Positions 1-64,000 of a stretch of DNA of 64,000 nucleotides are shown here, in pieces. The notes under the pieces are model-generated. The model was not told the DNA's origin, did no database searches, and was given only the letters and a program-made list of their open reading frames with translations. Position numbers and translations under genes: made by a program. Position 1 is the stretch's first letter. The number at the start of each line of letters is the position of its first letter. Origin of the DNA: Gordonia terrae (GTDB lineage: Bacteria > Actinomycetota > Actinomycetes > Mycobacteriales > Mycobacteriaceae); assembly GCF_001698225.1 (NCBI RefSeq), contig NZ_CP016594.1:3844001-3908000 (forward strand). Reading direction: 5' to 3'.

Positions 1-1004
1 TAGGCGGCCTTGTAATCACGGACGAACGACACGTTCGCCGGGTTGTCGACGGTCTGGTAGTAGTCCCACGCGACCAGCTGGCCCTCGATGTTGTCCACAC
101 CGATGCCGCCCACCTCCTCCTCGGCGATCGACACCGAGACGACGGGCATGGCCTGCGGGGTGAGCCCGACGTTCTTGTACTCACGGAAGAACGCCACGTT
201 GGAATCGCCGTTGAGAGTGTTGAACACGGCGTCGGCGTCGGCGGTGCGGACCTTGTTGACGATGGTCGAGAAGTCCGTCGAACCGAGCGGGGTGTAGTCC
301 TCGCCCTTGATCTCGATACCGTTGGCCTCGGCGTACGCCTTGATGACCCGGTTGGCGGTCTGTGGGAACACGTAGTCGCTACCGACCAGGTAGAGCGACT
401 TCACGCCCTCTTCTTTCAGGTACTCGAGCGCCGGCACGATCTGCTGATTCGTCGTCGCGCCGGTGTAGAAGATGTTCGGCGATGACTCGAGCCCCTCGTA
501 CTGCACCGGGTAGTAGAGCAGGGAGTTGTTGTCCTCGAAGACGGGCAGCATGGCCTTGCGGCTCGACGAGGTCCAGCCGCCGAACACTGCTGCGACACAG
601 TCGCTGGAGATCAGCTTCTCGGCCTTCTCGGCGAAGATCGTCGGCTCGGAGGCGCCGTCCTCGCCGATGAGCTGCACCTGCTTGCCCAGGACACCGCCGT
701 TGTCGTTGATCTGATCGACGGCGAGCTTGATCGAGTCACGAACGGTGACCTCGGAGATCGCCATCGTTCCCGACAGCGAGTTCAGCGACCCGACCTTGAT
801 GGTGTCGCCGGAGGTGTCGACGCACGATTGCGCATTCGACGCCGATTCCTCGCTGGCCGAGCTGCCGCAGGCACTGAGGACCAGTGCCACCGCGGAGAGG
901 GCCGCGGGGACGAGAATGCCGTACCGCCGCCCGCGTGACCGGGTGGTGGTGGGCGGCGGGGTGTCGGCCGGCAGGGAGCCGGACGGCAACGGAACAGACG
1001 GCAT
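1..1004 (-). CDS. urtA: Urea ABC transporter substrate-binding lipoprotein UrtA (3' end cut by window)
   Basis: Extracytoplasmic binding protein that delivers urea to the UrtBCDE ABC importer. The start is the ATG at 1004, preceded by a GAAAGG-type ribosome binding site. An Arg-rich N-terminus leads into a hydrophobic stretch and a lipobox ending at Cys46 (LVLSAC), so it should be a membrane-anchored lipoprotein. The mature part begins with [17 protein letters not shown], and [18 protein letters not shown] follows, both typical of the UrtA branch of the periplasmic-binding-protein type 1 fold. About 334 of the usual 410-430 residues are present; the C-terminus and any urtBCDE genes lie left of the window. 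Identification is strong on residue pattern. Confidence 0.93.
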
Positions 1005-1149
1005 CGGCGGAGCCTTTCTCACTACGTCACTGGTCCACTCAGGTGGGGGCACGACGAACACGCGGCTGTCACCGCTTGACCCCCGATGAGATACGCGCCG
1101 CAACAAAGCTTGCGATCTGGCGTATGGGGGGTAAACGTATTTTGACTTT

Positions 1150-1162
1150 GTTACACCGGCGT
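1150..1162. promoter_or_regulatory. Possible GlnR-type site upstream of urtA
   Basis: The 279-bp gap upstream of urtA contains, on the urtA strand, AC-N9-AC (gene-strand ACgccggtgtaAC), the loose core reported for mycobacterial GlnR nitrogen-regulator boxes. Urea uptake genes are commonly under nitrogen control. The motif is short and could occur by chance. No other strong signal was seen in this gap. Confidence 0.25.
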
Positions 1163-1283
1163 GACGTGAGATGAATTCGATGTTTCTGCTTCCGGACGCG
1201 TCACCGCAGCCGAGTTCCGCTGAATCCCGTTGGCCTCATTGACGATTCAGAGAGGCCCAGTTTGACACAAGGACCCACAGGCG

Positions 1284-2330
1284 CTAGTGGGCGAATGAGG
1301 CCTCGACGTCGGCGCGGGTACGCTCGGGGTCGGATCCGAGCTCATATCGCGGAAGAGTGTGCGGCACAGTGGTCCCCCGCGCCACGCGGCGGCGCGCGGC
1401 CGCGAACTCCGGCGCCTCCCCCATCGTGAGATGCGCCGAGTTGATGATGCTCCACACCGCACTCCGGCGCGCACGCCGCTCGATCGGATTGGGCGCCCGA
1501 TACATGATCAGCTGTTTCGCCCAGCGCGGCATCGTGTCACGGATCGCCCAGTCCACGGCACCCTGGGCCGGGTTGCGCACATTCAGCCCGGTCGCCATCG
1601 CATTGCCGTGCGTCAGAGCCAGTTTCGGCAGATACTCCTCGAGACAGGTGAGGGTGTCGGCCTTGGTCGTCGGCAGATCGGTACCACCGAGCGCATGGCC
1701 GACCCGGACGAATTCCCGGTAGTAGGCGTCGAGCTCGCCACCGCGCAGCGGCTGCGGGTGGTAGATCTCGTGTGCGGTCGCGATGCCCCAGACCACCGTC
1801 GCGTAGTTCCACCGCAACCAGGACGGGTCGTCGGCGTCGTAGGCCGCCCCGTCGGGGCGGACGCCCTTGATGGTGTGGTGCATCGCGCGAACCGTTCGTG
1901 CCAATCGTTCGGCGGACTCGGTGGACCCGTATGCGGTTCCCATGAAAAATGCCAGCGAGTGCCCGAGCCTGGTCATGGCACCGTCGGGATCGATGGACAG
2001 GGTCGGGGTACCGTCCTCCCGTCGCCGGACCAGCCGCGAATGGTGTACGCCCATCCAGAAGATGCTCGGGTCCAGACGTTCGAGGTACGACGCGCACTGG
2101 AGACCGAAGATGAGTGCCGGGGTGTGCGAGTGGACGTACCAGGTCGCGCTGTCCGGCCCGAACCAACCGGGGTCTCCGGCGGGGTTCTCGAAGTCCATTC
2201 CGCGGAAGAACTTCGCACGCACGTGGGCGTCGAACTTGCCGTTGAGCCAGGACCCGACGAACTCGTGCGGGAGCCGGACGGGGACCCGGTCGGTGGACGG
2301 CAGCCGGAGGGGAGCCAGGGACACAGTCAT
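1284..2330 (-). CDS. MpaB/DUF2236 family oxygenase-like protein
   Basis: 348 aa member of the DUF2236 family (rubber oxygenase Lcp / MpaB type, usually b-type haem proteins). Family signatures are GPDSATWYVHSHTPALIFG near residues 58-76, the HHSR segment soon after, and MHHTIKGVRPDG near 150. The segment that in most relatives reads W-V-H-A-T appears here as WNYAT, so a His common in the family is Tyr; haem binding should not be assumed. The gene is divergent from a TetR regulator at 2446, which may control it. Its natural substrate cannot be told from the sequence. Confidence 0.8.
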   Translation of the reverse strand: MTVSLAPLRLPSTDRVPVRLPHEFVGSWLNGKFDAHVRAKFFRGMDFENPAGDPGWFGPDSATWYVHSHTPALIFGLQCASYLERLDPSIFWMGVHHSRLVRRREDGTPTLSIDPDGAMTRLGHSLAFFMGTAYGSTESAERLARTVRAMHHTIKGVRPDGAAYDADDPSWLRWNYATVVWGIATAHEIYHPQPLRGGELDAYYREFVRVGHALGGTDLPTTKADTLTCLEEYLPKLALTHGNAMATGLNVRNPAQGAVDWAIRDTMPRWAKQLIMYRAPNPIERRARRSAVWSIINSAHLTMGEAPEFAAARRRVARGTTVPHTLPRYELGSDPERTRADVEASFAH

Positions 2331-2445
2331 CTACAGACCTTCCGCTCGGGGCGACCATCGGTCACCGTCGTGTCCAGACTAGCCCTTTGGCTACGGGTGT
2401 GACCAGATCCGGTACGGCCGGGTCACGGCCGACTATGGTGAGACG

Positions 2446-3051
2446 ATGTCATCACCGACCCGCTGGGCGGGCGTACCGCTCGCGGACCGCCGCGCAGAGC
2501 GCAGATCCGACCTGATCGCGGCCGCCTTCGACATCTTCGGGGGCGTCGGCGTCGAGTCCGAGCTGTCGGTCCGCTCCGTGTGCCGGCACTGCGGCTTCAA
2601 CACCCGATACTTCTACGAGAGCTTCGCCGACACCGACGAGCTGCTCGGAGCCGTCTACGACGCCACCGCCGCAGAGCTCGGCGCGGTGGTCATGGCGGCG
2701 ATGGCCGACGCAGAGCCCGCGGTCCGGTCACGCACTCGAGCGGGTATCCGCGCGGTCCTCGGGCACGCATCCTCCGACCCCCGCCGCGGTCGCGTGTTGT
2801 TCACCGCGGGGGTGACCAATCCTGTTCTCGCCCAACGGCGCGCCGAGACCCAGGCGATGCTGCGCGACATGGCGTTCGCCGAGGCCGACGCCCTGGACAC
2901 CGATCGGCTCACCAGCCGGGTACGAGCCGCCGTCTTCACCGGCGCCATGGCCGAGCTGGTGCAGCAGTTCTTGGCCGGCAGCCTGGGCGACGACCTCGAC
3001 CGCGTCGTCGACGAGGCGATGGCCACCCTGCTACCCACCCGGACCTCGTAG
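2446..3051 (+). CDS. TetR family transcriptional regulator
   Basis: 201 aa one-component repressor. The N-terminal helix-turn-helix spans about residues 18-65, with RRSDLIAAAFDIFGGVGVE followed by the recognition region CRHCGFNTRYFYESF. The C-terminal helical ligand-binding half has no recognisable specificity. The DUF2236 gene is transcribed away from it across a 115-bp gap, so autoregulation and control of that neighbour is the simplest reading. It is convergent with the MFS gene ending at 3081. Confidence 0.88.
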   Translation: MSSPTRWAGVPLADRRAERRSDLIAAAFDIFGGVGVESELSVRSVCRHCGFNTRYFYESFADTDELLGAVYDATAAELGAVVMAAMADAEPAVRSRTRAGIRAVLGHASSDPRRGRVLFTAGVTNPVLAQRRAETQAMLRDMAFAEADALDTDRLTSRVRAAVFTGAMAELVQQFLAGSLGDDLDRVVDEAMATLLPTRTS

Positions 3052-3080
3052 CAACGATCCGCGCCGTGGGCGCACTGTCG

Positions 3081-4358
3081 CTACGGGATCGAGGTTCCGA
3101 GGCGTGTCATGAGACCACGATCGAGGGCACGGATCATGATGAGGCACCCGAGTCCGGACAGGACCAGCCCGGTCGCGAAGATCGCCGGGAATCCGAAGAG
3201 GTCGCCCACGATGCCCGCGGCGAATCCGGCCGCGCCCTGCACTCCGACCACCGCGCAGGCGAACAACGTGTAATCGCTGCCCTCATAACCCTTCTGGCAG
3301 GCGTCCATCATCAGCGTGAACACCGCGACCGTCGCCGCCCCGCCAAGGACGTGCTCGGCGAGACTGGCCGTGACCACGAGCCAGAAGCCGCCGACCCCCA
3401 TCGACGCCACCAGATACAGGCCGAGACTGAGCGTCTGGGTGACCCCGCCGACGAGCAGCGCGTGCCGCCGGCCGTAGGTGTAGGCGAGCCACCCGCCCAG
3501 CGCCGCCCCGCCGAGTGCCCCGGCCGACGACAGCGCACCTTCGACAAGCGCGATCTGCCCCAGGGTGAGCCCGATGTCGGACATGAACGGACCGACGAGC
3601 GCCGACGCCATCGAGTTGCCGAACTTGAAGGCGCCGACGACGAGGATGAAGGCGATCACGCCGGGGCGTCGGAGCCGCGACGCCCACCCCGTCAGCAGCA
3701 AGGCAGGTGACACCGACCTCGGCTGCCCGGGCGTCGCATCACCCCGGCGCGGCCCGGGGTCACGGGCGAGGAGCCACACCCCGACGGTGACCGCGAACAG
3801 CAGCACCGACATCACGACGAAGAGGGCACGCCACCCGGCGAGGGAGAACAACCAGAGAAGTCCGCCGCCGCCGGCGATCATGCCGATCCGATAGGCGCCC
3901 ACTTGGATTCCGTTGCCCAGACCACGCTGTCGCGGCTCGAGCATCGACACGGCGAGGCCGTCGGTCGCGATGTCCTGCGTCGCCGAGAGCAGGTTGATGA
4001 CGGCGATTCCCACCAGGAGCCAGACCAGGGTCCCGGACAGGTCGAGACATGCCAGGACGAGCGCGACGACCGCCGACGACAACTGCAGCGCGAGCAGCCA
4101 TCTGCGTCGGGTGCCGTAGGCGTCGACGTAGGGCGCCCACAGGAACTTCAGGCCCCACGGCGCGAACAGCAGTCCGTAGACGCTGATCTGCGTCAGTGAG
4201 TAGCCCTCCTCGCGGAGGATGACGGGTATCGCCTGGCTGAAGAACCCATAGGGCAGACCCTGCGCGAAGTAGAGAACGGTGAGCAGCACCAGGGTGCCGA
4301 CAGCGAGCCCGGAGCGCGGAGTCGACATGGACCGCGGAGTCGACATGGGTGACATCAT
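3081..4358 (-). CDS. MFS transporter, AmpG/RhtX-like
   Basis: 425 aa integral membrane protein with about 12 hydrophobic helices. The opening (YFAQGLPYGFFSQAIPVIL) and the following PWGLKFLWAPYVDAYGTRRRW loop resemble the AmpG/acetyl-CoA/siderophore-importer branch of the major facilitator superfamily. The start is uncertain: four in-frame ATGs lie in the first 11 codons because a short stretch encoding SMSTPRS is duplicated (the 16-bp repeat CGCGGAGTCGACATGG on the plus strand). No clear ribosome binding site separates them. The substrate is unknown and the neighbours give no hint. Confidence 0.82.
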   Translation of the reverse strand: MMSPMSTPRSMSTPRSGLAVGTLVLLTVLYFAQGLPYGFFSQAIPVILREEGYSLTQISVYGLLFAPWGLKFLWAPYVDAYGTRRRWLLALQLSSAVVALVLACLDLSGTLVWLLVGIAVINLLSATQDIATDGLAVSMLEPRQRGLGNGIQVGAYRIGMIAGGGGLLWLFSLAGWRALFVVMSVLLFAVTVGVWLLARDPGPRRGDATPGQPRSVSPALLLTGWASRLRRPGVIAFILVVGAFKFGNSMASALVGPFMSDIGLTLGQIALVEGALSSAGALGGAALGGWLAYTYGRRHALLVGGVTQTLSLGLYLVASMGVGGFWLVVTASLAEHVLGGAATVAVFTLMMDACQKGYEGSDYTLFACAVVGVQGAAGFAAGIVGDLFGFPAIFATGLVLSGLGCLIMIRALDRGLMTRLGTSIP

Positions 4359-4407
4359 GCCGCACGTCGTGCCGGCCGGTCGGCTCTCATCTGTTCGCGA
4401 GCGGCGG

Positions 4408-4917
4408 CTAGTTGCTCGCGCGTTTCGTGAAGGGTGCCGATGCCTTTCGCGGCGAGGTCCCGGGCCGAGGCCGGTACCCGCTGACGATGGACATCCGGTT
4501 GAACGCGTTGATGGTCACCGCCGCCCAGATCAGGACCGCGGTCTGCTCGGTGTCGAGGATGTCCGTCGCCCGGTCGTAGGCCAGGTCGGCGGCGTCGTGG
4601 GCGGGTAGCTCGGTGACCAGTTCGGCGATCTCGAGAGCGGCCTGTTCGACGTCGTCGTAGAGGTCCGGTGCATCGCGCCACCCGGCGATGACGTCGATCT
4701 GCTGCGTCGACAGACCCGCGGAACGGCCCAGTTGCGCATGGAGATCCATACAGTAGGCGCAGCCGTTGATCTGCGAGCACCGCAGATTGACCAGCTCGAC
4801 GAGTGACCGACTCAACCCGATCGATTCGGCGGCCGCCGCGACCTCGGCCGACACCGCGATCAGCTTCCGGTAGACCTGCGGTGTGGTCTTGTCGATTCGC
4901 ACCCGTTGCGCAGGCAT
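4408..4917 (-). CDS. Carboxymuconolactone decarboxylase / AhpD-like protein
   Basis: 169 aa protein with the AhpD core motif CAYCMDLH (Cys53, Cys56, His60), a CxxC plus His arrangement used by alkylhydroperoxidase-like proteins for thiol-based peroxide reduction. The segment DVIAGWRDAPDLYDDVEQAAL is typical of the family. The start at 4917 is the first ATG in homologous sequence; the open frame continues far upstream but only as a shadow of the opposite-strand gene. Lies head-to-head with the DUF2339 gene at 5020. Probably a small redox or detoxification enzyme; substrate unknown. Confidence 0.85.
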   Translation of the reverse strand: MPAQRVRIDKTTPQVYRKLIAVSAEVAAAAESIGLSRSLVELVNLRCSQINGCAYCMDLHAQLGRSAGLSTQQIDVIAGWRDAPDLYDDVEQAALEIAELVTELPAHDAADLAYDRATDILDTEQTAVLIWAAVTINAFNRMSIVSGYRPRPGTSPRKASAPFTKRASN

Positions 4918-5019
4918 GGGCCAACAGTAGCCGTCCGGGAGCCGGCTCCCGCGAAGTCCCCACGTCGTCTGGGTAGGACTACTCATCCATGCCGGGACGC
5001 CACGGGTCATCGTCGAACC

Positions 5020-7086
5020 ATGACCTCTTCCAGCAGCATGTTCGGCGGCGCTCCCGGCACTGCCACGCTCGCCCGGATCTCCTCCGAGTTCGAGGCGATC
5101 GCCCGCCAGATGTCCACCGTGTCCGAGGAATTCGCCGAACTCCAACGCATCGCCATGCGGCCGGAAGAGCCGGCCCCCGACGGCACCACCGCGCCACAAC
5201 CAGCCCCAGCGGCGGCGTCCCGCGGACTGACCCCGCCGATGGTGACCTCGACTTCTCCGCATGCCACGAGACCCCCACTCGTGCCCCCGTCCCGTCCCTG
5301 GCCCCCGGCGCCGCCCGTCGCGCCCCAGCACCGGATCGCGACCGCGCCCCCGATGCCACCGGCTTCTGCCGCACTCCCCCCGATGCCGCGACCGACCGCC
5401 ACGCCCGGATTTCGTCCACCCGCATCGCCGGTCCCTCCGGTCATCCAGCCTCCTCGACCGCCGGGGCCGTCGATGTCCGAACGGATCGGCGCCGCCGCCG
5501 AACGCGGACTGATCGGCAAGATCCTCGCGACCGCAGGCGTCGGTGTGACCCTCGTCGGCGTCGCACTCCTCCTCGTCCTGGCCGCACAAGCCGGAATCCT
5601 CCGCCCGGAGTTCCGCGTCGCCGGCGGGGCGGTCCTCGCGGCGGCACTCATCGCCGGTGGGATGTGGCTGCGCGGCCGGAGCGATGGTCGGATCGGCGCC
5701 ATCGCCCTGACGGCCACCGGCATCGCGGCCGGGTACCTCGACGTCCTGGCCGCGACCAAGATCTACGAGTGGCTGCCGATCGTGCCCGGACTCGGCGTCG
5801 CCGGACTCGTCGCGGCGGGTGGTCTCGTCTTGGCCCACCGTTGGCGCAGCGAACATCTCGGCCTGCTCGTCGTGGTGCCGCTGATCGTCCTGGCCCCGGT
5901 TCTCACCGGTGGACTCGACACCACCTTGATCGCATTCATGGTGGTGCTCTGCGCCGCGTCGGCGTGGGTCCAGTTCGGCCGTGACTGGATCTGGCTGCAT
6001 GCCGTCCGTCTGGCGGCACCCACGATCCCACTCACCCTGGTCGGGCTCTTCGGCCTTGCCGGGTGGAGTGCGCCCGGAAGCTCCGACCCGGTCTTCGCCG
6101 CCGCGGTCACCGTGGTCGTCGTCCTCGGCGTCGGCGGCGCGCTCATCGCGATGCCCACCACCGAGTTCCGGGAGGTCCTGGCGGGCCTCGCGAGTGCGAC
6201 GACCATCCCGGCACTCTTCGCCGGCACGGCGATGCACCTACCCGGCGCGGTCATCCTGCAGACCTCCCTCGCCCTGGCCCTCATCGGCACCGTGTTGGTC
6301 GGCTCGGGACTCACGGGTTCGGGCGCCGTCACTCGTGTCATGCCCGACTCTGTCGCCCAGATCTGGTCCGCCACCGCGCTTCTCCTGCTGTTCGTCGCAG
6401 TGCTCGTGACCTTCGACGGGACCGTGGCGGTCGCCGTGCTGCTGGGGTTGGCCACGGTGACCGGCCTCGTCGCCCGGACGTGGTCGACGACCTCGCGTGT
6501 CCTCCTCGCCGGCAGTTCGGTCATCTGGGCGATCGGTTTCGCCGCCCTCCTCGACGCAGCGCCGCCGTACGTGCTCGCCGACGCCGACCTCATCGGACGC
6601 GACGCGAACCTGGAGATCGTTGTCGCGAGCCTGTTCGCTGCTGTGGGCGCACTCATCCTGGCCGCGGGTTGGGCGCGCCTGACCGACGAGAGAGTCTCTC
6701 GCGCAGCCCACATCGCGGCGGGGGTGGTCGTCGTCTACGCGCTCACCGCGATCAGCGTGACCGCCGGTGTGCTCGTCGGTGGGCCCGACGGATTCCTGGC
6801 CGGACACGTGCTGGCGACCACCTGCTGGATGGCCCTCGCCGGCGCCGCACTCGCGTATGCCCGACGACGTGGCGGCGCGGCGCGCACCGCCGCGGTCACC
6901 GGCGGTCTGGTCCTCGTCGCCGCGGCGATGGCCAAGCTGTTCCTGTTCGACCTGGCCACCCTCGACGGCATCTTCCGAGTGATCGTGTTCATCGTGACCG
7001 GACTCATCCTGCTCGGACTGGGCGCCTGGTACGCACGCGCCCTGCAGGGCGACCCGGTCGAACCGGATTCGGCTACAGCCGTGTGA
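5020..7086 (+). CDS. DUF2339 family polytopic membrane protein
   Basis: 688 aa. The N-terminus (about residues 1-160) is soluble, first weakly coiled (EFEAIARQMSTVSEEFAELQ) then very Pro/Ala-rich. From about residue 160 there are some 16-20 closely spaced hydrophobic helices to the C-terminus. The first helix region GKILATAGVGVTLVGVALLL and GIAAGYLDVLAATKIYEW match the DUF2339 membrane family. The start is the ATG at 5020; an upstream in-frame extension is low-complexity and unlikely. A strong bidirectional terminator follows. Molecular function is not known for the family. Confidence 0.8.
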   Translation: MTSSSSMFGGAPGTATLARISSEFEAIARQMSTVSEEFAELQRIAMRPEEPAPDGTTAPQPAPAAASRGLTPPMVTSTSPHATRPPLVPPSRPWPPAPPVAPQHRIATAPPMPPASAALPPMPRPTATPGFRPPASPVPPVIQPPRPPGPSMSERIGAAAERGLIGKILATAGVGVTLVGVALLLVLAAQAGILRPEFRVAGGAVLAAALIAGGMWLRGRSDGRIGAIALTATGIAAGYLDVLAATKIYEWLPIVPGLGVAGLVAAGGLVLAHRWRSEHLGLLVVVPLIVLAPVLTGGLDTTLIAFMVVLCAASAWVQFGRDWIWLHAVRLAAPTIPLTLVGLFGLAGWSAPGSSDPVFAAAVTVVVVLGVGGALIAMPTTEFREVLAGLASATTIPALFAGTAMHLPGAVILQTSLALALIGTVLVGSGLTGSGAVTRVMPDSVAQIWSATALLLLFVAVLVTFDGTVAVAVLLGLATVTGLVARTWSTTSRVLLAGSSVIWAIGFAALLDAAPPYVLADADLIGRDANLEIVVASLFAAVGALILAAGWARLTDERVSRAAHIAAGVVVVYALTAISVTAGVLVGGPDGFLAGHVLATTCWMALAGAALAYARRRGGAARTAAVTGGLVLVAAAMAKLFLFDLATLDGIFRVIVFIVTGLILLGLGAWYARALQGDPVEPDSATAV

Positions 7087-7098
7087 CTCTGCCGAACA

Positions 7099-7137
7099 GT
7101 ATGACGTCGTGCCCGGAATGCGGGCACGACGTCATAC
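7099..7137. terminator. Bidirectional terminator hairpin
   Basis: A perfect 17-bp inverted repeat (7099-7115 and 7121-7137, arms containing ATGACGTCGTGCCCG) with a 5-nt GAATG loop sits between the convergent DUF2339 and FNT genes, 12 bp after one stop and 15 bp after the other. There is no long T tract, as is usual in actinobacteria. Confidence 0.85.
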
Positions 7138-7152
7138 GGCTGGGCGTCGGAA

Positions 7153-8022
7153 CTACGCGGTCGTCGTGCGGACCGGCGCGGCCACGTCGACCTCGGTCGT
7201 CGCGTCGTGGGCGGGCGGCCGACGATCCGGCGCGGTCCGCACATGCGTCAGGTACAGCGTCAACCCGACGAAGGTGAGCCCGCCGACGAGATTGCCGATC
7301 ACCGTGGGGATCTCGTTCCAGACCAGGTAGTCGGCGATCGAGAAGTCGCCACCGAGCATGAGGCCCGACGGGAAGAGGAACATGTTGACGATCGAGTGCT
7401 CGAAGCCCATGTAGAAGAACAGCATGATGGGCATCCACATACCGATCACCTTGCCGGGCAACGATGTCGACATCAGGGCGGCGACCACGCCGGTGGACAC
7501 CATCCAGTTGCACAGCACCCCGCGGATGAACAGGGTCAGCATGCCGGCCGCCCCGTGCTCGGCGTATCCGACGGTCCGGCTGTGACCGATCTCGCCGAGC
7601 TGCCGGCCCACTTCATCGGGTGCGACGCTGAACCCGTAGGTCAAGATGACCGCCATCATGACCGCCACCAGGAAGGCGCCGAGGAAGTTCCCGAGGAACA
7701 CCAGACCCCAGTTGCGCAACATCGACCGCACGGTCACGCCTCGGCGCTTGTCCAGTAGTGCCAGCGGCACCAGCGTGAACACGCCGGTGAGCAGATCGAA
7801 TCCCATCAGATAGAGCAGGATGAAGCCGACCGGGAACAACACCGCCCCGAGCAGCGGCTCACCGGTGCGCACGGTCACCGTCACCGCGAAGGCCGCGGCC
7901 AGAGCCAGGATCGCGCCGGCCATGAACGCTCTGATCAGCGTGTCGCGGGTGGACATGAACGCCTTCGACTCGCCGGCGTCGACCATCTTCACCGCGAATT
8001 CGGACGGTTTCACATAGGACAT
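7153..8022 (-). CDS. Formate/nitrite transporter (FNT) family channel
   Basis: 289 aa membrane protein of the FocA/NirC/HSC pentameric anion-channel family, which passes small monovalent anions such as formate, nitrite or hydrosulfide. Six hydrophobic helices are visible. The helix-breaking segments GNFLGAFLVA and FEHSIVNMFLFPSGLMLG, with CNWMVSTGVV, are characteristic. The start at 8022 is chosen because GAGGAG lies 7 nt upstream (gaggagaaccacATG). It is divergent from the cyanase gene, so the shared intergenic region may co-regulate import of an anion and its breakdown; transport of cyanate, nitrite or bicarbonate would all fit, but this is inference. Confidence 0.88.
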   Translation of the reverse strand: MSYVKPSEFAVKMVDAGESKAFMSTRDTLIRAFMAGAILALAAAFAVTVTVRTGEPLLGAVLFPVGFILLYLMGFDLLTGVFTLVPLALLDKRRGVTVRSMLRNWGLVFLGNFLGAFLVAVMMAVILTYGFSVAPDEVGRQLGEIGHSRTVGYAEHGAAGMLTLFIRGVLCNWMVSTGVVAALMSTSLPGKVIGMWMPIMLFFYMGFEHSIVNMFLFPSGLMLGGDFSIADYLVWNEIPTVIGNLVGGLTFVGLTLYLTHVRTAPDRRPPAHDATTEVDVAAPVRTTTA

Positions 8023-8275
8023 GTGGTTCTCCTCGAACTCTCCAGTTGTCGGGCCCCATCGAACCGAGGTCACATGTCCGTCCGGTGTCATCGACGATTC
8101 GTCCTGTTACACCGCGCTCACTCGCGTCACCTCGCCGTGTGAAGTGCCGGTCACGCCTTGCCGTCCGGCCATATGTCGTTCGTGTGAACACTGCCGGATG
8201 TCGCTGCCTCGACTTGGCATCGCGCGTGCCGATGGGCAATGTGGGTGCGGTCCAACACTATCGACGGAGATGATG

Positions 8276-8728
8276 ATGACCACCCCGATCATGCCGAAAA
8301 CCGATGCCGCAGAGCTCATCAACGCCGCACGGATACGCCAGGGACTCACGTGGGCGACGATTGCCGACAAGATCGACGCCCCGCTGGTGTGGACCGTTGC
8401 GGCACTGCTGGGCAAGCATCCGGTCCCGCCCGCGAAGGCGACCGCCGTGGTCGAGTTGCTCGGACTCGGCGAAGGTGTGGCGGAGAGCCTGCGGCAGCAA
8501 CCCACGCGGACGCCCGACGAGGCGGCGGCGAACGATCCCACCATCTACCGCTTCCACGAGGCGATCGACGTCTACGGACCCGCGCTCAAGGAGCTCATCC
8601 ACGAGGAGTTCGGCGACGGCATCATGAGCGCCATCAACTTCAAGATCGGCTTCGAGCGACGGTCCGACCCCAACGGCGACCGGGTGGTCGTGACCTTCGA
8701 CGGCAAGTTCCTCGACTACAACTGGTGA
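8276..8728 (+). CDS. cynS: Cyanate hydratase (cyanase)
   Basis: 150 aa. Catalyses bicarbonate-dependent conversion of cyanate to carbon dioxide and carbamate, which decays to ammonia, detoxifying cyanate and yielding nitrogen. The N-terminal helical domain is followed by the C-terminal catalytic domain; the active-site trio is at Arg92, Glu95 and Ser118 (YRFHEAIDVYG and GDGIMSAINFK), matching Arg96/Glu99/Ser122 of the E. coli enzyme. Three ATGs stand in a row (8270, 8273, 8276); GGAG at 8265 favours the third. Its 3' end overlaps the convergent pucR-type gene by 13 bp. Confidence 0.95.
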   Translation: MTTPIMPKTDAAELINAARIRQGLTWATIADKIDAPLVWTVAALLGKHPVPPAKATAVVELLGLGEGVAESLRQQPTRTPDEAAANDPTIYRFHEAIDVYGPALKELIHEEFGDGIMSAINFKIGFERRSDPNGDRVVVTFDGKFLDYNW

Positions 8729-10296
8729 CCCTCGCTCGTCAGCGAACGCAGGGCGAGCATCATCGACGCATAGACGGCCGGGTCGGTGGGATCGAACCCG
8801 AGAAGGGTCCGAATCCGCTCGATTCGCTGGTAGAGGCTCTGTCTGCCGATGTGGAGCGCCGCGGCCGACCGCGTCGCACTGCAACCGTTCGACAAGTGGA
8901 CCGTGAGGGTCCGCACGAGGTCCGACGACGAGCGTCCGTCGTATGTCACCAGCGGCTCCACCATCGCCCGGAGTTCCGCGCGCACGGCGGGGTCGAGCGC
9001 CCGGACGGCCTCGTCGGCGAGCAACTCGCGGGAGGTGAACACCCGACGGGAAACCCCGAGACGCGCTGCGGTCGACGCTGCGAGTCCCAGTTGTCGCCCG
9101 CATCGCCGCAGCGACTCGGACAGGGCGGCCGCAGTGTCGGCAACGGGCCCGAGATCGTCCACGCGGCAGGGATTTCCGACAACGATCGTGGTACGTCCGA
9201 GCCCGCCGCCCCGCGCGGTCAGCGTGGACGCCACCCGGTCGACCGGGTCGACGGTGCCCTCACCTCGCCCGGCCGGCACCGCGGCCAGCGCATAGACCGT
9301 CGCATCGACGATGCTGCGCGCCACCGCATCGAGCTGCGCACCGGCGACCGCGTCGTCGGCCATGCGCGGATCAGGGGCCTCGGCGGCCAGCGGCACCACC
9401 AGGGTGGGCCCCGCCGCGGACAACCCGGCACCGGCCAGGCGGATCCGGAGGTCGGCGGGGCGCATCGGTCTGCCGTCGACCAGATCTTCGACGAGCCGCG
9501 CCGCCAGCGCCGAGCCCCGCACCCCGGTCCGGGTCAGGCCGACTGCCACCGGACCGGCAGCCGCGCGCAGCAGGCTGTCGGCGAACGGGATCTCACCGGC
9601 GTCGGCGCACTCCCCCACGATCAGGCGGGCCATCGGGCGCCCCTTGCTGTGAACCGCGGCCTCGGCCACCGCCCGGTCGACGACCCGCCACGCCGCCGAG
9701 TCGTCGTCGACCCCGTGCGCGGACAGCAGCGCACCGGATGTGGACACGAGAACGACCGGGGCATCGAGGCGCTCGGAGATGTGGCCGAGCATGGGGGCGA
9801 CACCGGCTCCGGCCGCCAAGTCGTCGTGCAGGGCGTCGACGAGAGCGGACCGGACGCGCAGCTCGTCGACCTCCCGCGCGGCGATCGAGGTGTTGACCGC
9901 GCGACACACATCGATGAAGGGGACCACGGCCCGCAATTCGATGATCGGAAGCCGGGCCGCCGAGCCCGCCCGCACCATCTCCTCGGGCACCTCCTCGAAC
10001 GTGCGGCCCACCTCGATCGCCACCGCGGCGACACCTCGCTGTGCGAGGTCTCGGACGTAGTGCTTGCGGGTGCCCGCGTCGAGTCCGCGCAGACCGAGTC
10101 CCGTGGTCAGCAAGAGCTCGCCACCGGTGAGCAGCGGGCCGATCTCGTAGATCTCGCTCGAGTGCACCCAGCACACCGGCGCGTCGAGGTGCTCGTGACC
10201 ACTGAGAATCCGCGGTTCGGCGGCCGCGAGGTGGCTGTCGAGGACCTCGCGGAGCGTCGGCGTCGTGCTGCTTGTCGAGAGTCGACCACTTGTCAT
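8716..10296 (-). CDS. PucR family transcriptional regulator
   Basis: 526 aa. The N-terminal PucR domain (about residues 10-135, with GGELLLTTGLGLRG and RGVAAVAIEVGRTF) is followed by a GGDEF-like middle region. The C-terminal PucR-type helix-turn-helix reads VHLSNGCSATRSAAALHIGRQ and ends with QRIERIRTLLGFDPTDP. Family members activate purine, pyrimidine or amino-acid catabolic genes in response to a metabolite. It is transcribed divergently from the cytosine deaminase/oxygenase pair, its likely target. Start at 10296 is the ATG just before the PucR domain; the upstream in-frame extension is Arg-rich shadow sequence. Confidence 0.88.
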   Translation of the reverse strand: MTSGRLSTSSTTPTLREVLDSHLAAAEPRILSGHEHLDAPVCWVHSSEIYEIGPLLTGGELLLTTGLGLRGLDAGTRKHYVRDLAQRGVAAVAIEVGRTFEEVPEEMVRAGSAARLPIIELRAVVPFIDVCRAVNTSIAAREVDELRVRSALVDALHDDLAAGAGVAPMLGHISERLDAPVVLVSTSGALLSAHGVDDDSAAWRVVDRAVAEAAVHSKGRPMARLIVGECADAGEIPFADSLLRAAAGPVAVGLTRTGVRGSALAARLVEDLVDGRPMRPADLRIRLAGAGLSAAGPTLVVPLAAEAPDPRMADDAVAGAQLDAVARSIVDATVYALAAVPAGRGEGTVDPVDRVASTLTARGGGLGRTTIVVGNPCRVDDLGPVADTAAALSESLRRCGRQLGLAASTAARLGVSRRVFTSRELLADEAVRALDPAVRAELRAMVEPLVTYDGRSSSDLVRTLTVHLSNGCSATRSAAALHIGRQSLYQRIERIRTLLGFDPTDPAVYASMMLALRSLTSEGHQL

Positions 10297-10344
10297 GGAC
10301 CGAGACACTATGCACAGTCCGCATCGGCCGCAGGGCGACGATCT

Positions 10345-10363
10345 GTCAGTTGCGGCAGCTGAC
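10345..10363. promoter_or_regulatory. Candidate operator between pucR-type gene and deaminase
   Basis: The imperfect palindrome GTCAGTTGC-G-GCAGCTGAC (9-bp arms, one mismatch) lies in the 89-bp divergent intergenic region, 22 bp before the deaminase ATG. Its position suits binding by the divergent PucR regulator. No experimental motif is being matched, so this is positional inference. Confidence 0.4.
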
Positions 10364-10385
10364 GCCGCGCGGCACCCTCGATGGC

Positions 10386-10886
10386 ATGACGCTCTCCCTC
10401 CCCGATCGCGCCGACCTCGACCTCTCCGGGATGCTCGATGTCGCCTACGCGCAGGCTCGAATCGGCCTCGAGGAGGGCGGAATACCGATCGGCGCGGCAC
10501 TCTTCGCCGCGAACGGCACGGTGCTCGGTGCGGGTCACAATCGGCGCGTACAGGCCGACGACCCGTCGGCGCACGGTGAGACGGACGCGTTCCGCGCCGC
10601 CGGACGGCAACAGGACTACGCCTCGACGATCATGGTGACGACGCTGTCACCGTGCTGGTACTGCTCGGGTCTCATCCGTCAGTTCGGCATCGGCACGGTG
10701 GTCATCGGCGAGCACACCTCCTTCTACGGCGGCGAGGACTGGTTGCGCGACCACGGGGTCGAGGTCATCGTGCTCGACGACGAGCGGTGCACGGAGATGA
10801 TGTCGTCGTACATCGCGGCGAATCCCGCGGTGTGGAACGAGGACATCGGCATCGCACCCGCGGACGCGTCGGAGCAGCGGGCATGA
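10386..10886 (+). CDS. Cytosine deaminase of the fungal FCY1 type / nucleoside deaminase
   Basis: 166 aa zinc hydrolase of the cytidine-deaminase fold, predicted to convert cytosine to uracil and ammonia. Zinc and catalytic residues are His63 and Glu65 (SAHGETDAF) and Cys90/Cys93 (LSPCWYCSG), close to His62/Glu64/Cys91/Cys94 of yeast Fcy1. The C-terminal half (HGVEVIVLDDERC and a closing W-N-E-D-I-G) also follows Fcy1 rather than E. coli CodA, which is an unrelated amidohydrolase. The stop overlaps the next gene's ATG (ATGA), indicating translational coupling. Related guanine or other base deaminases remain possible. Confidence 0.82.
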   Translation: MTLSLPDRADLDLSGMLDVAYAQARIGLEEGGIPIGAALFAANGTVLGAGHNRRVQADDPSAHGETDAFRAAGRQQDYASTIMVTTLSPCWYCSGLIRQFGIGTVVIGEHTSFYGGEDWLRDHGVEVIVLDDERCTEMMSSYIAANPAVWNEDIGIAPADASEQRA

Positions 10887-11854
10887 CCGACAGTCCGGTC
10901 CTCACCGTCGATCTCCGCGAATGGCGATCCGGCGGGGCCGGCGCACAACGCGTCTGCGCCGCCGTCGACGAGTCACTGCAGCAGGCCGGGTTCCTGCTCG
11001 TCACCGGGCACGAGGTCGATCCCGAACTGCCGCGGGCGTTGCGCGCGGCGGCCCGCAAGTTCTTCGCCCTCTCCGCCGACGTGAAGAGCGAGTACTCGGC
11101 GGGCGTCGGCGGCCGCGGCTGGATCGGGCCGGGCAAGGAGGCGAACGGCTTCTCCGAGGGCACCGAAACCCCGCCGGATCTCAAGGAATCGTTCACCGCC
11201 GGTGCGCAGACACCGGTGGGCACACCCGAGATCGACGACTACTGGTTCGCTCCGGACGTATGGCCGACGGAGACACCCGAACTCCGGGAGTTGTTCACCG
11301 CGTGGACGTCTCAGATGAGGAAGCTGTCCGACGACCTGCTCGGTTTGATGGCCGCCGCACTCGGCCTCGTCGGTCCGGACAACCCGTTCCGGGATCTCGC
11401 GTCGAACCCGACGTGGTCCGCCAACATCAACCACTACCCGCCACTGCACGACGTCGGACATCCCGAGCCAGGCCAGTTCCGCATCGGGCCGCACACCGAT
11501 TTCGGCACCGTCACCATCCTCGACCGCGAACCGGGCGCCGGTGGATTGCAGGTCTACAGTGAGCATTCCGGCTGGGCCGACGCGCCGTGGAACCCCGATG
11601 CCCTGACCGTCAACATCGGGGACATTCTCGAATACTGGTCGGCGGGACGCTGGCCCGCCGGTCGGCACCGCGTCCTACCACCACAACCCGACGCCCCAGC
11701 CGAAGACCTCGTCTCGCTGATCTTCTTCTACGAACTCGACCACGACGCCCTCGTCACCCCTGTTGCCCCGCCCATCGGGCGCCGCGCCGGACTCGAACCG
11801 GTGGTGTCCGGGGACTTCATCAGACAGCGCCTGGACGCGATCACCGTCGGCTGA
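10883..11854 (+). CDS. Isopenicillin N synthase-like non-haem iron oxygenase
   Basis: 323 aa 2-oxoglutarate/Fe(II) oxygenase fold. The iron triad is visible: His204 and Asp206 (IGPHTDFGTVTIL) and His262 (PAGRHRVLPP). The Arg of the usual R-x-S pair that grips the 2-oxoglutarate carboxylate is Leu276 here (LVSLIFFYE in place of RxSLxFF), so co-substrate binding may differ. It is translationally coupled to the cytosine deaminase and controlled from the same divergent region, suggesting action on a pyrimidine or a downstream product. No biosynthetic cluster is nearby, so antibiotic synthesis is unlikely. Confidence 0.82.
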   Translation: MTDSPVLTVDLREWRSGGAGAQRVCAAVDESLQQAGFLLVTGHEVDPELPRALRAAARKFFALSADVKSEYSAGVGGRGWIGPGKEANGFSEGTETPPDLKESFTAGAQTPVGTPEIDDYWFAPDVWPTETPELRELFTAWTSQMRKLSDDLLGLMAAALGLVGPDNPFRDLASNPTWSANINHYPPLHDVGHPEPGQFRIGPHTDFGTVTILDREPGAGGLQVYSEHSGWADAPWNPDALTVNIGDILEYWSAGRWPAGRHRVLPPQPDAPAEDLVSLIFFYELDHDALVTPVAPPIGRRAGLEPVVSGDFIRQRLDAITVG

Positions 11855-11869
11855 ACCCTGCCCCTGCCC

Positions 11870-11921
11870 CTGCTCCCGAGGCGCGTGCGGCGCCCCTCCG
11901 CGTCCGCGCCTCGGGGAGCAG
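11870..11921. terminator. Terminator hairpin between convergent genes
   Basis: CTGCTCCCGAGGCGCG (11870-11885) pairs with CGCGCCTCGGGGAGCAG (11905-11921) with one bulged G and a 19-nt loop. It lies between the stop of the IPNS-like gene and the stop of the convergent sulfurtransferase, so it can serve both. Confidence 0.75.
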
Positions 11922-11927
11922 ATGTCG

Positions 11928-12809
11928 TCAGCGGGGTTCGGAGCCGGTGACCAGCGGGAGTGACGGGTCGTTCGCCCACGCGGTCATCGAGCCGTCGTAG
12001 ACCGCCACGTCGTCGCGACCGACGAGCGCGAGCGCGTGCGCGATTCCGGTGGCTGCGATGCCGCCGCCGCAGTACGTCACCACCGCGGTGTCGTCGGCCA
12101 GCAATCCGGCCGCCTCGAACTCACGACGCAACTCGTCGATGGGCCGGAGGGCGCCGGTCTCGGCGTCGCGGATCGAGAACACGGGCAGGTTCACCGACCC
12201 GGGGATGTGCCCCTGCCGAGCATAGGTGGTGGTTTCGCCGCGATAGGTCGGCTCGTCGAGGACATTGACCAGGAGGGTCGACGGATCATCGAGCGCCGCA
12301 GCGACATCGGCGGTCGATCGCAGGAGTTCGGGGCGACGCGTTCCACTGAAGGCACGCGGGGTGATGGTCGACTCGGCATCGGTGACCGGGGCACCGGCAG
12401 CCTTCCAGGCAGGCAGTCCGCCGTCGAGCACGGTCACGGCGTCGAACCCTTCGAGGCGCAGGTGCCACCAGAACCGCGTGGCCCAGAATCCCTCGAGTTG
12501 GTCGTAGACCACGACGGTGGCGCCGTCGCCGATACCCAATGCCGAAGCAGCCGAGGCGAATTGCTCGGACGACGGGACCGTCCACGGCTCGGCGCTGTCG
12601 GCGTCGGCGAAGTCGGTCAGTAGGTCGGCGAAGACTGCACCCGGGATATGTTCTGCACGAAAAGATTCCGCACCCGACTCCGGGACATAGGGCCCCTCCT
12701 TCGGAATCGGGAGATGGGTGGTCGCGTCGACGATGACCACGGACGGGTCATCCAGACGATCCCGCAACCAGGCGACATCGACCAGAGCAGGCAGGACAGG
12801 TGTACTCAT
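11928..12809 (-). CDS. sseA: Thiosulfate/3-mercaptopyruvate sulfurtransferase (two rhodanese domains)
   Basis: 293 aa tandem-rhodanese enzyme that transfers sulfane sulfur from thiosulfate or mercaptopyruvate to thiol acceptors. The inactive N-terminal domain (VVIVDATTHLP through FWATRFWWHLRLEGFD) is followed by the catalytic domain, whose loop TYCGGGIAATGIAHAL supplies the persulfide-forming Cys. The start ATG at 12809 has GAGAGG just upstream. The preceding gene on this strand is far away, so it is probably monocistronic. The choice between thiosulfate and mercaptopyruvate as donor cannot be made with certainty. Confidence 0.9.
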   Translation of the reverse strand: MSTPVLPALVDVAWLRDRLDDPSVVIVDATTHLPIPKEGPYVPESGAESFRAEHIPGAVFADLLTDFADADSAEPWTVPSSEQFASAASALGIGDGATVVVYDQLEGFWATRFWWHLRLEGFDAVTVLDGGLPAWKAAGAPVTDAESTITPRAFSGTRRPELLRSTADVAAALDDPSTLLVNVLDEPTYRGETTTYARQGHIPGSVNLPVFSIRDAETGALRPIDELRREFEAAGLLADDTAVVTYCGGGIAATGIAHALALVGRDDVAVYDGSMTAWANDPSLPLVTGSEPR

Positions 12810-12963
12810 CAGAACCTCTCGAGAAACGGGCAAAACACCCCCGACTCCTCCGAGCGTAGGTGGCCGCCGACCTCAGGGCACCGTGCCGAATCTCACCGAG
12901 CGCGACGGTTGACGCACCTCCCCGCACAGGGCAGCGTGTGCCCGGCCGCGGGACCGCCGGCGA

Positions 12964-14004
12964 TCAGGCCCGCTCCCGCATGACCCCGACGTGACGGACG
13001 GTCCCGGAGATGCCCGGGATCTGCTTCACCGGCGTCCAGGTGCGCATCCCATCGGTGCTGTCGGAGTACAGATATCGGCCGTTTCGATAGGCGTCGAGGT
13101 ACATGCGCCAGGCACCGTTCGGCAGTTGGACGACGGCCGGCCCCTCGACGAGAAGGCCCCAGTTGCCCGGCGGCACGAATCGATAGGGCCCCAGCAACGA
13201 CGTCGCGACCGCGTGCTGGATGAACTTCTTCGTCTCGTTCTTGGTGAATGCGTGGTAGGTCGGGCCGACCTTGACGACCGTCGTGTCGATGTGGTCCGCG
13301 CCGATGCTCAGCATCGGGACGGGCGGGCTCCAGATCCGCAGCCCGGGGTCGAGGGCCGTCATCACGTACGGGATGAAGCCACCGCCGGTCGACATCGACA
13401 GGATCACGCTGACCCGGCCGCCCTCGACGAACCATTCGGGGGCCCAGGCCTTGGTGGTGAAGGGCGACAACGACGGGCCATCGCTCGAACCCGCCGATCC
13501 GGACGAGCCGGCCGAACCGGACCCGCTCGACGAGCCGAGCCCCCGGCCGTCGCCTGTACCCGGCAGGAACGCGCAGCACAGCGGGACGGGCCAGTTGTAC
13601 AGGAAATTCCAGTTCATGCGGTCCCGGCTGCGCGCGAAGCCGATGTTCGCCCCGTCGGCGGTCGTGTACGTCACGTAGTACCAGCCGTCGGTGTGCCGGA
13701 AGATGCTCGCGTCCCGCACGTACCCCGTCGGCGGCCGATACGCGGATCTGCGAACCATGCGGTACTCGAGACCATCGGTGGACTCGTACACGTCCATGTC
13801 GCGTGCACTCGAATTGCTGAACGCCACCATCGTGTACCGCCAGCCCGAGGGTGCGGCGTCGCCGATCGCCGGCGTCGGGATGAGGAGTCCGGCCACGGCG
13901 AGCAGCACCACGGTCACCGCCGACAGGACGGTACGTCTGGAAAGAGTCACCGATGCAGTATCGACGACGACCGGCACGCGATGTGCAACTTTCACCGGGA
14001 ACAT
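12964..14004 (-). CDS. Secreted GH43-like five-bladed beta-propeller protein
   Basis: 346 aa from the ATG at 14004; a GTG at 13950 is an alternative, starting just before SRRTVLSAVTVVLLAVAGLL, a signal peptide with a possible twin-arginine motif. The mature protein has repeated Trp/Tyr-rich blades (DMDVYESTDGLEY, RDASIFRHTDGWYYVTY, FARSRDRMNWNF, AWAPEWFVEGG, AVVQLPNGAWRMYLDAYRNG) as in arabinanase/xylosidase-type family 43 propellers. A 20-residue Gly/Ser linker interrupts blades near the middle. Catalytic acids were not assigned, so enzymatic activity on glycans is inferred only from fold resemblance. Confidence 0.72.
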   Translation of the reverse strand: MFPVKVAHRVPVVVDTASVTLSRRTVLSAVTVVLLAVAGLLIPTPAIGDAAPSGWRYTMVAFSNSSARDMDVYESTDGLEYRMVRRSAYRPPTGYVRDASIFRHTDGWYYVTYTTADGANIGFARSRDRMNWNFLYNWPVPLCCAFLPGTGDGRGLGSSSGSGSAGSSGSAGSSDGPSLSPFTTKAWAPEWFVEGGRVSVILSMSTGGGFIPYVMTALDPGLRIWSPPVPMLSIGADHIDTTVVKVGPTYHAFTKNETKKFIQHAVATSLLGPYRFVPPGNWGLLVEGPAVVQLPNGAWRMYLDAYRNGRYLYSDSTDGMRTWTPVKQIPGISGTVRHVGVMRERA

Positions 14005-14098
14005 CAGCGCGTGTCCGCCGAAACCACCGGGCCGCACGGATCGACGAGCAATCCGTGCGGCACGGCGAGGATCACGGGGTCCGTCGGACCCCCACGCG

Positions 14099-14179
14099 CT
14101 AGCTGCCGTTGGCGTACAGCGCCAGGAGCGGACCGATGAAGGCGAGCAGAGCGGTGAGACCGAGTTCAGACGAGGACAC
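14099..14179 (-). CDS. Possible 26-aa single-helix membrane peptide
   Basis: A GTG-started 27-codon frame reads VSSSELGLTALLAFIGPLLA and then LYANGS before a TAG. Almost the whole peptide is one transmembrane helix with a polar start. A weak GAAAG lies about 8 nt upstream. It sits in the 338-bp gap between the GH43-like gene and the Imm5-like gene. Small one-helix proteins of this kind are common in actinobacteria but nothing else supports this one. Confidence 0.35.
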   Translation of the reverse strand: MSSSELGLTALLAFIGPLLALYANGS

Positions 14180-14342
14180 TGAGTTATCTTTCGAGATGCC
14201 AACTGGATGGCCGGTGAACACGACTGCGCTCATCGGCCAGGCAACACCATCTCATGCCGCGTTTTGTTTGTCAGGCGAATGAGCGACAGAACCCGTTCCG
14301 GCACAGACCATTTGAACATCACCGATCGGCCGGTCGTCTCAG

Positions 14343-14891
14343 TCAGGCGTCCCAGTCGGTGCGTGGGTGCGACTCACGCAACCGCCTGTCGAGATCGGCC
14401 ATCAGAACGCCGACGCGCGACGCGCCACGACCGGGTTTCGGATATCTGCGCAGGACGTCCACGAGTTCGGGTGGCGTGCGGCTGCACACGATCTCGATCA
14501 TCTCGCTCCCGACGACGGGGTCGCCCCCGCTCTCGAGTTCGGCGACGAGAGCCCGATTCGCCGCAGCCCGCAAGATGTGCCTGACCTGGTGCGCTTTGGC
14601 GATCGGGTGCAGATAGGCGGCCGCCGAGGCGTCGCCGGCGGCCTGTGCGGCCAGTCGCGCGACCTCCAACGGCGCATCCTTCGCCGCCCGATGCGCCGCA
14701 AACGGCGAACTCCGCTGCAGCGCGGATCTCCGTGCGCCGCAGGCAAATTCCTGCGCCGCCTCGATGGCTGCGCGCGGCCGATCGTCATCGGGCTGCGCTC
14801 GCTCGAAGACCGGCAACACTTCTGCAGCCCACTGCGTGGCATAGCCGACGACGACGCGCAGGTCGTCGTCGGTCAACTCGAAGTCTGCCAT
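14343..14891 (-). CDS. Imm5-like putative immunity protein
   Basis: 182 aa, nearly all alpha-helical. The pattern of acidic start (ELTDDDLRVVVGYATQWAAE), the RPRAAIEAAQEFACG helix, AHRAAKDAP and repeated Ala-rich helices carrying His (YLHPIAKAHQVRHILRAA) matches the domain annotated as Imm-5-like putative immunity protein; related genes in actinobacteria are often mislabelled exonuclease SbcC. No toxin gene or secretion cassette lies next to it, so the immunity role is only a family-level statement. It follows the GNAT gene by 22 bp on the same strand. Confidence 0.65.
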   Translation of the reverse strand: MADFELTDDDLRVVVGYATQWAAEVLPVFERAQPDDDRPRAAIEAAQEFACGARRSALQRSSPFAAHRAAKDAPLEVARLAAQAAGDASAAAYLHPIAKAHQVRHILRAAANRALVAELESGGDPVVGSEMIEIVCSRTPPELVDVLRRYPKPGRGASRVGVLMADLDRRLRESHPRTDWDA

Positions 14892-14913
14892 CGGGCGAAG
14901 GCTAGCAGCGTCC

Positions 14914-15504
14914 TCACCCGGTCGTGGACGACCCGTCGATACCCGGATCGCGGAGCATCGAATGCACGACGAGGCCCATGTCGACCGGAGTCGTTGCGGT
15001 GACGACGAACCCGACGCGTTCGTAGATCATCACATTGCGGTCGTCGGAGGTCTCCAGCGCGACTCGCGCACCCGGAGGGGTCCTGCCGTCGACCATGGCA
15101 AGCCCGGCGCGGACCAGAGAGCTCCCCAGACCCTTGCCCTGGCTGTCCGGGTGGACACCGAGGGTCGCCAGGTTCCATGCGCCGGCCGGGAACGCGGGGG
15201 TCTGCGCCCGCGCGACCGCGGCCAACCGGTCGCCGTGCAGGCCGGCCACTTCTGTCTGGAACCGGCCGTCCGGCTCCGGCACGTCCGGGGGTAGCAAGGC
15301 GATCACACCCCGCCGATCCGTGGTGACCAGCACGACGCCGTGGTCGAAGGCATACCCCAGATACATCCGTTGAAGTCGGTGCAACCGTTCCGGATAACCG
15401 TCCTCGGGAATGGACCATCGGGTCCAGGGATAGGCGTCGAAAGCGGCAGCGAGAGTGCCGGCGGCATCGTCGAGATCCGCGATGATCGCGTGGTCGATGG
15501 AAAT
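14914..15504 (-). CDS. GNAT family N-acetyltransferase (start codon unclear)
   Basis: Acetyl-CoA-dependent acyltransferase fold. The cofactor loop is seen in LGVHPDSQGKGLGSSLVRAG and the C-terminal strand in IYERVGFVVTATT. Homology-like coding sequence extends well upstream of the TTG at 15384: ADLDDAAGTLAAAFDAYPW and WSIPEDGYPERL are standard N-terminal GNAT segments. In that frame no ATG, GTG or TTG occurs before the TAA near 15558. The only placed initiator is ATT at 15504 with GAGGG eight nt upstream; a frameshift from the GTG near 15555 is the alternative. Substrate unknown. Confidence 0.78.
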   Translation of the reverse strand: MSIDHAIIADLDDAAGTLAAAFDAYPWTRWSIPEDGYPERLHRLQRMYLGYAFDHGVVLVTTDRRGVIALLPPDVPEPDGRFQTEVAGLHGDRLAAVARAQTPAFPAGAWNLATLGVHPDSQGKGLGSSLVRAGLAMVDGRTPPGARVALETSDDRNVMIYERVGFVVTATTPVDMGLVVHSMLRDPGIDGSSTTG

Positions 15505-15694
15505 GTCACTGCCCTCGATGGTCTGCGTCGGGTGTCGGCGGGTCGACGGGTCACATTACCGCGCACCCGCATTCGGACGACAACGACTTTCCCGCGCAGC
15601 CCCGCCGGAGACACGCTGTGCGCAGGTCAGAAACTGCTGAGAGTCCGCGTCCACCTTGTCAGGAAATCCGCAGGATATCTGTAGCTCTGTTCAC

Positions 15695-17053
15695 ATGAGG
15701 TCCGGGCATCGTGGTGCCGTGAACACGCCCCAGACCCCCATGCCCCAGAACCCCGACGGCCATGATCCGATCACCGAACCATTTGTGCCACCGCACGGAT
15801 CGGCGCATCCGCCCGGGCCGTGGATGATGAACCAGCAGGCAACCTCGCCGCTGCCGCCTCCGCCGATGCCGCCGGTGTCGCGACCCCGTGCCGGGGTGAC
15901 CAAACCGATCATCGTCACCGCGCTGCTGGCCGGGTTGCTCGGTGGCGCCGTCGGCATGGGCGGCAGTGCGCTGCTCGGGCACGACGCCGCGTCCGTTCCG
16001 GTCCTCAGCTCGCAACCGGCCGCGGCGGCCAATGCTGCTGACGCACAACCCGGTTCGGTGACCTACGCCGCGAGCGTGGCATCGAAGTCGACCGCGGACA
16101 TCAAGGTGCAGACCGCGAACGGCACGGCCGTGGGCAGCGGGGTCGTTCTCTCCCCCGACGGCTACGTCCTGACCAACCATCACGTCGTCGCCGGCGCCGG
16201 CTCCGGGAGCACCATCGTCGTCACCACCGGAGACGGACATCAGCACAACGCCACGGTGACCGGAACGTCCCCGTCGTACGACCTGGCCGTGATCAAGCTG
16301 CAGGGCGCGTCGGGACTGACCCCGGCGGCACTCGGCGACTCCGACGCGCTGAAGGTGGGCCAGCAGGTGGTGGCCGTCGGCAGCCCCGACAGCCTGTCCA
16401 ACACGGTGACGTCCGGCATCGTCAGTGCACTGTCGCGCACGGTGACCGCCGGAGACCAGAGCGGTTCGTCGCTCACCGTGTACAACGGTCTGCAGACCGA
16501 CACCCCGATCAACCCGGGCAATTCCGGTGGGCCACTGGTGAATCTGCAGGGGCAGGTGATCGCGGTGAACTCGGCCGTGGACACCGGTCAGGCCGCGAGC
16601 GGCGGACCGCAGTCCTTCGGGCTGGGCTTCGCCATCCCGATCAACACCGCCAAGCGCATCGCCAATCAGCTGTTGCAGGACGGCAAGGCGACCAAACCGG
16701 TACTGGGCGTGTCGGGTTCGCTGTCGGCCGGCGATCGGACCGAGGGCGCGTCGGTCTCGTCGGTGCAGCGTGGCGGCCCGGCCGCGGCGGCAGGCATCCG
16801 GCAGGGCGACGTCATCACGAAGATCGGGGACACCGCCGTCGCCGACTACGCCGACCTGATGGCGCAGATCCTCACCCACAAGCCCGGTGAGACGGTGCCG
16901 GTGACCATCGGTTCGGGCTCCGATGCCCGCACGGTCGAGGTGAAGCTGGGCAGCGCCGTCGACGAGCAGGAGACGACAGTCCCGGAGTCCGGCAGCGGAT
17001 CGGGCGGCTCCCCACTGCCGTTCGGCGGCAACCCCTTCGGCCAGAACCCGTGA
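15695..17053 (+). CDS. HtrA/DegP-type membrane serine protease with PDZ domain
   Basis: 452 aa. Layout: Pro-rich cytoplasmic N-terminus (to about residue 65), one transmembrane helix (IIVTALLAGLLGGAVGMGG), an exported trypsin-like domain, one PDZ domain and a Gly/Ser-rich tail. The catalytic triad is His in LTNHHVVAGAG, Asp in SYDLAVIK and Ser in NPGNSGGPLVN. The PDZ carboxylate loop region follows VQRGGPAAAAGIRQGDVI. It resembles mycobacterial PepD/HtrA proteins that handle envelope protein quality control. The start may be ATG 15695 or GTG 15719; neither has a convincing ribosome binding site. Ends 1 bp from the convergent VOC gene. Confidence 0.92.
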   Translation: MRSGHRGAVNTPQTPMPQNPDGHDPITEPFVPPHGSAHPPGPWMMNQQATSPLPPPPMPPVSRPRAGVTKPIIVTALLAGLLGGAVGMGGSALLGHDAASVPVLSSQPAAAANAADAQPGSVTYAASVASKSTADIKVQTANGTAVGSGVVLSPDGYVLTNHHVVAGAGSGSTIVVTTGDGHQHNATVTGTSPSYDLAVIKLQGASGLTPAALGDSDALKVGQQVVAVGSPDSLSNTVTSGIVSALSRTVTAGDQSGSSLTVYNGLQTDTPINPGNSGGPLVNLQGQVIAVNSAVDTGQAASGGPQSFGLGFAIPINTAKRIANQLLQDGKATKPVLGVSGSLSAGDRTEGASVSSVQRGGPAAAAGIRQGDVITKIGDTAVADYADLMAQILTHKPGETVPVTIGSGSDARTVEVKLGSAVDEQETTVPESGSGSGGSPLPFGGNPFGQNP

Positions 17054-17054
17054 G

Positions 17055-17501
17055 TCAGCTCGGCGAGAGTTGCTGGGCGAGCATGACGATTATGTCGCTC
17101 GGGCCGCGCACGTAGGTGAGTTTGTACAGGTCCTCGTAGGTGGCGACGCCGCGCAACGGATGACACCCGTGCCGCGCCGCCACTTCGAGAGCCGCGTCGA
17201 TGTCGTCGACCGAGAACGCGACGCGATGCATCCCGATGTCGTTGGGCTGGGTGGGCCGGGTCTCGACGGCCTCCGGATGTATGTACTCGAAGAGCTCGAG
17301 GCGCCCGTGCCCGTCCGGGGTCTGCAGCATGGCGATCTTCGCGTGATTGCCGTCGAGCCCGACGGCGGTGTCGGTCCACTCCCCGCTGACGGTGTCCCGG
17401 CCGATGACCTCGAGACCGAGGTCGGTGAAGAAGGCGATCGCGGCGTCGAGGTCCCGCACCGCGATGGCAACGTTCTCGAGTGAGATGGGCATGACCGTCA
17501 C
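17055..17501 (-). CDS. VOC family protein (glyoxalase/methylmalonyl-CoA epimerase-like)
   Basis: 148 aa with the two beta-alpha-beta-beta-beta modules of the vicinal-oxygen-chelate fold: VAIAVRDLDAAIAFFTDLGL at the start and HRVAFSVDDIDAALEVAARHG in the second half. Candidate metal ligands are the His of GMHRVAFSV and the Glu of RLELFEY. The second half ends GPSDIIVMLAQ, typical of single-domain VOC proteins. Start is GTG 17501 with GAGG upstream, or ATG 17492. Substrate cannot be assigned. Confidence 0.82.
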   Translation of the reverse strand: MTVMPISLENVAIAVRDLDAAIAFFTDLGLEVIGRDTVSGEWTDTAVGLDGNHAKIAMLQTPDGHGRLELFEYIHPEAVETRPTQPNDIGMHRVAFSVDDIDAALEVAARHGCHPLRGVATYEDLYKLTYVRGPSDIIVMLAQQLSPS

Positions 17502-17533
17502 GCTACGCCGGACCTCGACGCTGAGCGTGGCCG

Positions 17534-17605
17534 CGACCGCCAGACGTCAACTCGACTGCCAGACTTCGATCGAGGTCTGGCAGTCGAGTTGAGGTCTGGC
17601 GGTCG
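17534..17605. terminator. Long hairpin downstream of msrA (31-bp arms)
   Basis: Arms 17534-17564 and 17575-17605 are complementary except for one base, with a 10-nt loop TTCGATCGAG. Each arm contains GCCAGAC twice, 18 bp apart. The position just after msrA fits a terminator for the ychF-msrA pair, but the stem is unusually long and internally repetitive for that role. Confidence 0.7.
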
Positions 17606-17610
17606 TTTCG

Positions 17611-18102
17611 TCAGGCCCGGTACTTCGTCAACAGCTCCGGCGGAAGGTGGCACGAGCTCCCCGGGAACCGCGCGAGCCGATCCTGGTGCTCGTCGGCACT
17701 GCGCACATAGTTCGTCAGCGGGAGCACCTCGACGGCGATGCGATCAGCGTTGTCCCGAGCACCGATGAACTGTCGCGCCCGCTCGAGATGAACCGGGTCG
17801 TCGGAATACACGCCGGTGCGGTACTTCTCGCCGACATCAGGCCCCTGCCTGTTCAGGCTGTACGGGTCGATGATCTCGAAGAGGTACGCCACCAGTTGCT
17901 CGGTACTCACGACGGCCGGATCGAATCGGGTCCGCACACATTCGGCGTACCCGTCGTACTCGCCGTCGAGGGACGCGCTGCTGCCGTTGGCCCGACCGGC
18001 CTCGGTGAACGTCACCCCCGGCAGCGTCGCGAGAAACGCCTGCACGCCCCACAGACAGCCGCCGGCGAGGTAGATCTCCTCGTTCGGCGCGACAGACGTC
18101 AT
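17611..18102 (-). CDS. msrA: Peptide-methionine (S)-S-oxide reductase MsrA
   Basis: 163 aa enzyme that repairs oxidised methionine in proteins using thioredoxin-derived electrons. The active site is LAGGCLWGVQAF; the common Phe of GCFWG is Leu here, with the catalytic Cys kept. The downstream core GEYDGYAECVRTRFDPAVVS and DPYSLNRQGPDVGEKYRTGVY is canonical. A second Cys near the C-terminus (GSSCHLPPE) could serve as resolving Cys. It starts 7 bp after the ychF stop on the same strand, so the two are probably co-transcribed. Confidence 0.9.
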   Translation of the reverse strand: MTSVAPNEEIYLAGGCLWGVQAFLATLPGVTFTEAGRANGSSASLDGEYDGYAECVRTRFDPAVVSTEQLVAYLFEIIDPYSLNRQGPDVGEKYRTGVYSDDPVHLERARQFIGARDNADRIAVEVLPLTNYVRSADEHQDRLARFPGSSCHLPPELLTKYRA

Positions 18103-18109
18103 CGCCCGA

Positions 18110-19189
18110 TCAGACGTTGAACCGGAACTCGACGACGTCGCCATCCTTCATGACGTAGTCCTTGCCCTCCATGCGCACCTTGCCCGCGGACTTGGCCGCG
18201 GCCATCGATCCGGCGGCGTCGAGGTCGTCGAACGACACGATCTCGGCCTTGATGAAGCCCTTTTCGAAGTCGGTGTGGATCACGCCCGCCGCCTTGGGCG
18301 CGGTGTCGCCCTGGTGGATGGTCCAGGCGCGGGACTCCTTGGGTCCGGCCGTGAGGTAGGTCTGCAAGCCCAGGGTGTGGAAACCGGCGCGCGCCAACGA
18401 CGTCAGGCCCGGCTCGTCCTGCCCGATGGAGTCGAGCAGTTCCTGGGCGTCCTCCTCGTCGAGCTCCAGGAGCTCACTCTCCACCTTCGCGTCGAGGAAC
18501 ACCGCGTCGGCGGGTGCGACGGCGGCACGCAGCTCGGCCTTCTTCGCGTCGTCGGTCAGCACTCCCTCGTCGGAGTTGAAGACGTAGAGGAACGGCTTCG
18601 CGGTCATCAGATGCAGCTCGCGCACCGATGACAGATCAAACGAATTGCTCTGAGAGAACAGTGTTTTGCCGCTGTCGAGCAATTCCTGCGCCTTCTTGGC
18701 GGCCTCCAGGGTCGCGGCGAGCTCCTTGTTCTTGCGTGCGTCCTTCTCCAGGCGCGGGATGGCCTTCTCCAGGGTCTGCATGTCGGCCAGGATCAGCTCG
18801 GTCTCGATGACCTCGATGTCGGCGAAGGGGTCGACACGACCGTCGACGTGGACGACGTCGCCGTCGTCGAACACCCGGACCACCTGGCAGATGGCGTCGG
18901 CCTCACGGATGTTGGCCAGGAACTGGTTGCCCATGCCCTCGCCCTCCGATGCGCCCTTCACGATGCCGGCGATGTCGACGAAGGACACCGTGGCAGGCAG
19001 GATCCGCTCGCTGCCGAAGATCTCCGAGAGCCGATCGAGCCGGCGATCGGGCAGTTCGACCACGCCGACGTTGGGCTCGATGGTCGCGAACGGATAGTTC
19101 GCGGCGAGGACGTCGTTACGGGTCAGGGCATTGAACAGGGTCGACTTACCGACGTTGGGCAGACCGACGATTCCCAGGGTGAGACTCAC
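18110..19189 (-). CDS. ychF: Redox-regulated ribosome-binding ATPase YchF
   Basis: 359 aa OBG-like P-loop ATPase (OLA1/YchF) that binds ribosomes and responds to oxidative stress. The G1 motif is VGLPNVGKSTLFNALT at residues 8-23, followed by the switch region DIAGIVKGASEGEGMGNQFL. A coiled-coil middle precedes the C-terminal TGS domain (GVIHTDFEKGFIKAEIVSFDD). Full length for the family. Coupling to msrA, a methionine sulfoxide repair gene, agrees with a stress context. Confidence 0.96.
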   Translation of the reverse strand: MSLTLGIVGLPNVGKSTLFNALTRNDVLAANYPFATIEPNVGVVELPDRRLDRLSEIFGSERILPATVSFVDIAGIVKGASEGEGMGNQFLANIREADAICQVVRVFDDGDVVHVDGRVDPFADIEVIETELILADMQTLEKAIPRLEKDARKNKELAATLEAAKKAQELLDSGKTLFSQSNSFDLSSVRELHLMTAKPFLYVFNSDEGVLTDDAKKAELRAAVAPADAVFLDAKVESELLELDEEDAQELLDSIGQDEPGLTSLARAGFHTLGLQTYLTAGPKESRAWTIHQGDTAPKAAGVIHTDFEKGFIKAEIVSFDDLDAAGSMAAAKSAGKVRMEGKDYVMKDGDVVEFRFNV

Positions 19190-19246
19190 GGGCGCCCAGT
19201 CTATCGGCAGCGGGCGCAGCGTCCGGCGGGGCGTCGGTCAAGCAGG

Positions 19247-20545
19247 TCAGTCGCGGTCGAGCAACCCCTTCACCGGGTTTGGTTTGTCCTCCGGCGGGTC
19301 CTTGTCGGGAACCCCGACCTGGGTCGTCACCGGGGTGTTCGGCGGCGGCAGCGACTCACCGGCGCGCTCTGCGATCTGCTCGTTCAGATAACGCAGGACG
19401 ACGGCCAGAGAGGCCACCGCGGGCACCGCGAGGAAGGCCCCGGTGATGCCGAAGAGCGTGCCGCCGAGGGTGACCGACAAGAGCACGATCACCGCGTGCA
19501 GGTCCATGGACTTGGCCTGCAGCCACGGCTGCAGCACGTTCCCCTCGAGTTGCTGCACCGCGAGGATGATGCCGAGCACGATGAGCGCGGTGGTCAGACC
19601 GTTCGACACCAAGGCGATCAGCACGGCCAGGGCACCGGCGACGAATGCGCCGACGATGGGGATGAAACCACCGAGGAAGGTGATGACCACCAGTACGCCG
19701 GCGAGCGGCACGCCCAGGATGAACAGGCCCAGGCCGATGAGTGCGGCATCGACGAAGCTGACGATCGCCTGCGTCCGGATGAAGCCGCCCAGGCTGTTCC
19801 ACATGCGGGTCAGGACCTCGCCGAGGTGGTTGCCCGACGGGCGGCCGACGGTGCGACCGAGCCACGGCACGAACTTCGGGCCGTCCTTGAGGAAGAAGAA
19901 CACCAGCACGAGCGAGGTGAACATCGTGATGAGGACCGAGGTGGCCGTCCCGACGCCGCTGAACACGCCTGCCGCGATGACCGATGCGCTGGACTGGAGC
20001 CGCCCGGTGATCGTGTTGACCATGTTGTCGAGTTGCTTGTCGTCGACGTTGAGCGGCGGACCCTGCACCCAGTCCTGCAGGTGCCGGACGCCGTCGGTCG
20101 CGCGACTCGCGAGTTCGGGGGCCTGATCGACGACCGACGGCACGATCAGGCCGATCACGCCGCCGAGCACACCGAGCCCGATCAGCATCATCAGGAGCGA
20201 CGCGGCGGCGGCCGGTATCCCGTGGTTGCGCATCCATCGCACCGGCGGCCACAGGATGGTGCACGCGATGATCGCCAACAGAATGGGTAGCAGGATCACC
20301 CAGAACTTCGCCAGCAACCAGAACAGCACCCACAACGCCGCGGCGACGAGCACGATCTGGAGCCCCACGGTCGCGCACGAGCGCAGGCCGGTCATCATCA
20401 CCTGCAGTCGCGTCGGATACGACTTCTTGCCGCCGCCGAGCACCGCATCGCCGCCGAGGACGGCATCGGCACCGAGCTTGCTGGTCTCCTGTGTCGCGTC
20501 GGCGGACGTGCCGTCCGCGCGCTGATCGTCCGAGCTGTCGGTCAC
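19247..20545 (-). CDS. AI-2E family transporter
   Basis: 432 aa from the GTG at 20545, which has GAGGA a few bases upstream; an in-frame ATG at 20563 lacks one. A polar 55-residue N-terminus is followed by about 8 membrane helices with the long amphipathic insert between early and late helices that marks this family. Signatures include LVFFFLKDGPKFVPWLGR and LGGFIPIVGAFVAGALAVLIAL. Family members include the AI-2 exporter TqsA and Na+/H+ antiporters; the substrate here is not predictable. Confidence 0.88.
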   Translation of the reverse strand: MTDSSDDQRADGTSADATQETSKLGADAVLGGDAVLGGGKKSYPTRLQVMMTGLRSCATVGLQIVLVAAALWVLFWLLAKFWVILLPILLAIIACTILWPPVRWMRNHGIPAAAASLLMMLIGLGVLGGVIGLIVPSVVDQAPELASRATDGVRHLQDWVQGPPLNVDDKQLDNMVNTITGRLQSSASVIAAGVFSGVGTATSVLITMFTSLVLVFFFLKDGPKFVPWLGRTVGRPSGNHLGEVLTRMWNSLGGFIRTQAIVSFVDAALIGLGLFILGVPLAGVLVVITFLGGFIPIVGAFVAGALAVLIALVSNGLTTALIVLGIILAVQQLEGNVLQPWLQAKSMDLHAVIVLLSVTLGGTLFGITGAFLAVPAVASLAVVLRYLNEQIAERAGESLPPPNTPVTTQVGVPDKDPPEDKPNPVKGLLDRD

Positions 20546-20641
20546 CCGAGGATCCTCACACATCGCGGTGACAAAGCGACATCGACGCGGCGACGGCCGG
20601 CCGAACGCGACCGGACCGCCGACGAGATCTGCGGCGACGGA

Positions 20642-20986
20642 TCAGTGGCGACGGAGCTTTCGCCCGAGATAGCGGATGAGGGAGTTGATCGCCTCGAGTT
20701 CCGCGTCGACCTGATTGAAGACGACCGGCTCGTCCCCGCGTCCGTCGGAACCGGCTCCCGATCGCGACCGGTCGGTGTCGGCCGGGGAAAGTGTGGGCGC
20801 GGTGACCCGGGAAGGCGGCTCGTCCGGCGGGGCCACGACCCCGAGTTCGGCCTCTTCGGCGCAGACACGCCTGATCGTCTCGGGGCCGTACAGGCCCATC
20901 ATCATCTCCAGACCCCAGGCGGGGAGTCCGGCGAGCGGGAGGTCGTCGTGCCGGCTTCGTCGGCGGCCATCGAACCGGGTCGTCAT
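20642..20986 (-). CDS. Conserved-type hypothetical protein
   Basis: 114 aa soluble, charged protein. A central segment GLPAWGLEMMMGLYGPETIRRV looks like an ordered helix pair; the middle is Pro/Asp/Arg-rich and disordered-looking; the C-terminus (VDAELEAINSLIRYLGRKL) is a probable amphipathic helix or coiled coil. The start is the ATG at 20986. It is divergent from the Ada-AlkA gene across about 120 bp. I do not recognise the family and assign no function. Confidence 0.55.
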   Translation of the reverse strand: MTTRFDGRRRSRHDDLPLAGLPAWGLEMMMGLYGPETIRRVCAEEAELGVVAPPDEPPSRVTAPTLSPADTDRSRSGAGSDGRGDEPVVFNQVDAELEAINSLIRYLGRKLRRH

Positions 20987-21105
20987 GGCGCCATGGTGCC
21001 ACACACATGTAACCCAGATCACACTTTTCGCCCGCTCAGTGGGACGGCCGTCGCCGTGTCCGATTCCCGCCAGACCCCGCCGCCGCCGGGTGACACAGTG
21101 GACCG

Positions 21106-22662
21106 GTGACCACACGCATCGCAACCGACGCCGACACCGCGGGAACCGCGCCGGACTTCGACCGGTGTTACCGCGCGGTGCAGGCCCGCGACGCCCGCTT
21201 CGACGGACAGTTCTTCGTCACGGTCCGCACCACCGGTATCTACTGCCGTCCGTCGTGCCCGGCCCAGACACCCCGGCCCGCCAACGTCGGATTCGTGCTC
21301 ACCGCCGCAGCGGCCCAGCAGCAGGGCTTCCGTGCCTGCCGACGGTGCGCGCCCGATGCCGTACCCGGGTCTCCACTATGGAACATCAACGCCGACATGT
21401 CCGCTCGCGCGATGCGGCTCATCGCCGACGGGGTCGTCGAACGCGAGGGAGTCGACGGACTCGCCACGCGCCTGCGGTACTCGCCCCGGCATATCACCCG
21501 CGTGCTGACCCGGCATCTGGGCGCCGGGCCGCTCGCCCTCGCCCGGGCGCATCGGGCCACCAACGCGCGGGTGCTCATCCAATGCACGACGATGCCGATG
21601 ACCGACATCGCCTTCGCCGCCGGATTCGCCAGCGTTCGTCAGTTCAACGACACCGTCCGCGCGGTCTTCGGGCTCACCCCCACCGAACTCCGCCGACTTC
21701 CCCGTCGCAAGAACACGCCGAACGGCACCGATTCCGCGCCCGGGAGCGTCACCCTACGACTGCCGTTCCGCGCACCGTACCGCTGGCCGTGGATGCGGTG
21801 GTTCCTCGACGCGCACGCCGCCGCGGGCGTCGAGTCCGTCGTCGACGACCCGGACAGCCCCCATGGCTGGCGCTACCGTCGAATTCTCACGCTGCCGCAC
21901 GGCATCGCCTCGGCAGAAGTGGAGCCGCGGGACGACCATGCCGTGGTGGCGCTCCGTGGACTCGACATGCGCGATCTGGGTGTCGCGGTCAACCGGATTC
22001 GTCGTCTGCTCGACCTCGACGCCGACATCACCGCCGCGCAGGACGCGCTCGCCGCGGACGACACGATGCGACCACTGCTCGAACGCGCTCCCGGGCTCCG
22101 GGCGCCCGGCAGTCTCGACCCGGCCGAGACGGTCATCCGCACCATGCTCGGTCAACAGGTCAGCCTCGCCGCCGCCCGCAACCAGATCGACCGGCTCGTC
22201 GATGTACTCGGTGAACCCGTCGGCGACTGGTTCGGCCCTGCGCCCGGCGACGCTTCGACGGCAGATGGCGAGCCGCCGTCGAAATCCTTCCCGACGCCGA
22301 GCGTGATCGCTGCCCGCGGACACGAGGTCCTGCGCGGACCGAGGCGGCGGGTCGACGCCGTGATCGGTGTCGCCGGGGCACTCGCCGACAAGCGAGTGGA
22401 ACCGCATGTGGGGGTCGATGCGTCTGATCTTCGTGCCCAGCTTCTCGAACTGCCCGGCATCGGCCCCTGGACCGCCGACATCGTCACGATGCGAGTCACC
22501 GGCGATCCCGACGTCCTGCTCACGAACGATCTCGTCGTCGTCCGAGCAGCCGCCGACCTCGGGATCGATCTGCGCACGACCGATCACTGGGCACCCTGGC
22601 GCTCGTACGCGACCATGCATCTGTGGCGGCACCGACTCGACGCCGCCGGGCAGATCGTGTGA
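21106..22662 (+). CDS. Ada-AlkA fusion: alkylation-response regulator and 3-methyladenine DNA glycosylase
   Basis: 518 aa. Residues about 15-85 form the Ada zinc/methyl-acceptor domain with four Cys (TTGIYCRPSCPA and FRACRRC); the first is the methylphosphotriester acceptor. Residues about 100-200 are an AraC-type DNA-binding domain (RLRYSPRHITRVLTRHLG). The rest is AlkA: an N-terminal domain and the helix-hairpin-helix glycosylase (ELPGIGPWTADIVTMRV, then LLTNDLVVVR with the expected catalytic Asp). It removes alkylated bases and should activate its own operon with ogt 76 bp downstream. GTG start at 21106. Confidence 0.93.
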   Translation: MTTRIATDADTAGTAPDFDRCYRAVQARDARFDGQFFVTVRTTGIYCRPSCPAQTPRPANVGFVLTAAAAQQQGFRACRRCAPDAVPGSPLWNINADMSARAMRLIADGVVEREGVDGLATRLRYSPRHITRVLTRHLGAGPLALARAHRATNARVLIQCTTMPMTDIAFAAGFASVRQFNDTVRAVFGLTPTELRRLPRRKNTPNGTDSAPGSVTLRLPFRAPYRWPWMRWFLDAHAAAGVESVVDDPDSPHGWRYRRILTLPHGIASAEVEPRDDHAVVALRGLDMRDLGVAVNRIRRLLDLDADITAAQDALAADDTMRPLLERAPGLRAPGSLDPAETVIRTMLGQQVSLAAARNQIDRLVDVLGEPVGDWFGPAPGDASTADGEPPSKSFPTPSVIAARGHEVLRGPRRRVDAVIGVAGALADKRVEPHVGVDASDLRAQLLELPGIGPWTADIVTMRVTGDPDVLLTNDLVVVRAAADLGIDLRTTDHWAPWRSYATMHLWRHRLDAAGQIV

Positions 22663-22738
22663 CGAGCAGACATCCGACGACCGACTCCCCTCTCCGTCCC
22701 TGTACCGATCTCCGCCCCACCGAACCCTCAGGAGCGAC

Positions 22739-23365
22739 ATGTCCACACCGACCACCACCTCCGACACCCCCCGCGGCACCGCCGGCCCCGAAATCATCGA
22801 CACCGAGTCCTCTGTTGCCGAGACATCGGGTCCCACCACCACAATCGCCGGCCATGCCACCGTCGCCACGCCGAACGGTCCGTTCACCGTCGTCGCCGAC
22901 CGCGACCACAACGTGCTGGCCTCGGGCTGGACCGACGACCCCGCCTACCTGACGGCACTCGTCCACCGGGCTCTACGACCGGAATCGATCCAGCCGTCGG
23001 CCGCGCTGGGCGCGATCACCGACGCGGTGTCGGCCTACTACGCCGGAGATCTCACCGCGCCGGCCGGCATTCCCGTCGTGCAACGCTCCGGCGGCGTCTT
23101 CCTGGGCCCGGCCTGGGACGCCTTGCGCACGGTCGAGGCCGGGCATCCCGTCACCTACACCCGCTTCGCCGAACTGGCCGGCCAACCGGCGGCGGTGCGG
23201 GCCGCGGCGGCGGCCTGCGCGCGCAATGCGGCCGCGCTCTTCGTGCCGTGCCACCGGGTGAAGCGCAGCGACGGCTCCCTCGGCGGTTTCCGGTACGGCC
23301 TGCCGATCAAGCAATGGCTGCTCGATTTCGAGGCCGGCACCCAGGACGCCGCTCCCGGGCGGTGA
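22739..23365 (+). CDS. ogt: Methylated-DNA--protein-cysteine methyltransferase
   Basis: 208 aa suicide repair protein that moves the methyl group from O6-methylguanine to its own Cys. The active site is VPCHRVKRSDGSLGGFRYG, with the preceding recognition helix AACARNAAALF. The start ATG at 22739 has GGAG 8 nt upstream. The first ~40 residues are Thr/Ser/Pro-rich and probably disordered, making this longer than the usual 165-175 aa. Directly follows the Ada-AlkA gene and is probably part of the same adaptive response. Confidence 0.93.
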   Translation: MSTPTTTSDTPRGTAGPEIIDTESSVAETSGPTTTIAGHATVATPNGPFTVVADRDHNVLASGWTDDPAYLTALVHRALRPESIQPSAALGAITDAVSAYYAGDLTAPAGIPVVQRSGGVFLGPAWDALRTVEAGHPVTYTRFAELAGQPAAVRAAAAACARNAAALFVPCHRVKRSDGSLGGFRYGLPIKQWLLDFEAGTQDAAPGR

Positions 23366-23422
23366 CGCCCGCGGCCGTCAGGCCAGCCGAACTTGTCGGG
23401 GGTGTCCGACACCATCGGCGTC

Positions 23423-24673
23423 ATGACTGCTGCTGCGCTCGCCCTCGTCGTCGGACTCGCCCTGGGGATCGCGCTGGGCTGGTGGGCGCACGCCGCCCGC
23501 AGCGCCGCCACCGTGGCGGCCGCCCGCGCCGAGGTCGAGATGCTGCGCGCCGGCCGCGAGGATGTCGCGTCCTCGCTGTCGTGGGCCACCGAGGACGCGG
23601 CCCGGCGGCAGTCGTCGGCGATCAGCAGTTCGGTCGCCCACATCGTCGAGCCGCTGCGCGTCAACCTGGCGCAGCTCGCCGACGAACTGCGCCGGGTCGA
23701 GAACAACCGGATCGGCGCCTACGCGGGCCTGACCGAGCAGGTCCGCGGAATCCACTCGGCATCGATCGCGCTGAACGACCAGACCCGGCAGCTCGCCAAC
23801 GCGTTGCACAGTCCGCACGCCCGCGGCCGGTGGGGCGAGGTCCAGCTCGAGCGCGTGGTCGAGCTCGCCGGGATGACCAAGCACTGCGACTTCAGCACAC
23901 AGGTGTCGGTTCCGGACACCTCCGCCTCCAACGGCTCGGGAGGCCGCACCGGCAACACACTGCGGCCGGACCTCGTCGTCCACCTCGCCGGCGGCCGCGA
24001 CATCATCGTCGACGCCAAGGTGCCCCTCGACGCATACCTGCGAGCGGCCGAGGCCGGCGACTCGTCCGCACGCGACAAGCTCATCGGCGAGCACGCCCGC
24101 TCACTGCGCGCGCACATCGCACGCCTGTCGGCGAAGTCCTATTGGTCCGCTTTCGACAACACGCCCGAGATGGTGGTGCTGTTCCTACCCGGTGACGTCG
24201 TTCTCGAAGCCGCGGCGCGCACCGATCCGGATCTGCTCGAATTCGGGTTCGCCCGGAACGTGGTCATCGCCACCCCGACCACACTCATCGCCCTGCTGCG
24301 GACGGTCGCGCTCGGCTGGCGACACGATGCGATGGCGCGCGACGCCGCGGTCATCCATGACCTCGGCCTGCAACTGCACCAGCGGCTCGCCGGTGTCCTC
24401 GGTCATCTCGGCTCGCTCGGGACGTCACTCCAGCGCACGGTCGACGCCTACAACGCGACGATCGGTTCGGTGGACAGCCGACTGGGCGTGACCGCGAGGC
24501 GGCTGGCCGAACTCGATGCTCTCGGCGACGTCCCCGAGGCGCCGCAGCCGCCCGTGATCCACGACACCTGCCGGGCCACAGGATCGAGGGTCACACCTGG
24601 GACGACGCCGGAGCCGGCACCGACGCCACGGCCCGGGGGTGGAACGAAATCCATCGACAAACCGGTACCGTGA
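23423..24673 (+). CDS. rmuC: DNA recombination protein RmuC
   Basis: 416 aa. One N-terminal membrane helix (ALALVVGLALGIALGWWA), a coiled-coil region to about residue 125, then the RmuC nuclease-like domain with ARGRWGEVQLERVVELAGM, DLVVHLAGGRDIIVDAKVPL and the C-terminal FARNVVIATPTTLIALLRTV. RmuC limits inversions at short inverted repeats. The PD-(D/E)xK-like core residues are in DIIVDAKVP. The ATG at 23423 is preferred over an upstream TTG. Confidence 0.9.
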   Translation: MTAAALALVVGLALGIALGWWAHAARSAATVAAARAEVEMLRAGREDVASSLSWATEDAARRQSSAISSSVAHIVEPLRVNLAQLADELRRVENNRIGAYAGLTEQVRGIHSASIALNDQTRQLANALHSPHARGRWGEVQLERVVELAGMTKHCDFSTQVSVPDTSASNGSGGRTGNTLRPDLVVHLAGGRDIIVDAKVPLDAYLRAAEAGDSSARDKLIGEHARSLRAHIARLSAKSYWSAFDNTPEMVVLFLPGDVVLEAAARTDPDLLEFGFARNVVIATPTTLIALLRTVALGWRHDAMARDAAVIHDLGLQLHQRLAGVLGHLGSLGTSLQRTVDAYNATIGSVDSRLGVTARRLAELDALGDVPEAPQPPVIHDTCRATGSRVTPGTTPEPAPTPRPGGGTKSIDKPVP

Positions 24674-24677
24674 CCAT

Positions 24678-25592
24678 GTGTCTTCCCCGCAACGTCTCCA
24701 AACCGCGGTACCTCTGGACCAGCAGTCGGTACTGCCCGCGGTCCGCGGTGTGCCGTGGTGGGGCGCCGTTCTCCTGGGTACCGGGATCACGGCCCTCGGT
24801 GCGGCGATCGACGCCGGCAGCAACGATTCGCTCGGGTCGATCTACAAGTTCTGTTACCTCGTCGGCTGCGTGATCGCCGCTCTGGCCGTCCGCCGCCGAG
24901 CACTGTTCACCGCCGCCGCGCAGCCGCCGCTCATCGCGTTCTTCGTCAGTATCGTCACCCTCTACGGCATCAATTCCGAGCAGGCGTCGTCAGGTTTGAA
25001 GAGCCTGATCTTCAACGTCCTGCTCCCCATCGCCGCAGACTTCCCGTGGATGTTGACGACCTTCCTCACGACGCTGGCCCTTGTGCTCGCCCGGTGGTTC
25101 CTCACCCGCGACCCGGGCAAGTCCGGGAAGGGCGGGACCCCGAACCGCGACAAGTCGGGCCGCAACCCGGCGAGCAGGGCCACAGCCGACAGCAGCACCG
25201 ACCGTCAGCGAGGCCGCGCGACGTCGCATCGCCGGGCCAAGGGCGGTGGAACCTCCGAATCGGCCGCGGATGCCCCGTCGGCGTCGACCCCCTCGGCGAT
25301 ATCTCCTACTTCGAGGCCTGCACCGAAGACGCAGGCAGCGAAGACGCAGTCACCTGGAAGCCGACCGAGGCCACGGACCAACGTCGCTTCGGACCGGCCG
25401 TCGCCGACCTCGCGCTCGGCGGGTGGGTCCCGTTCCACGCCGGGCGGCCAACGGCCGACGGTGGCCGATCTCGGGGCCCCCGACCTCACCCCGTCGGACG
25501 CCGCGCCGGCCACCCCGCGCCGCTCCGACATCCCGACCTACGAATCGGCGACCGACATCCCACCGGCCGGAGTCGCCGACACCCGGTCCTGA
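24678..25592 (+). CDS. DUF6542 domain-containing membrane protein
   Basis: 304 aa from the GTG at 24678, 5 bp after the rmuC stop, so probably co-transcribed; a GTG at 24639 inside rmuC is an alternative. Residues about 25-145 carry four hydrophobic helices (WWGAVLLGTGITALGAAIDA at the first and FPWMLTTFLTTLALVLARWF at the last), matching the actinobacterial DUF6542 region. The remaining half is Ser/Pro/Thr/Arg-rich, low complexity and probably a disordered cytoplasmic tail. Function unknown. Confidence 0.7.
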   Translation: MSSPQRLQTAVPLDQQSVLPAVRGVPWWGAVLLGTGITALGAAIDAGSNDSLGSIYKFCYLVGCVIAALAVRRRALFTAAAQPPLIAFFVSIVTLYGINSEQASSGLKSLIFNVLLPIAADFPWMLTTFLTTLALVLARWFLTRDPGKSGKGGTPNRDKSGRNPASRATADSSTDRQRGRATSHRRAKGGGTSESAADAPSASTPSAISPTSRPAPKTQAAKTQSPGSRPRPRTNVASDRPSPTSRSAGGSRSTPGGQRPTVADLGAPDLTPSDAAPATPRRSDIPTYESATDIPPAGVADTRS

Positions 25593-25596
25593 ACCC

Positions 25597-26166
25597 TCAG
25601 CTCACCAAGTTCAGTTCCAGCCACCGACCCAGACGCCGTGCCGCGGCATCGACGAGTGCGGGCCACTCCATCGCACCCTCGTCGGCATTGTCGGTGACCG
25701 CCTTGACCAGGCGGCAGGGCACCCCGAATTCGGCGCTCACATGCGCGACCGCGCAGCCCTCCATGTCGACGAGATGCGCGTGCTCCGCCAGTTCCCGGCG
25801 ACGAACCGGATCGGCCACGAAGGTGTCGCCGGAGGCGAGCACGGTGCCGTCGCCGTCGGGGAGGTCCCAGCGGTCGGTCATCTCATAGCCCATCGCCCGT
25901 AGCTCGGTGCTGCTGATGTCGTGCTCGAGTACCGTCGACGGCAGGAAGAGGCCCAGTTCGGCGTCGCCGGTGACACCGTCCCGCAGCGCACCGGCCGTGC
26001 CGATGTTGACGACCTCCGTGACCGGGGCCCCGCCGGCGAGTTCCCGGCTCAGCGACAGCGTCGCCCGCACCTTGCCGATACCGGTCACGAGCACCCGCGT
26101 ACCGGGCGGCACATGTCTGGCCTCGGCCCGCGTCGCGGAGACGACGAGGACACCTTGTCGGGGCAT
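25597..26166 (-). CDS. Nucleosidase of the MTA/SAH nucleosidase (phosphorylase) superfamily
   Basis: 189 aa. The strand pattern GTRVLVTGIGKVRATLSLSR, then EVVNIGTAGALRD, and the purine-binding end LVDMEGCAVAHVSAEFGVP and VKAVTDNAD follow methylthioadenosine/S-adenosylhomocysteine nucleosidases; the Asp of TDNAD is the expected catalytic acid. It is shorter than MtnN (about 230 aa) so the exact substrate is uncertain. Starts possible at ATG 26166, GTG 26181 or TTG 26205; the last would overlap the upstream kinase stop. Third gene of the SDR-kinase-nucleosidase operon, convergent with the DUF6542 gene. Confidence 0.8.
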   Translation of the reverse strand: MPRQGVLVVSATRAEARHVPPGTRVLVTGIGKVRATLSLSRELAGGAPVTEVVNIGTAGALRDGVTGDAELGLFLPSTVLEHDISSTELRAMGYEMTDRWDLPDGDGTVLASGDTFVADPVRRRELAEHAHLVDMEGCAVAHVSAEFGVPCRLVKAVTDNADEGAMEWPALVDAAARRLGRWLELNLVS

Positions 26167-26201
26167 TCCGTTGGGAGTCACGCGGACGATTATCGCGCGC
26201 G

Positions 26202-26999
26202 TCAACCACGCGCGAGCGCCGAGGCCGCCCGCGCCGCCCGCCCCAGCGACGACCCGTATCCAGGGCCGTGCCCGGCAGCGTGCACGGCGAGCGGATGCAG
26301 TTGATGGACGGCGACGCGGTCCGTCCTACCGGCGACGAGCGGGTGAACGTCCTGGTACCCGTCGACGATCGCATTGAGGTGCGGACAGCCGAAGAGCGCG
26401 AGCATCGCGAGGTCGGTCTCCCGATGACCGCCGTGCGCGGCCGGATCGATCATCACGACACCCGCGGGAGTCCACATCACGTTGCCGTTCCAGAGGTCGC
26501 CGTGGATCCGCGCCGGCCCCTCGTCGTCGTCGAACACGCCGTCGGCGATCAGTGCGCATGCGTCACGGACCGCGTCCTCGTCGGCGGCGGTGAGGTTGCC
26601 GGCCTCGCGGGCGGGCACGAGATACGGTTCCACCCGTTCATGCGCGTAGAACTCGCCCCAGGACCGGTACTCGACCGAACTCAGCGGCCGCCTCCCGATG
26701 AACAACTGACCGGAGAACGGCGTACCGTCCGGACCAGCAGGCGGAGAACCGAAATGCGCGGCCCCGGCGTCGTGCATCCGAGCGAGCGCGGCCCCGAAGT
26801 CGCGTGCAGCCGCGGGGGTCGGCCGGCCGAACTCGAGACGCTCCAGCTCGATGGCGTGTTCCTCGAGCGAGATCACCTGTACGACAGGAGCACCCGCGTC
26901 ACGAAGCCAGCGCAGGCCTGCGGCCTCGGCCGCGAAGAAGTCGGGATGGCCGCCCGGCGGGCCGCTGTCGCGCAGCGTCTTGACGAAGGTGGGACTCAC
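26202..26999 (-). CDS. Fructosamine kinase family protein
   Basis: 265 aa aminoglycoside-phosphotransferase-fold kinase; relatives phosphorylate fructosamines on glycated proteins or small molecules, starting deglycation. The catalytic loop is ARIHGDLWNGNVMW and the metal-binding segment is VVMIDPAAHGGHRETDLAM, both family-typical. The start GTG at 26999 overlaps the SDR stop (GTGA), showing tight coupling. The native substrate in this operon is not evident. Confidence 0.88.
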   Translation of the reverse strand: MSPTFVKTLRDSGPPGGHPDFFAAEAAGLRWLRDAGAPVVQVISLEEHAIELERLEFGRPTPAAARDFGAALARMHDAGAAHFGSPPAGPDGTPFSGQLFIGRRPLSSVEYRSWGEFYAHERVEPYLVPAREAGNLTAADEDAVRDACALIADGVFDDDEGPARIHGDLWNGNVMWTPAGVVMIDPAAHGGHRETDLAMLALFGCPHLNAIVDGYQDVHPLVAGRTDRVAVHQLHPLAVHAAGHGPGYGSSLGRAARAASALARG

Positions 27000-27919
27000 C
27001 GGGGCGAGTGCTCGTCGGCTGCCCTCGCCTCGAGGCTCCGCGCGCTCACCCGGGCGAGCCGGTCGAAGCGGTCGTTGGCCACCCGCATCGCTATCTCATA
27101 GGGCAGCGCGAACTTTCGCGCCCACCAGTATCCGAAGCGGATGTCGAACGAGGTGTAGACCAGGAAGCGGTTCTTGCGGACGCCCTTCAGGATCGCGGCT
27201 GCCGCGACATCCGGCGACACCGCGACCTTGTGAAAGCCGTTGATGGCGGCCTTGATCCGCGGATTCTCGCGGTCGACACCGACGATCTCGACGGAGTCCA
27301 CGAGGGGCGTGTCGACGCCACCCGGGCACACCAGCGACACCCCGATACCGTGGCGCCGCAGATCGAATCGCAGCACCTCCGACACCCCGCGCAGACCGAA
27401 TTTGCTGGCGCTGTAGGCGGCGTGCCACGGCAGCGCCAACAGACCGGCTGCTGACGACACGTTGACGATGTGGCCGCCGCGGCCGCGTCGGATCATCTGC
27501 GGCACAAAGCTTTCGATGATGTGAATCGGCCCCATCAGGTTGACGTCGACCAATGTGCGCCAGTGGCGGTGTTCCAGGTTCTCCACCGTCCCCCAGGCCG
27601 AGATGCCGGCGATGTTCATCACCACGTCCATCACCCCGACCTCGGCGTCGACCTGCCGAGCGAACCCGGCCACCCAGTCGAAGTCCGAGACATCGCCCGC
27701 GACGTGATAGAGAACAGTTCCATCGGCCGCGGTGATGCCCGCGACGACCTCGTCGAGCTGGTCGGCGTGGAGGTCGGTCAGCACCAGTTCGGCACCCCGG
27801 GCCGCGGCGGCCTGGGCGGTGGCCCTGCCGATTCCGCTCGCGGCACCGGTGATGAGTACCTTGCGGCCGCGCAGCGACGGCACCGGGGTGTCCATGAACA
27901 GCAGCTCTTTGATACCCAT
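26996..27919 (-). CDS. SDR family NAD(P)-dependent oxidoreductase
   Basis: 307 aa classical short-chain dehydrogenase. Cofactor motif TGAASGIGRA begins at residue 24; NIAGI and the active-site SS...YSASK (NVSSAAGLLALPWHAAYSAS) follow; the C-terminal extension (FLVYTSFDIRFGYWWARKFALPY) is amphipathic and may touch the membrane, as in acyl-lipid or steroid SDRs of mycolata. First gene of an operon with the fructosamine kinase. Substrate unknown. Confidence 0.88.
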   Translation of the reverse strand: MGIKELLFMDTPVPSLRGRKVLITGAASGIGRATAQAAAARGAELVLTDLHADQLDEVVAGITAADGTVLYHVAGDVSDFDWVAGFARQVDAEVGVMDVVMNIAGISAWGTVENLEHRHWRTLVDVNLMGPIHIIESFVPQMIRRGRGGHIVNVSSAAGLLALPWHAAYSASKFGLRGVSEVLRFDLRRHGIGVSLVCPGGVDTPLVDSVEIVGVDRENPRIKAAINGFHKVAVSPDVAAAAILKGVRKNRFLVYTSFDIRFGYWWARKFALPYEIAMRVANDRFDRLARVSARSLEARAADEHSPR

Positions 27920-28007
27920 GACGCGAGGTTAGCCGTCCGCCGCGGCCCAGCTGCGCCGATCGGCGGATCAGCAGGTCAGGCCCCATCTGTCAGCCGACCA
28001 CACGCAC

Positions 28008-29030
28008 TCAGCCGATCGGCAGCTTCCCGTCGAACAGTCCGTAGACGATGGTCAGCATCGCCTTGAGCACCTGAGCGGACACGTCTTGGCCCTGCGTCAT
28101 CAGGAGGCGCGCCACGGCTTCGGGATCTTCGGTGGCGAGGAGTTGCTCGACGAACGGGATGATCGAGGACAGGCCACTCGCGTCGTCGGTGGGTGTCGAC
28201 GGCGCCGGCCCGGCTCCGGTCGCGGCGTTCCCGTTGACGTAGTTCAGGATGCCGTCGGTGATGGCCATGGCGTACTTGACCTGACCGTCACGCCCGGCGA
28301 GGGCCTTCGCCTCCCCCGGATTGGCGAGATTGCCCATCTCGATGAACACCGCAGGCACCTTGGTCAGGTTCACCGCCGCGATGTCGGAACGGGTCTGGAT
28401 GCCGTCGCGCACGCCGGCGTAGTTGGCCGACGGGAACCCGGCCTTGACGAAGGCGTCCCGCATCGTCGTGGAGGCCTTGCGTCCTTCGCCGGACTGCACA
28501 CGATCGACGGTGGCGTCCGGGACCGGCAGCGAGGGCACGATCATGTGAAAGCCCTTCTTGGACTCGTCGGCTCCACGCGCCGTCGAATCGGCGTGCAGGC
28601 TGACCGCGACCGCGGCACCGGACCGACTGGCTGCGGCCGCGCGTTCGTCCACGCAACCGCCCCACCCGGTGTCATCCGGGCGGCTGAGGACCACGCGTGC
28701 CCCCTGGCTCTCGAGACCGGCTTTGACGAGCTGGCCGATCTGCCAGTTGACGGTGTGCTCCCTGGCGCCGTTCACCCCGGTGGCGCCGCTGGTCTGACAG
28801 TCCTTCTTGCCGCCACGCCCATCGGGAACCTGCGCCTTCAGGTCGTGGCCGGCCGCCGAGGCCTGATGACCCGGGTCGAGGAAGACCGTCTTGCCCGCGA
28901 GGGCCGTGCCCCGGGCGGGGGCCGCGTCGGCCGTGGGCGCGAACAGGTTCGACGCCACCACCGTCGAGGTGGCCGCGACCACCGCGAACGCGATCGAGGT
29001 CAGGCGTCGTGTTGTCGTCTTTCGGAACAT
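28008..29030 (-). CDS. Secreted N-acetylmuramoyl-L-alanine amidase, Rv3717-like
   Basis: 340 aa Amidase_3 zinc enzyme that cleaves the bond between muramic acid and the stem peptide during wall turnover. A signal peptide (RRLTSIAFAVVAATSTVVAS, cleavage near ADA-AP) is followed by the catalytic domain. Zinc ligands are seen in FLDPGHQ (His), NGAREHTVN (Glu), SLHADS (His), and the catalytic Glu in VFIEMGNLANP. No SH3 or peptidoglycan-binding module is present, as in mycobacterial Ami1/Rv3717. The C-terminal tail of about 60 residues is of unknown role. Confidence 0.92.
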   Translation of the reverse strand: MFRKTTTRRLTSIAFAVVAATSTVVASNLFAPTADAAPARGTALAGKTVFLDPGHQASAAGHDLKAQVPDGRGGKKDCQTSGATGVNGAREHTVNWQIGQLVKAGLESQGARVVLSRPDDTGWGGCVDERAAAASRSGAAVAVSLHADSTARGADESKKGFHMIVPSLPVPDATVDRVQSGEGRKASTTMRDAFVKAGFPSANYAGVRDGIQTRSDIAAVNLTKVPAVFIEMGNLANPGEAKALAGRDGQVKYAMAITDGILNYVNGNAATGAGPAPSTPTDDASGLSSIIPFVEQLLATEDPEAVARLLMTQGQDVSAQVLKAMLTIVYGLFDGKLPIG

Positions 29031-29242
29031 GTTCTGTCGAGGCCGCGACGCACGCTGGGTGCGCAGGTCACTTGCCTCACTCCCTCCCGTTGAGTACCAC
29101 TGGTCACACTGGTCACAGACTTAACAGTGAAACAAATGAACCCGGGAATCCGAAATGGTCGTCCTGGCACAACTGGATTTCGTTAGGGAGATGTGACTTC
29201 TGCGATCGGCGTGTCCGGCGTGGCGCGGTCGGTCGGCGACGT

Positions 29243-30301
29243 TCAGTCCGCCAGGTGCCGTAAGACCCCGAGGATGCCGTTCTCGTCTGCAGCGTCCGCC
29301 GGGCGGGCGAGGGCGGCGTCGAGTTCGGCACGCACGGCCGCCACGTCGAGCCCACGCCCGATCGTGACCAGCTCGGTGACCGGGCGACGGTCTCCCCACG
29401 GTTCGCGCAGCACCCGGACGAATCCGCCCACACCATGTACGACGAACCGCTGTCGGTGCCGCGGCACATCGAAATGGACGATTCCCTTGATCCGGAAACA
29501 ACCATCCGGCGGTCGTTCGAGGAATCGGGCGAGGCGACGTGGGTCCATCGGCCGGTCGCTGGAGAACGACACCGACTCGTATGCCGCGTGCAGGTGCTCG
29601 TGATGGTCGTGACCACCCTCCTCCAGCAACAGCTCGTCGAGGGTCAACTGGCCGGGGCCGGCCTGTTCGACCTCCCGTCGGGCGAGGTCGAACAGCAGCT
29701 CCGGATCGATCGCCGCATTGCGGGTCGCCACCCGCGGGGCGGTCGCATTGAGCTGTGCGACAAGCTCTTCGACGGCGTGTCGGGTGTCATCCGAGATCAG
29801 GTCGACCTTGTTGACGAGGACGAGATCGGCGATCGAGACGTGCGCGTCCAGCTCCGGGTGCGTGCGGCGCACCGCTTCGATGTGTGCCGCGTCGACGACG
29901 TACACCAGTCCGCCGTAGCGGAGTCGCGCGTCGGCGACCGACGTCACCATCCGGATGAGCGCTTTGGGTTCGGCGATCCCGCTCGCCTCGATGACGATGG
30001 CATCGATCCCCACGCTCGGCCGGACCAACGAGGTCAATGCGTCGGCGAGGCCATCGGCGTCGACGGTGCAGCACATGCACCCGTTGCCCAGGCTCACCGT
30101 GCCGTCGGCCTGCGCCGAGACCAGCAGGGCGTCGATGTTGACCTTGCCGAAGTCGTTGACCAGTACGCCGAGGCGCGTGCCGGTGGCCCCGGCGGACCGC
30201 AGCAGATGGTTGAGCAGCGTCGTCTTGCCCGAGCCGAGATATCCGGCCACCACCACGACCGGGACCGGACCGCGACGATCGGAAGTCCTCACGGTGCTCA
30301 T
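29243..30301 (-). CDS. CobW/COG0523 family GTP-binding metallochaperone
   Basis: 352 aa P-loop GTPase implicated in zinc or cobalt handling. Walker A is AGYLGSGKTTLLNHLL near residues 20-35; the metal-binding signature is GNGCMCCTVD; the guanine-specificity motif is NKVDL. A His cluster (GGHDHHEHLHA) precedes the C-terminal CobW domain. The start ATG at 30301 overlaps the trhO stop (ATGA), so the two proteins are translated together. Which metal it serves is not clear; no cobalamin genes are in the window. Confidence 0.9.
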   Translation of the reverse strand: MSTVRTSDRRGPVPVVVVAGYLGSGKTTLLNHLLRSAGATGTRLGVLVNDFGKVNIDALLVSAQADGTVSLGNGCMCCTVDADGLADALTSLVRPSVGIDAIVIEASGIAEPKALIRMVTSVADARLRYGGLVYVVDAAHIEAVRRTHPELDAHVSIADLVLVNKVDLISDDTRHAVEELVAQLNATAPRVATRNAAIDPELLFDLARREVEQAGPGQLTLDELLLEEGGHDHHEHLHAAYESVSFSSDRPMDPRRLARFLERPPDGCFRIKGIVHFDVPRHRQRFVVHGVGGFVRVLREPWGDRRPVTELVTIGRGLDVAAVRAELDAALARPADAADENGILGVLRHLAD

Positions 30302-31158
30302 CGGTGGGCTTCGGGTCCCAGGCAGTCCGGGCAGATGACGGCGAGGTCGCGTCCGTCCCGATCCGGATGGTTCGCGACGTTGCTCGTCGGACGGCCACAG
30401 TCGACGCACCGGCCGAGCACCTGAGCACGGTCGGAGAACTGCACGCCCATCCGGTCGTCGAAGACGTACAGCGACCCCTGCCACAGCCCGTCGTCACCGT
30501 AGCGCTCGCCATATCGCACGATTCCGCCGTCGAGTTGATAGACCTCGGAGAAGCCGCGGTGCCGCATGACCGTGGAGAGGACCTCGCAGCGAACCCCGCC
30601 CGTGCAGTAGGTGACGATCGGGCGGTCCTTGAGGTGATCGAAGGCACCGCTCTCGATCAGCGGCACGAAGTCCCGGGTGGTGCGCGCCTTGGTGGTGACC
30701 GCGCCGGCAAACCGACCGACCTGCGCCTCGATCTCGTTGCGACCGTCGAAGAAGACCACGTCGTCACCGCGGGCGTCCACGAGCTCGTGCACCTGCTCCG
30801 GAGTCAATCGGGTCCCGGTGTCGACCACGCCGTTCTCATCGACCTCGATCTCGTCGGGGACCCCGAAGGTCACGATCTCCGGGCGGACGCGCACGCTCAG
30901 CTTCGGGAAGTCCCGACCGGTGCCGTCGGACCACTTGATGTCCGCTCCGGCGAACCCGGGGTACGCGCGGGTCGTCCTGACGTAGCGTTTGACCGCGGCG
31001 ATGTCGCCACCGACGGTGCTGTTGATCCCGTGGCGTGACACGATGATCCTGCCCCGGACCCCGAGCGACTCGCACACCGCCAGCTGCCACAACCGGATGG
31101 CCTCGGGATCGGGCAGCGGGACGAAGACGTAGAACAGAACGATCTTGGGGGTCGGCAC
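30298..31158 (-). CDS. trhO: tRNA uridine(34) hydroxylase TrhO (rhodanese-related)
   Basis: 286 aa. Oxygen-dependent hydroxylation of uridine 34 in tRNA, first step towards mo5U/cmo5U. An N-terminal acylphosphatase-like domain (KIVLFYVFVPLPDPEAI, GRIIVSRHGINSTVGG) precedes a rhodanese domain with the Cys loop IVTYCTGGVRCEVLS and DGGIVRYGERYGDDGLWQGS. A C-terminal zinc-ribbon-like CVDCGRP...CPDC segment is typical. GTG at 31158 is taken as start; the gene begins back-to-back with the plus-strand lipoprotein. Confidence 0.92.
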   Translation of the reverse strand: MPTPKIVLFYVFVPLPDPEAIRLWQLAVCESLGVRGRIIVSRHGINSTVGGDIAAVKRYVRTTRAYPGFAGADIKWSDGTGRDFPKLSVRVRPEIVTFGVPDEIEVDENGVVDTGTRLTPEQVHELVDARGDDVVFFDGRNEIEAQVGRFAGAVTTKARTTRDFVPLIESGAFDHLKDRPIVTYCTGGVRCEVLSTVMRHRGFSEVYQLDGGIVRYGERYGDDGLWQGSLYVFDDRMGVQFSDRAQVLGRCVDCGRPTSNVANHPDRDGRDLAVICPDCLGPEAHR

Positions 31159-31159
31159 A

Positions 31160-32056
31160 GTGCAAGGGTACGGAAATCGGCGACCCCGCCCCGAATCCAC
31201 ATCGGGGTCTCGCGATCACCGATTCCTGCGCGTGATCTGCGCAACCGCGGCAATCGGGACGCTGTCCGTTTCGGCCGCCCTCGCCGGGTGCTCATTGCCG
31301 TCCGAGTCGGGCCCCTCTCGAATCGTCATTCCGCCCACCGACGAGTTGTCGACGGTGACCGAGACAGAGTCCTCGTCGACGACGTCGACAACCGGAGAGG
31401 ACTCGGCGCAGAATCTGCCCGAGTGGACAATCGGGCGAGTGATCGCCATGGCCCCACGCGTCGACAATTCGCGTTTCCATCAGGGCTCGGTGACCGAGGA
31501 TTCACCACTGCAGGATTCGTCCGGCTTCCATTTCTCGACACCGGACCGCGCGGTGAATTGCTCCACCGGCACCAACGGCACGTCGACGCTCGCCTGCCGG
31601 ATCGACGACGAGCAGGGCGACGACTCCCCCGCGCGACCTCCCTCGTCCGTCCCCGCGGCCTGCGACTGGGAGCGGGATCTCGCCATCCTCGGACCGGACG
31701 GCCCGCAGCGCGGAGCATGTGCCAATCGATATCCCGTTCTCTATCGGAGTTCGATTGTCGACTTCGGCCGGACCATTTCTATATCCCGCTTTTCTTGCCT
31801 CGTTGAGACCGCGGGGATGTTTTGTCTCGAATCCAGATCTAAATCGGGATTCGCAATCACACCGAACGGTTACCAAACGATCTATGCAGCAGATCGGGCA
31901 CCTGAATCGCTGGTGAGCGTATCCCCCGAGGAATCGGACGAATCGTCCCGCCGGACCGCTGGGGCGGACTCCACGACCGTGACCACACCGACATCGAACC
32001 GGACCGCCACTCCGCGTAACCCGGGTCCGACCACCAGCACCGAGCCGACCCGTTAA
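31160..32056 (+). CDS. Putative lipoprotein of unknown function
   Basis: 298 aa if started at GTG 31160. RFLRVICATAAIGTLSVSAA followed by LAGCS is a signal peptide with lipobox. The mature protein starts with a Ser/Thr/Glu-rich linker, then a domain with several Cys (DRAVNCSTGTNG, LACRIDD, RFSCLVETAGMFCLES) likely to form disulfides outside the cell, and ends in another Thr/Ser/Pro tail. GC content falls towards the 3' end. The start is insecure: the only in-frame GTG before the signal peptide lies one base beyond the divergent trhO start codon. Confidence 0.65.
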   Translation: MQGYGNRRPRPESTSGSRDHRFLRVICATAAIGTLSVSAALAGCSLPSESGPSRIVIPPTDELSTVTETESSSTTSTTGEDSAQNLPEWTIGRVIAMAPRVDNSRFHQGSVTEDSPLQDSSGFHFSTPDRAVNCSTGTNGTSTLACRIDDEQGDDSPARPPSSVPAACDWERDLAILGPDGPQRGACANRYPVLYRSSIVDFGRTISISRFSCLVETAGMFCLESRSKSGFAITPNGYQTIYAADRAPESLVSVSPEESDESSRRTAGADSTTVTTPTSNRTATPRNPGPTTSTEPTR

Positions 32057-32246
32057 CAATCGGCCGTGTCTCGACTTCCCTAATGCTATTCAATGATTTA
32101 TGGTCTAGGCGGGGGTTCTCAGCAAGTGCTCATGGTTTGAGTCTAAGCTGTGCACAGTTGGAATAGATCAAAACGGGGGGACGCAGGTTTCAGGCCTCGC
32201 GCGTCCGTCTTGGTCGGATGACACAATTCGAGGGGACAAGCGTTTC

Positions 32247-32591
32247 ATGGCGAAAAAGGAAATCGTTCAGGTCATCGACGATCTCGACGGCAAGGTACTG
32301 GATCAGTACGAAACCGTCCGGTGGTCGCTCGACGGAAAGAACTATGAGTTCGACACATCGTCGAAGCATGCGCAGCAATTCCGCGATTCGCTGTCGAAGT
32401 ACCTCGACATCTCCCGTCAGACCGGTCGTGTGACCAAGCGCGCGACGACGGCCTCGGCGGCGACCGGGGGCGGCCGCAACAAGGAGACCACCAAAGCGAT
32501 CCGCGAATGGGCCATCAAAGAAGGTTACGAACTCAGCGATCGCGGTCGTATCCCGCAGAGCATCATCGAGGCCTTCGAAGCCGCACACTGA
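32247..32591 (+). CDS. lsr2: Lsr2 nucleoid-associated protein (xenogeneic silencer)
   Basis: 114 aa. N-terminal oligomerisation domain (residues 1-60, VQVIDDLDGKVLDQYETVRW and YEFDTSSKHAQQFR), a flexible linker, then the C-terminal AT-hook-like DNA-binding domain, with R99-G100-R101 inserting into the AT-rich minor groove. Lsr2 silences horizontally acquired AT-rich genes in mycolata, which is relevant to the AT-rich right edge of this window. The 190-bp upstream region is relatively AT-rich and presumably carries the promoter. Slightly below the usual net charge but full length. Confidence 0.95.
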   Translation: MAKKEIVQVIDDLDGKVLDQYETVRWSLDGKNYEFDTSSKHAQQFRDSLSKYLDISRQTGRVTKRATTASAATGGGRNKETTKAIREWAIKEGYELSDRGRIPQSIIEAFEAAH

Positions 32592-32626
32592 CCGGTCAGA
32601 CCTGACCGTCACCGAACACGAGACCC

Positions 32627-32658
32627 ACTGCCCGGCCGCACTTCGCGAGCCGGGCAGT
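32627..32658. terminator. Terminator hairpin after lsr2
   Basis: ACTGCCCGGC (32627-32636) pairs perfectly with GCCGGGCAGT (32649-32658) around a 12-nt loop, 35 bp after the lsr2 stop and 24 bp before the next start. Confidence 0.75.
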
Positions 32659-32681
32659 CGGCGTCGGGAGGACTGTTCACG

Positions 32682-33728
32682 ATGAGGTCCTTCACCCCGC
32701 TGTCGGCCCCGGTCGACCCGGTTGGTGCACTCGAACGCATCTCGTGGCTGCTCGAGCGTCGTCGCGAGAGCACCTACCGCGTCGAGGCCTTCCGCCGCGC
32801 CGGACAGGCAGCGGCCGGACTCGATCCGTCTGAGATGCAGGCGCGAGCCGCCGCCGGCACCCTGACCGCGATCAAGGGCATCGGCAAGACCACTGCGGCC
32901 GTCATCAGCGAGGCCGCCGCCGGCGAGCTGCCTGGGTACCTGGCGCGGCTGCAGAGCGAGGACCCGCCCACCGCCCCCGACGACGCCGCCGGTCTCGTCG
33001 AGGCCGTGGTCGGTGACCTGCACGCCCATACCGACTGGAGCGACGGCGGGGCGCCGATCGACGAGATGGCCGCCGCCGCAGAGGCCTCGGGTCACGACTG
33101 GCTCGCCATCACCGACCATTCGCCCCGCCTCACGATCGCGAACGGGCTGAGCGCAGAACGCCTCGCCTCCCAGATCGAGGCGATCGATGCCTGGAATTCC
33201 GCTCACGCCACCAGTTTTCGCCTCTTCCGTGGGATCGAGATCGACATCCTCGACGACGGCGCGCTCGATCAGACCGACGAGATGATCTCGCGGCTCGACG
33301 TCGTGACCGCATCGGTGCATTCCAACCTGCGGATGGCGCACGCCGCGATGACCTCCCGGTTGGTCGCCGCGGTCTCCGATCCACGCGTGCACGTCCTCGG
33401 TCACTGCACGGGACGCCGGGTGCTGAGCGGTCGAGGCCATCGACCGCCCTCGACCTTCGATGCCGAGGCCGTGTTCGCCGCGTGTGCCGCCAACGACACC
33501 GTCGTCGAGATCAATTCCCGTCCCGAACGGGTCGACCCGCCCGACGAGTTGATCGAGATCGCGCGGGACGCCGGCTGCCTGTTCGCGATCGACTCGGACG
33601 CACACGCGCCCGGACAGCTCGACTTCAAGATCCTGGGCGCACGCCGCGCCGCGGCGCACGGTATCGACCCGGACCGGATCGTCACGACGTGGTCGTCGGA
33701 GCGGCTGTCGGAGTGGCTCGCCCGATGA
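32682..33728 (+). CDS. PHP-domain hydrolase with N-terminal helix-hairpin-helix domain
   Basis: 348 aa. Residues about 10-100 look like the 8-kDa and helix-hairpin-helix part of DNA polymerase X (SWLLERRRESTYRVEAFRRA and TAIKGIGKTTAAVISEAA). The rest is a PHP metallohydrolase with GDLHAHTDWSDGG, AITDHSPRL, RGIEIDILDDG, ASVHSNL, LGHCTGRR and IDSDAHAPGQLD carrying the His/Asp/Glu metal ligands. The polymerase palm and thumb are absent, so this resembles PolX with its centre deleted. A 3'-5' exonuclease or phosphoesterase in repair is likely. It overlaps the convergent antiporter by 47 bp. Confidence 0.85.
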   Translation: MRSFTPLSAPVDPVGALERISWLLERRRESTYRVEAFRRAGQAAAGLDPSEMQARAAAGTLTAIKGIGKTTAAVISEAAAGELPGYLARLQSEDPPTAPDDAAGLVEAVVGDLHAHTDWSDGGAPIDEMAAAAEASGHDWLAITDHSPRLTIANGLSAERLASQIEAIDAWNSAHATSFRLFRGIEIDILDDGALDQTDEMISRLDVVTASVHSNLRMAHAAMTSRLVAAVSDPRVHVLGHCTGRRVLSGRGHRPPSTFDAEAVFAACAANDTVVEINSRPERVDPPDELIEIARDAGCLFAIDSDAHAPGQLDFKILGARRAAAHGIDPDRIVTTWSSERLSEWLAR

Positions 33729-34983
33729 GCCGGGCGATCAGCGGGAACAGCAGCACTGTCGTCGCTCCGGCAGCCACGAGAATCGACGCGAGTTCATCGG
33801 ACATCAGCTCCGACGACACGGCGACCTGGGTCACCGCGACGATGATCGGCAGGCCGGTCGCCGCGAAGAACGCCAACTGGGTCCGCTCACGGGGCCTACG
33901 GAGGAAGTAGCCGTCGTCGAGCCGCCCGGCGCCGGCCCACACGGGTCCGCCCCGCGCGATCGCGATGGCGAGGATGAGCACCACCCACAGGCCCGGTTCC
34001 GACGCCACCGCCGAGACATCGATGTTCATCCCCGAGGTGACGAAGAAGATCGGGATCAGAATCCCGAAGCCGATGACCTCCAGCGACGTGCCCACCTGCG
34101 GGTGTTCCGGACCGATGAGGCGACGCAGGATGAGTCCCGCGGCGAAGGCACCCAACACGACGTCGAGGTCGAAGACGGAGGCCACCGTCATCAGCGAGAC
34201 CAGCAACAGCACGACCACTCGGACGGGCAACTGCACTGTGCCCCCGGCGGCCTCGCGAATGGCGGCGCCGATGCCCGGCACGCGCGCCAGAATCCGCTGT
34301 GGCGCAGCCGATATCAGTAGCGCCGCGATCGCGAACAGCAGGAGTACGACCACCGCCGCGCCGATGCTGCGGCTCGTCAGCAACAGCGACATGGCCACCA
34401 CCGGCCCCAACTCCCCGACAGCCCCGTGTGCCATCACCGCCCGCCCCAACCGGGTCCGTTCGAGTCCGGCTTGTTTGAGGATCGGCAGCAGCGTTCCCAG
34501 AGCGGTGGACGACAGGGCGATGGCCACCGCGACGTGGGCGGTGAAGCCTGTCTCGCCGAGGCCCAGCGCCAGGGTCACCGCAACCAGCGTCACGGCGGCC
34601 AGCGCAATCAAGAGACTGACCAGCCAGGAGAGCTGCGCGATCCGGCCGGTCCGGCCGCCCAGCAGCTTCGGGTCGAGCTCGTATCCGGCGAGCAGGAAGA
34701 GCATGCCAAGCCCCAACTGGCTCAACACGTCGATGCCGTCCTGCGAGGCCACGTCGAGTGCATGCGGGCCGATGAGGATGCCGGATCCGAGCAGCAGCAC
34801 GGCGTCGGGCACATATCCGCGCGACATCCGGGACAGGAGCGGCGAGATCACCGCCACGAGCGCGATCCAGAACAGCGACACGGTCACCGAGGTCGCGGAG
34901 TCCCCGGACTCCGCGAGAACGAGCACAGGACCACTCGATGCCGTGTCGACGAGCAGGGTCTCCGCCGGTGTCATGGATGACAT
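33682..34983 (-). CDS. CPA2-type cation:proton antiporter (KefB-like)
   Basis: 433 aa membrane protein, about 12-13 helices, of the monovalent cation:proton antiporter-2 family. Signatures are LLLGSGILIGPHALDVASQDG, the second-helix LSQLGLGMLFLLAGYELDPK, ALSSTALGTLLPILK and FDLDVVLGAFAAGLILRR. No C-terminal TrkA/RCK domain is fused, so gating by nucleotide would need a partner. Start taken at ATG 34983, with ATG 34974 possible. Its promoter region is occupied by a 38-bp tandem repeat. Confidence 0.88.
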   Translation of the reverse strand: MSSMTPAETLLVDTASSGPVLVLAESGDSATSVTVSLFWIALVAVISPLLSRMSRGYVPDAVLLLGSGILIGPHALDVASQDGIDVLSQLGLGMLFLLAGYELDPKLLGGRTGRIAQLSWLVSLLIALAAVTLVAVTLALGLGETGFTAHVAVAIALSSTALGTLLPILKQAGLERTRLGRAVMAHGAVGELGPVVAMSLLLTSRSIGAAVVVLLLFAIAALLISAAPQRILARVPGIGAAIREAAGGTVQLPVRVVVLLLVSLMTVASVFDLDVVLGAFAAGLILRRLIGPEHPQVGTSLEVIGFGILIPIFFVTSGMNIDVSAVASEPGLWVVLILAIAIARGGPVWAGAGRLDDGYFLRRPRERTQLAFFAATGLPIIVAVTQVAVSSELMSDELASILVAAGATTVLLFPLIARLIGRATPTAAPTTTS

Positions 34984-34991
34984 GGTGGCAC

Positions 34992-35127
34992 GACGGGCGC
35001 CGGGAGCGGAGCGAGCGGGCCCAGGTGTCGACGGGCGCCGGGAGCGGAGCGAGCGGGCCCAGGTGTCGACGGGCGCCGGGAGCGGAGCGAGCGGGCCCAG
35101 GTGCGACGGGCGCCGGGAGCGGAGCGA
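34992..35127. repeat. 38-bp tandem repeat, about 3.6 copies
   Basis: Units start at 34992, 35030, 35068 and 35105 with GACGGGCGCCGGGAGCGGAG; the first two are identical 38-mers, the third lacks one base, the fourth is partial (23 bp). Each unit contains the palindromes GGCGCC and GGGCCC and the GGAGCGGAGCGAGC string common in actinobacterial intergenic DNA. It fills almost the entire gap between the ssuD stop and the antiporter start. Confidence 0.92.
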
Positions 35128-35129
35128 CG

Positions 35130-36224
35130 TCAGCTCAGGGCACCGACGCGATCCCGGATCACCGGCAGCACACCTTCGGCGAACCAGTGCGCCTCTTCGA
35201 TGTGCGGATAGCCCGACAGGATGAAGTGTGCGAACCCTTCGGATTCGTACTCGCCGATGAGCGCCGCGACCTCGTCGTAGCTGCCCACGAGTGCAGTGCC
35301 GGCTCCTCCGCGGATGAGGCCGACACCCGCCCACAGACCGGGATGGATCTCGAGGGCGTCGCGCCGTCCGCCGTGCAGTTCGGCCATTCGTCGCTGACCG
35401 GTCGAGTCCGAGCCCGAGTGCAGGGCGAAGGCCGTCGCGATCTCCTCGTCGGAGATCCCCTGCAGCAGGGTGTCGGCTACGCGCCACGCCTCCGCGGAGG
35501 TCTCGCGTGCGATGACGTGAAGTCGCACACCGTATTCCAGCGACCGGCCGACGGCCGACGCGCGGCGCGCCACTTCCGCGATCTTCTCCCCCGCCACCGC
35601 AGGCGGTTCGCCCCACGTGAGATAGACCTCGGCCCGTGACGCGGCGACCGTCAGCGCCGGATCCGACGAGCCGCCGAAGAAGATCTGCGGCTTGACCACC
35701 GGCGGATCGGGCAGGAACGCCCCGGCTATCTGATAGAACTCACCGTCGAAATCGACTGTCTCGCCGGACCAGAGCCGCTCGACGATCTGCAGGAACTCGT
35801 CGGTGCGCGCATAGCGGCGATCGTGGTCGACCCAGTCACCGAATCGTCGTTGCTCCACCTCGTCGCCGCCGGTCACGATGTTGACCGCAACCCGTCCGCC
35901 CGAGAACCGTTGGAGCGTCGCGGTCTGCTGCGCCGCGAGGGTCGGCGAGATCAGCCCGGGCCGGAACGCCACGAGGAACTTCAGTTGCTCGGTGTGCGTG
36001 ATCGCGGCGGCGGTGGTGAGCCACGCGTCCTCGCACCAGGTTCCGGTCGGGGTCAGGACACTCTCGTAGCCGAGCCGGTCGGCGGTGCGTGCGACGTCGA
36101 TCAGATAAGGCAGTTCCGGCGCCCGGTAACCCGGGGGATGCCGTTTGGTCGCTGATGCGTGCGAGGCGCCGACGATTCCGCGGCTGTCGCCTGCGGTCGG
36201 CAGAAACCAGTGGAAATGACTCAC
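35130..36224 (-). CDS. ssuD: FMNH2-dependent alkanesulfonate monooxygenase SsuD
   Basis: 364 aa LLM-class flavin monooxygenase that releases sulfite and an aldehyde from alkanesulfonates when sulfate is scarce. SsuD signatures are seen in HFHWFLPTAGDSRGI, GYESVLTPTGTWCEDAWL, KFLVAFRPGLISPTLAAQQ and VNIVTGGD. Last gene of the ssuC-B-A-D order on the minus strand, 32 bp after ssuA. No NADPH:FMN reductase (ssuE) is in the window, so reduced flavin must come from elsewhere. Confidence 0.93.
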   Translation of the reverse strand: MSHFHWFLPTAGDSRGIVGASHASATKRHPPGYRAPELPYLIDVARTADRLGYESVLTPTGTWCEDAWLTTAAAITHTEQLKFLVAFRPGLISPTLAAQQTATLQRFSGGRVAVNIVTGGDEVEQRRFGDWVDHDRRYARTDEFLQIVERLWSGETVDFDGEFYQIAGAFLPDPPVVKPQIFFGGSSDPALTVAASRAEVYLTWGEPPAVAGEKIAEVARRASAVGRSLEYGVRLHVIARETSAEAWRVADTLLQGISDEEIATAFALHSGSDSTGQRRMAELHGGRRDALEIHPGLWAGVGLIRGGAGTALVGSYDEVAALIGEYESEGFAHFILSGYPHIEEAHWFAEGVLPVIRDRVGALS

Positions 36225-36256
36225 GAAGATCCCTTCCTGCGGATGGATGGGCGGGT

Positions 36257-37330
36257 CTAGGACTGAGGCGTACCGAACAGCGGTGCCAGCGATTCGTCGT
36301 AGCGGTTGTCGACGAATGACGCGAAATCGACCTGTCCCTGCAGCTGACCGGAGTCGGCGAAGGCGTCGGCGAGTTTCTGCTGCGACGCCACGACGCTGTC
36401 GTCGAGTGCGATGGCGGGCCGCAGGCTGCGGCCCTGCGCGACCTTGCCTGCCCGCGGATCGATCCCGACCTCGGCGGAGTACTGCTCGGCCCAGGCATCC
36501 GGGTTCGCCTTCGCCCAGTTCGCGGCGCGCGCGATGCCGGTCGCGAGTTCTCGGATCGCGGTGTTGCGACGCGGGTCGGCGAGCGCCTCGTCACCGGCGA
36601 TACCGAAGCCGAAGCCGTTGGAGACGCCCTCGGCGGTGACGAGCGTCTTCGGAGTGTTCTCGAGCTGCACGATCGCGGTGTACGGATCCCAGATCGCCCA
36701 CGCGTCGACGCTGCCGGAAGTGAACGCCGACAACGCATCCGCAGGCTGCAGGAACACCGGTTCGACGTCCTTGCCGGGCCCGAGGGTCAGGTTGACCTTG
36801 TTCAGTTGCAGCAACAGATGTCCATGTGCCGAGCTGCCCTTCGCCACGGCGACCTTCTTGCCCTTGAGGTCGGCGACCGAGGCCAGGGGTGAGTTGCCCG
36901 GGATCAGGATCGCGTCGCCGCTGGCGTTGTTCGCGTACCCGGTGACGATCTTGACCTTCGCGTTCGCCGCTGCGCCGAAGATGGGCGGCGTGTTCCCGGT
37001 GACGGCGAAGTCGATCTTGCCCGCCGTCGCGGCCTCGATCTGCGGTGGGCCGGAGGTGAACGTGGAGAATTCGACGGTGAACGGGAGCTTCTCGAGCTCG
37101 CCCGAGGCACGCAGCAGGGCTTCGGTGCCGCCCTTTTGGTCTCCGACACGCAGAGTGAGGTCCTGCAGCGAGGCGACGTCGACCGTCTCGTTCGCGATCG
37201 ATTCGGCGTTGTCCTCGCGTTGGACACATCCTGCGAGGCCCATGGTCAGGGCGGCGGTGGCCAGCACGGCGGCGAACACACGGCGTCGTCGGGGACGGGC
37301 GGAACGCACGAGGGCAGGGTCGTTGGTCAT
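36257..37330 (-). CDS. ssuA: Sulfonate ABC transporter substrate-binding lipoprotein
   Basis: 357 aa. An Arg-rich start and hydrophobic segment lead to the lipobox MGLAGC with Cys35. The mature protein is a type-2 periplasmic-binding fold with LRVGDQKGGTEALLRASGEL, FTSGPPQIEAATAGKIDFAVTGN and DLKGKKVAVAKGSSAHGHLL, the pattern of SsuA/TauA aliphatic-sulfonate receptors. Located between ssuB and ssuD with 32-bp spacers on both sides. Confidence 0.92.
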   Translation of the reverse strand: MTNDPALVRSARPRRRRVFAAVLATAALTMGLAGCVQREDNAESIANETVDVASLQDLTLRVGDQKGGTEALLRASGELEKLPFTVEFSTFTSGPPQIEAATAGKIDFAVTGNTPPIFGAAANAKVKIVTGYANNASGDAILIPGNSPLASVADLKGKKVAVAKGSSAHGHLLLQLNKVNLTLGPGKDVEPVFLQPADALSAFTSGSVDAWAIWDPYTAIVQLENTPKTLVTAEGVSNGFGFGIAGDEALADPRRNTAIRELATGIARAANWAKANPDAWAEQYSAEVGIDPRAGKVAQGRSLRPAIALDDSVVASQQKLADAFADSGQLQGQVDFASFVDNRYDESLAPLFGTPQS

Positions 37331-37362
37331 CGAGGGTGCTTTCGGGTTCAGGGGTGGACTGG

Positions 37363-38151
37363 TCAGCGCGTCGTGTCGGCAACGCCGAGGGCGGTCAGCA
37401 ATTCAGCTCGCAGGCGCGGGATCTCGGAGTCGGGATCGTCGGGTTCACCGGTATGCCGCGGGCGCGGCACGGCGAGGTCTTCGACGATCGTGCCGCCGGC
37501 GAGGACGACGACGCGGTCGGCGAGCCGCAGCGCCTCGTCGACGTCGTGGGTGACGAGCAGCGCGCCGAAACCGTTGTCGCGCCAGAGACGAATGAGCAAC
37601 TCGTGCATCGTGCGTCGGGTGAGTGCATCGAGGGCACCGAACGGCTCGTCGAGCAGCAGGAGCTGCGGACGTGCGACGAGGGCACGGGCGAGTGAGACCC
37701 GTTGCGCCTGGCCGCCCGAGAGCTGCGCGGGCCAGGCACCTGTCTTGTCGCTGAGACCCACCTCGTCGAGAGTGTGGCGCGCCCGCTCCCTGGCCTGCGA
37801 CTTGCCGACCTTCTCGCGCACGAGGCCGAAGGCGACGTTCTGCAACACGGTGCGCCAGGGAAAGAGTCGCGGTTCCTGGAACGACACCGCCGGGTGGCCT
37901 GCGGTGCGCACGGTGCCCGCCTCGGTGGTCGACAGGCCGGCGAGAAGTCGCAGCAGCGTCGACTTCCCGCTGCCGCTGCGTCCGATGAGCGCGACGATCT
38001 CGTGCGCGCCGACTCGCAGCGTGACGTCGCGCAGCACGGGATTGTCCCCGTAGCTCAGGCTGGCGTGTTCGACTTCGGCGGCGTAGGCGACCGGGCCGGC
38101 GGGCTTCTCGGCGAGCGGAACCTCGAGATCTCGGGTGGCGATGGCGGTCAT
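37363..38151 (-). CDS. ssuB: Sulfonate ABC transporter ATP-binding protein
   Basis: 262 aa ABC ATPase. Walker A ALIGRSGSGKSTLLRLLAG, Q-loop AVSFQEPRLFPWRTVLQN, signature QLSGGQAQRVSLARALV, Walker B LLLLDEPFGALDALTR and switch His (LLVTHDVDEAL) are all intact. The sequence class (nitrate/sulfonate/taurine) and position between ssuC and ssuA support the assignment. Confidence 0.93.
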   Translation of the reverse strand: MTAIATRDLEVPLAEKPAGPVAYAAEVEHASLSYGDNPVLRDVTLRVGAHEIVALIGRSGSGKSTLLRLLAGLSTTEAGTVRTAGHPAVSFQEPRLFPWRTVLQNVAFGLVREKVGKSQARERARHTLDEVGLSDKTGAWPAQLSGGQAQRVSLARALVARPQLLLLDEPFGALDALTRRTMHELLIRLWRDNGFGALLVTHDVDEALRLADRVVVLAGGTIVEDLAVPRPRHTGEPDDPDSEIPRLRAELLTALGVADTTR

Positions 38152-38191
38152 GATCGGGCCTCCTTGACTCGGGATGTTCGGGATGGGACCG

Positions 38192-39043
38192 TCACCGGTT
38201 CTGGTACCGCGTCGTGTAGCGCTCCAACGCCCGCACGATGGCGTCGGTGATCAATCCCAGTGCGGCGTAGACGATCAGGCCGAAGAAGATGATGTCGGTG
38301 CGTAAGAAGTCACGAGCGTTGTTGATCAGGTATCCCAGTCCGGAGGTCGCCGCGATCTGCTCGGCGACAATCAGGCTCAACCAGGCGATGGCCAGGGCCT
38401 GTCGGAGGCCGACGAGGATCTGCGGCATCGCGCCGGGGATGATGAGGTCCCGGACGGTGGTCAGCCGCGAGAAGCCCAGGACCCGCGCAGTTTCCACCAA
38501 CCGTCCGTCGATCTGGCGAATCGCGGCCGACGTGTTGAGATAGAGCGGGAACAGTGCGCCCAGTGACACCAGCAGGACTTTCGGCATCTCGCCGATGCCG
38601 AACCACAGGATGAACAACGGGATCAGACCGAACAGCGGAAGTGCGCGGATCGCTTGCATGTTCGGGTCGATGGCCGAGTCGGCGAACTTGCTCAGTCCGA
38701 CCAGCAGGCCGAGCCCGATCCCGACCGCGACGCCGATCGTCAGTCCGATCGCGACCCGCTGCGCCGACGCCGCGATGGCGTCGAGGAGCTGCCCATTGCC
38801 GAGGACTTCCCAGCCGGCTTCGGCGATCAGCGACGGTGCGGGCAGCTTGTCCTGCGGGATGATCCCCAGTGCGCTGCCCACCTGCCAGAGCACGAGGACC
38901 GCGACGGGCGACAGGGCGCGCAGGGTCGTGTGCAGCCGGGAGGATCTGGCTGCCTTGACCGACGCCGATGAGTCATCCGGCGAACCCGGCTTCGCTGCTC
39001 GCGGGACGCCGGGCGCGCTGATGCTGAGTGTTCGGTCGGCCAC
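38192..39043 (-). CDS. ssuC: Sulfonate ABC transporter permease
   Basis: 283 aa membrane protein with about six helices. The EAA-like loop is in LIIPGAMPQILVGLRQALAIA, and LPLFGLIPLFILWFGIGEMPK matches SsuC/NrtB permeases. First gene of the operon. The start may be GTG 39043 or TTG 39052; neither shows a clear ribosome binding site. The upstream 106 bp presumably carry the sulfur-starvation promoter, but I see no recognisable regulator site. Confidence 0.92.
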   Translation of the reverse strand: MADRTLSISAPGVPRAAKPGSPDDSSASVKAARSSRLHTTLRALSPVAVLVLWQVGSALGIIPQDKLPAPSLIAEAGWEVLGNGQLLDAIAASAQRVAIGLTIGVAVGIGLGLLVGLSKFADSAIDPNMQAIRALPLFGLIPLFILWFGIGEMPKVLLVSLGALFPLYLNTSAAIRQIDGRLVETARVLGFSRLTTVRDLIIPGAMPQILVGLRQALAIAWLSLIVAEQIAATSGLGYLINNARDFLRTDIIFFGLIVYAALGLITDAIVRALERYTTRYQNR

Positions 39044-39158
39044 GTGCGGCAACGTTACGAATCGGGAAACACTCGCGACACCGTTGAGGTCAGCGTGAGC
39101 ACAAGTAGGTCGCGGGCCCCGGCATTCGCGTACTGCGAGCGTTCGGCCCCGTGTGACC

Positions 39159-39758
39159 TCAGCTCCGCTTGATCGTGATCCCGGTCATCCCCGACGCCGA
39201 ACCGGTCAGTTCGATCACCGGTCCGCCCGGACGCGTCGGCGCACCGGCCTTGTCCTTCACCTTCGACCATCCGGACAGTTGCAGGTCCCCGTATCGGATC
39301 TCGTGATCGGGACCGATCCGCAGCTTCACCGTGGTGACGGACACCTGGAACTGCAGCGTCGTCGACGGCCCGGGGAACGACGCGTGGGTGAAATCCAGAT
39401 CGACGGTGCCCATGCTGCCGGTGACGAGGGTCGACGGCGGGACGTGCCAGGTCCCCTTGCGTCGAACCGTGTCCCATTCGGCCGCCAGGTGCACGGGTGC
39501 GGCCGACGGCACGGCGACGGCCGGAGTCGCGGCAGCGGCTGGACTCGGGTCGTTGAACAGGCGACCGGCGTTCGGCAGGTTCGCCAAGACGGCTCGCAGG
39601 TCGGCGCGGGTCTTCGCCGCATACACGAGGCCCGATCGGTCCTCGAACTCCGCGATCTCCAGGTAACCGGCGGAGAAGGCGTCGTTCAGCAGGGTGACGG
39701 CACGTTCGCGTTCCGGGTTTCCGACCCGAAGATCGTCGTCGGGGAGGCGGTCGACCAT
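39159..39758 (-). CDS. DUF1707 SHOCT-like domain protein
   Basis: 199 aa. The N-terminal DUF1707 domain (LPDDDLRVGNPERERAVTLL, then GYLEIAEFEDRSGLVYAAKTRADLRAVLANLP) is followed by an Ala/Pro linker and a C-terminal beta-rich domain (GTVDLDFTHASFPGPST, VKLRIGPDHEIRYGDLQLSG) like the cell-wall-active antibiotic response/LiaF-type domain. No membrane helix. ATG 39758 is preferred; GTG 39767 is possible. Function unknown; DUF1707 proteins are typical of mycolata and streptomycetes. Confidence 0.82.
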   Translation of the reverse strand: MVDRLPDDDLRVGNPERERAVTLLNDAFSAGYLEIAEFEDRSGLVYAAKTRADLRAVLANLPNAGRLFNDPSPAAAATPAVAVPSAAPVHLAAEWDTVRRKGTWHVPPSTLVTGSMGTVDLDFTHASFPGPSTTLQFQVSVTTVKLRIGPDHEIRYGDLQLSGWSKVKDKAGAPTRPGGPVIELTGSASGMTGITIKRS

Positions 39759-39825
39759 GCCTTCCACCCTATTGCACCGCGCCGCGGCGTTGTTCGCGGC
39801 ACGAGCGCCGGTGGTCGCGGCTCGA

Positions 39826-41061
39826 TCAGTTCCGCGGGATCGGCGGCGCGGCGTCGGGTGCCATCAACGCGCCGATCTGCGCGAAGATCGGGTTGCCGCC
39901 GTTGTCGTAGGAGCCTTCGGGACCGAACGCCTCGGGGTCGTAGGTCACCGACACCGCGATGGCGATCTTCTCCGACGGCAGATATCCCGCGACCGCGGAG
40001 TACCCGTTGAACAGCGGGTTCTGCACGACCCAGTCGCCGGTGCGGACGACACCCATGCCGTAGGTGTATCGGTCGGTCATCGTCATGCAGGTCGAGCAGC
40101 CGGCCAGTGGGCGCGCCACCCCGCGCAAGCTCGTGGAGACCATCGTGTCGTATGACTCCGACGACAACGTCTCACCCGCGAACAGTTTCCGTGCCGTCGC
40201 CTCGACGTCGTAGATGTTCGACGTCTGGATGGCGCCGTGGGTGATGCTCCACGAGGGGTTCCAGCCGGTGGTCTCCTCGTAGAAGGGTGTCGTCGGTGGA
40301 AGGTTCAGAATCCCGCGTCGCTCCGACGAATAGGCGTGCAGGGCGGGTTCGGGGATCACCGCTGTCAGATCCGAGACCGTGTTGTCGAGGTCGAGCGGTT
40401 CGGAGATCCGCTGCCGGAGCAGATCGGCGACCGACTCGCCGGTGATCTTCTCGAGAGCCAGCCCGAGGATCACGTAGTTGGTGTGCGCGTAGTTCCAGTT
40501 GGTTCCCGGTTGGTAGAGCAACGGCTTGTCCACGGCGTAGGACAGCATCTCCTCGGTCGTCCACGCTTTGAACGGGTTCGTCAGCTCCTCGGTCTCGAAT
40601 GCGTCGTTGCCGAGCACGTAGTCCTGGTATCCGGACGTCATCGTCGCCAGTTGCCGCAGAGTCACCCGGTCGCTGTTGGGGATCTGGGGAACCCATTTCG
40701 CGATGATGTCGTCGAGACCGACGGTCTTCTCGTCGGCGAGTTGCAAGAGCACGGCCGCGACGTAGGCGATGGCGACGGAACCGTTGCGGAAGTGCATGTC
40801 CGTGGTCGCGGGGACACCGGTCTGCGATTCGCCGAACGCCTTGGTGATCACGTCCTGCCCGTCGTCGGTGACACGCACGATCGCCGACTTCAGGTGTTTG
40901 GTCTCCATCAGATCTTCGACGATCCGCTCGATCTGCGCCGCCTGCTGTGGGTTCGACGACGCGGCCGAAGAGGTCGCGGATTCGGAGCCGCCGTCGGTAC
41001 CGCATGCGGCGAGCGCGACCGCAAGGATCACGACAACCAGCGTCGACCAGCGCTTTCGCAT
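39826..41061 (-). CDS. Serine-hydrolase/beta-lactamase-fold lipoprotein with degraded catalytic motifs
   Basis: 411 aa. Signal peptide with lipobox ending at Cys20 (LAVALAAC). The rest aligns by pattern with class C beta-lactamase/DD-peptidase family proteins: LRQLATMTSGYQDYV, then WNYAHTNYVILGLALEKITG and LRQRISEPLDLDNTV. The nucleophile motif S-x-x-K reads Ser95-Val-Ala-Ile98, the Y-x-N motif reads Tyr191-Ala-His193, and no H/K-x-G triad is visible near FNGYSAVAGYLPSEK. The protein is full length and the frame intact, so it may be a non-catalytic surface protein rather than a pseudogene. Confidence 0.8.
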   Translation of the reverse strand: MRKRWSTLVVVILAVALAACGTDGGSESATSSAASSNPQQAAQIERIVEDLMETKHLKSAIVRVTDDGQDVITKAFGESQTGVPATTDMHFRNGSVAIAYVAAVLLQLADEKTVGLDDIIAKWVPQIPNSDRVTLRQLATMTSGYQDYVLGNDAFETEELTNPFKAWTTEEMLSYAVDKPLLYQPGTNWNYAHTNYVILGLALEKITGESVADLLRQRISEPLDLDNTVSDLTAVIPEPALHAYSSERRGILNLPPTTPFYEETTGWNPSWSITHGAIQTSNIYDVEATARKLFAGETLSSESYDTMVSTSLRGVARPLAGCSTCMTMTDRYTYGMGVVRTGDWVVQNPLFNGYSAVAGYLPSEKIAIAVSVTYDPEAFGPEGSYDNGGNPIFAQIGALMAPDAAPPIPRN

Positions 41062-41159
41062 CCTGGGATTGTTCCACGAGCGCAGAACTCCTGTCGGCGA
41101 CTTCGGCGATCCCGGAGTAGCGTCGATCCCGTCCGCGCGGCGGACGGAGGAGGGCGTCG

Positions 41160-42053
41160 ATGACAGCAGGACACGCGACCGGCCCGGCGGCGGTTTCGAT
41201 GCCGAGGCCGATGCCGACCGCGTTCATCGGGCATGGCAACCCGATGAACGCACTCGAACGCAACAGGTACACCGAGGCCTGGGCCGCCCTGGGCGCATCG
41301 GTGCCCAGACCCCGCGCGATCCTGGTGATCTCGGCGCACTGGTACACCAACGCCACCGCGGTCACCGCGATGCCGCGGCCGCGCACCATCCACGACTTCT
41401 ACGGCTTCCCGCAGGACCTCTTCGACGTCGAGTACCCCGCCCCGGGAGATCCGGATGTCGCCGACATGGTTGCCGATGTCGTCAAACCCACATGGTGCGG
41501 TCACGACGTCGACAGTTGGGGCATCGACCACGGGACCTGGTCGGTCCTCGTCCACACGTTCCCGGATGCGTCGATACCCGTACTGCAGTTGTCGCTCAAC
41601 GCCTTCAAGGACTTCGAGCACCACTACGACCTGGGCCGCAGGCTCGCGCCGCTTCGAGAACAGGGTGTGCTGATCATCGGCAGCGGCAACATCGTGCACA
41701 ACCTGCGGGCGGTCGACTTCGCCAAGTCCGACAGCGGATTCGACTGGGCCAACCGATTCGACGATGCCGCCCGAGAGGTGTTGCAGGACAACCCGTCCGA
41801 CATCCTCAGCCTGGACGGACATCCCGACTTCGACAAGTCCGTGCCGACTCCCGACCACTACCTGCCGTTGCTCTACATCGCCGGACTGGCCGGCGACTCG
41901 CCCCTGGACCTGTTGGTGAACGGCCATGCCGCCGGGTCGATCTCGATGGCCGCCTACACGCACGGGCTCGACGTCGAGCCCTCGGGGTCCGGCGCCGACG
42001 CTCCGGCCGCCGAACTACCCGAGGGGTTTCCGACACTCAACTCGAACCTGTGA
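41160..42053 (+). CDS. LigB-type class III extradiol dioxygenase (4,5-DOPA dioxygenase-like, YgiD)
   Basis: 297 aa non-haem metal enzyme family that cleaves catechol-type rings; bacterial YgiD acts on DOPA in vitro. Metal-ligand candidates are His in TAFIGHGNPMNALE, ILVISAHWYT and IDHGTWSVL, with the later His in GSGNIVHNLRAVDF; the C-terminal TPDHYLPLLYIAGLAGD is family-typical. The physiological substrate is unknown. Slightly long because of a 20-residue polar N-terminus; it is convergent with the SRPBCC gene, 3 bp apart. Confidence 0.87.
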   Translation: MTAGHATGPAAVSMPRPMPTAFIGHGNPMNALERNRYTEAWAALGASVPRPRAILVISAHWYTNATAVTAMPRPRTIHDFYGFPQDLFDVEYPAPGDPDVADMVADVVKPTWCGHDVDSWGIDHGTWSVLVHTFPDASIPVLQLSLNAFKDFEHHYDLGRRLAPLREQGVLIIGSGNIVHNLRAVDFAKSDSGFDWANRFDDAAREVLQDNPSDILSLDGHPDFDKSVPTPDHYLPLLYIAGLAGDSPLDLLVNGHAAGSISMAAYTHGLDVEPSGSGADAPAAELPEGFPTLNSNL

Positions 42054-42056
42054 GCC

Positions 42057-42542
42057 TCAGGCCGCGAGGAACTCGTCGATCTGGTTGATCGCCGAGGACG
42101 CACCTTCGACGACGCCCATGTCGAGCACCTTCTGCAATGCCTCGGCCGAGTCATAGGTGCTGATGTAGGTGGCGACCGTCGTGCCGTCTTTCTCGGTGAA
42201 CGCGTAGGAGTTCCGAGACTCCGGCATGTCGGTGATCGGGTTGAGGTCCCCATCGGCGAAGCCGTCGAGGAAGGTGAAGCCGGTGGGCTCGTCGACGGAC
42301 TCGACCTTCCAGTAGCCGCCGAACTTCTCCCCCTCGGGACTCGTCATGTAGTAGGTGACCCGACCGCCGGGGCGGAGGTCGTGGTCGACGACGGTGGCCG
42401 GGTAGGTCGGCGGGCCCCAGATCTTCTCGAGCTGGCGCGGGTCGGCGTAGATCTGCCACACGCGGTCGATCGGCGCCGCGAATTCGGCATTGATGGTGAT
42501 GGTGCGGGCGTCGAGGTCCGGCGTCACGTCGATGACAGGCAT
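42057..42542 (-). CDS. SRPBCC/AHSA1-type domain protein
   Basis: 161 aa START-like fold with ITINAEFAAPIDRVWQIYAD, GPPTYPATVVDHDLRPGGRV and YWKVESVDEPTGFTFLDGFA, the activator-of-Hsp90-homologue subgroup common in actinobacteria. It lies 3 bp downstream of an ArsR-type repressor gene, a widespread pairing in which the repressor controls the two-gene operon. Ligand unknown. Confidence 0.9.
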   Translation of the reverse strand: MPVIDVTPDLDARTITINAEFAAPIDRVWQIYADPRQLEKIWGPPTYPATVVDHDLRPGGRVTYYMTSPEGEKFGGYWKVESVDEPTGFTFLDGFADGDLNPITDMPESRNSYAFTEKDGTTVATYISTYDSAEALQKVLDMGVVEGASSAINQIDEFLAA

Positions 42543-42545
42543 TGT

Positions 42546-42917
42546 TCATTCCTCCGATGAGGTTGTGGGTGAGGGTGATTCAAGTGAGAGCAGATCGTCG
42601 ATGCGGGCGATACGACCGCGCCACACCTGTTCGAGCTCGGTGAGCATCGATGCCACCGAACGCACTGCCGCGACGTCGCCACTGGCCAGCTGCTCACGCC
42701 CGGAACGACGCTTGGTGAGCAGGCCGGCCTTCTCCAGGACGGCGACGTGCTTCTGCACTGCCGCGAAGCTCATGTCGTATTTCGCAGCCAGCACCGAGAC
42801 CGAGTGTTCACCGGCGAGCACACGTCGCAGGATGTCGCGACGGGTGCGATCCGACAGCGCGTGGAACAGGGCGTCCGCCCGGTCCTCGTCGGTCGGTTCG
42901 CCCGCGTTCTCGGTCAC
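42546..42917 (-). CDS. ArsR-family winged-helix repressor
   Basis: 123 aa. FHALSDRTRRDILRRVLAGE and AAKYDMSFAAVQKHVAVLEKAG are the classic winged-helix start and recognition helix of the ArsR subgroup that pairs with SRPBCC proteins. No metal-binding Cys motif is present. A perfect palindrome lies 8 bp upstream of its start, the likely operator for autoregulation of the two-gene operon. Confidence 0.92.
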   Translation of the reverse strand: MTENAGEPTDEDRADALFHALSDRTRRDILRRVLAGEHSVSVLAAKYDMSFAAVQKHVAVLEKAGLLTKRRSGREQLASGDVAAVRSVASMLTELEQVWRGRIARIDDLLSLESPSPTTSSEE

Positions 42918-42924
42918 CTCTCAA

Positions 42925-42948
42925 ACATACAACCAATCGGTTGTATGT
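42925..42948. promoter_or_regulatory. Palindromic operator of the ArsR-SRPBCC operon
   Basis: ACATACAACC-AATC-GGTTGTATGT: perfect 10-bp arms with a 4-bp spacer, ending 8 bp upstream of the ArsR start codon. The core ATACAACC-N4-GGTTGTAT is the form expected for repressors of this subgroup. Binding here would block transcription of 42917-42057 and perhaps affect the divergent DszA-like gene, whose start is 139 bp away. Confidence 0.88.
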
Positions 42949-43086
42949 CAAGAGCCTGTTGCGATCACCCCGGGCGCAACCCTCGCCCTCGGCGTTCGGC
43001 GCGCCTTGACTTGTCCCGATCACCTCCCCGCCCGTGGCGGCACCTCCCCGACTCGCTCCGGCGACCCAGACCGAAGGACATCATCC

Positions 43087-44457
43087 GTGACCCGTCAGCT
43101 CCATCTCGGTGGATTCTTGATCGCCTCCCCCGTCACCCACTCGCACGCCGCGTGGCGTCATCCCGGTTCGGTGACGGACTATTTCGGGCCGGACCACTAT
43201 CACCGGGTCGGGCGGATCCTCGAGCGCGGCAAGTTCGATTTCGCCTTCTTCGCCGACCTGCTCGCCGCCCCGGTCCGATTCGGCGGCGATCAGTCCGAAC
43301 CGTTCCGACGCGGCACGCAGGCCGCCGCGACGATCGACCCGAGCCTGGTGGCGGCGAGCATCGCCGCGGTCACCACCCGGCTCGGAATAGCGGTGACCAA
43401 GTCCACCACCTACTTCCACCCCTACGAACTCGCACGCGTCTTCGGGTCCCTCGACCACCTCACCCGGGGACGCATCGCGTGGAACATCGTGACGTCACTG
43501 TCGCAGGCCGAGGCGCAGAACTTCGGCTTCGACGACCACGTCGGACACGACGAGCGGTATGTGCGCGCCGAGGAGTTCGTCCGCACGGCGATCAAACTGT
43601 GGTCGAGCTGGGACGCCGATGCCGTGACCGCCGACAAGGAGTCCGGCGTCTGGGCGGACCCGGCGAAGATCCACACCGTCGACCACGACGGCGCGCATTA
43701 CCGCACCCGAGGCCCGCTCAACCAGCCCCGGTCACCGCAACACCGACCGGTCCTCATCCAGGCGGGGTCGTCGAACACCGGCAAGGATTTCGCCGCGCGG
43801 TGGGCGGAGGCGATCTTCGAGATCGACCCGACCCCGGAGGGGCGCCGCGCCTACTACGACGACGTGAAGTCGCGCGCGGTGAACTTCGGCCGTAACCCCG
43901 ACCACGTCAAGATCTTTCCGTCCTTCATCCCGTTCATCGGCGAGACCGAGTCGATCGCCCGGGAGAAGCAGGCCTTCCACAACGAACTCGCCGACCCGAT
44001 CTCGGGCCTGATCACGCTCTCGGTCCACACGGACCACGACTTCTCCGCCTACGATCTCGACGCCCCCGTCGAAGACGTTCAGGTGAGCGGCACACAGGGG
44101 CTGTTCGATGTCGCCCGACGCCTCTCCGAGCGGGACAGTCTCACCCTCCGCGACATCGGCAAGCTCTACGCGCAGGGAGTCCTGTTGCCGCAGTTCGTCG
44201 GCACGGCCGCCGACGTCGCGGACCAGATCGAGGAGTCGTTCTCCGGTGGCGAGGCCGACGGGTTCATCGTGTCGAGTGCCCAGACTCCCGGCACCTTCAA
44301 CGACTTCGTGGACTACGTGGTGCCGGAGTTGCAGCGCCGCGGCCTGTTCCGGACAGAGTACGAGGGCACGACCCTGCGCGAGCACCTCGGACTCGGGACC
44401 GCGGAGGAGGATCTGCCCGCGGACGTGCGCGGGGTCGACACCCGGCTCGCGGGCTGA
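43087..44457 (+). CDS. NtaA/SnaA/DszA family flavin-dependent monooxygenase
   Basis: 456 aa LLM-class two-component monooxygenase. The sequence follows DszA (dibenzothiophene sulfone monooxygenase) closely in pattern: LHLGGFLIASPVTHSHAAWR, RILERGKFDFAFFADLLAA, GRIAWNIVTSLSQAEAQNFG, WADPAKIHTVDHDG and the end FRTEYEGTTLREHLGLG. Start GTG 43087 has GAAGGA upstream; the longer open frame before it is not gene-like. Partner DszB, DszC or flavin reductase genes are absent, so thiophene desulfurisation is not implied; the substrate could be another sulfone, sulfonate or aminopolycarboxylate. Convergent with the ABC-F gene. Confidence 0.9.
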   Translation: MTRQLHLGGFLIASPVTHSHAAWRHPGSVTDYFGPDHYHRVGRILERGKFDFAFFADLLAAPVRFGGDQSEPFRRGTQAAATIDPSLVAASIAAVTTRLGIAVTKSTTYFHPYELARVFGSLDHLTRGRIAWNIVTSLSQAEAQNFGFDDHVGHDERYVRAEEFVRTAIKLWSSWDADAVTADKESGVWADPAKIHTVDHDGAHYRTRGPLNQPRSPQHRPVLIQAGSSNTGKDFAARWAEAIFEIDPTPEGRRAYYDDVKSRAVNFGRNPDHVKIFPSFIPFIGETESIAREKQAFHNELADPISGLITLSVHTDHDFSAYDLDAPVEDVQVSGTQGLFDVARRLSERDSLTLRDIGKLYAQGVLLPQFVGTAADVADQIEESFSGGEADGFIVSSAQTPGTFNDFVDYVVPELQRRGLFRTEYEGTTLREHLGLGTAEEDLPADVRGVDTRLAG

Positions 44458-44470
44458 GGCGGGGAGGACC

Positions 44471-46132
44471 TCAGCGCTCGCTGACCCGGCCGCCGTCGAC
44501 GTCCCAATGCCGGTCGACGTGGACGTTCTCCAACATGCGCCGATCGTGGGTCACGAGAAGCACTGCGCCGTCGTAGGAATCGAGCGCGGACTCGAGTTGT
44601 TCGATGGCCGGCAGGTCGAGGTGGTTGGTCGGCTCGTCGAGGACGAGGACATTGGTGCCGCGCGCCTGGAGCAGTGCCAGTCCGGCCCGGGTGCGCTCGC
44701 CCGGTGACAGCTCGCCGACCGGCCGGTCGACGTGATCGGCCCGCAGACCGAACTTGGCGAGCAGGGTGCGCACGTCGGCGGAGGAGTATTCGGGGACGAG
44801 GGCCTCGAATCGTTCGGCGAGCGGCCGGGTGCCGGTGAACTGGCCACGCGCCTGGTCGATCTCACCGATCGCGACGTTGGCTCCGAGTTGCGCCGTTCCC
44901 TCATCGGGTTCGACCCGCCCGAGAAGCAGCCGCAGCAGCGTCGTCTTGCCGGCACCGTTGTGGCCGGTGATGCCGATGCGTTCGCCGGCATTCACCTGCA
45001 ACGACACCGGCCCCAGCACGAAATCACCCTGCCGCACAACCGCTTCGTTGAGTGTGGCGACCACCGAACTGGAGCGTGGGGCAGAGCCGATGGTGAACTC
45101 GAGCACCCATTCCTTGCGCGGCTCGGCGACCTCGTCCAGCCGCGCGATCCGACTCTCCATCTGCCGGACCTTCTGCGCCTGCTTCTCGCTGGATTCCGTT
45201 GCGGCGCGGCGTCGGATCTTGTCGTTGTCCGGCGCCTTGCGCATGGCGTTGCGGACGCCCTGACTCGACCATTCGCGTTGCGTCCGCGCCCGGGCGACGA
45301 GATCGGCCTTCTTGGCCGCGAACTCCTCGTATTCCTCGCGGCGGTGGCGCCGGGCGACGGCACGTTCCTCGAGGTAGCTCTCGTAACCACCGCCGTACAC
45401 GGTGTTGGTGTGCTGCGCGAGGTCGAGTTCGAGCACGCGGGTGACGCTGCGCGCGAGGAACTCTCGATCGTGACTGACGAGGACGACGCCGCCACGCATC
45501 CCGGCCACGACCTCCTCCAGCCGCGCGAGACCGTCGAGGTCGAGGTCATTGGTCGGTTCGTCGAGGAGCACGATGTCGAACCGAGAACACAGCAGCGCGG
45601 CGAGCCCGACCCGCGCGGCCTGGCCACCGGACAGATCCGTCATCAGCGTGGCGTCCGGGTCGATGACGCCGTCGCCGAGACCGAGATCGGCGAGAACGGC
45701 GGGCAGTCGCTCGTCGAGATCGGCCGCCCCGGTGGCCAGCCAGTGGTCCAGCGCGGCCGCGTAGACGTCGGCCGGGTCTGCCGACGTCGCCGTGCCAGGA
45801 TCGGCCAGCGCGTCGGCCGCGGCGTCCATCGCCACGGTGGCCGCCGCGCACCCGGTACGGCGTGCCACATAAGCGCGCACGACTTCCCCGGGAAGTCGCT
45901 CGTGCTCCTGTGGCAGCCAACCGACGAAGGCGTCGGACGGCGCCCGGGTGATCGTGCCCTCCAGAGGAGCGAGGTCACCGGCGAGGACCCGCAGGAGCGT
46001 GGTCTTCCCGGCTCCGTTCGCACCGACCACGCCGATCACGTCCCCGGGGGCCACGGTGAGATCGAGGTGATCGAACAGGACGCGGTGGGCATATCCCCCG
46101 GCGACGTCCTTGGCGACGAGCGTGGCGGTCAT
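44471..46132 (-). CDS. ABC-F family ATPase
   Basis: 553 aa soluble protein with two ABC domains and no membrane part. First domain: VVGANGAGKTTLLRVLAGDL and DLSGGQAARVGLAALL with VLLDEPTNDLDLD. A charged linker with coiled coil (RREEYEEFAAKKADLVARA, then SEKQAQKVRQMESRI) follows. Second domain: GITGHNGAGKTTLLRLLLG, LSPGERTRAGLALLQ and VLDEPTNHLDLP. ABC-F proteins act on the ribosome, either as translation factors or as antibiotic-protection proteins; which role applies cannot be decided here. Start ATG 46132. Confidence 0.92.
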   Translation of the reverse strand: MTATLVAKDVAGGYAHRVLFDHLDLTVAPGDVIGVVGANGAGKTTLLRVLAGDLAPLEGTITRAPSDAFVGWLPQEHERLPGEVVRAYVARRTGCAAATVAMDAAADALADPGTATSADPADVYAAALDHWLATGAADLDERLPAVLADLGLGDGVIDPDATLMTDLSGGQAARVGLAALLCSRFDIVLLDEPTNDLDLDGLARLEEVVAGMRGGVVLVSHDREFLARSVTRVLELDLAQHTNTVYGGGYESYLEERAVARRHRREEYEEFAAKKADLVARARTQREWSSQGVRNAMRKAPDNDKIRRRAATESSEKQAQKVRQMESRIARLDEVAEPRKEWVLEFTIGSAPRSSSVVATLNEAVVRQGDFVLGPVSLQVNAGERIGITGHNGAGKTTLLRLLLGRVEPDEGTAQLGANVAIGEIDQARGQFTGTRPLAERFEALVPEYSSADVRTLLAKFGLRADHVDRPVGELSPGERTRAGLALLQARGTNVLVLDEPTNHLDLPAIEQLESALDSYDGAVLLVTHDRRMLENVHVDRHWDVDGGRVSER

Positions 46133-46232
46133 CGGTCCATGGTCGCACCCTGGCCGCGGCCGACGAGGACCCGGCGGGCGGCAGGCCCGTGTCCCCCGGT
46201 TTTCCCGACAGCCCGGCCGGGTATCCCCACGC

Positions 46233-47432
46233 ATGACCTCAACTCGTGAGACCCGACACTTCGACGTCGTCGTCATCGGCGGCGGGAATGCCGGCCTCAG
46301 CGCAGCGGCGCGCCTGCTGCGCCTGGGCTTTCCCGACGTCGCGGTGATCGAACCGCAGGCCGTGCACACCTACCGCCCGCTCCTGTCCTATGTCGGCGGC
46401 GGCCAGGCGTCGCTTCGTGACGCCGAGCGCACACAGCGATCGGTCACGCCGGACGGGGTGACCTGGCTGCGGGACACGGCTGTCGTCGTCGACGCGGGCA
46501 AGCGAACGATCCGCTGTGCCTCGGGCGTCGACATCGGCTACCGAGACCTCATCCTGGCCGTCGGACTCGTGCCGGATCACGACGCGATGCCGGGGATCGA
46601 CCTCGCGATCGCCGACCCGGCGGTCGCCAGCAACTATCTCGACCGAGCCGAGCAGACGTGGAATCTGGTGACCTCGATGCCGCGGGGCGGACGCGCCGTG
46701 TTCACCGTCCCGCGTCCGCCGGTCAGCTGCACCGGCACCACGCTCAAACCGTTGTTCCTCGCCGCCGCCCAGTGGCGGCGGGCCGGAATACTCGAATCCC
46801 TCGACATCACCCTGACCGTCGACCGGCCGCATCTGCTCGGCGTCGACGGCCTCGACGCCCGTCTGTCGGAGTGCCTCGACGAACTCGGCGTCCGCGTCCT
46901 GCTCGACAGCTCCGTCCGGCTCCACCCGGTCGATCGCCGGGTCACCGTGGTGACGGGCTCGGACACGCAGGACGTGCACTACGACATGCTGCATCTCGTG
47001 CCGCCGTTCCGTGGACCCGACCTCGTCACCGACTCGGGCCTGTCCGGCACCCGCGACCGGGGACTCGTCGACATCGACCCGCACACCCTCCGACACCGGA
47101 CCCACCCGTCGGTCTGGGGCGCCGGCGACGGTGCCGCGATCGCCACCGACCCGTCCGGCGGCGGGCTGCGACGACAGATCGCGGTGCTCGTCGACAATCT
47201 CGCCGCGGCGCGGGCCGGCGAGGAACTGACGGCCTACGACGGGTACACGGTCGCTCCGATCGCGACCGACGCCCACCATCTGATCGCCGCCGAGTTCGAC
47301 CGCGACGGAACACTGACGTCGTCGTTGCCGTCGGTGATCGACCCGCTCAAACCGCGTCGGAGCGCGTGGGCCTTCGACCGTTACGTCCTGCCGCGCCTCT
47401 ACTGGAACGCAATCCTGCGCGGCCGGGTGTGA
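46233..47432 (+). CDS. Sulfide:quinone oxidoreductase-like FAD flavoprotein
   Basis: 399 aa two-dinucleotide-binding flavoprotein. FAD-binding VVVIGGGNAGLSAAARLL starts at residue 12; the SQR-like Cys segment PPVSCTGTTLKPLFLAAAQW has Cys166; VWGAGDGAAIATDPSGGGLR is the second FAD contact. The second redox Cys of type II SQR, normally in GYTSCP, is Ala341 here (YDGYTVAPIAT), so a catalytic disulfide cannot form as in SQR. It probably oxidises another thiol or sulfane substrate, or is a related dehydrogenase. C-terminus PLKPRRSAWAFDRYVLPRLYW is SQR-like and may be membrane-associating. Confidence 0.82.
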   Translation: MTSTRETRHFDVVVIGGGNAGLSAAARLLRLGFPDVAVIEPQAVHTYRPLLSYVGGGQASLRDAERTQRSVTPDGVTWLRDTAVVVDAGKRTIRCASGVDIGYRDLILAVGLVPDHDAMPGIDLAIADPAVASNYLDRAEQTWNLVTSMPRGGRAVFTVPRPPVSCTGTTLKPLFLAAAQWRRAGILESLDITLTVDRPHLLGVDGLDARLSECLDELGVRVLLDSSVRLHPVDRRVTVVTGSDTQDVHYDMLHLVPPFRGPDLVTDSGLSGTRDRGLVDIDPHTLRHRTHPSVWGAGDGAAIATDPSGGGLRRQIAVLVDNLAAARAGEELTAYDGYTVAPIATDAHHLIAAEFDRDGTLTSSLPSVIDPLKPRRSAWAFDRYVLPRLYWNAILRGRV

Positions 47433-47541
47433 AACGCGCCCACCTGCCCCATCGGTTCGGAATCGAGAAGCTCTGCGGCCCGACCCGCACTACCGTGGGA
47501 AACGCCTCGGCACCGGGGCGTTGACCACGAAAGGAATGCGA

Positions 47542-47976
47542 ATGGGCGACTCGGGAGGATTCTCCGACCAGGAACGTGCCGCGATGAAGGAGCGTGCGGC
47601 GGAACTAAAGAAGGAGAAGGCCCGCGGACGCGGCAACAAGCGCGCGGCCGAGGAACTCGATCTGCTCGCCAAACTGGAGAACATGGAGCCGGCCGATCGC
47701 GCGCTGGCCGAACGCATCCACGCGATCGTGACCGCGACCGCGCCGGACTTGGCGCCGAAACTCTGGTACGGGCAACCGGCCTACGCGCTGAAGGGCAAAG
47801 TGGTGTGCTTCTTCCGGAGCGGCCAGGACGACAAGGAACGCTACTCCACCTTCGGCTTCACCCAGAACGCGAACCTCGACGACGGCGGCTTCTGGCCCAC
47901 GTCATTCGCGGTCAGTGCATTGGACACCGACGCCGAGAAGACCATCGCAACACTGGTCGCCCAGGCCGTGAATTGA
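47542..47976 (+). CDS. DUF1801 domain protein
   Basis: 144 aa. A charged Lys/Arg/Glu-rich N-terminal helix (ERAAMKERAAELKKEKARGR) precedes the DUF1801/YdhG-like domain: ERIHAIVTATAPDLAPKLWY, PAYALKGKVVCFFRSG and YSTFGFTQNANLDDGGFWPTS. Some relatives are called intracellular iron chaperones (Fra/YdhG), a weak functional link. ATG at 47542 has AAAGGA six nt upstream. Monocistronic by position. Confidence 0.82.
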   Translation: MGDSGGFSDQERAAMKERAAELKKEKARGRGNKRAAEELDLLAKLENMEPADRALAERIHAIVTATAPDLAPKLWYGQPAYALKGKVVCFFRSGQDDKERYSTFGFTQNANLDDGGFWPTSFAVSALDTDAEKTIATLVAQAVN

Positions 47977-48108
47977 CCGTCCGGGTATCCGGGACAGGCC
48001 GCGGAAGCCACCCCTCTGGCCAAGAGGACTGCGACACGGTATATTTCGTCAGGTGTTGACTTCCTCTGAACAAAGATTGGGGGTCCACGTCGTGCGCGGT
48101 GAGTGCTG

Positions 48109-49494
48109 ATGCGCCTCCCGCCCACGACTGGAATTCCTCCCCGCCTCTCCCCCTGGCTCCGCGCCCGTCAATTCGCGGTACCACCCTCCATGATCGACGC
48201 CGCCACCGCTGCGCGTCGTGCCGCCGACTGGATCGGCGCTTGCGCCGCAGCAGGTTTCGACGCCGACATCGATCTGGACGCCGTGCGCCGAAGGTGCGGC
48301 GCCGACCTGGCCGAACACCTTCAGGACGACCTCCTCCATCTCGCGCCCGACCTGCTGCGTTGGCATCTGCCGCGGATGGGCCCCGCCGGACACCTGCGCC
48401 CTGGCCTCACCATCGCGCTAGCCCGATATGGGCACGGTCCCGGAAACCGTTTCGGCACAGCAGGTTCGGTATACCTCGTAGCACGGACCGCACCGCGGTG
48501 GGCCGATGCCGGACAACGAGTGTCGCTGACCCTGTGGGACGGGTCGACGCCCGTCCCCCATCCACACCCCCGGCCGGACCGCAGATACCGGCTGGACCTG
48601 CATCGTCATCTGTGGGACGTCCGCCGCACCGCAGAACTCCGAATGCGTTGCGGTGCTTCCTCATCACCGTCACCGCCGACCCCGTCCCCGCCGCGTGACC
48701 CGCCCGACGGATGCGCCGTCGATCGATGGGCAGCCGAAGCCGCCTTGGTCCTCCGCGCCGACGGCCGTCGGTCAGGGTGCGTGCGGATACGGCTTGGAGC
48801 TGGTCGAGAACTGTTCCTGCACACCGACATCGATGATCTCGACGCCACCCGGTGGGTCGTCGACCCTCCTGCGGGAGGGATCACGGCTCTCCCGGTTCTT
48901 CCCGACGCCGCGACCAGGACGCTTCCGGATCTCGAACTGATCCGACACGGCGCGATCACACCCGGTCGGTTGCACCCGCTGGTGGCGGCCGCGCTCACGC
49001 CCGGGTGTGCCTCGGCACCTCGTGATCGAGAAGAGCTGGACGGAAACGGCTTTCAGAAGGTGCGATGTCGGGGCGAGCTACATCGCATCGGGATCGCCGA
49101 CGGAGTTCTCTCGGCCCTCGATCACGACCGCGACGAGATCCGCCGCGAGGAGATGCTGGCCTCACTCACGGGCACACCCCTGCCCTGCCTGCAGGCCATC
49201 GACCGCGCCCACCGGCGGCCCGATTGCCTCGCCGGAGTACGTGAACGACTCGACTTCGGCGACATCGACGGCGCACTGGCGATCGTGGAACGACTACTCG
49301 GCCCGGAGGCGACCCTGCGGAACGGGCCGCTGCGTGATGCGGTCGAGCGCACCCGCGCGCAACAGGAGATCTACGACGCGTATCGCGCCGGGGCGACAGA
49401 TCCTGTTCCGCAGCCGGTTCCGGGCGGGCCCCGCTGTCGTCACCACCGCGGTCGGCGTCGGCGCGCCCGTCCGCGCCACGCAACTCAACTCTGA
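48109..49494 (+). CDS. Uncharacterised 461-aa protein, first gene of MoxR-VWA cassette
   Basis: I do not recognise a known domain. The N-terminal third is helical (AARRAADWIGACAAAGFDA, LAEHLQDDLLHLAPDLLRWH); the middle, from SVYLVARTAPRWADAG, looks beta-rich with a Pro/Ser break near residue 185; GRELFLHTDIDDLDATRWVV continues that fold. The C-terminal part (RREEMLASLTGTPLPCLQAI, then LDFGDIDGALAIVERLLGP) is helical and the tail is basic. No signal peptide or membrane helix. It precedes the MoxR ATPase by 40 bp in the same direction and is probably its partner or substrate-recruiting subunit. ATG 48109 has GGTGAG upstream; GTG 48103 is possible. Confidence 0.7.
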   Translation: MRLPPTTGIPPRLSPWLRARQFAVPPSMIDAATAARRAADWIGACAAAGFDADIDLDAVRRRCGADLAEHLQDDLLHLAPDLLRWHLPRMGPAGHLRPGLTIALARYGHGPGNRFGTAGSVYLVARTAPRWADAGQRVSLTLWDGSTPVPHPHPRPDRRYRLDLHRHLWDVRRTAELRMRCGASSSPSPPTPSPPRDPPDGCAVDRWAAEAALVLRADGRRSGCVRIRLGAGRELFLHTDIDDLDATRWVVDPPAGGITALPVLPDAATRTLPDLELIRHGAITPGRLHPLVAAALTPGCASAPRDREELDGNGFQKVRCRGELHRIGIADGVLSALDHDRDEIRREEMLASLTGTPLPCLQAIDRAHRRPDCLAGVRERLDFGDIDGALAIVERLLGPEATLRNGPLRDAVERTRAQQEIYDAYRAGATDPVPQPVPGGPRCRHHRGRRRRARPRHATQL

Positions 49495-49534
49495 CGCCGA
49501 CAACACCCCCACTTCTCCCACCCCTAGGTGAATC

Positions 49535-50842
49535 ATGTCCACACACACCATGCCCACTGTCACCACAGCCACTGACATCACGGCCACCGACATCACGGCC
49601 ACCGCGGCCCATTCGACATACCTCGGCAGGGCCGAACTCGACAGGGCCGCCTCGCTCCTCGCGATGCTCGAGGAGACGACCACCGAACAGCGGACCCATG
49701 ACCAGCTCGAAGCGCTCACGCTCGCGGTGGCCGCCGACCTCCCGGTCCTGCTGTGGGGTGAACCGGGGATCGGCAAGACCGCGGCACTGACACAACTCGC
49801 CGAGTCCCTGGACCTGCCACTCACGACGGTGATAGCGAGCGTTCACGAGCCCTCGGACTTCTCCGGGCTACCCATCATCGGGGATGACCCGGCCACCCGG
49901 GGCGTTCCCATGGCACCCCCGGACTGGGCCGTTCGTCTCGCCGACGCCGGCCGCGGATTGCTCTTCCTCGACGAGCTCTCCACGGCACCTCCGGCAGTAC
50001 AGGCGGCGCTCCTGCGACTGGTGCTCGAGAGACGCGTAGGCGCTCTGCAATTGCCTCCCGATGTGCGGATCGTCGCCGCCGCCAACCCGCCGTCGTCGGC
50101 GGCGGACGGCTGGGAGCTGAGTGCACCGCTCGCCAACCGTTTCGTCCATCTGCACTGGACCCACGATCACGACGTCGTGGTCCGCGGCCTCGGCGGCACC
50201 TGGCCCACGACGGACCTGCCGACCCTGGACGCGGAGAAATTCCCCAGTGCAGTCGATTTCGCGCGCCGAGCCGTGTGCACGTTGCTGGCGGCGCGTCCCG
50301 CGCTGGTCCATCAGCTCCCCGGGAGCCAAACCCGTCGGGGCGGCGCCTGGCCCTCGCCGCGAAGTTGGGCCGCGACGGTGCGACTGATCGCGTTCGCCAC
50401 CGCCGCGTCGGCGTCATCCGACGTCCTGTCGTTGTTGGTCCGCGGCACGGTGGGCGACGGGCCCGGCTTCGAATTGCTGGCGAGTATCGATCACATGGAT
50501 CTGCCGGATCCCGAAACGCTGCTCGCCGATCCGTCAGCGGCGCAACTCCCCGAGCGAGGTGACCTGTGTCAGGCGACACTCGACGCCGTCGTCGCCGCGG
50601 TCCGGCGTCGACCCGATCGGACCCGGTGGGACGCCGCATGGGAGGTGCTGGCCGTCGCGGTCCAGACCGGCGCACCTGATCTCGTGGTGGTTCCGGCGAC
50701 CACCCTGGCGACGCTACGACGGGACGACTGGCAGATCCCCGCCACCATCGACCGACTGGCGGGGGTGGTGTCGGTGTCCCGCGCGGCCGATGAGGCCGCC
50801 GACCGGGTCGCCGCGCGCCCAGGACAGGACCGGATGCGATGA
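49535..50842 (+). CDS. MoxR-type AAA+ ATPase
   Basis: 435 aa. A Thr-rich disordered N-terminus (with a short repeat of TATDI) is followed by the AAA+ core: Walker A LLWGEPGIGKT (Lys81), Walker B GLLFLDELST (Asp146-Glu147), sensor 1 IVAAANPPSS and an arginine-finger region APLANRFVHLHW. MoxR proteins remodel or insert metals into partner proteins and almost always act with a VWA-domain partner, here the next gene, which it overlaps by ATGA. The C-terminal half is more divergent than in standard MoxR. Confidence 0.9.
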   Translation: MSTHTMPTVTTATDITATDITATAAHSTYLGRAELDRAASLLAMLEETTTEQRTHDQLEALTLAVAADLPVLLWGEPGIGKTAALTQLAESLDLPLTTVIASVHEPSDFSGLPIIGDDPATRGVPMAPPDWAVRLADAGRGLLFLDELSTAPPAVQAALLRLVLERRVGALQLPPDVRIVAAANPPSSAADGWELSAPLANRFVHLHWTHDHDVVVRGLGGTWPTTDLPTLDAEKFPSAVDFARRAVCTLLAARPALVHQLPGSQTRRGGAWPSPRSWAATVRLIAFATAASASSDVLSLLVRGTVGDGPGFELLASIDHMDLPDPETLLADPSAAQLPERGDLCQATLDAVVAAVRRRPDRTRWDAAWEVLAVAVQTGAPDLVVVPATTLATLRRDDWQIPATIDRLAGVVSVSRAADEAADRVAARPGQDRMR

Positions 50843-52260
50843 CGGTGACCGAAGCATTGGTGTCGACGCCATCGGTGTCGGTCTCGGACCGGATCTACGC
50901 TGCTCGCCTGCACGCGGTGCGCGCACGGCCGTACATGGCAACCGCGCTCTACGCCCTGCACCTCATCGAGTCGCCGCTCGTCCCGACCATGAGCGTCGAC
51001 CGCTATTGGCGGTGCTACCTGTCGCCGGCGTTCGTCGCGAGCCGACCCGAGGAAGAGATCGCCGCTCTCCTGGTGCACGAGGTGTCACATCTCCTCCGGG
51101 ATCACGCCGCCCGGTCCGACCGGTACGCCGAGGATCACGGCTTCGACAGCCCGGCCGAACGGTTGCGGATGAACATCGCCGCCGACTTCGAGATCAATGA
51201 CGACGTGTACGGGTCCGGGCTCGTCACGCCCGACGACGCAGTGCACCCGTCCGCACTCGACCTGGACACCGGATTGCTGATGGAGGACTACCTCCGCTGG
51301 TTCAGTCTGGGTCCACGGACCGAGGCGATGGCCTGGCTCGAATGCGGTAGCGGAGGCGACGGCCGACATCGCGAGTGGGAACGGGGGCCGGAGGACGCCG
51401 ATGGTCTGAGCGGCCAGGAGCGCGACGCCGTCCGATTCGCGGTCGCGACGGCGATCTCCGACCGCGCAGGCGATGTCCCGGCCGGCTGGCGGCGGTGGGC
51501 GCACGACGCCGTGCACCCGCCGCAGCCATGGCAGGCCCTGTTGGGCGCCGCGATCCGGGCCGCCGTGTCGACCTCCGGCGTCGGCGACGACTACACCTTC
51601 GGGCGGCCGGCGAGGCGGTCGGTCGCGCTGCCCGGTGTGATCGTGCCCAGTCTTCGACGGACCCCGCCGAAGGTGAGTGTCGTGATCGACACCTCGGGAT
51701 CGGTCAGCGACGCCGAACTCGGCAGCGCGCTGCTCGAGGTCGCCGCGATCGCACGTGCCCTCAGCGGCCGACGCGATCTGCTCACCGTGGTGTCGTGCGA
51801 CGCCGCGGCGCATGTCGCACAACCCATCTGCCGTGCGGAGAGCATCCCGCTACACGGCGGCGGCGGGACCGACCTGCGTACCGGGTTCGACGCCGCCCTG
51901 CGTACCCGACCCGACGTTGTCGTCGCACTGACCGACGGACACACTCCGTGGCCGAGTCACCGGCCCGCCTGCCGCACCATCGTCGGGCTCTTCGCTCGCG
52001 AGTATCGCGCGTATGCCCCGCTCAACGCTCACCCGTGGCCGCATACTCCGGTGGCACCTATTCCGGCGGTGGGTCGGCGCCACCCGACTGGGCGCAGGTC
52101 GTTCGCATCGGCGAGCCGGGCCGGTGAGCGCCTCGAAGGGTCCTCACCACCCACACCACGACCCGCCGCGCCTCGATTTCCGTCCACCTCAGCAGGGTCG
52201 AAGGGCATATTCGGGCTGTCGGGATTTGTTGGCCACGATTCACGGGTGTCGGACCTCTAA
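50839..52260 (+). CDS. VWA-like protein with HExxH metallopeptidase-like N-terminus (DUF2201), probable C-terminal frameshift
   Basis: Open frame of 473 codons. The N-terminal DUF2201-type domain has LLVHEVSHLLRDHA (His80, Glu81, His84) and the later acidic segment MNIAADFEINDD, a zinc metallopeptidase-like arrangement. The C-terminal VWA domain has the MIDAS motif VVIDTSGSVSD (Asp284), GGGTDLRTGFDAAL and VVVALTDGHTPWP. After about residue 390 this frame turns into Pro/Arg-rich sequence, while the family-like ending APPDWAQVVRIGEPGR lies in another frame and stops at 52127. So the native gene probably ended at 52127 and has suffered an indel near 52000-52030. The present frame runs into an IS element. 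Confidence 0.82.
   Translation: MTVTEALVSTPSVSVSDRIYAARLHAVRARPYMATALYALHLIESPLVPTMSVDRYWRCYLSPAFVASRPEEEIAALLVHEVSHLLRDHAARSDRYAEDHGFDSPAERLRMNIAADFEINDDVYGSGLVTPDDAVHPSALDLDTGLLMEDYLRWFSLGPRTEAMAWLECGSGGDGRHREWERGPEDADGLSGQERDAVRFAVATAISDRAGDVPAGWRRWAHDAVHPPQPWQALLGAAIRAAVSTSGVGDDYTFGRPARRSVALPGVIVPSLRRTPPKVSVVIDTSGSVSDAELGSALLEVAAIARALSGRRDLLTVVSCDAAAHVAQPICRAESIPLHGGGGTDLRTGFDAALRTRPDVVVALTDGHTPWPSHRPACRTIVGLFAREYRAYAPLNAHPWPHTPVAPIPAVGRRHPTGRRSFASASRAGERLEGSSPPTPRPAAPRFPSTSAGSKGIFGLSGFVGHDSRVSDL
52208..52211. repeat. Left copy of IS target duplication (TATT)
   Basis: TATT directly precedes the left inverted repeat and is repeated at 54142-54145 directly after the right one, as expected for a 4-bp target-site duplication made on insertion. 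Confidence 0.85.
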
Positions 52261-54141
52261 ATCGGGCTTTGAACTGCGATGATGTGTGGATGGCGAAGGA
52301 TTATCGGCCGGTTGATCGTGACCAGGTATTCCTGCTTCCTCCGGATATGCGGGACTGGGTCGGCCGCGATGACCCGGTATGGCTGGTGATCGCCACGGTG
52401 CAACGGATGAACACCGCCTCCGTGCACAAGCTGCGCAAGACCGGCGGTGTCGGGCGGCGTGGCTATGACCCGGACATGTTGTTGACCTTGCTGATTTGGG
52501 CGTGGGCTCATGGGCAACGGTCCTCGCGGCAGATCGAGCGTTTGTGCCATCGGGACCTGACCTACCGGGTCATCTGCGCTGGCGATGTCCCCGATCACTC
52601 CACGATCGCCCAGTTCCGCAAAGATGCCTCGGCGGTGATGGCTGATTTGTTCGCTGAGTCGTTGACGGTGTGCGCGCAGCTAGGGATGGGCCAGTTGGGT
52701 GTCGTCGCTCTTGATGGAGTCAAGATCGCCTCGAATGCCTCGCAGTCGGCCAACCGCACAGAGAAGCATCTGGTCAAAGAACGTCAGGCAGAGGCTCAAC
52801 AGCTCCGCAGCAAGCTCAAAGACGTTGGTGCACAGTCGGATGCCGAACATGCCGCCAACGATGACGATGGCGATGGCGATGGCGGTGACGAGATCCCGCC
52901 GGGTCTCATCAATGCTCCCGGCGCTGAACGGCTCGCCCGAATCGACGCTGCGTTGGCTTCGGCTCGCGAGCACAACCAGGCAGCGCGAGACGCCAAGCCG
53001 ACCCAGACGCGCGCAGAGATCAACCGTGATCACACGGTTCGGCGCCGCGCGGCCGAAGACGCCAAAGCCCAGCAGTGGGTGGTGGCCTACACCGCCCATC
53101 TCGCCGGTGACGGCGACTATCCAGGGGCGCCGCCGATGGCGGCGCAGCTTCAGGCCGCTGTGCTGCGGTTGAGCAAAGCACGTGCTGATCAGCAGACCAA
53201 GATCGATGCGTGGGAACGCAAACCGCGTAAACGTAGGCCGCCGAGCGCAGTTGATGACCACAGCTCAGTTCGACAAGCGCGCACACGTGTTAAGCGGGCC
53301 GAGGTCCTGGACGCGCAGCTGCGTGCCCGGCGTGTGGCCGAGGACGAAACCTACGCCGCCGCGATCGTGGCCGCCCGCAACCACACTCGCACACCACATC
53401 GGGCCAATACCGACACCCGCCGCAACATCACCGACCCGCAGTCCCGGGCCCTGTCGTTGCGTGGTGGTGGCTGGATCCAGGGATACAACTGTCAAGCCGT
53501 CACCAGCAGCGACGGCTTGATCATCGCGACCATGGTCACCAACGGGGCCATCGATACCCCACACTTCGTACCGATGATGAACAAGGCCGTCGCCGCCGCT
53601 GAACACATTCAGTCCCACCAGCACCCACCACCGGACACGCCGGGAATCGGGCTCTTGCTCGCCGATGCCGGCTACCACTCTGAAGCCAACATCACCGCCG
53701 CTGGACCCGACCGGCTCATCGCTTCGACCAAAACCCACAAACTTCGCGTGGCGCGCGCCGAACACTCCACCACCGAAACCACGGCATCCTCACCGGCCCA
53801 ATCAGATACCGTCGCCACCCCGATCGAGGCAATGGCAACCCGATTGCTCACCGAAGAAGGCCACGCCGCCTACAACAGACGCAGCCACATCGCGGAAACA
53901 CCGTTCGGGTGGGCTAAACACACCCTCGGTTTCCGTCGATTCACCGGCCGCGGACTCGCACGAGCAAACGCCGAGTTCACCTTCCACGCCATGGTCAACA
54001 ACATCTGCAAAGCCCTCACCGCCGGCCACCTCGCCACAACCTGACCCGTCACGGGGGCCACACCCCCTCACAGCCCAGAGCTCTCGTGATCCCCGGAGAC
54101 CACCGGGAAGACCACCGGGAACTTCAAATCCCGACAGCCCG
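52212..54141 (+). mobile_element. Complete IS1182-family insertion sequence (1930 bp)
   Basis: Bounded by perfect 17-bp inverted repeats CGGGCTGTCGGGATTTG (52212-52228, and reverse complement 54125-54141) and flanked by TATT duplications. It carries one full-length transposase. Removing the element and one TATT restores AGGGCA-TAT-TGCCCT, a 6-bp-stem hairpin, so the target was a palindrome, probably the terminator of the MoxR-VWA cassette. An intact transposase, perfect repeats and intact duplication suggest a recent, possibly active insertion. Confidence 0.92.
52290..54044 (+). CDS. IS1182 family transposase
   Basis: 584 aa DDE transposase. The N-terminal DNA-binding domain runs from MAKDYRPVDRDQVFLLPPDM through the IS1182-typical YDPDMLLTLLIWAWAHGQRS and VPDHSTIAQFRKDASAV. 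The catalytic core has VVALDGVKIASNASQSANRT, then GIGLLLADAGYHSE, and the conserved end NRRSHIAETPFGWAKHTLGF. An insertion of charged low-complexity sequence (Asp/Gly run near residue 195) separates the first and second catalytic regions, as in many family members. The ATG at 52290 fits the family start; an in-frame ATG at 52269 would add seven residues. Confidence 0.94.
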   Translation: MAKDYRPVDRDQVFLLPPDMRDWVGRDDPVWLVIATVQRMNTASVHKLRKTGGVGRRGYDPDMLLTLLIWAWAHGQRSSRQIERLCHRDLTYRVICAGDVPDHSTIAQFRKDASAVMADLFAESLTVCAQLGMGQLGVVALDGVKIASNASQSANRTEKHLVKERQAEAQQLRSKLKDVGAQSDAEHAANDDDGDGDGGDEIPPGLINAPGAERLARIDAALASAREHNQAARDAKPTQTRAEINRDHTVRRRAAEDAKAQQWVVAYTAHLAGDGDYPGAPPMAAQLQAAVLRLSKARADQQTKIDAWERKPRKRRPPSAVDDHSSVRQARTRVKRAEVLDAQLRARRVAEDETYAAAIVAARNHTRTPHRANTDTRRNITDPQSRALSLRGGGWIQGYNCQAVTSSDGLIIATMVTNGAIDTPHFVPMMNKAVAAAEHIQSHQHPPPDTPGIGLLLADAGYHSEANITAAGPDRLIASTKTHKLRVARAEHSTTETTASSPAQSDTVATPIEAMATRLLTEEGHAAYNRRSHIAETPFGWAKHTLGFRRFTGRGLARANAEFTFHAMVNNICKALTAGHLATT

Positions 54142-54145
54142 TATT
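54125..54145. repeat. Right inverted repeat and target duplication of the IS
   Basis: 54125-54141 is the exact reverse complement of the left 17-bp end; 54142-54145 is the second TATT. The following GCCCT completes the interrupted hairpin stem begun by AGGGC at 52202. Confidence 0.88.
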
Positions 54146-54310
54146 GCCCTCGGAGGACGCTCACGAGGACGTGAAATTCCCGAACCACCGACCGATCCGC
54201 CGCGTCCCGGTCGAATGGTCATCCGCGTCGAGCACCGCCCGACGAAACGCGGGGCCGAACGATCCGGTAGATCTGGGGTGCGGCCAGTCGCAGGGAAGGT
54301 GACGCAACCG

Positions 54311-55168
54311 ATGACACGGTCAGACGTGAACCCCGAGCGGATCCTGTGGCGGGCCTACGAGCCGATCCACGCGATCTGCTACTTCGATCCGCTGTTCGCG
54401 ACTGTCATGGCCGAGAGCGGGCTGACCGGCTGGTGGAACGGCTACTTCGCCGGGCGCGCCTCCCCGCTCGGCGCGTCGCCGCCGGAAGTGGTCTCGGCGC
54501 TGTTCTACGGGTTCGCCCCGGCGATGGTCGCCCGAGCGATCCCCAAGGTGTGGACTCGCATCACTCCGCGGGATGCCCTCGACGCTCGTTTCGACGCCGC
54601 CGAGCGAGTCCTCGGTGAGCACGCGTCGGCCGGATCGACCGATGACCTGCGCCGGGCCACCGACAATCTGGAACATGCTGTCGACGCCCTCTCCCACGAC
54701 GGGCGGGCTCTGGCCGCCGCGTGGAGTTCCGTTGCCCGACCCGCGTCGATGCTGGGGCGATTGTGGTTGGCCACCACCGTTCTCCGTGAACACCGCGGCG
54801 ACGGTCATGTCGCGGCCGCTACCGCCGCCGGCCTGACCGGACTGCAGGCGTCGATGACCCACATCGCCGGCGGGCACGTCGACCGGACGCTCATCCAGGA
54901 CAATCGCGGCTGGACCGACCACCAGTGGGACAGCGCACGCCGCTCCCTCGAGGACATCGGAATCCTCTCTGGCGACGGAACTCTGACCGACCGCGGCGCC
55001 GCCCTTCGTGAACAGGTCGAGGAGACCACCGACCACCTCGCCAATTCGAGCGTCCGTTTCCTGCCCGACTCCGACTGGACCGTCCGGGTCCTCCGGTCGC
55101 TGTCACATGCGCTCGTCGATCGTGGCGTGATCCCCTTCCCCAATCCCATCGGGGTGCCGCGCCCCTGA
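54311..55168 (+). CDS. SCO6745 family protein
   Basis: 285 aa mostly helical protein of the actinobacterial SCO6745 family (winged-helix-like, sometimes annotated MarR-like). Signatures: ILWRAYEPIHAICYFDPLF, a Gly/Trp-rich GLTGWWNGYFAGRASPLG and the C-terminal GWTDHQWDSARRSLEDIGIL followed by LTDRGAALREQVEETTD, which looks like a winged helix ending. ATG 54311 has AGGTGA upstream. The 161 bp between the IS and this start show no other feature. Molecular role unknown. Confidence 0.75.
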   Translation: MTRSDVNPERILWRAYEPIHAICYFDPLFATVMAESGLTGWWNGYFAGRASPLGASPPEVVSALFYGFAPAMVARAIPKVWTRITPRDALDARFDAAERVLGEHASAGSTDDLRRATDNLEHAVDALSHDGRALAAAWSSVARPASMLGRLWLATTVLREHRGDGHVAAATAAGLTGLQASMTHIAGGHVDRTLIQDNRGWTDHQWDSARRSLEDIGILSGDGTLTDRGAALREQVEETTDHLANSSVRFLPDSDWTVRVLRSLSHALVDRGVIPFPNPIGVPRP

Positions 55169-55217
55169 GCGGGGCATTCCGGCCGGTTCCGCCGGTGGGC
55201 CGACTACTCTGGCCGCC

Positions 55218-55595
55218 ATGATCACCGCGGTACACACACTGATCTACTGCGACGACCCAGAGGCCGCCCGCGCCTTTTTTCGCGACGTCCTCGCCTTCCC
55301 GCACGTCGACACCGGTGGCGGATGGCTGATCTTCCAGACCGGCCCCAGCGAGTTGGGCGCGCACCCCGACAAGTGGGAGCACGAAGGGACCGCCGGCCGC
55401 ACCGATCAGAAGTTCGATGTGTCGTTCATGTGCGACGACCTCGAGTCGACGATGGACGAACTCTCCGCGCGGGGCGCCGAATTCGTCGGCGCTCCGACCG
55501 ACGAGGGATGGGGCGTGACCGTCGGGATCAAGGTTCCCGGCGCCGGGCAGATCACCTTGTACGAGCCGAAATACCCGCCGCCCGCGCTCCGGTGA
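55218..55595 (+). CDS. VOC family protein
   Basis: 125 aa single vicinal-oxygen-chelate protein: TLIYCDDPEAARAFFRDVLA in the first module and VSFMCDDLESTMDELSARGA in the second, ending GAGQITLYEPKYP. Related proteins include bleomycin/fosfomycin-resistance-like and glyoxalase-like members; nothing points to a specific ligand. 49 bp after the SCO6745-family gene, same strand. Confidence 0.85.
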   Translation: MITAVHTLIYCDDPEAARAFFRDVLAFPHVDTGGGWLIFQTGPSELGAHPDKWEHEGTAGRTDQKFDVSFMCDDLESTMDELSARGAEFVGAPTDEGWGVTVGIKVPGAGQITLYEPKYPPPALR

Positions 55596-55703
55596 CCGGT
55601 CGGGCCGATGGTCGCGCGTCGCTCATTCGGTCGCATGAAAGCCGATCTCGCCGAGCGTCACGCGCGGTAATCTCCCGAGGTCACCGACCATGAGGAGCCG
55701 ACC

Positions 55704-56684
55704 GTGGGCAGTCCCTACGACCCCAATCAGCCGACCGCCATGGGTCCGCAGGGGCCGCAGCAACCCGGATGGCCGCCGGCCGGCGGTCACCAACCCGGTG
55801 GACCGCACGCGACTCCGGGTCAGCCGCCGCAGGGCGGGCAGCCCTACGGTCAGCAGCCATACGGCCAACAACCTTTCGGACAGCAGCCGTACGGCCAACA
55901 ACCTTTCGGTCAACAACCGTTCGGTCAACAGCCATACGGCCAGCAACCCTTCGGTCAGCAACCGCCGCCCCCGTCTTCCGGCGGCGGCAAGAAATGGTGG
56001 TTCATCGGCGGCGGCGGACTGGTCCTCATCGTGATCGTCGTCGTGGCGGTGGTACTGGCCCTCACCCTGAGCGGGGGCGAGGACGAGCCATCGACACCGA
56101 CCGCCTCGGCGCTCGATCTCGTCCTGCCCGAGGACCAGTTCCCGGACATCACGGGCGATTTCACCACCGAGACGGGTAGCACCGACGACGACGACAGCAC
56201 CGTGGACAACGAAAAGTGCGCAACGCTGGTCGACTCGCAGCAGACCACCGGCGAACGAGCCGAACGTGAGCTCACCGAGACCTCGTCGTCGAGCGATATC
56301 CTCTTCGGACTCGACAACTACAGTGCGGATGTCACCAAGCCGGCCGACAACGGTTACGACGACTTCGACGAGATCGTTTCCGCCTGTTCGTCGTTCACGC
56401 TGACACTCGACGACGGTGATGTCCCGGTTGCGCTCACGCTCGAAGAGGTCGAGCTGCCGATAGACAGTGACTACAAGGCGGTACGGATGACCGGCGCGTA
56501 CGAGGTCGGTGCATTCCAGCTCAACCTGGCGGGAATCATCGTGATCGGCGAGGAGCGGGGCGTGTCGTTCTCGGTCACGCACAACACCGTCGACGACACC
56601 CCGCCCGCCGCGGACCCCGAGGTCAGCAACAACCTGGCCGAGATGTTCAAGGCGCAGCGACAGATCATCACCGACGCTGCCTAG
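55704..56684 (+). CDS. Single-pass membrane protein with (Y/F)GQQP repeats and an extracytoplasmic domain
   Basis: 326 aa. GTG start at 55704 with GAGGAG 7 nt upstream. Residues 1-95 are Gly/Pro/Gln-rich and contain eight consecutive pentads of YGQQP or FGQQP (residues 48-87). A transmembrane helix follows (about 98-122, within [20 protein letters not shown]). The exported remainder, about 200 residues, has an acidic linker and a globular domain with two Cys ([10 protein letters not shown] and [10 protein letters not shown]) that could form a disulfide. The layout resembles mycobacterial sensor-domain proteins with disordered cytoplasmic tails. The 3' end overlaps the convergent hydrolase by 17 bp. 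Confidence 0.75.
55845..55964 (+). repeat. 15-bp coding repeat, eight copies
   Basis: Eight in-frame copies of a 15-bp unit such as TACGGCCAACAACCT or TTCGGTCAACAACCG encode the GQQP pentads. Third positions vary (CAG/CAA, GGT/GGC), so the repeat is kept at protein level as well as by recent duplication. Confidence 0.9.
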
Positions 56685-57384
56685 AGTTTCTCCGCTCGCC
56701 GAGGAGCATCTGCGCCAACGCAACCGGGTCGTCGAAGATGCTCATGTGCCAGGCTCCGGCGCGAACGACGAAGTCCGAACCCGGGATTCGACGATGCATG
56801 GCTTCCATGGAGGCGATGTCGGAGACCGTGTCGTGTTCGGCCGCGAGCACGGTCACCGGGCACGAGATCGACGCCGTGCGTTGCGAACAGTCGAAGTGGG
56901 CGATCGCGCGGAGCGCCGACGCCCAGGACGCGTGGTCCGCTGCGGCCACGGCCTCGCGAGCGTAGCGGACGACCGGTCCATCGTTGCGCAATTCGTCCGC
57001 GCTGAACCAGCGTCCGAGTGTGCCGTCGACGTCGACGGACCCCACTTCGACGGCGGCGGCCACCGCGTCGAATGCCGGGAAGGGCGTGTCCCGCGTGCAC
57101 AACAGGGTGAGGCGCGAGACGAGATCGGGCCGCGCGATCGCGAGTTCGAGTGCGACCTGCCCACCGAAGGAATGGCCCACCACATGCCAGGGCGCTTCGG
57201 CTGCGGCCGACTCCGCGACGTCCTCGGCAAGCCGTTGCTGCAGACCGGAACCTCTATAGCCAGGCGGAGGCACCATCTCGGGGGTGATCACGTGCCCGTT
57301 CCCGGACAGTTCAGCCCGCACGCCGTCCCAGACTTCGGGTGACAGCGGGGTGCCCGGTAGTAGGAGCCAGCGCGCCAGAGGCAC
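56668..57384 (-). CDS. Alpha/beta hydrolase
   Basis: 238 aa. Start GTG 57384 overlaps the upstream DUF732 stop (TAGTG), giving the fold's usual opening [20 protein letters not shown]. The nucleophile elbow is [17 protein letters not shown]; the acid is likely Asp in [10 protein letters not shown]; the His is in [13 protein letters not shown]. Esterase- or lyase-like members of this group act on small esters; no substrate can be named. Coupled to the DUF732 gene. Confidence 0.85.
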
Positions 57385-57782
57385 TACGAACAGGCTGTCT
57401 CTTGGATCATGATGAACAGCTGGCCGGCTTGCCCCTCGCGGATGCCCAAGTCGTCGGCCAGCCACCTGACAATGTCGTTCGAACCCGTTCCGTTACTCAG
57501 TGACTGGCAGACTCCGCGGGCGATCTGCAAGAGTCGTGTGCGATCGGTGGGCACGCCCTGCATGTCGAATCGCAGTCTCTGATCGATGAAGGCGTCCTCG
57601 CCGGGACGGGCGGGGCGCACGTCGCTCCAACAGTTCCACGGACTCGTGTGAGCTCCGCAGTAGCCTGGTTGTCCCGGTGCAGGAATCGTGGTCGGGGGAC
57701 CCGCGAAGGCCACGCCGCTACCCATGACCAAAGCCGCGGCGATTCCGCCGGAAACCACCATTCCGCGGGCGCTTCGACGCAT
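57384..57782 (-). CDS. Secreted DUF732 family protein
   Basis: 132 aa. A signal peptide (SARGMVVSGGIAAALVMGSG, cleavage near VAFA-GP) is followed by a small Cys-containing region (YCGAHTSPWNCW) and a helical DUF732 domain: AFIDQRLRFDMQGVPTDRTR, GVCQSLSNGTGSNDIVRWLA and a terminal Cys. DUF732 is nearly restricted to mycobacteria and relatives, supporting the host assignment. Paired Cys suggest disulfides. Function unknown. Confidence 0.8.
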   Translation of the reverse strand: MRRSARGMVVSGGIAAALVMGSGVAFAGPPTTIPAPGQPGYCGAHTSPWNCWSDVRPARPGEDAFIDQRLRFDMQGVPTDRTRLLQIARGVCQSLSNGTGSNDIVRWLADDLGIREGQAGQLFIMIQETACS

Positions 57783-58126
57783 AGCCGGTCCCCCGTGATC
57801 TCGGTCGAGTGAATGGACCAAGACTAGCCTCCCCGGATGCCACAACCACAGCGAATTCGAGTATGTGTCCTTCGATCAGGTCGATCACGCCAACGGAGCA
57901 CTCCCAGAGCGGCCGGCCACGTGTTGCGCCGCACTACTATTCAGTCGGTCCCGATCAACTGTCCCACTGTGGGCTTCGCAAGTCGATCGGCGATGCGCAC
58001 CGGCGTCCCGCGGAGTCCATCAGCGCGTTGAGCCGAACAGATGAAATCGAAACATCCCGCGACGGGCGGAAGAGTCCCCTGAATATGCTCGGGCGTCTGT
58101 TCCCACCTCTCGAAAACGGAGCCACT
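57783..58126. other. Divergent intergenic region without a recognisable gene
   Basis: 344 bp between the DUF732 gene (minus) and the DUF4234 gene (plus). An open frame crosses it but is not gene-like in composition. It should hold promoters for both sides; I see no palindrome or hairpin worth naming. Confidence 0.5.
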
Positions 58127-58525
58127 GTGACCCACTTCCCCGGACAACCTGTACCCGTGATTCGCAAGCAGGGCGCCTGGACGCTCTGGTGGCTCACGGT
58201 CATCACCTGCGGCGTCTACTACTTCATCTGGTACGACAGAATCAATTCCGAACTGGCCACCGCTACCGGCGACGCACGAACCGCCTGGACACAATGGTGG
58301 TCCCAGCTCATCCCGTTCTACGGGCTCGTCGGCCTCCACCACACTGCCCAGAGACTCAACGAGGCGCATACCGCTGCAGGCTCCACCACGCAGGTTTCGC
58401 CGCTGGTGACATGGTTTTGGGCACCCGCTTGGTTTGGCTCACAGACTCGCTACCTACAGCGTCGACTCAACACGCTCGCCGATGTACAGGCTGCTGGGCG
58501 AGTGACTGAACCCCGCGCGGCATAG
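58127..58525 (+). CDS. DUF4234 domain membrane protein
   Basis: 132 aa from the GTG at 58127, which has GGAG five nt upstream; ATG 58085 would add 14 residues. Two or three hydrophobic helices: TLWWLTVITCGVYYFIWYDR (the DUF4234 hallmark, W-x-x-x-x-x-T-x-G-x-Y-x-F-x-W), WTQWWSQLIPFYGLVGLHH, and VSPLVTWFWAPAWFGS. A short charged tail follows. Small membrane protein of unknown role. Confidence 0.75.
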   Translation: MTHFPGQPVPVIRKQGAWTLWWLTVITCGVYYFIWYDRINSELATATGDARTAWTQWWSQLIPFYGLVGLHHTAQRLNEAHTAAGSTTQVSPLVTWFWAPAWFGSQTRYLQRRLNTLADVQAAGRVTEPRAA

Positions 58526-58579
58526 CGCACCCGAGGCCCACGGGCATCGAGCACGCTCGTCTTGCACACCCTTGCAAGC

Positions 58580-58989
58580 GTGAGTTCGACGAGCCCCCCA
58601 GTGCCACCGACAGTTCCGTCCTCTCGCAGCGAGGTCCGCCGATCCACCAATTCACCACTATCCGATTGATCTCGACCATGTCTTCACCACTTTCGTCCGG
58701 ACGATCGGGGCCTGGTGGCCGCTACAACCGATGTCCATCGGCGGACCGGGCCCGCACCGTGAAGGTCGACGAGTACACGAGCGGGACCGAGGTCGAGCTG
58801 GCGTTCACCGCTCTCGGTCCGACACTGACGCGAGTGTCCGTGGAGCACCGTGGCTGGGAGCATCTCACCGAGGACCAGTTGCGCGAAGACTGCGCCACCC
58901 CAGGCGGTTACAGCTCCGGCGCGTACTCCGGCGGCTGGGCCGCAGCTCTGGCGGCGTCGGTCGCCGCCATCGAATCCACACTCCCCTGA
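58580..58989 (+). pseudogene. SRPBCC/AHSA1 domain pseudogene
   Basis: Recognisable pieces lie in three different frames. From GTG 58580: a Ser/Pro start ending SEVRRSTNSPLSD then a stop. From about 58660 in the next frame: DLDHVFTTFVRTIGAWWPLQ, the N-terminal helix of AHSA1 proteins. From about 58770 in the third: YTSGTEVELAFTALGPTLTR, VSVEHRGWEHLTEDQ and YSGGWAAALAASVAAIE, the C-terminal half. About 50 residues expected between GWWP and TEVELAF are missing, so there is a deletion plus at least one further indel. The intact YciI gene follows 18 bp later. Confidence 0.8.
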
Positions 58990-59007
58990 TTACAGGAGGC
59001 TCATCGC

Positions 59008-59307
59008 ATGTCCCACTTCGTGTACAAACTCGTCCCGCCCAGGCCCACCTTCGGTCCCGGGGACATGTCCGACGACGAGGCCGCCATCATAGGCCGACAC
59101 AGCGCGTACTGGTCGGGTCTCCTCGCCGACGGCACCGCAGTCATCTTCGGACCGGTGGTCGACCCGGCCGGGAACTGGGGCCTGGGCGTCGTGCGCGCAG
59201 ATTCCGAGGACGCGGTCCGGGCGATCAGTGCCGCCGACCCGGCCGTCACCTCCGGCCTCGCCCGCGTCGAGATACTCCCCATGCCCGTGGGCATCGGGCG
59301 CGATTGA
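59008..59307 (+). CDS. YciI-like protein
   Basis: 99 aa ferredoxin-like dimeric alpha-beta protein. HFVYKLVPPRPTFGPGDMSD at the start, then IIGRHSAYWSGLLADGTAVI with the His common in YciI, and VDPAGNWGLGVVRADSED follow the family. A GGAGG-like sequence (caggaggctc) precedes the ATG. It follows an SRPBCC pseudogene; SRPBCC and YciI genes are often paired, suggesting it once had a working partner. Function not established. Confidence 0.85.
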   Translation: MSHFVYKLVPPRPTFGPGDMSDDEAAIIGRHSAYWSGLLADGTAVIFGPVVDPAGNWGLGVVRADSEDAVRAISAADPAVTSGLARVEILPMPVGIGRD

Positions 59308-59426
59308 CCGTCGCGACCTCGCCGCAGCACTGTCCCCACCGTCGCGTCGGAATGTTGCCGCGGATCGCGCCGACGTGATGTGACCGACTTCCCGCGGCGC
59401 CCGCGTCGAGTCACTACACTGGCCAA

Positions 59427-60455
59427 ATGGGCGATCCGGCAACCGATCTGACGCGAGGTCAGTTGACGCGGGCAGTACGGCTGCTCCAAGGCCATGTGCA
59501 CTTCGACGCCGCGCTGCTCATCCACCAGCCGGAGGGCGCTCGGTCTCGTATCGTGTCCCGGGTCGGGTACTCCTCGGGTTCGGCCTGGGCCTTGCAGCAC
59601 CTGTTCCCTCGTGATTATGAGGTTGGCTTCACGAACCGACTCAACCCCTCAGACGGCCTGCCTCTCTCGATCAGCGACGTCGGTGGACGGGTCCGCGACG
59701 AGTTCACCCGCACCGTATTGTTCGAGCAGTACCTGCGGGCCGAGGGCTTCACAGACGGGATGACGGTCGAGTTGTTCGACGGTGGCGATTACGTGGGTCT
59801 CGCGCACTTCTCTGCTCGACGCCCCGACGCATTCGCAGCGCCACAACGCGCGTTGGCCCGCGACCTGTCGGGTTTGCTGGCGCTGGTCCTGCGACCGGAC
59901 CAGGCGTCGGAGAACATTCGGCGACCATCGTCGGACGACGCGGGCTCGGCCGTGCCGGCCCCATCCACCGTCTACCTGCGCCGGGGCGCTCGGACCCTGT
60001 CCGCTGGTCCGGTGGACGTCCCGTTCGTCACCGAAGCCGCTTTCGTCCATGTGGTGGACGACTTCGTCGCCTGCGGCGTCGGCGAACTCCGACACCTGTG
60101 GTGGCATCAGGGAACCTGGTACCGGGTGATGCTCTCGCGCCTCGGCGACTTCGGCGACCTCAGGGTGACGGCCTGGCCGGTGACCTCCGAACAGGTGTGG
60201 CACCTGAGTCGACAGGAGGTGCGCGTACTCAGCGGGTTGGTGGTCGGACGCACCGACGCCGCGATCGCCACGGGACTGAATCTGAGTCCGCGGACGGTGC
60301 ACACGCACATGGTGAACATCCGACGCAAGCTCGGGGTAGACCGACGGACCGAGGCGGCGGCCAGGGCGACGGCGACCGCAACCGTCGTCCCCGGCCCCGC
60401 GACAGCGCCCGTCGCCGAGCTGGCACGGATCTACCGCGACTCGTTCCCTACGTGA
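59427..60455 (+). CDS. LuxR-family transcriptional regulator
   Basis: 342 aa. Residues about 1-160 resemble a GAF-like sensory region (VHFDAALLIHQPEGARSRIV, FTDGMTVELFDGGDYVGLAH). A middle domain of about 90 residues follows, and the LuxR helix-turn-helix is at about 262-322: HLSRQEVRVLSGLVVGRTDA, AIATGLNLSPRTVHTHMVNI then RRKLGVDRR. No receiver domain, so it is not a standard response regulator. Convergent with the deacetylase gene, overlapping by 8 bp. Confidence 0.87.
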   Translation: MGDPATDLTRGQLTRAVRLLQGHVHFDAALLIHQPEGARSRIVSRVGYSSGSAWALQHLFPRDYEVGFTNRLNPSDGLPLSISDVGGRVRDEFTRTVLFEQYLRAEGFTDGMTVELFDGGDYVGLAHFSARRPDAFAAPQRALARDLSGLLALVLRPDQASENIRRPSSDDAGSAVPAPSTVYLRRGARTLSAGPVDVPFVTEAAFVHVVDDFVACGVGELRHLWWHQGTWYRVMLSRLGDFGDLRVTAWPVTSEQVWHLSRQEVRVLSGLVVGRTDAAIATGLNLSPRTVHTHMVNIRRKLGVDRRTEAAARATATATVVPGPATAPVAELARIYRDSFPT

Positions 60456-61566
60456 TATCCGCCAGCAGCTCCGCGGCCGCGTCGACCGCCTCGCGCTCAT
60501 GGGCGAGCAGGTCATCGCCGCCCATGGGACCCAGGATCGGTGCAAACGCGTCGGCGGTACCGGTGGAGACGCCGGCGAGCTCCTCGACCACCGCAAGCCC
60601 GCAGAACGGAACGTAGTACGGGCTGTAGCCACCCTCCTGGAGACAGACGAGTCTCCCGCCGGCCACCTCATCGGCCACGTCGATGATCTTCCTGGCCAAC
60701 GATCGGAATCCGTCTGCGCGCAACATCATCCGCGCCAGGGGGTCCATCATCGAAGCATCGAAACCGCTCGCCACGATGATCAGTTCGGGACGATAGGCGC
60801 GCAGCGCGGGCAGGACCACCGCGTCGAAGGCGTATTCGTATGCGCCACTGCCGCCGCCGGGAGGCAGCGGGACGTTGAGGGTGTAGCCGAACCCGTCACC
60901 GGAACCCCGCTCGTCGCGGAACCCCGAGTCGGACGGGAAGCAGCGATCCTGGTGCACCGAGATGTTCAACACGTTCGACGACTCGCGGAAGATGTCCTGG
61001 GCGCCGTTACCGTGGTGGACATCCCAGTCGACGATCGCCACGCGTGTCATCCCGAGCACGTCGAGCGCGTGCGCTGCGGCGATCGCGCCGTTGTTGAAGA
61101 TGCAGAACCCGCGGCCGGTGGCGCGCTCGGCGTGGTGCCCCGGCGGGTTGATGAGTGCGTAGGCGTTGCTCACGGTGCCGTCGGCCACCGCGCGAACGGC
61201 CTCGATCGCGCCTCCGGCCGCGAGCAGCGCGATGTGGTGCCCACCGTTGCCGAACGGCGACACCCCGTCACCGGCGTCGCCGCCCTTCGGGAGGGCGCTC
61301 TCGGTGACGATGCGGTCGTAGTGGGCGGCGTCGTGGACTCGGAGGACGTCCTCGCGGGTCGCGGGCGCCGGCTCGAGCTGTCGCAGCGAGTTGATCAGGC
61401 CGGAGGCGCTGATCAACTCATGAAGCCGCCTCTTGGTGTCGGGGTGTGCGACGTGATGCGCGATGGGCTGGGTCAGGGCGTCGACGCTGGGCGGGAAGAT
61501 GCCGCCGCTGCCTGTGTCTGCCCACCCGTAGAGCGTGTTCCAGATGTATCCGGTGGTCGTTGCCAC
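60448..61566 (-). CDS. Class II histone deacetylase-like / acetylpolyamine amidohydrolase
   Basis: 372 aa zinc deacetylase of the arginase/HDAC fold. Active-site segments: INPPGHHAERATGRGFCIFN with the His pair, IVDWDVHHGNGAQDIF with the zinc-binding Asp and His, IIVASGFDASMMDPLARM with the second Asp, and CLQEGGYSPYYVPFCG. Start GTG 61566 with GAAGGA six nt upstream gives VATTTGYIWNTLYGW, typical of the bacterial class II group. Likely substrates are acetylated polyamines or small acetyl-amines; histones do not apply. Divergent from the HTH gene. Confidence 0.9.
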   Translation of the reverse strand: MATTTGYIWNTLYGWADTGSGGIFPPSVDALTQPIAHHVAHPDTKRRLHELISASGLINSLRQLEPAPATREDVLRVHDAAHYDRIVTESALPKGGDAGDGVSPFGNGGHHIALLAAGGAIEAVRAVADGTVSNAYALINPPGHHAERATGRGFCIFNNGAIAAAHALDVLGMTRVAIVDWDVHHGNGAQDIFRESSNVLNISVHQDRCFPSDSGFRDERGSGDGFGYTLNVPLPPGGGSGAYEYAFDAVVLPALRAYRPELIIVASGFDASMMDPLARMMLRADGFRSLARKIIDVADEVAGGRLVCLQEGGYSPYYVPFCGLAVVEELAGVSTGTADAFAPILGPMGGDDLLAHEREAVDAAAELLADIT

Positions 61567-61720
61567 GATCGTTCCTTCCGTCCGAACCCGTGTGTCGGTG
61601 GACACAGCATCATCGGAGCGGTGACGACTGTCATCGGTACAAATACTGAGGATGGACGAGCCGGGGATCGGCGGTGGGAAGGGTCGACACCGACCTGAAG
61701 TCGCGGCAACCGATGAGAAA

Positions 61721-61750
61721 AGCCCGTCCCGACATCAGTCGGAACGGGCT
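61721..61750. terminator. Orphan hairpin resembling a terminator
   Basis: AGCCCGTCCCGAC (61721-61733) pairs with GTCGGAACGGGCT (61738-61750), one mismatch, 4-nt loop, preceded by GAGAAAA and followed by TTCGTT. It has terminator form, but no gene ends beside it on either strand: the deacetylase starts to its left and the HTH gene starts to its right. It may be what is left of a gene truncated when the element to the right arrived. Confidence 0.55.
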
Positions 61751-61805
61751 TCGTTCGGTGGGACTCCTGATTGAGTACTCAAAGCATGAAATCGCAGGTC
61801 GTAAG

Positions 61806-62240
61806 GTGGAAGCTACCGTCGAGCTGGCACTGGCCTGCGCACGAGAGGCGCGGGAGTCGGGCAAACCGGACCGTTTGAGTAAGCCCGCACCTGTGAAAGT
61901 CCGGCGGCTCGAGCCGCATGACGTCGCGCTTGTCTGCCAGCTCTACGAAGACGGCAAGACGGTCTACGAGGTGGCTGCGGAGGTCGGAATCAGCCGGCAA
62001 CGCGTATCGAGTGTCCTGAAGCGAGCTGGTGTGCAGATGCGGCGACGCTCTCCCACGGCCAAGCAGATCGTTGAGATGCGACGGCTGTACGAGCAGGGCC
62101 TGTCACTGGCACAAGTCGGCGAACGAACCGGCTTTGATCACGGCACCGTCTGGCGGTACCTCAAGGAAGCCGGGGTGACCCTTCGTAACAGCAGCGGCCG
62201 GCCGGCTCAAGCTGAAACTAAGGCGGAGCTGTCACAGTGA
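61806..62240 (+). CDS. Helix-turn-helix protein associated with a serine recombinase
   Basis: 144 aa from GTG 61806; the frame is open back to 61674 and the start is not settled. Two HTH units are visible: ALVCQLYEDGKTVYEVAAEV with GISRQRVSSVLKRAG, and EMRRLYEQGLSLAQVGERTG with FDHGTVWRYLKEAGV, a resolvase/Hin-like double. The protein lies 32 bp upstream of the recombinase gene in the same direction, so it probably serves as a DNA-binding accessory factor or regulator of it. Confidence 0.75.
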   Translation: MEATVELALACAREARESGKPDRLSKPAPVKVRRLEPHDVALVCQLYEDGKTVYEVAAEVGISRQRVSSVLKRAGVQMRRRSPTAKQIVEMRRLYEQGLSLAQVGERTGFDHGTVWRYLKEAGVTLRNSSGRPAQAETKAELSQ

Positions 62241-62272
62241 GAGGGAACGGGTGGGCAGAAAGCGAGCGATTC

Positions 62273-63514
62273 ATGACCACCGCACTTACCTACCTGCGCG
62301 TCAGCAGCACCAAACAACTCCGGCCCGATCTGGGCCCAGAAGGACTCTCGATTCCCGCCCAGCGCGCGGCATGTGAGGCCACAGCCCGCGAGCACGGCAT
62401 GGAGATCGTCAAGGAGTTCGTCGAACCCGGACGGTCGGGAACCACCATCACGGCACGGCCAGCACTACAGAGCCTGCTCGAGCGAGCCGCCAACGACCCG
62501 GCCGTCGACCACGTCATCGTCTACGACCTATCTCGTCTGGCGCGTAACCGAGCCGACGATGTCGCGATTGTCACGCAGCTCGCGAGCAATGGCGTCACGC
62601 TGAGTAGTGCAACAGAGAACGTAGACGCCACACCAGTTGGACAACTCACGCATGGCCTCATTGCCGCCGTTAACGAGTACCGCTCTTCACGAGACGGCGC
62701 TGACATCGCGTACAAGATGGGCGAGAAAGCCAAACGCGGCGGGACACTCGGGCGCACCCATCGGCTATACCAACACCCTTGTTCGCCGTGACGGCCGTGA
62801 CTCACGCAGCATCGACGTCGACCCGATCCGAGGACCACTGATCCGACAGGCCTTCGAGTTGTTCGTCACCGATCGCTACGGCTACGAGCAGCTCGCCGAC
62901 CTCATGCTCGAACGTGGCCTGAGCCGGAGAGATCACGACCTGACTCGGCTCCGCGCTCGATCGGCAAGACCGGCATCGCCCGACTACTTACTAGCCGCTA
63001 CTACCTAGGCCTCATCACCCATGCCGGTACCGAACGAACAGGACAACACCAGCCGCTCGTCAGTCAACGGCTGTTCAACCAGGCGCAGGCAGTCATCGAG
63101 CGGAGGCAGGCCTCTGGCCAGCGACGTAGGAAACTTGACCACTATCTCAAGGGCATCCTCTACTGCGACACCTGTCTGCAAGACAGCAACCACACCCGTC
63201 TACTCAGCTACACCGAGACCACCGGACGGAGCGGCCAACGATTCCAATACTACTACTGCGCCAAGCGGGGCAGAGGGCGCCATACGACCTACATCCCGGC
63301 TAAGCATGCCGAGCGGCACGTTGTAGGAATATGGAACGAGCTCCGGTTGACGCCAAGCTTCCAAGCGGTACTGCAAGATGCGCTCCACCCAGCGCCAGTG
63401 ACCCGGCGACCTGGCCGGAGGTATCGATCAGAATCCGTAGAGGTACGGCGAACCATGAACCAGGCAATCTTCACTTCCATCTATCTCCCTGCCGAGGTGA
63501 CACAGTATGCCTAG
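62273..63514 (+). pseudogene. Large serine recombinase, interrupted by two indels
   Basis: Read across frames, this is a large serine recombinase. Piece 1 (62273 to about 62755) is the resolvase domain: LTYLRVSSTKQ with catalytic Ser11, EFVEPGRSGTTITARPALQS, and VIVYDLSRLARNRADDVAIV. Piece 2 (about 62755-62930, another frame) has APIGYTNTLVRRDGRDSRSI and LIRQAFELFVTDRYGYEQLA, the recombinase domain. Piece 3 (about 62930-63514, first frame again) has TGIARLLTSRYYLGLITHAG and a zinc ribbon ILYCDTCLQ...YYYCAKRG. A loss of two bases in CGCGCACCC near 62755 explains the first shift. Not functional unless the indels are sequencing errors. Confidence 0.85.
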
Positions 63515-63797
63515 GCTGACTCAGCGCCAGTATGACGCCAATTACCAACAGCTCCGCGTTATATGGAAAAGCGATCGTGCTCGGCTGCTGCACCTAAGCC
63601 CAACCCACCAAATGGTCCTGCATGAGTACTACCGGTTCACTGAGTCAGTCTGTCCCGACGGTCTCCGCCGACATCGCAAGATAATCGATCGCGCCATTCC
63701 CACGTTGGCACAATCCGCAGGCAGGGCATTAAGAACGGTTAATTCCGAGAACTTGAAACTACATCAACCTAAACCGCTAGTGACACCCTTTGCTTAA
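63507..63797 (+). CDS. Small hypothetical protein downstream of recombinase
   Basis: 96 aa, basic and helical (LTQRQYDANYQQLRVIWKSD, HLSPTHQMVLHEYYRFTESV). Its ATG lies inside the last codons of the recombinase frame (ATGCCTAG), showing designed coupling, which supports it being a real part of the element. GC content is clearly lower than in the chromosome to the left. Family not recognised. Confidence 0.55.
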   Translation: MPRLTQRQYDANYQQLRVIWKSDRARLLHLSPTHQMVLHEYYRFTESVCPDGLRRHRKIIDRAIPTLAQSAGRALRTVNSENLKLHQPKPLVTPFA

Positions 63798-63845
63798 GGA
63801 GCGTCATTCCGGTATTCAAACAACACCTACACGAACTCTCAGGTC

Positions 63846-64000
63846 CTATTTCTCTGAACTCTCTTCTTCCTCGGTTTTAGTTAAAATCGTCTGCCACTCG
63901 GGAGTATCTAACAATATACCTGATGTATTCAGTATTTTGTCACGCCAATATTTGGCCCTTGCAGGATCTTCTTCAATATCGACACGGATAGCAAATAACT
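63846..64000 (-). CDS. C-terminal end of an unidentified AT-rich gene (cut by window)
   Basis: The minus strand has an open frame running in from the right edge and ending with TAG at 63846-63848. It reads LFAIRVDIEEDPARAKYWRD, KILNTSGILLDTPEWQTILT and a Glu-rich tail ending EEEESSEK. The segment is about 40% GC, far below the rest of the window, and uses AT-ending codons, so it is probably foreign. Convergent with the small ORF at 63507. No family can be assigned from about 50 residues. Confidence 0.55.
   Translation of the reverse strand, partial: LFAIRVDIEEDPARAKYWRDKILNTSGILLDTPEWQTILTKTEEEESSEK

Follow-up and report, generated by a model that had tools for sequence, protein, structure and literature searches.

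Our analysis of a 64,000-nucleotide stretch of the Gordonia terrae genome (the window) points to a three-gene cassette whose second and third products, a MoxR-type ATPase (B) and a VWA protein (C), would form a remodelling machine that handles metal rather than cleaving protein, and that would act on partners tagged with a short CHHC module, including the product of the first gene (A). We infer the client role and the metal from sequence patterns, and we give this explanation an even chance of being right. The B–C kind of pair is already known from phages; what appears to be new here is the CHHC module, the core of varied third genes and also present on proteins unlinked to the pair. For many MoxR–VWA pairs we know of no client. 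A short module of this kind points straight to candidate partners or clients, unlinked ones included, which makes it feasible to list and test the putative clientele of one MoxR–VWA machine.

The three genes are co-directional, with a 40-bp gap between A and B and an ATGA overlap between B and C, as a sequence-only reading of the window had described (Table 1). The extent given in that reading, 48109 to 52127, holds for A and B, but C runs to 52260; the stop codon at 52127 belongs to a different frame. The host genome comprises 5.70 Mb in a single contig, and G. lacunae is among its nearest named relatives. All three genes are under purifying selection relative to two Gordonia relatives: dN/dS is 0.15–0.25 for A, B and C (for C, over the first 390 codons) when the window is compared with G. 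lacunae or with genome G039, which indicates more than chance.

Table 1. Features of the cassette, in positions of the window.
Feature	Position	Strand	Remarks
Gene A	48109-49494	+	461 aa; in-frame GTG at 48103 is a possible alternative start
CHHC module of A	49060-49194	+	Residues ~318-362; C320, H325, H339, C360
Gene B	49535-50842	+	435 aa; predicted MoxR-like AAA+ ATPase; Walker A GEPGIGKT and Walker B LLFLDE, as read from the sequence
Gene C, own frame	50839-52260	+	473 aa; DUF2201_N (HExxH), then DUF2201 VWA
Three-His site of C	51076-51105	+	H80-E81-V-S-H84-LLRD-H89
MIDAS DxSxS motif (DTSGS), VWA domain of C	51688-51702	+	
C-terminal tail of C, PPxWAxVVxI type	52080-52127	+	Frame differs from remainder of C

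B has the features of a MoxR-like AAA+ ATPase of the AAA_3/AAA_5 type with Walker A and B motifs, and C those of a DUF2201 metallopeptidase–VWA protein with a MIDAS-bearing VWA domain, in agreement with the earlier description of a MoxR ATPase followed by an HExxH–VWA protein. Against Pfam, B scored 36.7 bits for AAA_5 (cut-off 22) and 30.4 bits for AAA_3 (cut-off 27), and C matched PF13203 (DUF2201_N, "putative metallopeptidase"; 1.1e-27) and then PF09967 (DUF2201, VWA-like; 1.4e-15). The solved sequences matched by B include Midasin, PspF and other NtrC-type regulators, and NorQ. In C the MIDAS ligands lie in DTSGS, GGGGTD and LTDG, and a DTSGS-type motif is also found in relatives. These features lend support to the earlier proposal of a MoxR–VWA chaperone machine.

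In this assembly a frame disruption, due to mutation or sequencing error, falls within the last ~30 codons of C. The tail that G. lacunae and other relatives keep in frame sits out of frame in the window, the native end of C being replaced by out-of-frame sequence that runs into an insertion element; relatives carry intact copies. The VWA core and MIDAS precede the frame break, and the DUF2201 VWA match covers its profile no further than position 105 of 123, as would fit a damaged tail. By script pattern, the PPxWAxVVxI-type motif occurs in 36 of 48 C sequences and is missing from the window's C frame. In the NorQD system, as described in excerpts of PMC13036017, a finger of the VWA protein sits in the NorQ pore and the C-terminus of NorD contacts this ATPase, so damage to the tail of C may matter and this strain may have an impaired machine.

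Gene A had been described as lacking any recognised domain, and it matched no family, housekeeping or otherwise, in four libraries (E limit 1 for Pfam, NCBIfam and PADLOC, 0.01 for PHROGs); searches with A and with its module piece gave no convincing match to a solved structure. The protein consists of an N-terminal domain of ~300 residues without a recognised fold, the CHHC module and a short helical C-terminus, which aligns with the ankyrin-repeat part of Streptomyces paralogues. The four module residues of Table 1 are invariant in a 122-row alignment of A, and across a 14-row alignment of modules the C, H, H and C are invariant together with L, L, G and G. The module spans ~45 residues with the spacing C-x4-H-x13-H-x20-C, and models place a beta-hairpin before helices, a fold that would suit a zinc site; the module is probably metal-binding. 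A search with A scored 8000 proteins, of which 2814 reached E <= 0.001. The named sources in the best 120 matches are Gordonia, Nocardia, Rhodococcus, Prescottella, Aldersonia, Streptomyces and Kitasatospora, and within these 120 the identity between genera is 55–62% over the whole protein.

The trio is a self-contained accessory cassette with a patchy distribution. In a class-level sample of 118 genomes, A is present in 11 and DUF2201_N in 16, and all 11 fall within the 16 (Fisher 4.6e-12, genomes treated as independent). The co-occurrence expected from the sequence-only reading was found throughout, since in every one of the 11 A-bearing genomes A and the domain of C share a strand, A lying 1.3–2.0 kb upstream, with B in between. 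Among 59 Gordonia genomes, the window's own included, four carry A, all at one site; genome G015, where the site is empty, aligns with the window as far as 47982 and again from 55182. A is also found on nine of 72,556 plasmid records, from Streptomyces and Embleya, and two annotated plasmid stretches list A, a "MoxR family ATPase" and a "VWA-like domain-containing protein" consecutively. The absence of a metabolic target beside the cassette, remarked on earlier, extends beyond the window: in the 14 largest neighbour clusters from 27 loci, based on rough gene calls that miss some B genes, no metabolic client, enzyme or defence gene family recurs near the trio. The clusters that do recur reflect Gordonia synteny, a loose ABC-F cluster in eight loci and two wrong-strand-call clusters over the trio.

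Is the module tied to the B–C pair beyond gene A? In a phylum-level sample, 12 of 246 genomes had module matches with a best E <= 6e-12, a count that omits five weak matches (E 0.006–0.009) in genomes that all lack DUF2201_N. DUF2201_N was present in 12/12 of the former and in 7 of the 234 genomes without a strong module match (Fisher 6.5e-16, or 3.5e-12 when the five weak matches count as module genomes; genomes treated as independent). Re-scoring the five with a 26-seed module profile gave two partial matches and three none. Across loci, 32 of 46 have a module, a partly circular figure because the module profile was built from 26 rows, mostly loci picked for A or the module. Less circular is the figure for stretches of the order selected by C alone, where a module is nearby in 12 of 20; the 20 remain from 27 genomes in which C found a match, after omission of the window's genome, G089 and five matches that were short or partial. 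The other eight have no recognisable module, three of them being cut by contig ends (L152, L175, L176), and no module lies near a second DUF2201 family (L045–L047, L049, L054); the B–C pair can thus occur without it.

The third genes themselves differ widely and have the module in common. They include the 461-aa A, an ankyrin-tailed A, a 171-aa protein and proteins ending in DUF2087. The 171-aa protein, the third gene of G114, contains little beyond the module; in Streptomyces paralogues of A ankyrin repeats follow the module, and a leucine-rich-repeat gene precedes the ankyrin-bearing paralogues in loci L042 and L174. Different module proteins lie downstream of C in L051 and L112–L114 and divergent from C in L044 and L180. 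Ten module proteins were scanned against Pfam: DUF2087 was found at the C-terminus of two, and no enzymatic domain exceeded its cut-off.

Three distantly related actinobacterial genomes carry several modules and a single DUF2201_N match each: at E <= 0.01 there are two module matches in G310, six in G181 and ten in G195 (at E <= 0.001, seven in G181 and nine in G195), a multi-copy pattern drawn from three fragmented assemblies, with one genome as negative control (G209, the third genome of that order and a sister genome, which has neither module nor DUF2201_N). In all three, B adjoins the single C and one module gene lies directly downstream of C, with three in tandem in G181. A further 14 modules occupy 12 dispersed stretches away from the B–C pair (L115–L126), in which tblastn at 1e-5 found no B or C. 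The presence of the module on varied and unlinked proteins, with one B–C pair per genome, suggests that the machine recognises the module, and such a tag may mark its clients. Most of the 15 module-protein C-termini compared share a diverged domain that is also present in L044, L051 and L180, and the dispersed proteins may therefore stem from the expansion of one paralogue family and not form a set of dissimilar clients. A search with the C-adjacent module protein of G195, limited to its module end, gave three proteins among 60 candidates.

From these observations we propose the following model. B would form a MoxR-type AAA+ ring, C would serve as a VWA co-chaperone with a three-His metal site, and A would be a partner or client recognised through its CHHC module. 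C might bind the client at or near the module through its MIDAS, its HExxH-like domain or both; B would then hydrolyse ATP and pull C through the VWA domain and the C-terminal tail, in the manner of NorQ acting on NorD; and the module would be remodelled, or its metal loaded or exchanged, switching the attached domain on or off. What we observed is the order of the genes, their co-occurrence, the invariant residues, the range of proteins bearing the module and the lack of conservation of the Glu of C; contact between the machine and A, the identity of the metal, ATP-driven remodelling and the output of A are inferred. The co-occurrence fits A as a regulator or adaptor equally well as a client. 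The client, earlier given as unknown, can be amended to this extent: A is the leading candidate for a partner or client, by way of a module that recurs on other proteins near and far. We speculate further that CHHC could be a dedicated client tag, with one MoxR/three-His VWA machine per cell loading metal into, or switching, scattered tagged proteins, and with C acting as a chaperone for metal transfer whose protease Glu was lost repeatedly; this more ambitious version is possible but rather doubtful.

Could C instead be a protease? The probabilities that we attach to our model and to three alternatives are not mutually exclusive, and in one of these alternatives, which we consider unlikely, B acts as an unfoldase on A or other module proteins, which the HExxH domain of C then cleaves. 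The window's C carries HEVSH plus the third His, in keeping with the Zn-dependent protease envisaged earlier, HExxH is kept in the four phage relatives resolved (L127, L128, L129 and L132, of six, L127–L132), and Iyer et al., in the portion of PMC7824862 available, proposed peptidolytic processing of structural proteins by the jumbo-phage pair. Across the family, however, the Glu whose conservation would be expected of an active zinc peptidase is present in 35 of 47 aligned C proteins, a count that scores five rows of the second DUF2201 family (HEMLH) as Glu-bearing and omits L181, whose row misses the site in the alignment, and L014, from the same genome as L061. (A regex hit to HAVxH in that second family fell on the wrong stretch; the alignment reads HEMLH.) In the other 12 it is replaced by Leu, Gln, His or Ala, and every one of the 47 retains all three His of HxxxHxxxxH. 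The Glu position shows five state changes on the tree, at least three of them forced by well-supported (starred) branches, and the 12 include two Gordonia genomes with HLVSH, G039 and G047, the C of G039 being 88% identical to the window's over 399 residues. The module is kept in eight of the 12 loci whose C lacks the Glu. Because the Glu is absent so often and the three His never, proteolysis is unlikely as the conserved function of C; retention of a metal site and not of the general base favours a role of this domain in metal handling or structure, and individual members may still cleave.

Another explanation, compatible with our model and about as improbable as the protease, casts the trio as a conflict or anti-phage system in which A senses an invader, B–C sets the threshold and the N-terminal domain of A is the effector. 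The patchy presence in Gordonia with its clean empty site, the Streptomyces and Embleya plasmid records with A, the ankyrin and leucine-rich-repeat partners and the existence of MoxR–vWA ternary conflict systems (PMC7159879, in part) are in line with it, as is a weak partial match of B to models of the antiphage ATPase IetA (4.1e-06). That match, like the similarly weak ones to RtcR (3.7e-08) and PDC-M54A, covers the ATPase core only, and with an E limit of 1 neither A nor C matched PADLOC-DB 2.0.0. The clusters listed around the 27 loci show no recurrent defence gene family, and A is not hypervariable, judging by its identity between genera among the 120 best matches. Slightly less probable again is a metal-insertion chaperone serving an unlinked enzyme, with A as adaptor and not as client. 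Here the precedent is NorQD, which inserts FeB into NOR according to excerpts of PMC13036017, and the invariant three-His site of C would fit; yet the clusters listed for the 27 loci show no recurrent enzyme gene next to the trio, and the ten module proteins scanned are free of enzymatic Pfam domains above cut-off.

How does the trio relate to systems already described? A MoxR protein paired with a vWA protein bearing an N-terminal metallopeptidase has been reported in group 2.2 jumbo phages (PMC7824862, in part), and in the record of the N4-like phage EcP1 the two genes are labelled "similar to gp24" and "similar to gp25" of N4. This pair resembles B plus C: C matches 117 phage records by tblastn, and in PHROGs B hits family 1297 and C family 1314. 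It differs in its third gene, as A occurs in none of 50,697 phage records and no module lies in the six phage stretches. The MoxR–vWA ternary conflict systems of Kaur et al. 2020 (PMC7159879), in the excerpts available, involve VMAP, iSTAND, FtsH and beta-propeller components, and mention a metallopeptidase solely as an infrequent effector and within linked peptide-processing systems; the word "ankyrin" is absent from the text. Like the trio, they combine MoxR, VWA and a third conserved protein, but the VWA protein here is a DUF2201 fused to an HExxH domain and A has no Pfam match. The third protein of VMAP ternary systems carries VMAP-C, to which A showed no match in Pfam at E up to 1, although VMAP-C may not be among the models, and the beta-propeller type is set apart by a bpMoxR score of 18.2 bits on B, below the cut-off of 27, and by the lack of a beta-propeller match to C in Pfam. 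NorQ–NorD shares with B–C the MoxR ATPase and MIDAS VWA partner, but no client enzyme adjoins the trio in the clusters listed for the 27 loci and C has the additional HExxH domain. RavA–ViaA is likewise a MoxR–VWA pair. It is not known to have an HExxH domain or a module protein.

In NorQD the NorD linker is remodelled for metal insertion (excerpts of PMC13036017), a precedent for the remodelling step proposed above. DUF2201 is mentioned in PMC5735904, the title of which does not concern this trio, and the main texts of the literature searched gave no description of the module or the trio. Repeated absence of the Glu with the metal ligands kept argues that the label "putative metallopeptidase" is misleading for part of the DUF2201_N family. 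In the actinobacterial genomes sampled, DUF2201_N is present in 8% (19/246, phylum sample) to 14% (16/118, class sample).

A clean empty site for the segment at window positions 47982-55182 was found in the Gordonia relative G015 (stretch L213), which has neither the trio (A, the MoxR ATPase B and the HExxH-VWA protein C) nor the insertion element nor HTH_67, a gene also present in the window; the flanks are otherwise collinear with the window. In a second relative, G039, the trio is present and HTH_67 is absent at the same site. The DDE-transposase insertion element beside C is young, given that two further copies in the same genome (L210 and L211) align with it at 99.3-99.4% identity; its left end is entered by the out-of-frame end of the window's C. 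The HEVSH form of the HExxH motif is kept in C of the window and of G. lacunae, and HLVSH replaces it in the close relatives of this protein in G039 and G047 (L060 and L061).

Several other arrangements were identified around the B-C pair, which is otherwise typical where it adjoins the 171-aa protein.

Features around the B-C pair
Feature	Stretch	Coordinates	Position
Leucine-rich-repeat protein, ankyrin-tailed A, MoxR, HExxH-VWA (four-gene variant)	L042	7144-10184	
Leucine-rich-repeat protein, ankyrin-tailed A, MoxR, HExxH-VWA (four-gene variant)	L174	6102-8893	
Tandem of three module-bearing genes	L113 (G181)	6953-8664	Directly downstream of C
171-aa protein, CHHC module and little more	L055	9148-9663	In A's position
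DDE-transposase insertion element	window	~52180-54152	Directly downstream of C

A second DUF2201 family, in L045, L046, L047, L049 and L054, combines a C of ~600 aa bearing HEMLH with a MoxR protein of 353-407 aa as called, and no CHHC module lies nearby in these five stretches.

PHROG 1314, which matches C, bears the label "HNH endonuclease," and at the place of the C match the same label or "homing endonuclease" stands in several phage records, although HExxH is visible in the C-like proteins there. The label looks like a mis-annotation, assuming that the phage loci belong to PHROG 1314.
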